Below are positions 1 through 29,469 of a DNA stretch of 29,469 bases, piece after piece. The notes below the pieces were generated by a model. The model searched no databases. It was not told the DNA's origin and was given only the letters and a program-made list of their open reading frames with translations. The stretch's first letter is position 1, and every line of letters starts with the position of its first letter. The stretch comes from a virus, in the IMG/VR virus record IMGVR_UViG_3300001846_000250, positions 1-29,469 of that record; one strand, given 5' to 3'. The translations under genes were made by a program, and so were the position numbers.

Positions 1-1154
1 ACCATCGATTTGAAACCAGTTGCTTCACTACCATCGGCGTGCATACCATTGATGCCCCACACCGATCTCAGTGACATATTGAACACATACGGAGATGCAG
101 AGTCAACCGTATCGATCTCAACCTTCACGAGAACGTTAGAACCGATTGCATTACCTGACGGTTCTGCTGACATCTGATAGGTAAACTGGTTACCTTGTGC
201 AGATGTGACAAGGAACGAACCATTATACAAGTTGGAGTCAGTTTCTGTTGGTCCAGTAACACCACTGATGTTAACTGCCACACCCACGGAGAAACCGTGG
301 TTAACAGGGTTGTCCTGAATGTCAACAGTAAATGCAGTTGCAGTTTGACCGTTTCTAATAATCTGAGAAACACGGAATTCGTCCGAAATCGGACCCACAA
401 TTCTGTTTTCTTCGACTCGGGCTTGCAACTGGTCTTGTGCAATCGTGCCTGAGGTATCAGGAATTGTAGCGTATGCTTTCGAGATTTTCTGGTAGTACAG
501 ATCCAAATCTGTACCGTTAGCATACTCAAAACAGGTCAGTTTGTGGTGAGAGAAGTTAGGTGCAATTGTCTCAGAAACATCACCACGATAATACACACCG
601 TTGTTATCACCATCGAAGAAGGATGCCTGCCAGAAATAGCAACCACCAGTCAGTCTAAAGATAGCACTGCTGGCAGGTTCGTTGGCAGAAGTAATACCAA
701 GAGATGCTTGTATTGTCGGATATGGCACATACTTGGGAATGATCTTCGTACGACGAAGGTCAGAACCCACAACAGAACAACCTCTGGGAACGATAATACC
801 ACCGTTCACAGAGTTAAACTTGTAGAGAATATTGTTAGGAGATGTCAGATCAAAGTTCGTATTCTCATCGAACGGAGTAATCTCATTATAATTAGAAGTT
901 CCAGGGCGATTATCTAGGACATACTCAGAAGGATACAAGTAAATCGAGAATGCGTCAAATTCGTCATTACTCAGACCAACACGATACGAGAAACGTGCCA
1001 CTTCAAGGAAGGCACGTTGCAGCGTCTTGAACGGACGCAATGCCGAGTTACCTCGGTTATCATATGCGTCCGATGCATCGAAGTCGTCTGGGTTGACGTA
1101 GATAATACGTCCCGTCCTAGACGTGATGATATTCTTAAGACGAGTAAGTGCCAT
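1..1154 (-). CDS. virion structural protein with pectin-lyase-like N-terminus, 3' end missing
   Basis: The reading frame opens at ATG 1154 and stays open for 384 codons to the left edge, so the C-terminus lies outside the window. The N-terminal stretch (IYVNP, then an Asn/Gly-rich turn, PFKTLQRAF near residues 40-50, then IYLYPSEY) resembles the start of right-handed beta-helix (pectin-lyase-like) phage proteins. Later beta-rich text such as GGIIVPRGCSVVGSDLRRT fits that fold. A late-type promoter box and a purine-rich AGAAGGA about 11 bases before the ATG support the start. It sits downstream of two other fibre-like genes, so I infer a tail-fibre or baseplate-associated virion protein. I cannot tie it to a numbered T4 gene. 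Confidence 0.75.
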   Translation of the reverse strand, partial: MALTRLKNIITSRTGRIIYVNPDDFDASDAYDNRGNSALRPFKTLQRAFLEVARFSYRVGLSNDEFDAFSIYLYPSEYVLDNRPGTSNYNEITPFDENTNFDLTSPNNILYKFNSVNGGIIVPRGCSVVGSDLRRTKIIPKYVPYPTIQASLGITSANEPASSAIFRLTGGCYFWQASFFDGDNNGVYYRGDVSETIAPNFSHHKLTCFEYANGTDLDLYYQKISKAYATIPDTSGTIAQDQLQARVEENRIVGPISDEFRVSQIIRNGQTATAFTVDIQDNPVNHGFSVGVAVNISGVTGPTETDSNLYNGSFLVTSAQGNQFTYQMSAEPSGNAIGSNVLVKVEIDTVDSASPYVFNMSLRSVWGINGMHADGSEATGFKSM

Positions 1155-1178
1155 TTACTTGGAATCCTTCTATATGAG

Positions 1179-1185
1179 TATTTAG
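1179..1185 (-). promoter_or_regulatory. putative late promoter box CTAAATA
   Basis: The minus strand reads CTAAATA about 25 bases upstream of the ATG at 1154, in the only real gap (1155-1197) between two structural genes. It resembles the T4 late -10 element TATAAATA and recurs upstream of other units in this window. The function is inferred from similarity and position. Confidence 0.55.
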
Positions 1186-1197
1186 TTGTCAACCAGA

Positions 1198-3102
1198 TCA
1201 GGGAGCAGGCTGAGCACCGCCAGCTGCACCACCTGTAGTACCAGTAGTTTGATTGTACTGAACTGCCAGGAAGTCGCTAACTTCATTCTCAAACCCATTC
1301 ACTTGGAACGAGAGATCTGCACTAGAAGCATACACAATGACGTGAGAGTTAGGACCAACAACAATGCCTGTGTGAGCATTTGTTTCATTAGCACCGATTG
1401 CTACATCATAGAAGATGTAATCTTCTGCGTCCAAATCTGTAGCAGCAGTCACACTGTTGACTGTTGCATTAGCACGCTCAGCACCAGTTTCGGGAGGAGT
1501 ATCCACGAAAACGTCTGTTGCTGCAAATGCTGCAGAACCAGGACCAAGAGTAACTTTCAGGACACCTGCTGTGCTATCCCAAGCACTCACGAAACCGTAC
1601 TTACCACCAGTAACAGTACCAACTGTCAGAGATGCAGTACCGATTGTGAAGGTATCGCCAGTAACCCAAGTTCCCTCAACATCATAAAGATACACTTCAG
1701 TGAAGACTGGATCTGCCACGATATCAATCGAGTTAGAATATCCAGCAGTTCCTTCAGCGTAATAATACAAAGGATCTGGAGTTTGTCCATCGGGTGTGAT
1801 TTCAATCGTACCGTCAGTACCAGCAGTACCCGCCTTAGTAACACCAGTGGTGTATTCAGTACCAGCAGTAGGTGTTGCGCCAGTACCATCCAGAACGTCA
1901 GAGAATCTTAGGGGGAAACCTGTGTTGGATGCATCTGACTGATCGAACATATAGGTGCGATCAACGTCCATACTGAATGAGTTAGGAACTTCTTCTTGTC
2001 CCTGAACTGTACCCCAAACAAAACCTTCAACGTAAGTTGCAGAAGAAGTTGCCGTGAACTGAGTGTCAACTGTAGCGTTCGATGTAGCACCAGTGATAGT
2101 CTCAGCACCATCAAACCAATTGATCAGTGCTTGTCCGCCCTGAACCCAAGGAGTAGCAGTAGAACCATCAGCGTGTGCTGCTTCAGTTGTACCAAACTGA
2201 GCACGTGTCACTGTCCAGTCATTACCAGCAACGTCAGTAACAAGCATAACTTCGTTACCAATCTGAACATACTGACCAGAAATGGCAGTTGTACCATCGG
2301 TCACAGTCAGAGTAGTGTCACCGATGGCAAAAGTTGCACCTTCGTTAACAGTTGTAGTGGTTGTAGCGGCACTATAGAAAGTGGCAAGTTGACCAGAACG
2401 GTGGGCACCTGCAGTGGTACCGACTTGAGCACGAGTAACAACCAGGTCAGCACCGCCAGTGGTACCACTCCAGAAAGTTGCAGATGTAACTCCAAGAATC
2501 TCTGCTGCATAAGGAGCGGCAGCACCATCAGAGAGAACGAAATAAGAGTTTGCTACAGACTGAGTACCATCGCTAACGTTGACTGCAGTTGCAACGTTAG
2601 TGATATCAGCGACTTCAGCATTCAACTGAGTACCAAGTCCACGGTATGTTGCAGTGAATCCAGATGTACCACCAGTAATGGTTTCACCACCTTGGAATGT
2701 GCCGACAAGACCTGTAGTGTCTACACCGACTGTCGTTGTCGTCATAATCTTGACGTAGTTCGTAATCGTTGCAGTATCAACGAATACGTCAGCAAGTGCT
2801 GCTGACTTTGCCAAGTCCTCAGAAGTCAGAATCAAACCAGGAGTTGCATCCGATCTAGAGATACCAGGCAAGATTTCCATCTTGTAGTTGGTAACTGGGT
2901 TGTTTCTAGCAAACTGATAGGTGTTTGCATCCAGTGTAAGTTTCTGAGTATAATCTTTATGACCTACTCGATATGTCGCAGCGGCACCACCACGCTCTGC
3001 AACATTCAGGACTGTCGATGCAGTCACCAAGGAGTCGGTCGAATAAAGAACTGTATTTGTAGTTGCTGCTGGTGCGGCAGCAGCGAGTCTTCCTGCTGTC
3101 AT
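1198..3102 (-). CDS. Ala/Thr/Gly-rich repetitive virion (tail-fibre-like) protein
   Basis: A 634-residue protein very rich in Ala, Thr, Gly and Val with almost no Cys or Trp clusters, typical of beta-structured phage fibre proteins. It holds internal near-repeats: VTRAQVGTTAGAHRSG around residue 224 and VTRAQFGTTEAAHADG around residue 302. Glycine/threonine motifs of the type GGETITGGTSG and GAETITGATSN also recur. No enzymatic motif is visible. It follows the 441-residue gene by 7 bases and probably shares its promoter at 4464. I infer a virion surface or fibre component from composition and neighbours. No T4 gene number can be assigned. Confidence 0.75.
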   Translation of the reverse strand: MTAGRLAAAAPAATTNTVLYSTDSLVTASTVLNVAERGGAAATYRVGHKDYTQKLTLDANTYQFARNNPVTNYKMEILPGISRSDATPGLILTSEDLAKSAALADVFVDTATITNYVKIMTTTTVGVDTTGLVGTFQGGETITGGTSGFTATYRGLGTQLNAEVADITNVATAVNVSDGTQSVANSYFVLSDGAAAPYAAEILGVTSATFWSGTTGGADLVVTRAQVGTTAGAHRSGQLATFYSAATTTTTVNEGATFAIGDTTLTVTDGTTAISGQYVQIGNEVMLVTDVAGNDWTVTRAQFGTTEAAHADGSTATPWVQGGQALINWFDGAETITGATSNATVDTQFTATSSATYVEGFVWGTVQGQEEVPNSFSMDVDRTYMFDQSDASNTGFPLRFSDVLDGTGATPTAGTEYTTGVTKAGTAGTDGTIEITPDGQTPDPLYYYAEGTAGYSNSIDIVADPVFTEVYLYDVEGTWVTGDTFTIGTASLTVGTVTGGKYGFVSAWDSTAGVLKVTLGPGSAAFAATDVFVDTPPETGAERANATVNSVTAATDLDAEDYIFYDVAIGANETNAHTGIVVGPNSHVIVYASSADLSFQVNGFENEVSDFLAVQYNQTTGTTGGAAGGAQPAP

Positions 3103-3109
3103 TTGTTAA

Positions 3110-4435
3110 TTACCATCCTGCGACGAAGTGTTGTTGGAGTCTGAGTCTACCACCCAAATCGGGGGCAGAAATCGGTCCACCAAAGCTAACACCCAGTGTT
3201 CCGACGTTTTCGGTTGAAAGCAGAGTTGCGTCTGCATTCGGGAATTGAATAGTTTTAATTCCCTGAATATTAGAGAGATCAAGGTTGACCTGGTTCTGAT
3301 CGTTAACCTCATCAATAAGTGTGAGGGCAACGATAGACTTATTATAAAGGACTTGCTGAGACTTCTCAGCAACGAGAACATTGTTCTCACTAATAACTGT
3401 ATTTAGATTCTGATATGGGAACGAATATCTCAGAATCGTAGCGCCCGAAATATCGGACAAATCAAACTGAATCCTCTTACTAATGTCAGTACCATCAGCA
3501 AAACGAGGATCAGCATAATCCTTGTTCTTGAATGTTTGTGTTGATTCAGTACCAGCAATCTCAAGAGATTGGTCAGGGAATGTAACAACACGGTTTGCAG
3601 TCACATCACCAGAAAGGAATGTAACTTTTGGAGTTGGGTTATTGGGATCACCCGATTCAATGTCTGAAATTGAGGGGTTGATTAGGTTCTTGTTGCTGAT
3701 GTTCTGCTCTGTGAGATTATCGATCAGAGTAGATTGAGCAACACCTGTTCCATAGTCAGGAAGTCTGTAAATGTGTGTGCCAGGAGATTCCCAAGCATCA
3801 CACTCAAACAACGCAATCTTTGCAGTGTCAGATGAACCAGTAATTCTCAGGTCACCATCCTTGATGATGATCGTCTTGTTACTGATTGTCTGCGCTGTAT
3901 CATTACCAAGAAGAGTTGTAGATGTGAACTGACCCGTGCTAGGAAGCGCAAAGGTACGAATACCAGCACCAGTGGAAACACCAGAAACTTCAAACTTCGC
4001 TTTCTTGTCTGGGTTCTGGTCGTCAGCGATCAGAAGGTTGACATCTTGAAACTCTGCAGGTCCGTTAACAAGGAATCTACCCGAACCTTGCGGGCGCATA
4101 TCAATGTTAACATTGTTTGATGTGGTGTCACCAGCAATCAAACGAATTGTAGCGGAACCGTCTGCGTTATCCTGCTTTCTATAGTACATCGAAGATGTAC
4201 CAAATGCCAGACCAATTTCATTATATGAGTTTTGGTAAAGACCAGTGTCACGATCAAGGTCAAAACAAAGTCCAGGTTCTGCCTGGGATCCAGCACTAAC
4301 ACCTTTGAATAGTTGGTTGACCTTTGCTTTCCTATTAGGGATCAGAGGGTCAGAAATAACAACAGGGAGAATTGCTTCTCCCGTTAGGACGGCATCCGCC
4401 AGAGTGTCCAATTGTGAAATTCTTTTTGTTCCCAC
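3110..4435 (-). CDS. virion structural / tail-fibre-like protein
   Basis: A 441-residue protein that begins MGTKRISQLDTLADAVLTGE, an opening seen in cyanophage fibre-type structural proteins. The text alternates short beta-type segments, including the spaced repeats TAQTISNKTIIIKDG, LTEQNISNKNLINPS and STQTFKNKDYADP. These are three copies of a T-Q-x-x-x-N-K module characteristic of repetitive fibre shafts. No catalytic residues are evident. It is the first gene after a perfect TATAAATA box and probably heads a late transcript covering the next two structural genes. Its role in the virion is inferred. Confidence 0.75.
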   Translation of the reverse strand: MGTKRISQLDTLADAVLTGEAILPVVISDPLIPNRKAKVNQLFKGVSAGSQAEPGLCFDLDRDTGLYQNSYNEIGLAFGTSSMYYRKQDNADGSATIRLIAGDTTSNNVNIDMRPQGSGRFLVNGPAEFQDVNLLIADDQNPDKKAKFEVSGVSTGAGIRTFALPSTGQFTSTTLLGNDTAQTISNKTIIIKDGDLRITGSSDTAKIALFECDAWESPGTHIYRLPDYGTGVAQSTLIDNLTEQNISNKNLINPSISDIESGDPNNPTPKVTFLSGDVTANRVVTFPDQSLEIAGTESTQTFKNKDYADPRFADGTDISKRIQFDLSDISGATILRYSFPYQNLNTVISENNVLVAEKSQQVLYNKSIVALTLIDEVNDQNQVNLDLSNIQGIKTIQFPNADATLLSTENVGTLGVSFGGPISAPDLGGRLRLQQHFVAGW

Positions 4436-4463
4436 TTAACTCAGGCGCTAATTTATACATTCT

Positions 4464-4471
4464 TATTTATA
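4464..4471 (-). promoter_or_regulatory. late promoter, perfect TATAAATA
   Basis: The minus strand reads TATAAATA, identical to the T4 late promoter consensus, about 30 bases before the ATG at 4435. Its central TAA is also the stop codon of the upstream glutaredoxin gene. It is the best promoter match in the window. Confidence 0.75.
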
Positions 4472-4817
4472 CATCTCTCATATAGAGGTGCTGCAATGTT
4501 TCCTTCAATCCCCCGATATGTTTGTATCCTATCGCGATTTGCGGATATTGTGCCTCTGAACCAAATTCTCCCCTAAACTGTTTCTCAGTAAAGTCAACAT
4601 CTCGAACATATTTTTTGTAAACCATATTCTCGCTGTTTAACAGCATTTCTGCTCTCTCACATTCTTGACACCCATCTTTTGTGTACAAGATCACATCTGC
4701 ATACTTTGTTTGATTCATTTGCTTTACCATTTGTTTAGTAACATCACACCAGACATAGTTGGTAATTCTACCTTCTCTGTCTATTACACTATATTCAGTC
4801 ACGCTGTCTCCAATCAT
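4467..4817 (-). CDS. glutaredoxin-like thiol-disulfide oxidoreductase
   Basis: Residues 40-112 look like a glutaredoxin: ADVILYTKDGCQEC supplies the CxxC active site (Cys50, Cys53), followed by a helix, then a QYPQIAIG segment with the expected cis-proline and a GG turn (HIGGLKET). About 39 residues precede the fold. I chose ATG 4817, which overlaps the previous gene by 23 bases. ATG 4853 or a non-ATG start at 4901 would give a longer overlap, and no clear ribosome site decides between them. It probably reduces phage or host disulfides with glutathione, for example in nucleotide metabolism. It is distinct from the second glutaredoxin at 29016. Confidence 0.8.
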   Translation of the reverse strand: MIGDSVTEYSVIDREGRITNYVWCDVTKQMVKQMNQTKYADVILYTKDGCQECERAEMLLNSENMVYKKYVRDVDFTEKQFRGEFGSEAQYPQIAIGYKHIGGLKETLQHLYMRDV

Positions 4818-5112
4818 CTGGTTTGTCTTGTTTGAACCAATCAACGATTTCATCGGCAGACTTAAATCCTGACCTATAGTTAGAAGGATCTGGATCACCA
4901 AGTCCCATCTTGTTCATAAAATCGTCCATACTGCCCTCGACCATATCTGGATTTGCTGCTTTACGTCTTGCCTTATTCAACCAGTCACGAGCAGTAGTAT
5001 GAGACTTGGCAAGTTTTTCTGCCCAAATAATGTCACTTAAAGCAACCTCTTCACCAAGAACAATTTTACGACAGATCTCTTCAAGGCGAAGGCGATAGGC
5101 GGTGGAAAGCAT
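4795..5112 (-). CDS. conserved-looking hypothetical protein
   Basis: A 105-residue, mostly helical, charged protein. Residues 1-50 form a helix-turn-helix-like run (ALSDIIWAEKLAKSHTTARDWLNKARRKA), and the C-terminus is acidic and Trp-containing (IVDWFKQDKPDDW). It lies 1 base after the preceding gene and overlaps the glutaredoxin start, so translation is probably coupled. I do not recognise a named family. A nucleic-acid-binding role is possible from the basic helix but is not supported by any diagnostic motif. Confidence 0.7.
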   Translation of the reverse strand: MLSTAYRLRLEEICRKIVLGEEVALSDIIWAEKLAKSHTTARDWLNKARRKAANPDMVEGSMDDFMNKMGLGDPDPSNYRSGFKSADEIVDWFKQDKPDDWRQRD

Positions 5113-5113
5113 A

Positions 5114-5314
5114 CTATTCTTCCGATAGATAGTGTTCTAATTGATTGATCCTCTGAAACTCGGAGAATGCAGTTTCAGAACGAATGTGAAGGATGTCACG
5201 AAGATCATCCATAATAAACGTCGGATCAATGCCATCATCTAGGTATTTATCGATCGCTTCCTTAAGATAGCGATAACGATGCCATTCCTGACTGTATGGT
5301 TTATGGTGTGTCAT
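5114..5314 (-). CDS. small hypothetical protein
   Basis: A 66-residue soluble protein rich in His, Tyr and acidic residues, predicted mostly helical (EWHRYRYLKEAIDKYLDDG, then MDDLRDIL). No Cys, signal peptide or membrane segment is present. It starts at the only ATG near the 5' end and ends 1 base before the next gene. The function is unknown. Position in an accessory block of small same-strand genes supports it being real. Confidence 0.65.
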   Translation of the reverse strand: MTHHKPYSQEWHRYRYLKEAIDKYLDDGIDPTFIMDDLRDILHIRSETAFSEFQRINQLEHYLSEE

Positions 5315-5336
5315 AATTTAAGACGTTTTCCATAAT

Positions 5337-5546
5337 TTAGCACGACTTCTCTTCTTTAGCAAGTTTGTAATACAACTTATAGTACCTTTTCTTCATTTCA
5401 TCAAGTGTGTTCATATCATCCTCAAATCCCATATACTTAGTTAGTTGAAAAGAACCTTCCAACTCACTAATAAGTCTGAGAATCGTGACAGAAGTCACTT
5501 TGAACCCACCGAAACGATAGGCACTATAGTCCTGCGATTCTTTCAT
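5337..5546 (-). CDS. small hypothetical protein directly downstream of tRNAs
   Basis: A 69-residue protein starting MKESQDYSAYRFGGFKV and ending in a basic Tyr/Lys helix (EMKKRYYKLYYKLAKEE). The open frame extends upstream to 5681, but that extension runs through the tRNA-Ser and tRNA-Asn genes and is translation of structural RNA, so I rejected it. ATG 5558 (four residues longer) is an equally possible start. Both begin within 20 bases of the 3' end of tRNA-Ser. No family is recognised. Confidence 0.6.
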   Translation of the reverse strand: MKESQDYSAYRFGGFKVTSVTILRLISELEGSFQLTKYMGFEDDMNTLDEMKKRYYKLYYKLAKEEKSC

Positions 5547-5562
5547 ACTAAAGATCATTAAA

Positions 5563-5649
5563 CGGAGAGTTAGGGATTTGAACCCTAGATGAGGTTGCCC
5601 CCATACAGCATTTCCAGTGCTGCTCCTTAAACCACTCGGACAACTCTCC
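5563..5649 (-). tRNA. tRNA-Ser (anticodon GGA)
   Basis: The minus strand folds as a class II tRNA of 87 bases. The acceptor pairs GGAGAGT with ACTCTCC, and the discriminator is G, as expected for Ser. The anticodon arm is CAGCA-CTGGAAA-TGCTG with anticodon GGA. A long variable arm (about TATGGGGGCAACCTCATC) precedes a T-arm with GGTTCGAATCC. CCA is not encoded. It lies 2 bases from the tRNA-Asn gene, so the two are probably cut from one transcript. Confidence 0.95.
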
Positions 5650-5651
5650 AA

Positions 5652-5724
5652 CTCCTCCACCTGGGCTCGAACCAGGGACATTCTGATTAACAGTCAGACG
5701 CTCTACCGACTGAGCTATAGAGGA
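5652..5724 (-). tRNA. tRNA-Asn (anticodon GTT)
   Basis: The 73-base minus-strand cloverleaf has acceptor TCCTCTA pairing with TGGAGGA (one G-T wobble), a D-arm with GCTCAGTCGGTAGAGC, anticodon arm TCTGA-CTGTTAA-TCAGA (anticodon GTT), T-arm CCTGG-TTCGAGC-CCAGG and discriminator G. CCA is not encoded. Confidence 0.95.
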
Positions 5725-5730
5725 ATAAAA

Positions 5731-5988
5731 TTAGAATGGAAGTTCTTCTTCACATTCTATTTGGTCTTCCATCTCAAATAAGAGTGGATGAGCGAGTTCC
5801 ATAATCAGATAATTTGATGCCTCGTAAAGTTCTTCGATCGTATATGTGGGTTTTCCTTCACACTCTTCTATGAGTTCTAAGGATGGATCGTCGATCTCGT
5901 CAAACGTAAATGGCACTCCATTGAAGTACCACATTTTTACCACACCCACATTTGGAATTATACGATAATCAGAAGTTACCTTGTACAT
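5731..5988 (-). CDS. small acidic hypothetical protein
   Basis: An 85-residue, strongly acidic protein ending in QIECEEELPF. The N-terminal half is beta-like (YRIIPNVGVVKMWYFNGVPFTF) and the C-terminal half helical. Its start overlaps the end of the CpeT-like gene by 13 bases, which suggests translational coupling. It ends 6 bases before the tRNA-Asn gene. No family is recognised. Confidence 0.65.
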   Translation of the reverse strand: MYKVTSDYRIIPNVGVVKMWYFNGVPFTFDEIDDPSLELIEECEGKPTYTIEELYEASNYLIMELAHPLLFEMEDQIECEEELPF

Positions 5989-6434
5989 CTCGTAAACTTA
6001 AACGGTCCTCTTTCTGAACCCCAAAGCAATTTACCGTTTTCATCCCACCCTTTGTCGCTGGTCTCAAAAGAATCTTTTGTTACAGTGACAGTAGTTTCAA
6101 CTTTTCTTCCTTTGGGATCAATGTAATTCGGTTCAGTTTTGCCGATATAACCTTCGGCAGTTGGAAAAAACAACGTGTTTGCCAGTTCTAATCCTTGATC
6201 ATAAGTTTTGAGAAGGATAGTACCGTCATCCATATCGCTGATAGAATGAGATCTTTGTCGGTAAGGTTTGTCCCTACCTTCATAATCATACCATTGTTTT
6301 GTCCTCAGTGATCCGTCAGATGGTTCATAATACCACAAATAGTGGACATATGCAAAATGAGAGGGATAACACTGTGCTTGGTGCAAGTTGTGCCAGTGAT
6401 GCACAACCAAATCAATAAACCTTTCCATCGACAA
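5976..6434 (-). CDS. cpeT: CpeT-like phycobiliprotein lyase homologue
   Basis: A 152-residue protein with the CpeT/CpcT pattern. The N-terminus RFIDLVVHHWHNLHQAQ matches the family's opening helix and W-N-x-x-Q-A signature. FAYVHYLWYYEP follows, then the hallmark PYRQR at residues 57-61 inside GRDKPYRQRSHSI. Host CpeT proteins (about 200 residues) attach phycoerythrobilin to phycoerythrin beta subunits. Phage versions are shorter and known from marine cyanophages. This one keeps the core strands but lacks the extended C-terminus. A role in maintaining or altering light harvesting during infection is inferred. The gene points to a phycoerythrin-containing host such as marine Synechococcus. Confidence 0.85.
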   Translation of the reverse strand: MSMERFIDLVVHHWHNLHQAQCYPSHFAYVHYLWYYEPSDGSLRTKQWYDYEGRDKPYRQRSHSISDMDDGTILLKTYDQGLELANTLFFPTAEGYIGKTEPNYIDPKGRKVETTVTVTKDSFETSDKGWDENGKLLWGSERGPFKFTRCTR

Positions 6435-6443
6435 TATTATGTA

Positions 6444-6752
6444 TTAAGATTCGGGATCTTTAATATCAATGTCGAAAGATCGATGTCCCATCATCAACGA
6501 TTTTAGAGCAACTGCTTTGTCCATTTGCTTTTTGTGATAATTGATCACATCATCCACACAAGATAGAATCTCCTCATATGCTCGTCGTGCATCAACGTCG
6601 TCATCGTTAAGATAATCGTCGATAGCATCTTGCATACGATCTTTGCGCTGAACTTCGTACATACTTTTCCAATAATCGTCAGATACTTGAATGTCAGGTC
6701 TCCCCTCAATAGGGGGGATTTTAGTCCAATAGTCGTTGATGAGGTCCGTCAT
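6444..6752 (-). CDS. acidic helical hypothetical protein
   Basis: A 102-residue protein with many Asp residues (DDYLNDDDVDARRAYEE near residues 44-60) and a long helical run. Its ATG overlaps the stop of the Phd/YefM-like gene by 4 bases (ATGA), so it is the third member of a translationally coupled trio, 7224-7036, 7039-6749 and 6752-6444. No toxin fold or catalytic motif is visible. I do not recognise it. Confidence 0.65.
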   Translation of the reverse strand: MTDLINDYWTKIPPIEGRPDIQVSDDYWKSMYEVQRKDRMQDAIDDYLNDDDVDARRAYEEILSCVDDVINYHKKQMDKAVALKSLMMGHRSFDIDIKDPES

Positions 6753-7039
6753 AGATTTCGGTGTGCTTCTGCGGTTTCTTCAGCAACAAATGCTGCAAGT
6801 TCGGCAGGACTGGGGAGATTTACTCCAGGAACAGGAGTAGGACCAGCATATTGTGCTGCCTTCTCTCGTTCAACCATTGCCCTTTCAATTTCATCTTGCA
6901 TCAAATTAGTTGTTTGAGCAACTGGTGCCATAACAACATTGCCTTTCTCTGCCTCGATGAGAATTGTATTCCCACGTTCGACGAGATTCAAGAGAAAATC
7001 AAAGTTTTCTTCTGCTTCTTGTACAGTAACCCTAATCAT
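6749..7039 (-). CDS. Phd/YefM-like (antitoxin-type) protein
   Basis: Residues 1-42 (MIRVTVQEAEENFDFLLNLV, then ERGNTILIEAEKGNVVMAPV) follow the Phd/YefM DNA-binding fold: a first strand I-x-V, the A-x-x-N-F-x-x-L-L helix, V-E-x-G, a paired strand and a G-x-V-V-x-x-P-V strand. The C-terminal half (residues 43-96) is Ala/Glu/Pro-rich, as in antitoxin tails that wrap a partner toxin, but is not diagnostic. Genes on both sides overlap by 4 bases (ATGA). No Doc, RelE or other recognisable toxin is next to it, so it may be an orphan antitoxin, a DNA-binding regulator, or an antidote to a host toxin. Confidence 0.65.
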   Translation of the reverse strand: MIRVTVQEAEENFDFLLNLVERGNTILIEAEKGNVVMAPVAQTTNLMQDEIERAMVEREKAAQYAGPTPVPGVNLPSPAELAAFVAEETAEAHRNL

Positions 7040-7224
7040 AATTGATAATGTCTAATGTCAGGTGTAGTCATTGATTGGAGTTTTTGGACGAATTCGGTAA
7101 ATCCGATCGCTCCTTCAGTATCCCACTTAAACTTAATTTTGTCCAGATTCCCGTCACTATCTTGTACGGACACGGTACGTTTCGGAAAATCGATCCAAAC
7201 ATAGTCAACGAAGAGGTCTTCCAT
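7036..7224 (-). CDS. small hypothetical protein after gp5
   Basis: A 62-residue beta-rich protein (YVWIDFPKRTVSVQDSDGN, then KIKFKWDTEGAIGFTEFVQ). I chose ATG 7224. A start at 7305 would add a cysteine-containing segment deep inside gp5. Even so the gene begins 31 bases before the end of gp5. Its stop overlaps the Phd/YefM-like start. The role is unknown; it may be co-expressed with gp5. Confidence 0.65.
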   Translation of the reverse strand: MEDLFVDYVWIDFPKRTVSVQDSDGNLDKIKFKWDTEGAIGFTEFVQKLQSMTTPDIRHYQL

Positions 7225-7253
7225 AGGGTTCTTTGGTATGACCCTATTGTACC

Positions 7254-9707
7254 TCAGTTCAGGAGAAGTGGCAAGCCATAGACCTGAGTAGGTCCGACAC
7301 TGCAACCAACTGTCATAATACCAGTTCCGACGCTGTAAGAAGCGAGACCAGTAGTGACTTGGTTGACAATAGCACCCTGACCACCATTACAGAACTCACC
7401 GATTCCACCAGCAGCAGTGTTGACCATCGTAACGTGACCGCCAGAAGTTCCGTTAACAATATCAACGATACCCCCAGGAATAGTCTTACACTCAGTAATA
7501 CGGATGTGTGCTGCAGGGAGAGGACTGGTTCCAATACCAGTTCCGCAAATAGTGATGTCTGGACCCTTGATCATTGTCAAACGACCAGTCATCGAAAGGG
7601 GATTCACATTCAACATACCAATAAGTCCGAAATGAACGTTATTGATAAACTCGGATTTCCAAGCACATTCATTGATGATCTCACCAGAGATAGAGTTCAT
7701 CAAAGAAGATGCTTTGATTGTTGCTGCTGTGGCATTCAGATCGAGATTGCTGAGTGCACTCAGTTGAATATTTGCAGCCTGTATCTTCCAGTCACCCTCA
7801 TAGTTCTGATCATAATCTGATGAGAATGTCTGTGCTGCTTTCTTCTGTTTTGCCTCACCTGTAGGTTCGCCAGTATTAGGATCAGTTTCAACACCCTGAG
7901 AGATATGAAGGTTTTGTGTACCCAAGATCTCCAGGTTGAAATCACCCATAACCTTCAAGGTGAAATCACCTTCAACAGTCAGTGCGTGATTGCCCTTAAT
8001 TGTTTGGCACTTATCCCGTCCAATAATAGAGGTTTCGTTGCCAGGAATATTCGTGTGCTGGTCACCCAGAGAAGTTGCAATTGTTGTTTGTCCGCCTGCG
8101 TGAGAAACAATAGTCTTCTCCTTCCCCTTGGTGTTATCTTGAATGACCGAAGCGCCATTCATAAACGTCGTTGCTTGGATCGAATATGGATCTAAGTTAT
8201 CATAAAGGGAAGAAAAATAGTCCAGATTGGATTGAATTTGTCCTCCACCACCCACATCAAGTGTAATCTGCTGTTGGAGGAATTCAGGTACTGATGTACA
8301 CGTTGACGTTCCTAATAGTGGTAACCAGAATTTAACTTTCGATCCAGCAAGTTTTCGTCCACAATCATTCTTAAAGAGAGCAGCAAGAATACCAAGAAGA
8401 ATATTGATCAGATTACCCCAGTCAACTTTGGAGAAATCAAAACTAAACAACGAATTCAGACCTTCCTTCAATTTCCCTGCAGCACCTGCTGCTTGCTTAG
8501 CAACGGAGATGGCAGCAGCAATTTTTTGAGCAATGGCAGTAACCTTTGCCATCGATGCCTGAACTTTTTGCAGAACAGCATTGACAGTGTTATTCACTGC
8601 ATCAGACAAACCACCAACAACTTTGGTAACAACGGTACTAGCAATCGTGTTGGCAAAACCACTCACATCACCAAGAGCAGAACGAATTGTACCAATAATG
8701 TGCTGTGCTTCAAAATTGCAGAATAGACTCGTGATAAACTCGGATAATTTAAGCAGTGAGTTAATAATGCCAAGAGGAATAATGCTTCCAATTGCCTTGA
8801 GAACCGAATTCAACAGTTTTTCAATTCCCTGAGCAAGAATACTCTTCAAGGAAGACAGAATACCACTGATACCATTAGAAATTGCCTGCTTAATTGTTGC
8901 AAGTCTTTCACTGATAATATTATTTCTAACTTTCTGTCCAGTAATGAGTGACACAAGGTTACCATCCTTTCCTTGTGCAAGAGACCCTGCAAGTTGCCCA
9001 AACTCCGTGAGCATACGTTGCAAATCTCTTTCAAAACCTTCACCACTAGGACCATTCAAACCATCAGCAACACCCTGCGCTTCAGCGGGGACTTTCTTTG
9101 GGTTTGTTGTTGGGTTAGCAGGAGCACCAACTTCTGCCTTAGAGATAACACCACGAGACTTCTCTTCACCACCATTCTCGTCACCAGCTGTCGTTGTACC
9201 AACAACGTTCATTGGGTGACCACCATTCACCACCGTACCTTGTACGTTTTTTGCCTGGGGTGGCATCTGCTCCGTAGGTGCTTCATCCGCTGCAGCAACT
9301 GTAGTGGGACCAACTTCAGTTGATGTACTAGGACTAGAATCGGATGCCTTTGCATCATCCAGATTCTTGAATCCACGAATGGATCCCATAACGACAGGAA
9401 GTTGTGCTTCCTCACCATCTAAGAAGAAACCAATGACAGTTGCACCAACTTGCAGTTCGGACTTGGTACCAGTGTTCTTAATACCTGCCTGATCAGTAGG
9501 CAGCATTGGAACTGCCCACGGAAGATCTGACGTTGGCACGTCATCCAAATAAGATGCTTCTCCAGATCCAGTATACCAACCAATGATCCTAACTTTTACA
9601 CGACCCAAAAGTTGAGGATCTTTAATAGACTCGACTTCACCTACCCACCAGGTGAACCCGTCGCGTCCCATCACATCAGATTTTCCAATTGCAGTAGAAG
9701 CTGTCAC
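7254..9707 (-). CDS. gp5: gp5-like baseplate hub / central spike protein
   Basis: An 817-residue protein. Residues 15-115 form the gp5/VgrG OB-fold (FTWWVGEVESIKDPQLLGRV near the start, then LPWAVPMLP, VGATVIGFFLDGEE, PVVMGSIRGF). Residues about 125-220 are a Pro/Thr/Gly linker, and 220-440 are a long Ala/Ile/Leu helical region. From about 520 on come repeated short strands (KGKEKTIVSHAGGQTTI, NHALTVEGDFTLKVMGDF) expected of the trimeric beta-helix spike. T4 gp5 has a lysozyme domain between OB-fold and spike; I see no lysozyme motif here. The frame starts with GTG 9707, about 20 bases after the predicted late transcript start. ATG 9671 is an alternative. Confidence 0.88.
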   Translation of the reverse strand: MTASTAIGKSDVMGRDGFTWWVGEVESIKDPQLLGRVKVRIIGWYTGSGEASYLDDVPTSDLPWAVPMLPTDQAGIKNTGTKSELQVGATVIGFFLDGEEAQLPVVMGSIRGFKNLDDAKASDSSPSTSTEVGPTTVAAADEAPTEQMPPQAKNVQGTVVNGGHPMNVVGTTTAGDENGGEEKSRGVISKAEVGAPANPTTNPKKVPAEAQGVADGLNGPSGEGFERDLQRMLTEFGQLAGSLAQGKDGNLVSLITGQKVRNNIISERLATIKQAISNGISGILSSLKSILAQGIEKLLNSVLKAIGSIIPLGIINSLLKLSEFITSLFCNFEAQHIIGTIRSALGDVSGFANTIASTVVTKVVGGLSDAVNNTVNAVLQKVQASMAKVTAIAQKIAAAISVAKQAAGAAGKLKEGLNSLFSFDFSKVDWGNLINILLGILAALFKNDCGRKLAGSKVKFWLPLLGTSTCTSVPEFLQQQITLDVGGGGQIQSNLDYFSSLYDNLDPYSIQATTFMNGASVIQDNTKGKEKTIVSHAGGQTTIATSLGDQHTNIPGNETSIIGRDKCQTIKGNHALTVEGDFTLKVMGDFNLEILGTQNLHISQGVETDPNTGEPTGEAKQKKAAQTFSSDYDQNYEGDWKIQAANIQLSALSNLDLNATAATIKASSLMNSISGEIINECAWKSEFINNVHFGLIGMLNVNPLSMTGRLTMIKGPDITICGTGIGTSPLPAAHIRITECKTIPGGIVDIVNGTSGGHVTMVNTAAGGIGEFCNGGQGAIVNQVTTGLASYSVGTGIMTVGCSVGPTQVYGLPLLLN

Positions 9708-9731
9708 AATACGTCTATATTTTCCGTATGG

Positions 9732-9929
9732 TTATTTATCCAATTGCCTCAAGTATTCTTTCTCTTGCTGATAAGGATGCGTTTTGCCCGACCAGATCTC
9801 ATAACCTTCTACAAGATCTGGAATCAACCACTGGTCAACACGGTAACAATACTTCCAGTTGACAGGTTGAATACAATTCATCACGACAACTTGAAAGAAT
9901 GCTACTAGGTGAATCCAGAAACTATACAT
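9732..9929 (-). CDS. small protein with N-terminal hydrophobic segment
   Basis: A 65-residue protein whose first 18 residues (MYSFWIHLVAFFQVVVMN) are hydrophobic enough for a membrane anchor or uncleaved signal. A Trp/Tyr-rich soluble tail follows (WKYCYRVDQWLIPDL). It starts one base inside the stop of the HExxH protein gene (TAATG), so the two are probably co-translated. Its stop region carries the gp5 promoter. No family is recognised. Confidence 0.65.
   Translation of the reverse strand: MYSFWIHLVAFFQVVVMNCIQPVNWKYCYRVDQWLIPDLVEGYEIWSGKTHPYQQEKEYLRQLDK
9733..9740 (-). promoter_or_regulatory. putative late promoter GATAAATA for gp5
   Basis: The minus strand reads GATAAATAACC about 26 bases before the gp5 start. 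It differs from TATAAATA by the first base and overlaps the last codons and TAA stop of the upstream gene. Confidence 0.6.
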
Positions 9930-10615
9930 TACTTTTTAATGAATCCCTCTTCTTCTAACCATTTTCGGGTCAGTGGAGTAATTTCATAATCAGTCCACAT
10001 AGTACCAGCAGCACAAGATTTAAGTGCTTTCATAGTCATATTCTCAGTCTTTCCTGCCCACATTGCTTCTGCCTCCCAGGGAACTGCAGATGCTGGATAA
10101 GTCTTTTCTGCAATCTCACGCCACAGAGGAGGAACATCTTCCTCATTGTGAATGATAGCAATCATACTATTCTTGATGCTACCTGCCATACAGTCTTGTG
10201 CAGCGTGCCACCCTTCGTGACGCATTACACTCATCAAAGTACCATAACGTTTGACAAGTGTAGCATTAAGATAGAAGTTATTGCTGACAGTATGATAGAC
10301 ACCACGATGACCAGGGGGAAAATACTTCTCGGGTGCGATGAATACTTTGACCCCAACCTTATCCAATGCCGTCATCATTTCATTGAACTCAGTATATACT
10401 GGGTCCATCATTCCCATCTTTTTGTAGTATTTACCTACATCTTTAGCATTCTTGATTTGCACAACCCCTTCAGTACATTCTCGCAGAATCATACAACCCA
10501 TAGCATCATAGGTATACCAACCTTTAGTTGGTTCTGCATTTGCAGCAATGAATGATCCGTGAGCAGCGCCCAAAAGAGCCCCCGCAATAAGGGCATCACG
10601 AAGAGTATCAAGCAT
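9929..10615 (-). CDS. putative secreted zinc metalloprotease (HExxH)
   Basis: A 228-residue protein with an N-terminal stretch, residues 1-27 (LIAGALLGAAHGSFIAANA), that looks like a signal peptide or anchor with an Ala-rich cleavage region. HEGWH at residues 133-137 is a canonical HExxH zinc-peptidase motif in a helix (SVMRHEGWHAAQ). A downstream acidic run (PWEAEAMWAG) could supply the third ligand. I chose ATG 10615, which has AGGATGGA just upstream and overlaps the oxygenase gene by 8 bases. Peptidase activity is inferred from the motif. Export would place it in the periplasm or membrane, where a part in lysis or envelope remodelling is possible. Confidence 0.7.
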   Translation of the reverse strand: MLDTLRDALIAGALLGAAHGSFIAANAEPTKGWYTYDAMGCMILRECTEGVVQIKNAKDVGKYYKKMGMMDPVYTEFNEMMTALDKVGVKVFIAPEKYFPPGHRGVYHTVSNNFYLNATLVKRYGTLMSVMRHEGWHAAQDCMAGSIKNSMIAIIHNEEDVPPLWREIAEKTYPASAVPWEAEAMWAGKTENMTMKALKSCAAGTMWTDYEITPLTRKWLEEEGFIKK

Positions 10616-11171
10616 AAGAAATCCATCCTGTGACAATCATTTTCTCCTCTGTAGGAGCAGGAACACCGTGGTGAATATGTGTCCAGTCAACTGGCCAAAT
10701 CAAGGTCAAACCCTTTTCGGGTTGAATAGTAAGATCTTGGTGAACCCACTGTGTTTCACCACCTTCTTCCACGTCATTCAAATAAGTCATCCAAGTCAGA
10801 TGACGGAACGATGTGGTTTTATTTGACCCAACACGCTCACAATGTGGTTGGGAGAATGCTTGACCTGGTGCATAATGTTGAATATTGAATGGTTCGATCA
10901 CTTCAAGATCTGCCATTTTTGCCCAGGGATATTGTTCAACATAGAGTTGAATACACGCCTGAACTTCATTCAGATATGAAACGATTCGTGAATCTTTAAT
11001 CCACGACGGCACTGCCATATCAGTGGAGTTTTTGATCAACGGATCAATCCCACCACTATATTCGCCAGGAACTTTTTCAAGATAATCACAAGTGTTCCAG
11101 AAGTCGATTACCCCATCGATAACCTCTTCTTTCATTTTGCCACCTGCAATGAAAGATTGTACTGCAGTCAT
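10608..11171 (-). CDS. 2OG-Fe(II) oxygenase, prolyl-hydroxylase-like
   Basis: A 187-residue protein with the double-stranded beta-helix core of 2-oxoglutarate/Fe(II) dioxygenases. The iron triad is read as His110-x-Glu112 (QPHCERV) and a distal His at 165-168 (WTHIHHGVPAP), with Lys177 (EEKMIVTGW) as the likely 2-oxoglutarate-binding residue. The family's GGET turn is at 137-140. The HxE rather than HxD first motif is within the known variation. Such genes recur in cyanophage genomes; substrates are mostly unknown. It lies between cp12 and the metalloprotease gene in an accessory cassette. Confidence 0.85.
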   Translation of the reverse strand: MTAVQSFIAGGKMKEEVIDGVIDFWNTCDYLEKVPGEYSGGIDPLIKNSTDMAVPSWIKDSRIVSYLNEVQACIQLYVEQYPWAKMADLEVIEPFNIQHYAPGQAFSQPHCERVGSNKTTSFRHLTWMTYLNDVEEGGETQWVHQDLTIQPEKGLTLIWPVDWTHIHHGVPAPTEEKMIVTGWISYA

Positions 11172-11187
11172 AATTAAATACTAAAAA

Positions 11188-11400
11188 TCAGTCGTCGTAT
11201 ACTAGGCACTCAGGTGCACTCGGGTTATTATCGCAATACAATTCCAGGGATGTGGGATCGTGATGATCTTCGGGATGGCGCTCAGCGTATGCCTCAAGTT
11301 CTTCCAGTTCGCCTTCAATATGGCGGCGACGTTGTGCAGAAATTGTAGGATCGGCAAGTTCTTGCCTATCGGCTTCGATGTGTTGTTCGATGTTTTCCAT
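11188..11400 (-). CDS. cp12: CP12-like Calvin-cycle regulator
   Basis: A 70-residue acidic protein. The C-terminus LELYCDNNPSAPECLVYDD carries the CP12 C-x8-C pair (Cys56, Cys65) and its conserved Y-[DE]-D end. The central helix GELEELEAYAERH corresponds to the AWDxVEELxAExxH core, with the AWD part lost. There is no N-terminal cysteine pair. In cyanobacteria CP12 ties up GAPDH and phosphoribulokinase. Phage CP12 is known from cyanomyoviruses and is thought to slow the Calvin cycle so that NADPH goes to nucleotide synthesis. The C-terminal loop, which binds GAPDH, is intact, whereas the half associated with phosphoribulokinase is altered. It is 2 bases downstream of the hub gene. Confidence 0.92.
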   Translation of the reverse strand: MENIEQHIEADRQELADPTISAQRRRHIEGELEELEAYAERHPEDHHDPTSLELYCDNNPSAPECLVYDD

Positions 11401-11402
11401 TT

Positions 11403-12773
11403 TTACCTGCTAGAAATACTGTCTTTACAGAGATTTAGGTGAGTTGTAATACCCTCTGGAGTATACGAATGAGTTAACCCCTTGATAAGGTAATATCCCG
11501 AATAGGTAGGATCGAGTTCGACACGATTTGTATCTTGCCCCGATTGAGGAATTTCCAATTCAATGATCCTGCCTGCTTCCAATACTACATTACCTGGTAC
11601 CACGATGTCAAGTGTGATCGCATTCAGCAATTGCCATCTAGAGAAACTATAGGCACTTGCAGACAATGTGTCAACGTCCATATTCTGAGCATTGGCAGAA
11701 GAATCTCCAACAGATGATGAATTCTTCATTCCAGGTAGAGCACGAATTTTCATCCGTGTTGGAACCTTATCCGAAAAATATGTTTGATCGATTTTGGGAA
11801 ATGGGAACGATTCATTCAAAATACACCCCTTTCCCTTAGCCAAACCAAACACATTCAACAGACTCATATTGACAGGTGGTTTGATAGATCCTGTCGGACC
11901 ATCTTTACCCTGACCACCACCACTATTAGGCAAAGCACCACTTGTAAGTGCGGGTGCCTTAATTCCAATAACCGTATTACTATATGCACCTGTTCTCATT
12001 TTTTCCAGGTGGTTAGCACGAGCAGGAAAACTAATACTCTCTACTTTGAATAGGTTAACGTCCGCATTTCCAACGTTTGCCTGCTCATATCTATACTTTA
12101 GTATATTCTTCTTGTTTTCACTACTGCAGAGGTGATCAATAGTGACAAAATTGAATGCGGATTGAGTTTCATAAAACAAATATCCAGCAAGACCCTTCGA
12201 TCCACTCACACATTTGTCGCTGACATATGAGATGACATCAAACGGTCTCCAAGTTGGTGCAATAAAATTCAGGTTACCTCTAGTATCCTCAAAATTCAAA
12301 GATCTATCATTGGAAACGTTGAGATAGTCTTTCAAAACTTTACGAACAGTCTGACTTGCAGGCACTCCCATAAATGATTTGAAAACCTTCTTAGACTCAT
12401 TCGTAATCATATGAGGAGAAACCGTATACAGAATATACTGAACTGCTCTCTCACTCTTGGTAATCTCACCAATTTTGAATATTTGCTGTTTTATTTTCAA
12501 CGTCTTACCCGTCGCCTGCATCGACTCAATCTCAATTTCGATGATTTCATTACCATTCAATCCAGTAATCAGGTCAATAGTATCACCAATCATAAACTCG
12601 CATCGGATAGAGGGTGCATCAATAGACTCAATGTAATTAAATGCAGAGCATAGTTTTTGAATATTGATAGACGACTGATTTCCACGAACAGCGTCAAATT
12701 TCGCACTCGCTTGAATCTTTGGATCCAATTGAATCACAAAGTCTTTAATAGTATAACCTTTTGCCTGTTCCAT
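11403..12773 (-). CDS. gp27: baseplate hub protein, gp27-like
   Basis: A 456-residue protein with features of contractile-tail hub proteins of the gp27/gpD type. There is a tandem beta-domain (IRCEFMIGDTIDLI, then LKIKQQIFKIGEI), a QTVRKVLKDYL helix, the NFIAPTWRPFDVISYVSDKC block and a GYLFYETQSAFNFVTIDHL strand pair. T4 gp27 (391 residues) forms the trimer that connects the gp5 spike to the tail tube. The start is TGATG-coupled to the preceding 795-residue hub protein. Assignment rests on motif pattern and position in the hub operon, not on high identity. Confidence 0.7.
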   Translation of the reverse strand: MEQAKGYTIKDFVIQLDPKIQASAKFDAVRGNQSSINIQKLCSAFNYIESIDAPSIRCEFMIGDTIDLITGLNGNEIIEIEIESMQATGKTLKIKQQIFKIGEITKSERAVQYILYTVSPHMITNESKKVFKSFMGVPASQTVRKVLKDYLNVSNDRSLNFEDTRGNLNFIAPTWRPFDVISYVSDKCVSGSKGLAGYLFYETQSAFNFVTIDHLCSSENKKNILKYRYEQANVGNADVNLFKVESISFPARANHLEKMRTGAYSNTVIGIKAPALTSGALPNSGGGQGKDGPTGSIKPPVNMSLLNVFGLAKGKGCILNESFPFPKIDQTYFSDKVPTRMKIRALPGMKNSSSVGDSSANAQNMDVDTLSASAYSFSRWQLLNAITLDIVVPGNVVLEAGRIIELEIPQSGQDTNRVELDPTYSGYYLIKGLTHSYTPEGITTHLNLCKDSISSR

Positions 12774-15160
12774 CAGAAGAAGTTACTCAATACATTTGAA
12801 AGTTCTGCAGTTCGACCAAACCTGCTTGTCAAGAAACTCGTTGCTGGGTTTTCCTTAGAAGGTAGTGGAATTGGTATCGAAGGTGTAGCAGCGGGTTTAG
12901 TATCAACAGGAAGTTGAATTGCCTGCGCGACTGCCATATCTATAAGATTCTTCAGATCTCCAGATTCAACCTCTGAACTAATCTGCTTAATACGATTCAA
13001 TATACCAGTCAATGCTTGAGCACTCGTATTTGCACTCGCAACGGATGTACTCACTGTGTTATTCATCGATGCAAGCGCATTGCCTGCATAACTCGGCATC
13101 TGTGGACGTGATGCCATTCCACCAATCATATTAGCAGCAACCTTTCCTGCCATACCAAGAATGGAACTGAGACCGATTCCTGGCAACAAACCACCTGCAG
13201 ACTTAAGATAACCTGCAGATGCTGCCTCGTTAATTCTCCTAGATGTCAAACCAGGATCTCTACGAGTATGGGGGGTATCAAATGGTATTACAAATCCCCC
13301 AGCGGATTTCTGTGCCACATATTCTGTTCCGTGTCCGATAAAGTCTATACCTTTACCATTCAGTGAGACAGGATACCCAGACTGAGGTCCACTAATCCAT
13401 CCACCCTTACTCCTTCCTTTGGTTCTTTCAAGAACGGAAAGAGTATCCTGCCAAGTACGATGTGCTTTATTCTTGCCATCACCAGCATAATATGATTTAC
13501 CGTGAGCACCTGCAGGAAGTGCAGCCCACTCCATTGACAAGTTCTTAGCAAACTGCTCTTTTGTAATCTGTCCTGCCTTAAATTTATCAAGTCCACGACG
13601 CTTCAACAGCAGTTGGTAGATATAATCCTGCCCCTTCTTATCAAACTTAAATGTGTTTGGATCTTTACCAGCATTACGAAGGACTTCGGATGCAGTACGC
13701 ATTTGGATCTGATAACGACCCATAGCAAACTGACTACCTTTCTCCTGCGAAAGTTGGGAGATGGTTTTCTTCAGAATAGATTGATCTCTCTTACCACCAA
13801 CCAACATAGTGTAATCATTGCGAGATTCAACCTCGCCAATGAAACTTGCAAGATCTCCTCCTGCTAGACCAGCAGGCAACTCTCCCGCTCTTGCTGGTGT
13901 ACTTCCTGTTAGAGCGTTGACTGCCGTATTTCCTGCAGCATTAAGATCATCACCAACAGAGTCGCCGCCAACCCATTTAAGAACCTGTGTCAGACCCTTA
14001 AGCAGCATAATCAATGGGAAGAATGCAACTTTCCCCATAAATTCAGCAGCTTTCATCAAAGCGGGTAAATGGGGTTTTATAAAATCAACTGCTTTTTGAA
14101 TGACAGGACCCATTTCCTTGAATAGTTCCTTAATAGCATCTCCAAGGGGTTTGAAGAATTTCTCCAGGAACTTCATCACAGTATCGAAGATCTTCTTCAT
14201 TGTTTTGAAGAACTTATCAACGATCGGACCTAAGAATTTACCTGCTTCCTTACCTAAGAATCCACCGAGAGCACTACCGATCATACCACCGATAGGACCA
14301 GCAATATTGTTACCAACCTCACTCAAAAGCATAGCACCGCCAGCAGCGCCTACGCCTGCACCGATTGCTGCTGCTTTACGGTCCTCCTCAGGTATGCTCT
14401 CATCCTCCATTGTGACCTGATATGATCGGAATCCAATGGCACCTGCCATCAAACCACGACCTACAACATTTCCACCAAGGAACTTACCAAGATTGAGAAT
14501 TCCCTTACCAACTAATCCAAGGATTGAGGTAAAGTTTTTAATCGTTCCTGCTGGGTTGGACAAAAATGCCAATCCAAGTAAAGCACCACCAGCAACCAAT
14601 CCAAGTTTGGCAGCACCAGCGATTCTTTTTCCTAATGGACTATTTTCACCAAATGTATCCTCCCAAGCACCAGTAACAAAGTCGGCAATATTAGTAAAAG
14701 TCTCAACCATCCAGTTGAAGAACTTCTTCATTCCATTGACAACATTTTCAATCTTCTTCCTATTATCTGGTTGACTCAACCAGTCAAGGGCACCAAAGAC
14801 AAATAACTTCCCGAAAGTTTCAAGAAGACCTTCTAAGAATCCCTTTGCTCTGCCAGCAATGGCACCCACACCATCTTTGATACTGGACCTAGAACTACCA
14901 CCCTCAATTTTACCTTCTCTTGCTCTATCTGCAGCGAGTTGATTTGCTCTAGCAGCTGCTTGCTGCTGTTGTACTTGCAACTTTTGTTGCTTCAGTAGTG
15001 CTAAACCAATACTATTGACAGTTGCTCCCAGGGAATTAACTGCTTTAATAGTTGTGGCGAAACTGTCACCCGTAATTGTCTTATTGCCAACACTAATCGT
15101 TGCACCACTCTTCTTAGGTGGTGTGAGGTACTTATATAATCTGATTCTTGTCTCTGCCAT
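12773..15160 (-). CDS. hub/tape-measure-like protein with lambda-R-type muramidase domain
   Basis: A 795-residue protein. Residues 60-90 are a Gln/Ala-rich helix (AAARANQLAADRAREGKIE) and 110-135 hold FGALDWLSQPDNRKK. Residues 170-310 are Gly/Ala-rich and hydrophobic, with amphipathic Lys/Phe helices to about 395. Residues 437-580 look like a phage muramidase of the lambda R kind: SFIGEVESRNDYTMLVGG supplies the catalytic-type Glu, GSQFAMGRYQIQMRTASEV matches the family's GRYQ motif, and a C-terminal SMEWAALP segment follows. ATG 15160 forms TGATG with the previous stop. The N-terminal half resembles the neighbouring 795-residue protein, so the two look like paralogues with different hydrolase heads. 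Confidence 0.8.
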   Translation of the reverse strand: MAETRIRLYKYLTPPKKSGATISVGNKTITGDSFATTIKAVNSLGATVNSIGLALLKQQKLQVQQQQAAARANQLAADRAREGKIEGGSSRSSIKDGVGAIAGRAKGFLEGLLETFGKLFVFGALDWLSQPDNRKKIENVVNGMKKFFNWMVETFTNIADFVTGAWEDTFGENSPLGKRIAGAAKLGLVAGGALLGLAFLSNPAGTIKNFTSILGLVGKGILNLGKFLGGNVVGRGLMAGAIGFRSYQVTMEDESIPEEDRKAAAIGAGVGAAGGAMLLSEVGNNIAGPIGGMIGSALGGFLGKEAGKFLGPIVDKFFKTMKKIFDTVMKFLEKFFKPLGDAIKELFKEMGPVIQKAVDFIKPHLPALMKAAEFMGKVAFFPLIMLLKGLTQVLKWVGGDSVGDDLNAAGNTAVNALTGSTPARAGELPAGLAGGDLASFIGEVESRNDYTMLVGGKRDQSILKKTISQLSQEKGSQFAMGRYQIQMRTASEVLRNAGKDPNTFKFDKKGQDYIYQLLLKRRGLDKFKAGQITKEQFAKNLSMEWAALPAGAHGKSYYAGDGKNKAHRTWQDTLSVLERTKGRSKGGWISGPQSGYPVSLNGKGIDFIGHGTEYVAQKSAGGFVIPFDTPHTRRDPGLTSRRINEAASAGYLKSAGGLLPGIGLSSILGMAGKVAANMIGGMASRPQMPSYAGNALASMNNTVSTSVASANTSAQALTGILNRIKQISSEVESGDLKNLIDMAVAQAIQLPVDTKPAATPSIPIPLPSKENPATSFLTSRFGRTAELSNVLSNFF

Positions 15161-17547
15161 CACGCAATATTAGTGGGAGAATGTGCTGGTGCAAATTGTG
15201 GTTGTACTGCCACTTGCTGAACCACAGGTTTCACGATCGGTTGCAGAATAACAATGGGTTTGGTGGTACGACGACCAATCAGTGCTTCACGAGCTTCATT
15301 AACTGATCGAACATTTAGTTCTTGAGTACGTGCACTATTTAGACCGCTAATTGCAGTTGCGGTGCTGGCTCTAGAACCACCTTGTCCACCGTGTCCAAGT
15401 TGAGGTGGTGACAAAGAAGGACCACCACCGAACGGATGTTCCTTGTGGTATCTACCAAGAGGATTGACCCTAGACAATACATTTGATTTAGATCTTCCAG
15501 TGTCTGCAGGATTCCTAGCAACCTCCCAGTGTAGGTGTGGACCACTAGAACGACCCGTGTTACCTGTCACACCAAGAACTGCACCTTTCTGCACCTGTTG
15601 CCCAGGGCGTACATAGGCAGGTTTATCCATATGACCATAGAAGTTTCCATAACCATCGTTAGCAATCCAACTCACCCAGTTACCATAACCACTATCATAT
15701 CCAACCCCCTCAACTTTACCATTAGTAAAAGCAACCAAGTTCTCACCGATGGCAGTGGAAATGTCAACACCCATATGCATACCAGGTGACAAAGCAAGGG
15801 TACGGTTACCCATAGCAGATGTCACAATATGGTTTCCAGAACCAGGATCTCCTTGGAATCTAGGAGTTTGTATATCACCCAGATTTCTTCTATCAGCTTC
15901 TTCTTGTGCCTTTTTCTCTGCCTCAGCTCTTAGTTTTTCATATTCCGACTGTCTTACTTTCGATTCATATTTTGCCTCATTGAGTTGTCGTCTTGCGTTT
16001 TCAACATCTTCTGCAAGAGTATTATCTCCCCAATGATCCCTCTTATCACCACCTTCTTCTTGCATTCGCTTCATATAATGAGCGAGATTCTCTTCTGCCT
16101 TCTTCACTCGTTGTGCTGCTTCCTCAGAAGCAACTCGTGCCTTATCTGCCTTACCGCTATACAAATTAAGGAAATCGATCTTGGTAAAGAAATTACCTGT
16201 TTGTTGAGCAGCATCCTGAATGAATTGACCTGCGCCGCCAATAAAATCTCTCAATTTTTGAATCGCAGGACCAATAATGTTGCTATTCAAGAAGTCGATC
16301 ATCTTCTTGACAGCAGGATCAACAATAGGTTTCAGGAAGGCAGCAACCTTGTTGAATATATTTGTAACCTCTTGGAACAGTTCTTGGAACGGTTCAGCAA
16401 CAGGTTTAATATTAGCAATCCATAGGGGGAGAATAATTTCCTTAAACAGATTGCCGAGTGGTTCGAGAATGGGAGTGATTGCGTCACCCAAAAATGCACC
16501 AACTTGGTCACCCAAGAACCCACCAAGAGTTCCTCCCACAAGAGGCGCAAATGGACCCAAGACAGGCGTCAAGAGTGCCGTAAGTGCCACGGTACCAACG
16601 GTAGCACCAATACCACCACCAACTGCCTTCTGGACGCTATCACCAGAGGCTAGTCTGGTCCCTACAGATACAACACCAGACAAAAGACCAGCACCAGGAC
16701 CAGACTTAAGAAACCTACCCGCCCTACCTAGTGCAGTTGTTCCCTTAAATCCTGCTCTTCCAGGTACTCTAGTTGCAAATCTCCTCCTTGCCGCATCTCC
16801 ACCATATCTGCGAGCATATCTTTGCCTCGCTGCCTTAGATGCATTTGACGTACGTTGGTTTCTCGATGGTCGATTTCGATTTGATCCTGCAGGTCCATCT
16901 TTTTGTCCAGAACTAGAAGATCCCTCCTGTTTTCTGCCAAGTAACTTTCCAAGTGCTTGGACATCACCGATCAACTTCCACGGTTGGAGGATTCTTGATG
17001 CCAACCACAGTGCACCAACACCACCAATAATTTTCATAGCACCCATAATGGGGCTATCAGCACCAAATCCGTCAAGAATAAGTTCTATACCCTTGAACGC
17101 AGTCTTGAATCCAGTCTTTACCCAATTGGTAATGATGGGTAAAGTCTTTTCCAGAAAATTCTTATTTTTCGGGTCACTCAACCAATCCAGGAACCAGAAA
17201 GTTAATGCCTTCTCAATAAAATCCTTGAATGGACCAAGTAAACGATCTAAGAAACCTCCACCATCTCCCTTCAGTTTCGTACTTAGTTTCGCCCCCTTTA
17301 CGACTTCACTCCTAGTTTTATTTTCAATCCTCGATTCTCTGCCCTTATCAAGAGCAAGTTGATTCGCCCTGGTAGCGGCAAGGGCAGCATCTGCTTGGGA
17401 TTTATACATCCCAGTGATAATCTTACCCAGATCTTCTACAGTCGCACCCAGTCTATTGATAGACGTAGTAAGACCAGCGACGGGATCTACAGTAATATCG
17501 CCGCTGGTCTTTGCTGGTATAAAAGAACGTATTTTGAGTGCTGCCAT
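15160..17547 (-). CDS. hub/tape-measure-like protein with M23 endopeptidase domain
   Basis: A 795-residue protein. N-terminal features parallel its neighbour: AATRANQLALDKGRESRIE, FWFLDWLSDPKNKN, then a Gly/Ala/Leu-rich hydrophobic region near 320-370. Residues about 466-556 form a charged coiled coil (EEAAQRVKKAEENLAHYMKR and on). Residues 565-680 are an M23 (lysostaphin-type) zinc endopeptidase: GMHMGVDIS gives HxxxD, YGHMDKPAYVRPGQQVQKG follows, and GPHLHWEV gives the HxH. Position directly after the gp26/frameshift genes is where a tape measure is expected. The M23 domain probably cuts peptide cross-links during injection. Confidence 0.85.
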   Translation of the reverse strand: MAALKIRSFIPAKTSGDITVDPVAGLTTSINRLGATVEDLGKIITGMYKSQADAALAATRANQLALDKGRESRIENKTRSEVVKGAKLSTKLKGDGGGFLDRLLGPFKDFIEKALTFWFLDWLSDPKNKNFLEKTLPIITNWVKTGFKTAFKGIELILDGFGADSPIMGAMKIIGGVGALWLASRILQPWKLIGDVQALGKLLGRKQEGSSSSGQKDGPAGSNRNRPSRNQRTSNASKAARQRYARRYGGDAARRRFATRVPGRAGFKGTTALGRAGRFLKSGPGAGLLSGVVSVGTRLASGDSVQKAVGGGIGATVGTVALTALLTPVLGPFAPLVGGTLGGFLGDQVGAFLGDAITPILEPLGNLFKEIILPLWIANIKPVAEPFQELFQEVTNIFNKVAAFLKPIVDPAVKKMIDFLNSNIIGPAIQKLRDFIGGAGQFIQDAAQQTGNFFTKIDFLNLYSGKADKARVASEEAAQRVKKAEENLAHYMKRMQEEGGDKRDHWGDNTLAEDVENARRQLNEAKYESKVRQSEYEKLRAEAEKKAQEEADRRNLGDIQTPRFQGDPGSGNHIVTSAMGNRTLALSPGMHMGVDISTAIGENLVAFTNGKVEGVGYDSGYGNWVSWIANDGYGNFYGHMDKPAYVRPGQQVQKGAVLGVTGNTGRSSGPHLHWEVARNPADTGRSKSNVLSRVNPLGRYHKEHPFGGGPSLSPPQLGHGGQGGSRASTATAISGLNSARTQELNVRSVNEAREALIGRRTTKPIVILQPIVKPVVQQVAVQPQFAPAHSPTNIA

Positions 17548-17743
17548 TAAAGTGATTGCTGTCTGGACGCTGCCTTTTGACGTTGTTCTTCTTCACGAAG
17601 ATAACGAAGCAGAAGGTTCACGTACACATCCCTCTCCCACGGCATCATATTCTCAAGTTCAGTTAGACTGTACTTGTGATACTGCATCAGAGCAAAGTTT
17701 GTCTCATACAGGTTCAAAAGAGAGTCGTGTGCGAGGGCTACCC
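17547..17743 (-). CDS. -1 frameshift extension of gp26 (putative tail-assembly chaperone T-like part)
   Basis: The -1 frame after the gp26 slippery site reads RVALAHDSLLNLYETNFALM, then a helix SLTELENMMPWERDVYVNLL and a charged end, 65 residues to a TAA that overlaps the next start (TAATG). No ATG occurs until residue 20 (base 17687), and the frame is closed by a TGA just upstream of the slip. Independent initiation would therefore lose the first third. Read as a -1 fusion the product is 298 residues. The arrangement matches lambda G/GT. An alternative is a free 46-residue protein from ATG 17687. Confidence 0.7.
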
Positions 17744-18442
17744 GAAAAAACTGGCAAGTCCCTCAATAGTAAGTGTACTGGTAACACCCGTTTTGGGGTT
17801 AGTAATCTCAAGATCGTGAGACAGTTTTGGCATCGTTTCAAAGAAAGATTGAACCGATCTAAACTGTTGTGAATTCATCCCCTCAAAGAACTCCAGGAGT
17901 TCCGCCTTCTTGTAGTCCTTGGCTTGATACAACTCATCACCTTCAGCGATGCTTTCAGTACAATCAGCTGCAAGTTGGAAAATATCATCGATACCAGGGC
18001 TGTCAGAAAGATTATTTTTCACGAAGACATCCAGCGAAGGATACTTCATTGTCAGAGTCACATCGTCTGTGATTTTAATCACATTCGTATGGTCCTTGGG
18101 GATTTGAATTTGAACCTCATCGAGATTGACACTCACATCAACCTGAGTTTCCTCATCATCGGGACAGGTAAGTTTGAATTCACTCACCTCACCAACAGAC
18201 TTGGAACGAATCTTCAGGAAAAGAAATTCAATCTCAAATGTTGCAAGTTCTTCCACCTTCTTCACGCTCGTGCAGTTTTTGATAATCTCTTTAACTGCTT
18301 TGATCATCTCCTTATTATCCTGAGTTTCCATTGCCATATAGAGAAGTTTCTCTTCACGAACAAGGAAAGGACGATAAGTTATAGATTGTCCACGAGGAAG
18401 AACGCATTCATAATCAGGAATGCTCAGTTTAGGTAAAGGCAT
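17738..18442 (-). CDS. gp26: gp26-like baseplate hub assembly protein / tail chaperone
   Basis: A 234-residue protein resembling T4-type gp26 baseplate proteins (T4 gp26 is 208 residues). It begins MPLPKLSIPDYECVLPRGQS, then has YRPFLVREEKLLYMAMET, an IKNCTSVKKVEEL segment, an EFLFLKIRSKSVGE strand and an acidic, helical C-terminus. In the T4 system gp26 works in hub assembly. Its position between a tail-tube-fold gene and a tape-measure-like gene, together with the frameshift site at its end, suggests that it acts like lambda gpG as a tape-measure chaperone. A CTAAATA box lies about 30 bases before its ATG; no clear Shine-Dalgarno is seen. Confidence 0.8.
   Translation of the reverse strand: MPLPKLSIPDYECVLPRGQSITYRPFLVREEKLLYMAMETQDNKEMIKAVKEIIKNCTSVKKVEELATFEIEFLFLKIRSKSVGEVSEFKLTCPDDEETQVDVSVNLDEVQIQIPKDHTNVIKITDDVTLTMKYPSLDVFVKNNLSDSPGIDDIFQLAADCTESIAEGDELYQAKDYKKAELLEFFEGMNSQQFRSVQSFFETMPKLSHDLEITNPKTGVTSTLTIEGLASFFG
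17744..17750 (-). promoter_or_regulatory. -1 ribosomal frameshift slippery heptamer T TTT TTC
   Basis: On the minus strand the gp26 codons are AGT TTT TTC GGG TAG, so TTTTTTC is phased exactly as X XXY YYZ, two codons before the stop. It resembles the TTTTTTG slip of P2 E/E'. I found no convincing downstream stem-loop; only a weak GGG-CCC pairing follows. Confidence 0.7.
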
Positions 18443-18468
18443 CGTTTAAGAGTACACGTCAGTAATTC

Positions 18469-18475
18469 TATTTAG
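18469..18475 (-). promoter_or_regulatory. putative late promoter box CTAAATA for gp26
   Basis: The minus strand reads GTCTAAATAGAA, with the TAA serving also as stop of the upstream tail-tube-fold gene. It is about 27-33 bases before the gp26 ATG. Confidence 0.6.
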
Positions 18476-19188
18476 ACCCCGAATTGGGTGTTGATTCCAT
18501 TTCTACCTAACAGAGTAGAAACCAAATCAAAATCATTCAAAACAACCTCATTTGTCCACTCACTTGTATTCTTAACCTTTGTCGTAAATCTATACCTTTC
18601 ATACTTAAAGATAACATCCATCTTCATCAGTTGTGCATCATTAGAATATGTGATACCCGAAAGGTTGTATGGGAAGGCACCAACAAATCTATAAACACCA
18701 GTTGCTTTATTCAGTCTAGTCTCTCGTCTGTCACCATCAGCAGTAACTGCTCTCGCTTTGATATTACTACCACTTTCCCACTTACGAATTGTGATGTCAG
18801 TAACATAATCATCGTAGAATGCTACTCTGTTCTCATTGTCAGGAGCGATAGCGTGCATCCATCTTTCAAAGGTATCTCTATGCCAATTATTCTTAGTCAT
18901 AAGGAATGAAATTGTCAATTCATTCGCTGTCTGACCTGTAGCGTATGCTCTCTTGATGCCAACTGTCTTATGCTCTCCAGTAGTAATATTTCTGGAGGGT
19001 AAAGAAACCGAGTCCGCAAAATAATTCACTGCATTATAATAATCTTGAGGTGCAAACCTAAAGTTTGGTTGAGCAAACAAGATGGTGGGAACACCCATCT
19101 CAACCGAAAAGAGATTGCCTCTAGAGGGTTCAAACGAACCCGTAGCAACGAGATCTCTAAAAACTGTAAATGAATTAGGTGCTGGCAT
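18472..19188 (-). CDS. tail-tube-fold baseplate protein (gp54/gp19-like)
   Basis: A 238-residue protein with the beta-rich make-up of contractile tail tube proteins: an N-terminal NLFSVEMGVP strand, a SVSLPSRNITTGEHKTVGIK segment typical of the tube beta-barrel, ELTISFLMTKNNWHRDTFERW, and a C-terminal strand ending FKYERYRF. T4 has three such proteins: gp19 (tube), gp48 and gp54 (tube cap and initiator). gp48 lies just upstream on the other strand, so gp54 is the likelier counterpart, although it is shorter than T4 gp54 (320 residues). It starts in a one-base overlap with the preceding stop. Confidence 0.7.
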   Translation of the reverse strand: MPAPNSFTVFRDLVATGSFEPSRGNLFSVEMGVPTILFAQPNFRFAPQDYYNAVNYFADSVSLPSRNITTGEHKTVGIKRAYATGQTANELTISFLMTKNNWHRDTFERWMHAIAPDNENRVAFYDDYVTDITIRKWESGSNIKARAVTADGDRRETRLNKATGVYRFVGAFPYNLSGITYSNDAQLMKMDVIFKYERYRFTTKVKNTSEWTNEVVLNDFDLVSTLLGRNGINTQFGV

Positions 19189-19634
19189 CAGAAGACTGCA
19201 GATCTGGGTATTTCAATATTCCTTCCGTTAATAGTAGATACGAATTGTTCAGAGGGAATTAAACCAATATCATTCCACTCAGAGTTTTCGATGTTGTATA
19301 ACGGACTGAGTACATTGCTACGAAAGTATTTATGTAGTGTGACTGTAGGTGGTGTGGGTGAGAACCCCGCAACACGTTGTTCTGGTGGCAAGTAGTGAAC
19401 GTTTGCACCCCAGAAATGTGTCGAATCTTCGCCCAGAAGATACACCATAGGATACTTATCCCAGAACCTCATCTTTTCACCATAAGTTGCATCATACTTG
19501 AACGTGACTGCTGTTCCTGGTATGACACTATCTACTCCACGCCCATTCAAGTAGAAAAAAAGTTGACTTCTCCACCAAGATGGTGCCATTGCCTTACCAT
19601 CTGCAAGATCTTTAATGTCAGTGAATACCGTCAT
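19188..19634 (-). CDS. tail/baseplate-region conserved protein of unknown role
   Basis: A 148-residue protein with a beta-rich core: PGTAVTFKYDA, then KMRFWDKYPMVYLLGED, HFWGANVHYLPPEQRVAGF, and a Trp/Tyr-rich centre. The WDKYPMVYLL...NVHYLPP pattern feels like a conserved T4-type phage family, but I cannot name it. It overlaps gp4 by 4 bases and is TGATG-coupled to the tail-tube-fold gene, so a job in tail or baseplate assembly is likely. There is no signal peptide or catalytic motif. Confidence 0.7.
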   Translation of the reverse strand: MTVFTDIKDLADGKAMAPSWWRSQLFFYLNGRGVDSVIPGTAVTFKYDATYGEKMRFWDKYPMVYLLGEDSTHFWGANVHYLPPEQRVAGFSPTPPTVTLHKYFRSNVLSPLYNIENSEWNDIGLIPSEQFVSTINGRNIEIPRSAVF

Positions 19635-20083
19635 ACCTTAAGTTCGTGTTCTGTGAGGATTAAAAACTTCATCTTACGATCATCACAGAACTCTTTTGCT
19701 GCCTTCCACTTAGCAGCATTGACAGCATATGTCTTCACCTCATTTATATAGGTAGGTGTCTGTCGCTTTTTTTGTTTAGGCGGTGAACATTGCGACTTTG
19801 GTTTAACCTCGATAATGAACTTCTCAATCCCTCCAGACCTTGTTCGTACTCTGGCATAAAAGTCTGGAAAATAGCGATGGATCCTGTTATCAACAGGGCT
19901 GATGTAGGGGATAACAATCTCCTCACTACCCCACTCAAGTACATTCTCATTTTTATCACACCACACCATAAACTTTCGCTCCCACAAACTACGATAAATA
20001 ATGTTTGTAGGATCTCCTTTGTACTTTCCTGGGAAACTAGGTCGAAACCTACCCTGATAACTACGTTGTTTTTTCAATGGCAT
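19631..20083 (-). CDS. gp4: head completion protein gp4-like
   Basis: A 150-residue protein, the same length as T4 gp4. It shows SYQGRFRPSFPGKYKGDP, IIYRSLWERKFMVWCDKN, EEIVIPYISPVDNRIHRYFP-DF, and EKFIIEVKPKSQ followed by a basic helix. The IPY...YFPDF...IEVKP layout is that of a restriction-endonuclease-like fold, as in gp4 (head completion/DNA-end processing). ATG 20083 gives MPLKKQRSYQ with GGAG directly before it. A longer non-conserved start at 20116 would run further into gp48. Its 5' end overlaps the divergent gp48 start by 7 bases. Confidence 0.85.
   Translation of the reverse strand: MPLKKQRSYQGRFRPSFPGKYKGDPTNIIYRSLWERKFMVWCDKNENVLEWGSEEIVIPYISPVDNRIHRYFPDFYARVRTRSGGIEKFIIEVKPKSQCSPPKQKKRQTPTYINEVKTYAVNAAKWKAAKEFCDDRKMKFLILTEHELKV
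19993..20000 (+). promoter_or_regulatory. putative late promoter GATAAATA for gp48-gp53
   Basis: GATAAATA on the plus strand lies 77 bases before the gp48 ATG and inside the antisense gp4 gene. It has the same sequence as the box before gp5. It is the best such element upstream of the only plus-strand operon. Confidence 0.5.
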
Positions 20084-21156
20084 CTCCGTTAGTATACCCC
20101 AGGACACTTCCATCAAAGGTCAATTCATCTTACGATGGGATTGATGCATTGGATACTGAGGATCCCCAGGTTGTTGATTATCTAAAGATAACCATCTACG
20201 ATTCACAGAAGAGTTCACCTTACACCTATGTTGGTGGTAGTGATGCTCAAGGACTGTACAATCAGAACACTCAGAGTGGAAGCAGAGGAGAGGCGATAGT
20301 TGGTACTATTTATTTGTACCTGCCCAATAATCTGTCGGAATCATACAACACAATCTACAACGAGTCAACTCTTGGTGCCGCTGGTGTTGCTGCTATTGGT
20401 GGAGCACTTGGTTCTCAGGCAACCGCTGGTGATCCGATCGCTCTGCTGCAACAGTTTGCTGGTAGTGCCAAATCAGAATTTGCTGCTGGAGCCGCTGCAT
20501 CATTCCTCGGTGCAGTTAATAGTGGATTAGGTATTGAAGGTAGTCTAACTGGTCAAGATCTTGTAGCACTGGTCTCCAGAAAAGTCTTCAACCCATATCA
20601 AGAAGTGACTTTCCGTGGTGTCAACTACCGAGAACATTCTTTCATATTCAATTTGACACCCAAGAACCTGAAAGAATCAAAAGAGTGCTACTCCATTATT
20701 CAGGCACTTAGAACAGCAATGCTACCATCTCTTGCAGGTGGTGCAACAACTGAGGAAGATTTCAAAAACATCTTCTCCCAGCAAGGCAACGAAAACATCA
20801 GTCAAACTGCTAAAGATCTCATTTCAAAAGGTCTTGGTAGCAATTCTGGCACACTCGCAGGTGCTAGATACTTGAACATCCCCAACTACTTCAGACTCAA
20901 TGTTGTGAGAGTTGAAGGTAACAACGTAGAGACCGCTCAAGAAATTACAACAGCGGGAACTCTCCGAAGCATTATGAAGTTCCCGACAAAAATGGTCTTA
21001 ACTGGATTTGATCTCAACCTCACACCAGATGGTCAAATCAACACCTTGAAAGATCTAAACAACGGTTACGTTGATTACGGTCCTGCATCTATGGAATTGA
21101 AGTTAACCTTCAAAGAGACCGCATTCATCACCCGCGATATGATCCAGGATTCCTAA
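20077..21156 (+). CDS. gp48: baseplate tail tube cap gp48-like
   Basis: A 359-residue protein, close to T4 gp48 (364 residues). It has VDYLKITIYDSQKSSPYT near the start, GTIYLYLPNNLSESY, an Ala/Gly-rich insert at about residues 105-155, FNPYQEVTFRGVNYREHSF-IFNLTPKN, an alpha segment SIIQALRTAMLPS, and a closing LKLTFKETAFITRDM. The YLP...NPY...VTFRGVNYR...F...LTPKN pattern is that of gp48/gp19-related tube proteins. gp48 caps the baseplate and starts tube growth. No Shine-Dalgarno is seen. The stop and the gp53 start overlap (TAATG). Confidence 0.85.
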   Translation: MASPLVYPRTLPSKVNSSYDGIDALDTEDPQVVDYLKITIYDSQKSSPYTYVGGSDAQGLYNQNTQSGSRGEAIVGTIYLYLPNNLSESYNTIYNESTLGAAGVAAIGGALGSQATAGDPIALLQQFAGSAKSEFAAGAAASFLGAVNSGLGIEGSLTGQDLVALVSRKVFNPYQEVTFRGVNYREHSFIFNLTPKNLKESKECYSIIQALRTAMLPSLAGGATTEEDFKNIFSQQGNENISQTAKDLISKGLGSNSGTLAGARYLNIPNYFRLNVVRVEGNNVETAQEITTAGTLRSIMKFPTKMVLTGFDLNLTPDGQINTLKDLNNGYVDYGPASMELKLTFKETAFITRDMIQDS

Positions 21157-22070
21157 TGGCATACTTCAAGTACCTTCCCAAAGTCTACGTTAGAAACAGA
21201 ACAAGTGTTAACGGTGCTCATCCTTACCAGTTAACAACAAACATCTTTCGTAGAATCAAGATCAAAGAGGATCTACAAGGTTCTCTGCTGGGGTTTGAAC
21301 AGTATGAGATTGGTGAGGGAGAGCGTCCCGATCAAGTTGCATACAAATTCTATGGTGACTCTGGTCTTGACTGGGTTATTCTGATCATCAACAATATCAT
21401 CAGTACATATAATGACTGGCCGATGACTCGATATGATCTATATGATTATGTTCAAAGTAAGTATGGTTCTATTGAAGGGATTCATCACTACGAAACATTT
21501 GAAATCCGATCGACTGCAGGAGAACTTTTAGTTCCTGAAGGTATTGAAGTAAACGAATCTTACCAATATTTGAGACCCGATGGTAGTATTGTTCCCAAAG
21601 ATCAATCTCGTAAATCAGTTACAAACTACGAGTACGAACACGCTATCAACGAACAAAAAAGAAACATCTGGATGCTTCGCGAAGCATATGTATCTGACTT
21701 TGTAAAAGAATTCAGAAAACTTGCTGCATATCTGCCAAACGCAGAAATCGACGAGCAAGGAAACAAAAAAACCCCCACCACATTGGCGGAGGAGTTTGTT
21801 GGTGTTACCAATTACAGAAGACCTTCCCAATCTACTGCATCCACTGGTTCTGCTACTGGTAGTGGTTCTTCCACTGCACTTATTGCATCTGGTGGTGGTA
21901 CCGCTGGTACTGCTGCAGTAACTACGACTACAACATCTGATGGGGTTTCTGCAACAACTGTCACGAGTGGTGGTAGTTCTGGAACTACTTCATCCACAGA
22001 ATCTACTCAATCAGACAACACTGCAACCAGTAGTGGATCCTCAACTAACCTAGGAAATTACGGTTACTAA
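21156..22070 (+). CDS. gp53: baseplate wedge gp53-like, with Ser/Thr/Gly-rich tail
   Basis: A 304-residue protein. Residues 1-220 match gp53 baseplate wedge proteins: MAYFKYLPKVYVRNR, NIFRRIKIKEDL, then YEIGEGERPDQVAYKFYGDS and LDWVILIINNI near residues 50-85, and a helix-rich end with EYEHAINEQKRNIWML. Residues 225-304 are a low-complexity run of Ser, Thr, Gly and Ala ending NLGNYGY. T4 gp53 is 196 residues, so this tail is an extension. Its stop overlaps the convergent His-rich gene by 4 bases. Confidence 0.88.
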   Translation: MAYFKYLPKVYVRNRTSVNGAHPYQLTTNIFRRIKIKEDLQGSLLGFEQYEIGEGERPDQVAYKFYGDSGLDWVILIINNIISTYNDWPMTRYDLYDYVQSKYGSIEGIHHYETFEIRSTAGELLVPEGIEVNESYQYLRPDGSIVPKDQSRKSVTNYEYEHAINEQKRNIWMLREAYVSDFVKEFRKLAAYLPNAEIDEQGNKKTPTTLAEEFVGVTNYRRPSQSTASTGSATGSGSSTALIASGGGTAGTAAVTTTTTSDGVSATTVTSGGSSGTTSSTESTQSDNTATSSGSSTNLGNYGY

Positions 22071-22363
22071 AAACACCACGGTCCACTCTTGTAAATATAA
22101 CACGGAACACCGTGTTGGTTATATTTGTTTGGGATAAACCCACCACCGCTATGATGATGGTGGGTTTCGTGATGGTGGTGGTGCCTACGATGTGAACGGG
22201 GTTTCCCGTAGATGCAGTTCCAAGAACGGAACATCGGATCGTAGACACAGTGTTGGGGTTCTACCTCAAACTCACCGAGTCTAACTGTGTTGTGTCCTGC
22301 CATTGCTGGAGACGCAAAAGCACAACCTAGAAAAGCAATAGCGGCGATGGCAGGACGTTTCAT
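22067..22363 (-). CDS. secreted histidine-rich small protein
   Basis: A 98-residue protein with a clear signal peptide (MKRPAIAAIAFLGCAFASPAMA, cleavage after AMA). The mature part of about 76 residues has four Cys (QHC, WNC, VPC, PWC), a stretch of nine His in about twelve residues (HHHHH-ET-HHHH) and a Gly-rich turn. It should be exported to the periplasm, where the His run could bind Ni, Zn or Cu and the Cys could form two disulfides. GAGGAACT before the ATG overlaps the gp32 stop, so it is the last gene of the gp32 transcript. I recognise no family. Confidence 0.8.
   Translation of the reverse strand: MKRPAIAAIAFLGCAFASPAMAGHNTVRLGEFEVEPQHCVYDPMFRSWNCIYGKPRSHRRHHHHHETHHHHSGGGFIPNKYNQHGVPCYIYKSGPWCF
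22093..22126 (+). terminator. A/T-flanked hairpin at the convergent operon junction
   Basis: AAATATAA-CACGG pairs with CCGTG-(TTGG bulge)-TTATATTT around an AACA loop and is followed on the plus strand by GTTT. The A-rich left and T-rich right arms would suit a bidirectional terminator for gp53 on the plus strand and the gp32 transcript on the minus strand. It lies inside the C-terminal codons of the His-rich gene. Function is inferred. Confidence 0.45.
22136..22167. repeat. 10-bp perfect inverted repeat, second hairpin at the junction
   Basis: AAACCCACCA (22136-22145) pairs perfectly with TGGTGGGTTT (22158-22167) around a 12-base loop. It codes for part of the Gly/His segment of the secreted protein and sits 9 bases beyond the first hairpin. 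It could reinforce termination from gp53 or stabilise a 3' end. No long T tract follows. Confidence 0.5.
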
Positions 22364-22369
22364 AGTTCC

Positions 22370-23287
22370 TCAGTCTTCTTCTGCAAGTTTAGCAAAGTAG
22401 GACAGAGCGTCATCCTCATCGGTGACAGAACTGGAAGTGTCCACACTCTCAGTCCAGGAGGAAGGAGTGGTGGAACGAGAGGAAGGGATGTCGAGATTCA
22501 GGATCTCGCTCTCTTCGTCTGCCACTTCGTGATCGATGCTGGGAGCACGACGACCCAGGACTGCCTTCAGGCGAGAGTCAAGTTCATCATAGGACTTGAA
22601 CTGATCATCGCTAGTGAAGGATGCCAGATCGTGCATCGAGTTGTACACTTCCTCAAGGCGCTCATCGTCATAGTTGCCGAGAGTACCAGGAGCAGTGAAC
22701 ACGGAGTCATCGTAGTTCCAGTAACCAGCAACCTGCTTGATCTTCAGTTTGAAGTCAGCACCCTTCCACAGATCGAAGGGGTTGAAGGCGGGTTGGGGAT
22801 CGTAGTCGTTCTCGTCAGGTTGCATCTTTGCCATCAGTTTGTCAAAGATACGCTTACCAAACTTGTACAGGAACACCTTACCTTCGTTCTCAGGATTCAG
22901 AGGATCCTTGACAACATAGATGTTGCTGTAGTACGACAGTTTACGCTTCTGCTTACGTGCAACGTCTTTGTCTGCTTCAGTACCACTGTTCCAGAGAGCA
23001 GTGTTAGCAGCACAGACAGGACACTTTTCGCCCTTAGTGGTGGGGCAGTTTTCAATCAACCAACCACCAGGACCTTGGAATGCGTGGGACCAGACTTGTG
23101 CCCACGGCAGTTCGCATCCTTCAGACTCAGGAAGGAAACGAATAATGGCAAAACCATTGCCAGACTTGTCCACTTGGGGTTTCCAGAAGCGATCATCAGA
23201 CTTCTTGGAACCACTGGACATTTTTTCAATCTCTTTGGTCAGGTTAGCAAACGAACCAGACTTGGACTTGAGATTAGCAAAAGACAT
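22370..23287 (-). CDS. gp32: single-stranded DNA-binding protein gp32
   Basis: A 305-residue protein (T4 gp32 is 301) with the gp32 layout: a basic N-terminal domain, a zinc site in the OB-fold (His68, Cys81, Cys89, Cys92 in WSHAF...ENCPTTKGEKCPVC), aromatic-rich strands (YYSNIYVV, FDLWKGADFKLKI), and a very acidic C-terminal tail (DEDDALSYFAKLAEED). It coats ssDNA and organises replication and recombination proteins. ATG 23287 has GAGG at 8 bases. An upstream in-frame extension to 23329 is only leader sequence. A promoter box and a hairpin lie upstream. Confidence 0.95.
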   Translation of the reverse strand: MSFANLKSKSGSFANLTKEIEKMSSGSKKSDDRFWKPQVDKSGNGFAIIRFLPESEGCELPWAQVWSHAFQGPGGWLIENCPTTKGEKCPVCAANTALWNSGTEADKDVARKQKRKLSYYSNIYVVKDPLNPENEGKVFLYKFGKRIFDKLMAKMQPDENDYDPQPAFNPFDLWKGADFKLKIKQVAGYWNYDDSVFTAPGTLGNYDDERLEEVYNSMHDLASFTSDDQFKSYDELDSRLKAVLGRRAPSIDHEVADEESEILNLDIPSSRSTTPSSWTESVDTSSSVTDEDDALSYFAKLAEED

Positions 23288-23318
23288 TGTGTGTTCCTCG
23301 TGTGTGTTTTTGTTGTGT

Positions 23319-23343
23319 GTACTACCCAATAAGGGTAACGTAC
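23319..23343 (-). promoter_or_regulatory. gp32 leader hairpin and A/C-rich tract
   Basis: TACCC (loop TTATT) GGGTA forms a 5-bp stem flanked by GTAC...GTAC, in the gp32 leader. It is followed by an unpaired A/C-rich run up to the GAGG ribosome site. The layout (hairpin, then unstructured tract over the start) resembles the T4 gene 32 autoregulatory operator. Function is inferred. Confidence 0.4.
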
Positions 23344-23350
23344 TATTTAG
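23344..23350 (-). promoter_or_regulatory. putative late promoter box CTAAATA for gp32
   Basis: The minus strand reads GACTAAATAGTA, about 57 bases before the gp32 ATG. The TAA is the stop codon of the upstream gene. A late-type start here would give gp32 a transcript of its own in addition to read-through. Confidence 0.55.
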
Positions 23351-23685
23351 TCGTTGTCAAGACCCGATCGCAGACTCAGAAGTTTTTCTTCCATTTCGTC
23401 CAGGACTTGATTGATGTGCTTCCCGTTGGAATACATCTCGGTCATAGTATCGATACGATACTTTACTTCACGTGCTTCTTCGTCCTCGTGTGACATCAAA
23501 GCAAGTCTAGCATAAAAAACCTTTTGCTTGGCGATCAGTTCCAAGGTTTTTTGGATGTGATCCAACTTCTCATCCTCCTCAAGGGAGTTGAAGTGCATTG
23601 ACATCTTCGCTAATTGAATGTAGAGATTTTCCATCTCTTTGAGTTCATCACGAACCACATCAGATTCGTAAAATGGTTCACTCAT
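23347..23685 (-). CDS. DUF1825-like protein
   Basis: A 112-residue all-helical protein. FYESDVVRDELKEMENLYIQ opens it, followed by FNSLEEDEKLDHIQKTLELI and KQKVFYARLALMSHEDEEA, then a long helical tail. This pattern fits the DUF1825 family shared by cyanobacteria and cyanophages. Its function is not known. It overlaps gp33 by 4 bases (ATGA) and lies next to gp32 in the replication operon, so it may be expressed together with late-transcription factors. The family assignment is from memory of the pattern, not from a search. Confidence 0.75.
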   Translation of the reverse strand: MSEPFYESDVVRDELKEMENLYIQLAKMSMHFNSLEEDEKLDHIQKTLELIAKQKVFYARLALMSHEDEEAREVKYRIDTMTEMYSNGKHINQVLDEMEEKLLSLRSGLDND

Positions 23686-23927
23686 ATCGGTAATACTCCT
23701 CTTGAGGTTCGCTTAACGTAGTTTAGTTGCTGGGCATTAAACTTAATTTTGTCCTTCAGCGGTTTGCTGATGAGTTTATTAACTGTGTCTACTTCAATCT
23801 CAAGTTCTTCGCAGACAACAATAACTGCATCAATATAATTGACCAGCCCATTACTATTCTTCACCACGTTTTCGACCATCGTAGAAAACTTTGATTGTGT
23901 CATAAATTTGTCTTTGAAGTCTTTCAT
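23682..23927 (-). CDS. gp33: gp33-like late transcription co-activator
   Basis: An 81-residue protein, KFSTMVENVVKNSNGLVNYI then DAVIVVCEELEIEVDTVNKL, ending in a basic helix (KIKFNAQQLNYVKRTS). This is the small helical layout of cyanophage gp33 homologues (T4 gp33, 112 residues, links RNA polymerase to the sliding clamp at late promoters). Position beside gp32 agrees with T4 order. If correct, it would work with gp55 at the TATAAATA-like boxes seen here. It overlaps the nuclease gene by 4 bases. The low sequence identity typical of the family limits certainty. Confidence 0.7.
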   Translation of the reverse strand: MKDFKDKFMTQSKFSTMVENVVKNSNGLVNYIDAVIVVCEELEIEVDTVNKLISKPLKDKIKFNAQQLNYVKRTSRGVLPI

Positions 23928-24601
23928 TTGATAAGTGGTTTGGTCTGCATAAATTCGTGGACATATTCCTTGAGTAGAGAATAGTAATAGTCAAGATCAT
24001 ACTTCTCGATGACCTGCATCATACCTTCCTCTGTTGCTATCAGTGTAACAATCTTATCAACCTTTACACCACAACGCTCATAATACATCACAGCGTATGC
24101 AGTCTCCTGAACAAAGTAGTTCTCAATCCAGGATTCTTTCTTCTCTTTGTTAGAAGTTTTGAAGTCAATGACGGCAAGTTCACCGTCAAACTCTGCTATA
24201 CAGTCAACGCGACCAGCAATACGAAGCGTATCAGAATAGAGAGGACTTTCCAGAAGATGAATGTTGTTAATCCGAGCAAGAGTATCTTTCGCCGTCTTGA
24301 AAAGAAAAGACGCCAAAGGACTGCTGTCATCGAATTTAACTTCTTCGTTCTTCAGATGACATTCTACCATATGGTGAAACTTATTACCACGTGCTGATGC
24401 ACGACCAGAGATCTTATTAGCCTCTGCTTCACCAACACGCTGTCTCCATTTGATAATGGAATCCTTCTTGCGATGACTTGTTACTGTCGTCACAGAAGGA
24501 TACCATTTACCATCACCAACTTCATAAAGACGAAGACCGTCACCTTTAGTGACGGCATTCATTTCAGTCAGTGGAACTGGAGGTCCCACCAAATTAAACA
24601 T
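23924..24601 (-). CDS. PD-(D/E)XK exonuclease, RecB/Cas4-like
   Basis: A 225-residue protein with the nuclease core in order: GNKFHHMVE (His76, Glu80), GRVDCIAEFDGELAVIDFKT with Asp133 and the D-x-K pair Asp146/Lys148, and the RecB-type QxxxY motif (QETAY, 165-169). All catalytic positions appear intact. It probably acts as a 5' or 3' exonuclease in recombination or host DNA breakdown. It follows phoH by 2 bases and overlaps gp33 by 4. The ATG at 24601 is the only early one. Confidence 0.85.
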   Translation of the reverse strand: MFNLVGPPVPLTEMNAVTKGDGLRLYEVGDGKWYPSVTTVTSHRKKDSIIKWRQRVGEAEANKISGRASARGNKFHHMVECHLKNEEVKFDDSSPLASFLFKTAKDTLARINNIHLLESPLYSDTLRIAGRVDCIAEFDGELAVIDFKTSNKEKKESWIENYFVQETAYAVMYYERCGVKVDKIVTLIATEEGMMQVIEKYDLDYYYSLLKEYVHEFMQTKPLIK

Positions 24602-24603
24602 AA

Positions 24604-25356
24604 TTAAAATCCGAGATTGAGTTTACTGATGAGATATTCTCTCACAAGACCAGAGCGCACGATGTCTTCAATACCAAATTCAACACAGTCAAAGGATTGC
24701 ATTGTCTGCAGAATTTTCATAAAGTCGAGAACACCTGTCTTCTCATTGGACTTGACGAGATCGGACTGTGTATAGTCACCACTAAAGATGATCTTACAGT
24801 TCTCACCCACACGAGTAATCATACTATCAAGTTCGTGAAAATTCAAGTTGCTGAATTCATCCACGAGAACAATACAATTATCCATAGTCACACCGCGAAT
24901 GAACGAGGTAGACCAGAAAGAAATAGTCTCTTGCGAACGAAGATTATCATAGAGCATTTCAAATGCACCATCATCGGGCATCTCAAACATATACTTCACC
25001 ATATTCTTATAAGGAATCTGATAAAGATTGCTCTTGTCTTCGTGGTCTCCAGGAAGGAAACCAATTTCCCTGGTAGGAACCAGAGATCTAACCATATAAA
25101 CCTTCTCATACGGAGAAGATGGTTCCAACACTTCACGCAGAGCGAGATACAAACCAATGAAAGTCTTACCTGTACCAGCACACCCGTGAAGGATTAGATT
25201 TTTACCTTCTGCATACGAATTAAAAACACGTTCCTGATTCTCAGTAAGAGGTTCAATCGTCTTGAGATGATCAAGATTGATTGGTTTCTTCCTTCGCATT
25301 TGCTTGGCAGTCATACCATTAGGAACTGGGGACTTTCGCTTTCTAGGTGCTGGCAT
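24604..25356 (-). CDS. phoH: PhoH-family P-loop ATPase
   Basis: A 250-residue protein. Walker A is GCAGTGKT (residues 58-65) after LTENQERVFNSYAEGKNLIL, Walker B is CIVLVDEFSN (161-170), and the PhoH-specific LVPTREIGFLPGDHEDK lies in between. The basic N-terminal tail (MPAPRKRKSP) precedes the fold. phoH is near-universal in cyanomyoviruses; the name comes from E. coli phosphate starvation, and helicase/RNase-type roles have been proposed. The frame extends two codons upstream to a TTG, but ATG 25356 is the natural start, 2 bases after the preceding gene. Confidence 0.93.
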   Translation of the reverse strand: MPAPRKRKSPVPNGMTAKQMRRKKPINLDHLKTIEPLTENQERVFNSYAEGKNLILHGCAGTGKTFIGLYLALREVLEPSSPYEKVYMVRSLVPTREIGFLPGDHEDKSNLYQIPYKNMVKYMFEMPDDGAFEMLYDNLRSQETISFWSTSFIRGVTMDNCIVLVDEFSNLNFHELDSMITRVGENCKIIFSGDYTQSDLVKSNEKTGVLDFMKILQTMQSFDCVEFGIEDIVRSGLVREYLISKLNLGF

Positions 25357-25358
25357 AA

Positions 25359-25589
25359 TCAAGTAAAACGACTAAGGTTAGCGCCAGGATGTGCTTTTTG
25401 AATTTTCTGCATCACTGACTTGAATCCATCGGACTGTTGTGGTTTCCCATATACAGTTCCATTAAGTTGATTACCGAAGTAACGCTCCAACTCAGGATGG
25501 TCTTCTTTGTATTTATCGAGATCATTGATCGACATAAACTCTGTCGTGATCTCTCCCGTTTCTTTGTTGATGAAATCGTAGGTAGGCAT
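25359..25589 (-). CDS. small hypothetical protein, FmdB-like N-terminus without cysteines
   Basis: A 76-residue protein starting MPTYDFINKETGEITTEF. Zinc-ribbon proteins of the FmdB type start MPTYDFxCxxCG; here the cysteine positions are replaced, so no ribbon can form. The rest is charged with a helix DLDKYKEDHPELERYF. It sits between an oxygenase and phoH with almost no spacing. Function unknown; the FmdB similarity is weak. Confidence 0.7.
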   Translation of the reverse strand: MPTYDFINKETGEITTEFMSINDLDKYKEDHPELERYFGNQLNGTVYGKPQQSDGFKSVMQKIQKAHPGANLSRFT

Positions 25590-26192
25590 TTACTTAAGGT
25601 TCAAACGTTTTGTATGCATCCCAAATTCCCCCCTAATAAAAATGTTGAATGCCAAACTGATACGAGGTTGATCTAAGGTGTGCACATCAACGTAGTGTAC
25701 TAGATCTGATGGGAAGATGCAAATCATCCCGTCTTGTGGGGTGATTCTATATATGTGGGAATTGTATAAATTGTACTCGGCAATCGTTGGTTCGATAGTC
25801 TTGTACTTATTCTTCTCAAAGATCAACTCAGCAGATCCTGTTGGAGCAGAGAGAAATACAATACCAGAGTAAATACTATTGCAGTGATCGTGTGGATGAG
25901 CACGATCATCTTTATGCATAAAGTTAATCCAGGAGTTTGGGATCTGAATATGGTGCTCGGTACTTATTCCCTGAACACCATACACATACTCTTTGATATG
26001 ACTATAGATCCACTCACTCAACTCCTGTGGAATTTCATCAATAATGTTGGTACTGTCAGTTCGTTCTCCACCATTAGCATATCCATATGGACTGCGTTCT
26101 AAATCAGACAAACTATCCAGGACATTAGGCATATCATCATCCTGTGCCACATAAAGTGGCGTGGGAAATAGTGGCGTAACTTCCTTAAACAT
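25590..26192 (-). CDS. 2OG-Fe(II) oxygenase, second family
   Basis: A 200-residue protein starting TPLFPTPLYVAQDDD, characteristic of the putative 2OG-Fe(II) oxygenases found in cyanophages. SWINFMHKDDRAHPHDHCNS gives the first iron ligands (His101/His103 region), FPSDLVHYVDVH the distal His166, and Arg177 in PRISLAFN the 2-oxoglutarate site. It differs from the oxygenase at 10608 in motif layout, so the two are not recent duplicates. Substrate unknown. The start is TAATG-coupled to thyX. Confidence 0.85.
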   Translation of the reverse strand: MFKEVTPLFPTPLYVAQDDDMPNVLDSLSDLERSPYGYANGGERTDSTNIIDEIPQELSEWIYSHIKEYVYGVQGISTEHHIQIPNSWINFMHKDDRAHPHDHCNSIYSGIVFLSAPTGSAELIFEKNKYKTIEPTIAEYNLYNSHIYRITPQDGMICIFPSDLVHYVDVHTLDQPRISLAFNIFIRGEFGMHTKRLNLK

Positions 26193-26926
26193 TAATCAAT
26201 TCTCAATGATGGTTGAATACAATCACAATCATCAAGTTTCTCAGAGCATCCACAATCACCATCACACCACTCAAGTGCCTTAGCAACAGTGGGGAACTGA
26301 CAGATGAAGTGTTGCTTGCAAAGTTCAGCGATCTCCATATGTTCCTTCTGAGTTCCGTGAGCAGACCTCAGATCAATGTAATGAATCCACGACCGAACCG
26401 ATCCCGTCATATACAATCTGGTAGGCACAGCGAGCGGAAGAACAAAACGAGCACACTCTTTTGCAACCCCCTCTCGAAGCAGTTCATTGTACAAGTCCAT
26501 ACCCTCAATAAAATATTGATGGATACGTCCTTGAAGAAACGCTTTCTTCTCAGTATCAATGTCATCAATAGAATTCTGACGATTCTTATGATCCTGAGAG
26601 CGTAGATCAGGGACGGGGATCTGTGGAGTGAGGAGATTCGTGTCAGCATACCGCTGGGAAAACTCCTGATATGTGAAGGACCTATGGCGCAGGATTTGAG
26701 CTGCCAGTCCACGAGTAGTGTTGATCTCCAGTGTCATATGCGCCTGCTCAAACACAGACCAATGCCCGTGCTTAATGCAATACGAGAGAAGACCTGCAAC
26801 GTTGGGATTCTCTTGATTATTGGGGTTGCTTACGCGAGCAACATATCCCATAGTTTTCTCTGCATCTGGAGTGGCAGATACCAGACAAACTTTAGGAGAT
26901 GCAATTTCAAGATTGGGTTTAGTCAT
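26192..26926 (-). CDS. thyX: FAD-dependent thymidylate synthase ThyX
   Basis: A 244-residue protein with the ThyX signature RHRx7S at residues 80-90 (LRHRSFTYQEFSQRY), HWSVFEQAHMTLEI before it, and LYMTGSVRSWIHYIDLRS-AHGTQKEH after it. It makes dTMP from dUMP using methylene-tetrahydrofolate, FAD and NADPH. The C-terminus is odd: WCDGDCGCSEKLDDCDC packs six Cys into about 17 residues. The start overlaps the preceding membrane protein gene by 8 bases. Confidence 0.95.
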   Translation of the reverse strand: MTKPNLEIASPKVCLVSATPDAEKTMGYVARVSNPNNQENPNVAGLLSYCIKHGHWSVFEQAHMTLEINTTRGLAAQILRHRSFTYQEFSQRYADTNLLTPQIPVPDLRSQDHKNRQNSIDDIDTEKKAFLQGRIHQYFIEGMDLYNELLREGVAKECARFVLPLAVPTRLYMTGSVRSWIHYIDLRSAHGTQKEHMEIAELCKQHFICQFPTVAKALEWCDGDCGCSEKLDDCDCIQPSLRID

Positions 26927-27143
26927 TCTGAATAAGTTTCACCATAAAGATAATACAAAAGGCGTGCAAATAGTTAATACCATTCACTGCAAAAAGATAT
27001 GGTACCACATAATTCCACGCTAGCATAAAGAAAAGAGGACCGAGTAGGTAAATCCCAATGAACTTACCTACCATTTCTGCAGTGACAATCTCTGCAGGTA
27101 CATCATCCTTTTCAACTTTCTTGTTAGGAAAGTTGTAAATCAT
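26919..27143 (-). CDS. small two-helix membrane protein
   Basis: A 74-residue protein from ATG 27143 with a short polar head (MIYNFPNKKVEKDDVPAEIV) and two hydrophobic helices near residues 26-46 (IGIYLLGPLFFMLAWNYVV) and 52-70 (LHAFCIIFMVKL). The ATGA overlap with the upstream stop favours 27143 over 27167. It is likely an inner-membrane protein. Function unknown; a lysis or holin-like role is possible but unsupported. Confidence 0.7.
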   Translation of the reverse strand: MIYNFPNKKVEKDDVPAEIVTAEMVGKFIGIYLLGPLFFMLAWNYVVPYLFAVNGINYLHAFCIIFMVKLIQND

Positions 27144-27391
27144 TTTCCTGGTTTTTTGGGGTTCCATAATTTAGGATTCACTCTTCCTTCAGTTTGAACA
27201 AATGTGATTAGATCGTTCCTGTAATGATCCCAGTAGTGATCAAACACATCACTCTTTTTATTTGCTATGACAATATCATAGCACACTTCTCCGTCCAACT
27301 TATACGTTACTAAGAATGATGTGTATGGTAAAGACCTATCATTTGCAACTTCAGGATTACATCTTTGTGCGACAAACCTCAATTTACTCAT
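27140..27391 (-). CDS. conserved-looking hypothetical protein
   Basis: An 83-residue soluble protein, MSKLRFVAQRCNPEVAND then beta strands (SFLVTYKLDGEVCYDIVIA) and an aromatic helix (DVFDHYWDHYRNDL), ending in a Lys/Pro-rich tail. It overlaps genes on both sides by 4 bases (ATGA), so it sits firmly in the rnh-thyX operon. No family is recognised. Confidence 0.7.
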   Translation of the reverse strand: MSKLRFVAQRCNPEVANDRSLPYTSFLVTYKLDGEVCYDIVIANKKSDVFDHYWDHYRNDLITFVQTEGRVNPKLWNPKKPGK

Positions 27392-27831
27392 TGAGGTTTA
27401 CCGCGACCACCCCAGTTGATAGAAGGAAACGCTTCAGATACAACGTTCTTAGTAATGCGATACTTCTTATGCAGTTGCTTGTCTTTAACCAGACACAGAA
27501 TTTCTGCTTCGTCAGGATGCAGACCCTCAAGCATCTGAATAAACATAGACTCCCTACGAATCATAGGAATGTTATCGGCACCACCCTTGACAAAATAGTA
27601 CAACTTACGTCCTTCAGTCTCCAGACGGGTATGTTCCGTCCCTTGAGGAGCAGGATTTTTAGTATACGGTACTTCACCATCAGGAAGAACGGACTGAACA
27701 CTATCATCAAAGTTCCAAATGAACAGGGAGCGAAGTGTCTGACTGTTATTCTGCTGCAGGATCTTAACCTTTTCGGTTTTTGTTTTGGCGTTGTGTGCCT
27801 TTTGAAGGATCTCTGAGATCATAAGTTTCAT
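27388..27831 (-). CDS. conserved T4-like phage protein (DUF6433-like)
   Basis: A 147-residue protein beginning ISEILQKAHNAKTKTEKVKI, then LRSLFIWNFDDSVQSVLPDG, TEHTRLETEGRKLYYFVKGG, ESMFIQMLEGLHPDEAEIL and a basic C-terminus ending NWGGRGKPQ. The LRSLFIWNFD...LPDGEVPY...LEGLHPDEA pattern is one I associate with a T4-type family next to rnh (probably DUF6433). The role is unknown; replication-associated by position. It lies 2 bases after rnh. Confidence 0.75.
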   Translation of the reverse strand: MKLMISEILQKAHNAKTKTEKVKILQQNNSQTLRSLFIWNFDDSVQSVLPDGEVPYTKNPAPQGTEHTRLETEGRKLYYFVKGGADNIPMIRRESMFIQMLEGLHPDEAEILCLVKDKQLHKKYRITKNVVSEAFPSINWGGRGKPQ

Positions 27832-27833
27832 TG

Positions 27834-28712
27834 TTAAAAATCTCCTAAATTCTGGAGCAAATCATTGAGTTCGTGATCGACCAAATATTTCCAAACGTAT
27901 TTTCGTGCTGGAGGGTCGAAACTTTCATAGGTATCTATAATAGATTCTTCAACCTCCTTGGGAATAAACGTGAAGTCGATGAGCATTTTGTTTCGCTCAT
28001 AGTTTTGGCGGATGGTTTCATCTTGACAGAACTGATCGGGATCTTGATTGACCCAGGACTCGATCTTTTTCTTGCCCAGAGGTCGCTGTCTACGCCCTTC
28101 TAACAGGCATTTGTCGTCAGATAGGACATTGGGTATGCCATCGCTCCTGTCGCCCTTCAGGACGTGCTCAGAGATGTATATGAATGGATCAACACCACCC
28201 ACATATTTCTTCAAAGCAGGGTTGTATTGAGATACAAACTTAAAACGATGCAACTGGATGAAATCTTTATCGCCAGAAAGAATCAAAACTTTCTGGGCTG
28301 GTTGCATATTGTTTTGGAGTCTAATATTTTTGACTCCCTGCTCTTTGACCAGGACAGCAATAATGTCATCTGCTTCAGCACCATCGACCTCAACAACCTT
28401 ATATGGTAGAGAGTTTCTGAATTCATCTTTCAGTTTGTTCAGTACATCAAAAATGTTGTTCCAGTCGTGCTTGGACTTCTCTCGGTCTTTCTTTCGCGTT
28501 CCCTTGTAGTAAGGAAACACTTGCCGTCGCCAGTAATGTTTGCTGTCATAACAAAGGACCAGTTCGCCATATTCTTTACGAAACTCATTTCGGTACCTTC
28601 GTAACGAATTGAGAACCATATGTCGAACCAGTCCTTCTTGAAGTTCATCAGATTGTGTCAACGATACCATCAGGTTCGCGATCATAACCTGATTCATATC
28701 AACGAGAATCAT
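27834..28712 (-). CDS. rnh: RNase H (T4-type, FEN1-like 5' nuclease)
   Basis: A 292-residue protein (T4 Rnh is 305). Acidic metal sites of the PIN-like 5' nuclease fold appear in order: MILVDMNQVMIANL, then DSKHYWRRQVFPYYKGTR, VEVDGAEADDIIAVLV, and VLILSGDKDFIQL. GDRSDGIPNVLS gives the helix-hairpin-helix region. It removes RNA primers from Okazaki fragments. The ATG at 28712 is 2 bases after the upstream gene. This is the first recognisable replication gene of the operon running down to gp32. Confidence 0.9.
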   Translation of the reverse strand: MILVDMNQVMIANLMVSLTQSDELQEGLVRHMVLNSLRRYRNEFRKEYGELVLCYDSKHYWRRQVFPYYKGTRKKDREKSKHDWNNIFDVLNKLKDEFRNSLPYKVVEVDGAEADDIIAVLVKEQGVKNIRLQNNMQPAQKVLILSGDKDFIQLHRFKFVSQYNPALKKYVGGVDPFIYISEHVLKGDRSDGIPNVLSDDKCLLEGRRQRPLGKKKIESWVNQDPDQFCQDETIRQNYERNKMLIDFTFIPKEVEESIIDTYESFDPPARKYVWKYLVDHELNDLLQNLGDF

Positions 28713-28714
28713 AG

Positions 28715-28945
28715 TTAGTAGTCATCTTCGTCGTCAATCATACCATCATCATCGGTGAAGTGCAAGTACAGAAGTTGTTCCTGATTCACCTTGCCATCTT
28801 CGTCAAGCATCTCTGGGTGTGTAATTGCTTTGGAGTATGCTGCATTGTCAATAAAGGCATCGACATAATCCTTAGCAATCCAAGAAACCACAGTACCTAG
28901 AATGAACGCACCAAGTATGACAAAGAAATAAATTGCTTGTAGCAT
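28715..28945 (-). CDS. small membrane protein with acidic tail
   Basis: A 76-residue protein with one hydrophobic helix at the N-terminus (AIYFFVILGAFILGTVVSWI, residues 4-23) and a strongly acidic C-terminus (FTDDDGMIDDEDDY). GAGGAACC lies about 8 bases before the ATG. It is the first gene after the CTAAATA box at 29008. Likely inner-membrane, function unknown. Confidence 0.7.
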   Translation of the reverse strand: MLQAIYFFVILGAFILGTVVSWIAKDYVDAFIDNAAYSKAITHPEMLDEDGKVNQEQLLYLHFTDDDGMIDDEDDY

Positions 28946-29007
28946 CGTGGGGTTCCTCGTGTATTAAATGGATGCAAAAAGTGTTGACCTCCTAACGATA
29001 CCACAAC

Positions 29008-29014
29008 TATTTAG
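29008..29014 (-). promoter_or_regulatory. putative late promoter box CTAAATA
   Basis: The minus strand reads AAACTAAATAGTT about 63 bases before the ATG at 28945, in the 70-base gap that separates the glutaredoxin from the replication operon. The flanks (CTAAATAGT) match those of the gp32 box. Confidence 0.55.
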
Positions 29015-29015
29015 T

Positions 29016-29261
29016 TTAGACCCATCCATTGCGTCGGAATTCGTTAATGGTTTCATTGCATCCACCAGTCTTCTTGCCATCAACAATCAGTTGAGGGAAA
29101 GTACAACCACGCCCAAACTCCTCAAAGATTTGGTCTCTGGTGAAGTTAACATCGAGCACCAGTTCATTGTAAGACCAACCCTTCATCTTATAGAGTTGCT
29201 TGATCTTTGTGCAAAACGGGCAGTTTTGCTTTGTGTACATTACTGTGTTTTTGGGACCCAT
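29016..29261 (-). CDS. glutaredoxin
   Basis: An 81-residue, complete glutaredoxin: VMYTKQNCPFCTKIKQL gives the CPFC active site (Cys14, Cys17), TFPQLIVDGKKTGGCNET gives the cis-proline and the GG glutathione-binding turn. GGAG lies about 6 bases before the ATG. It probably serves ribonucleotide reductase or general thiol reduction. It is a standard short phage form, more canonical than the longer one at 4467. Confidence 0.92.
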   Translation of the reverse strand: MGPKNTVMYTKQNCPFCTKIKQLYKMKGWSYNELVLDVNFTRDQIFEEFGRGCTFPQLIVDGKKTGGCNETINEFRRNGWV

Positions 29262-29276
29262 AATTTCTCCAGTGAC

Positions 29277-29302
29277 AAAAAAGGGCAGACCTAAGTCTGC
29301 CC
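29277..29302 (-). terminator. intrinsic terminator of the porin-like gene
   Basis: On the minus strand GGGCAGAC-TTAG-GTCTGCCC forms an 8-bp perfect stem with a 4-base loop, followed by TTTTTT. It lies about 30 bases after the stop of the porin-like gene and just before the glutaredoxin. A second 6-bp inverted repeat (TTCTAG...CTAGAA) lies at 29310-29327 between stop and terminator. Confidence 0.9.
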
Positions 29303-29330
29303 AATATGTATTCTAGTCTACTCTAGAAGA

Positions 29331-29469
29331 TCAGAAGGAATACTTCAGACCTGCTTTGGTGCCGTAGGAACGGTCAACACCAGCAACACCGCTGCCAACG
29401 AAGGAGACTTCGCCATAAGCAGAGAGGTTGTCGGTCAGACCAGCAGACAGACCTGCCTTACCAGAAGGA
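29331..29469 (-). CDS. C-terminal end of an outer-membrane beta-barrel (porin-like) protein
   Basis: Only the last 45 codons are in the window (TGA at 29331-29333), running off the right edge. The text alternates polar and apolar residues in short strands (AGLSAGLTDNLSAYGEVSF, then VDRSYGTKAGLKYSF). It ends in Phe, the C-terminal signal recognised by the outer-membrane barrel assembly machinery. Codons are GC-rich (GGT, CTG, TCC, AAG) and differ from neighbours, suggesting high expression. A strong terminator follows. A phage-encoded porin or host-derived barrel is inferred; a virion protein is the alternative. Confidence 0.65.
   Translation of the reverse strand, partial: PSGKAGLSAGLTDNLSAYGEVSFVGSGVAGVDRSYGTKAGLKYSF

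Follow-up and report, generated by a model that had tools for sequence, protein, structure and literature searches.

A pair of neighboring genes in a marine cyanophage, encoding proteins referred to here as X and Y, are paralogues with intact and complementary enzyme domains, predicted to be active on the cell wall, and lie close to a gp5 spike gene that has no lysozyme domain. The DNA analyzed, hereafter the window, is a virus record of 29,469 bases. The arrangement is family-wide and is the usual state in the Kyanoviridae, where the X/Y pair serves as a common platform on which enzymes are freely swapped, usually as a sugar-chain cutter together with a peptide cutter. The preliminary description of this DNA was right that the division of labor differs from that in T4, but this is not peculiar to the window phage. 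Searches of the literature turned up no earlier description of a modular X/Y platform, nor of the mixing rule described below; some X/Y proteins have already been called endolysins in PHROGs and GenBank.

Gene order in the window

The window represents part of the genome of a T4-like cyanomyovirus (Kyanoviridae). Its proteins match those of Synechococcus and Prochlorococcus phages, and the nearest named phages, judged by gp5 and the gp27-position protein, are S-SZBM1 and P-TIM40. On the minus strand, the genes run in the order gp26, gp51-like, X, Y, gp27-position protein, two small genes, and gp5, with overlaps of one to four bases joining the gp51, X, Y, and gp27 genes. The reading frames of gp5, X, and Y had been placed correctly (Table 1); both X and Y had been given 795 residues, which is the length of X, while Y has 796 when counted from the first GTG. 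A 235-amino acid phrog_591 protein (positions 9929-10636, minus strand) bears a zinc-peptidase-like HEGWH motif at aa 140, and its DNA is better conserved among cyanophages than any other stretch of the region (83-88% identity to S-RIM8). A 187-amino acid 2OG-Fe(II) oxygenase-like ORF (10608-11171, minus strand) lies between gp5 and the gp27-position gene, and S-SZBM1 has an annotated 2OG-Fe(II) oxygenase at the matching position.

Table 1 Features of the gp26 to gp5 region of the window
Feature	Position	Strand	Basis
gp5 homologue, 817 aa, central spike without lysozyme domain	7254..9707	-	PHROG_694 E 4e-149; Pfam Gp5_OB and Gp5_trimer_C only; phmmer 1PDL; Foldseek
gp5 OB-fold domain, about aa 10-112	9372..9680	-	Pfam, phmmer, AlphaFold
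gp5 middle, about aa 190-445, long helices at the place of the T4 lysozyme	8373..9140	-	AlphaFold; HMM and Pfam scans
gp5 beta-spike, about aa 505-685	7653..8195	-	Gp5_trimer_C; pLDDT 70-91
gp27-position tail/hub protein, 456 aa, phrog_350	11403..12773	-	Directly downstream of Y in surveyed loci
Y, 796 aa, helical paralogue with lambda-R-type enzyme domain	12773..15163	-	BLASTP, synteny, model
Lambda-R-type domain of Y, aa 436-582 (~438-579)	13418..13858	-	Profile to 1AM7/3D3D; alignment of 23 relatives; pLDDT 84-92 over about aa 461-520
Conserved block of Y, aa 586-652 (GGWISGPQSGYPV...FIGHGTEYV), small, beta-rich	13208..13408	-	Alignments and model
X, 795 aa, helical paralogue with M23 peptidase domain	15160..17547	-	Pfam, BLASTP, profile-profile
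M23 domain of X, aa 590-679; H591, D595, H671, H673	15511..15780	-	Pfam E 9.9e-24; PF01551 over cut-off
gp51-like short gene, 56 aa, TTG start, between gp26 and X	17547..17717	-	Aligns with annotated cyanophage gp51 (PWERDVYVNLL)
gp26-like baseplate protein, 234 aa	17738..18442	-	PF12322 E 2.7e-69

X and Y are paralogues with different enzyme domains

The M23 domain of X is complete (E 9.9e-24) and keeps both metal-site motifs, H591-x3-D595 and H671-x-H673, bearing out the endopeptidase with HxxxD and HxH that had been read from the sequence. In Y, the lambda-R-type domain was missed by Pfam, and phmmer of Y alone against the PDB did not find a lysozyme match, so that a profile was required; a profile of the lambda-R-type domains of 23 relatives matched lambda lysozyme (1AM7/3D3D) at E 5.4e-7. 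Y also keeps E444 and GRYQ at aa 482, which together with the profile likeness places the domain in the lambda R family. The domain type and motif had thus been named correctly, but the term muramidase was loose because lambda R is a lytic transglycosylase and not a true muramidase; the domain of Y is expected to cut glycan by a chemistry differing from that of a muramidase. The proposed paralogy was confirmed by BLASTP of X against Y (E 4e-18) and by profile-profile comparison (E 4.7e-19 over 194 columns), and it spans the N-terminal helical part. The AlphaFold model of Y was poor overall (pLDDT 54), and Foldseek with the full model gave no significant match, an i-type lysozyme at rank 2 (E 1.5) being meaningless. 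In the window, the catalytic domain of Y precedes the conserved GPxSGYP block; in S-SZBM1 and S-RIM8, it follows the block.

gp5 is a spike without a lysozyme domain

Pfam recognized only Gp5_OB and Gp5_trimer_C in the window gp5, both slightly under their curated cut-offs, while phmmer matched residues 15-112, the OB region, to T4 gp5 (1PDL, E 1.7e-9). Foldseek with the AlphaFold model matched T4 gp5 at E 1.6e-11, and its six significant matches were T4-type gp5 structures sharing the OB fold and spike. The domain plan of T4 gp5 is present at both ends, as an N-terminal OB fold and a C-terminal trimeric beta-spike, and its central lysozyme domain is absent, in agreement with the preliminary description. 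In the model (mean pLDDT 62, with the middle mostly 50-80 and the spike 70-91), an OB fold and a beta spike were seen and a lysozyme fold was not; the middle, where T4 has its lysozyme, was helical as proposed, with helices of up to 48 residues at 223-241, 264-306, 312-359, and 367-406, within 223-444. No wall hydrolase domain was recognized in any of 56 diverse gp5 proteins scanned with Pfam, and local hydrolase HMMs run against 163 gp5 ORFs gave no match except to T4's own gp5. Neither a hydrolase in gp5 nor a loss of the catalytic residues of X and Y, the two results on which the preliminary description had been staked, appeared. Loss of the gp5 lysozyme domain is already known, as a GenBank note describes the gp5 of KVP40 as being without it, and the window agrees; the label "tail lysozyme" misleads when it is given to the gp5 of a cyanophage.

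That gp5 still contains a lysozyme too diverged for sequence searches is exceedingly improbable. The middle region of the model is only moderately confident, which leaves some room for such a domain, but predicted helices of 40-48 residues are unlike a lysozyme, the Pfam scan of the homologues found no hydrolase, and Foldseek matched the model to spikes of the gp5/VgrG type and to unrelated proteins with an OB fold or helices. A cryptic gp5 lysozyme was rejected, none having been found by local HMMs, Pfam, AlphaFold, or Foldseek. Small separate Phage_lysozyme2-type ORFs were observed downstream, in or near the gp5 region, in two related loci (L151:13317-13829 and L034:12179-12823).

Enzyme modules in related loci

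Related loci were gathered from IMG/VR and phage records by similarity to the gp27-position protein of the window, and the 124 loci obtained were reduced to 81 by similarity of the Y C-terminus, with eight single-gene loci admitted by hand. The X-Y pair stands directly before gp27 in 75 of the 81 dereplicated loci, and the other six have a single gene there or a truncated neighbor. At least twelve kinds of wall hydrolase occupy the X/Y slot in these loci, as matched by twelve local domain HMMs. Pfam scans, which used the parts of X and Y after residue 200, recognized in Y M23 (15), Phage_lysozyme (5), M15_3 (5), and Amidase_2 (3), with one or two each of Glucosaminidase, CHAP, Hydrolase_2, NlpC/P60, GH19, SLT, and Phage_lysozyme2, and in X M23 (10), VanY (5), and Phage_lysozyme2 (3) as well as C39_2, Amidase_2, and others. 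Local iterated HMMs, from which most of the domain boundaries in relatives were taken, added lambda-R domains in 27 proteins. Three of the Y lambda-R domains (L138, L141, and L143) are degenerate, with GRYQ changed to GRYG and the region of the catalytic Glu altered, and are probably inactive. The longest Y relative seen was a Y-position ORF of 2059 aa (L055), which may mark a very long-tailed phage.

A T4-type lysozyme sits in Y of some relatives (S-CRM01, S-N03, and S-CREM2), and in S-CRM01 it is found in Y and not in gp5. The preliminary description had the wall-degrading activity moved from gp5 to its neighbors; a gp5 without hydrolase and neighbors with enzymes were both found, but the direction of the move does not follow, as the folds in X and Y are mostly unrelated to the gp5 lysozyme.

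In a first count over the 81 loci, both classes of enzyme were found in 34 and no enzyme was recognized in 20; of the others, 19 had peptide or amide cutters alone and 8 had glycan cutters alone. Because 20 loci lack a recognized hydrolase and 27 have one class only, the enzymes of these phages may be elsewhere, unrecognized, or dispensable. Glycan cutters were mixed with peptide or amide cutters in 32 of 35 loci with at least two enzymes (label-shuffled mean 18.4, maximum 30), a count from which the three degenerate lambda-R domains were removed, to which S-CREM2, S-N03, and S-H34 were added, and which takes in one sub-threshold M23 (L083, Pfam E 7.6e-4). The permutation was made on loci sharing ancestry, the tree being considered at the level of architecture only, where 19 of 21 distinct architectures were mixed (p 5e-4). 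The three exceptions, S-CREM2, S-N03, and S-H34, have glycan cutters only, namely GH19 and a T4-type lysozyme with or without lambda-R, and an absolute mixing rule, which had at first held in 34 of 34 loci, was dropped on their account. The carrier also changes: X had the glycan cutter and Y the peptide cutter in 10 cases, the two were the other way round in 8, and Y had both kinds in 10. A mix of glycan and peptide cutters that is near-obligate even as folds and carriers are exchanged offers a clean example, from nature, of functional complementation, and the enzymes form a catalogue aimed at cyanobacterial peptidoglycan.

Comparison of the window with a near relative (L098) gave 97.8% identity over 20.5 kb, with the divergence distributed as a mosaic. 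The two are near-identical from gp5 to the C-terminal part of Y, divergence rises in a sharp step at about 13,800, where the lambda-R domain of Y starts, and is high from there; the C-terminal half of X falls in a second block of low divergence (marked at window position ~16500). For this single pair, the mosaic fits module exchange. Purifying selection on the enzyme domains was considered for the same pair and dropped, on account of a dS that is likewise very low and of the mosaic divergence.

Probable place of X and Y in the particle

The homologues of X and Y in S-CREM2, ORF208 and ORF209, occupy the X and Y positions and were detected in the virion by mass spectrometry with 73 and 71 unique peptides (PMC10665884 Table 3). 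In the virion proteome of S-SZBM1, X and Y are not listed, though the gp27-like protein was detected. We consider it likely that X and Y, made from the gp26-gp51-X-Y-gp27 cluster, form a duplicated pair of long tail proteins, helical for the most part, that are incorporated into the tail of the virion, with the hub or the part just above it as the most likely site, and that can each carry wall-hydrolase modules toward the C-terminal half. On sheath contraction, gp5 would act as a mechanical spike only and X and Y would follow it into the periplasm, where the transglycosylase-type domain of Y would open glycan strands and the M23 domain of X would cut peptide crosslinks, letting the tube cross the peptidoglycan. 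The modules would be exchanged by recombination, and selection would tend to keep one glycan cutter and one peptide cutter per phage. This explanation joins the domains, intact residues, paralogy, synteny, swapping, mixing rule, and hydrolase-free gp5 observed here with a catalytic activity, a tail position, and a timing of action that we infer.

Packing of X and Y in the capsid, with ejection alongside the DNA, is the suggestion made by the authors of the S-CREM2 study for ORF208 and ORF209 (PMC10665884), and T7-type internal enzymes provide a precedent (PMC6024856). We consider this unlikely, as the X/Y genes lie within the tail-hub cluster and the co-variation of X and Y in length (see below) suits a tail constraint better than a capsid cargo. 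It is quite improbable that X and Y are instead lysis endolysins that work from inside the cell as infection ends and that have hub genes as neighbors only incidentally. Relatives are named endolysin by PHROGs and in several GenBank records, the enzyme folds are common to endolysins, and the true lysis genes of the phage lie outside the view of a 29 kb window; against this, synteny with gp26, gp51, and gp27 is strict, the large helical and often membrane-segment-bearing N-terminal parts persist where no enzyme is recognized, and S-CREM2, in which the homologues are in the virion, has four lysis-classed ORFs in its genome.

A possible tape-measure role

X and Y had been described as hub proteins, a name that rests on gene position and relatives; tape-measure-like tail proteins may be the better reading. 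X ranges from 500 to 1565 aa, and the lengths of X and Y co-vary (Pearson 0.92, n=76), with a correlation of 0.63 by independent contrasts on the gp27 tree, for which controls with gp27 length gave -0.08 and -0.02. The co-variation is tighter for total length than for length minus the enzyme domains, and this locking hints at a shared tail-lumen or tape-measure role. Among four phages with published tail lengths, three (S-SZBM1, S-N03, and S-H34) have about 0.13-0.15 nm of tail per residue of X, near the value of a helix, and S-CREM2 has 0.27 nm per residue (418 nm tail, 1565 aa X). Overall, these lengths are suggestive of a tape-measure role without being decisive.

The gp29 family of tape-measure proteins (phrog_1283) had no convincing match in 12 Kyanoviridae genomes or KVP40 (T4 control 2.8e-252). 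Sub-threshold matches to the gp29 profile were seen inside the Y gene of S-CAM1 (L012; E 0.0025) and in S-CRM01 (E 0.08), in the latter not in Y but elsewhere. Neither profile search nor profile-profile comparison related X or Y to T4 gp29, and X and Y as gp29 homologues were rejected on these results.

We tentatively propose that, in cyanomyoviruses, X and Y are duplicated, length-locked tape measures that replace gp29 and carry interchangeable wall enzymes, with the glycan-plus-peptide pair under selection. It is somewhat unlikely that the enzymes are instead placed on the exterior of the baseplate hub or along its rim, with X and Y as hub parts and another protein as the tape measure. The absence of detectable gp29 homology in X and Y and the distance of S-CREM2 from the helical value that fits the other three phages speak for such a placement, but the helical content, membrane-like segments, and length locking of X and Y speak against it, and gp29 is unmatched elsewhere in the 12 genomes save for the two sub-threshold matches, the better of which is in a Y gene. 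If X and Y are tape measures, tail length and the chemistry of wall entry would be set by the same two genes, with folds and carrier swapped. Wall breaching and tail measuring are poorly assigned in the abundant marine cyanomyoviruses, and the X/Y pair are candidates for both.

Comparison with known systems

The window resembles T4 (gp5 tail-associated lysozyme, gp27, gp29) in the OB fold and spike of gp5 and in the neighbors gp26, gp51, gp27-like, gp48, and gp53; it differs in that gp5 has no lysozyme, the enzymes are on two paralogues absent from T4, and gp29 is not detectable in the Kyanoviridae genomes searched. RaK2 gp078 and CBB_240 are likewise large T4-related baseplate proteins with a relocated lysozyme and possible M23 domains, but their enzyme is still within a gp5-like chain. 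The gp13 protein of phi29 combines a lysozyme with M23. X and Y would resemble it, and tape-measure and tail-tip virion lysins, in uniting glycan with peptide cutting in the virion or in being carried on tape measures, but here the enzymes are split over, and shuffled between, two paralogues of a T4-like myovirus. Virion enzymes of both sorts, pairing the two activities or attached to tape-measure proteins, are known (PMC6024856).

The "endolysins" ORF208 and ORF209 of S-CREM2 occupy the X/Y position, are virion proteins, and carry hydrolase domains (GH19; lambda-R and T4-type lysozyme), but only glycan cutters were found in them, and their N-terminal parts gave no match to the local HMMs for the X/Y N-terminus. 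KVP40 shares the annotated lack of a gp5 lysozyme domain; unlike the window, it has a single large protein of 656 aa at the X/Y position, in which no hydrolase was recognized. Stenotrophomonas phage DLP6 (L189) has a gp5 of 305 aa (18258-19175), with no room for a lysozyme, and a 720-aa protein annotated as lysozyme (2884-5046) after gp26-gp51; it differs from the window in having one large protein at the X/Y position. The division between enzyme and spike seen in the window is, in DLP6, also found outside the cyanophages.
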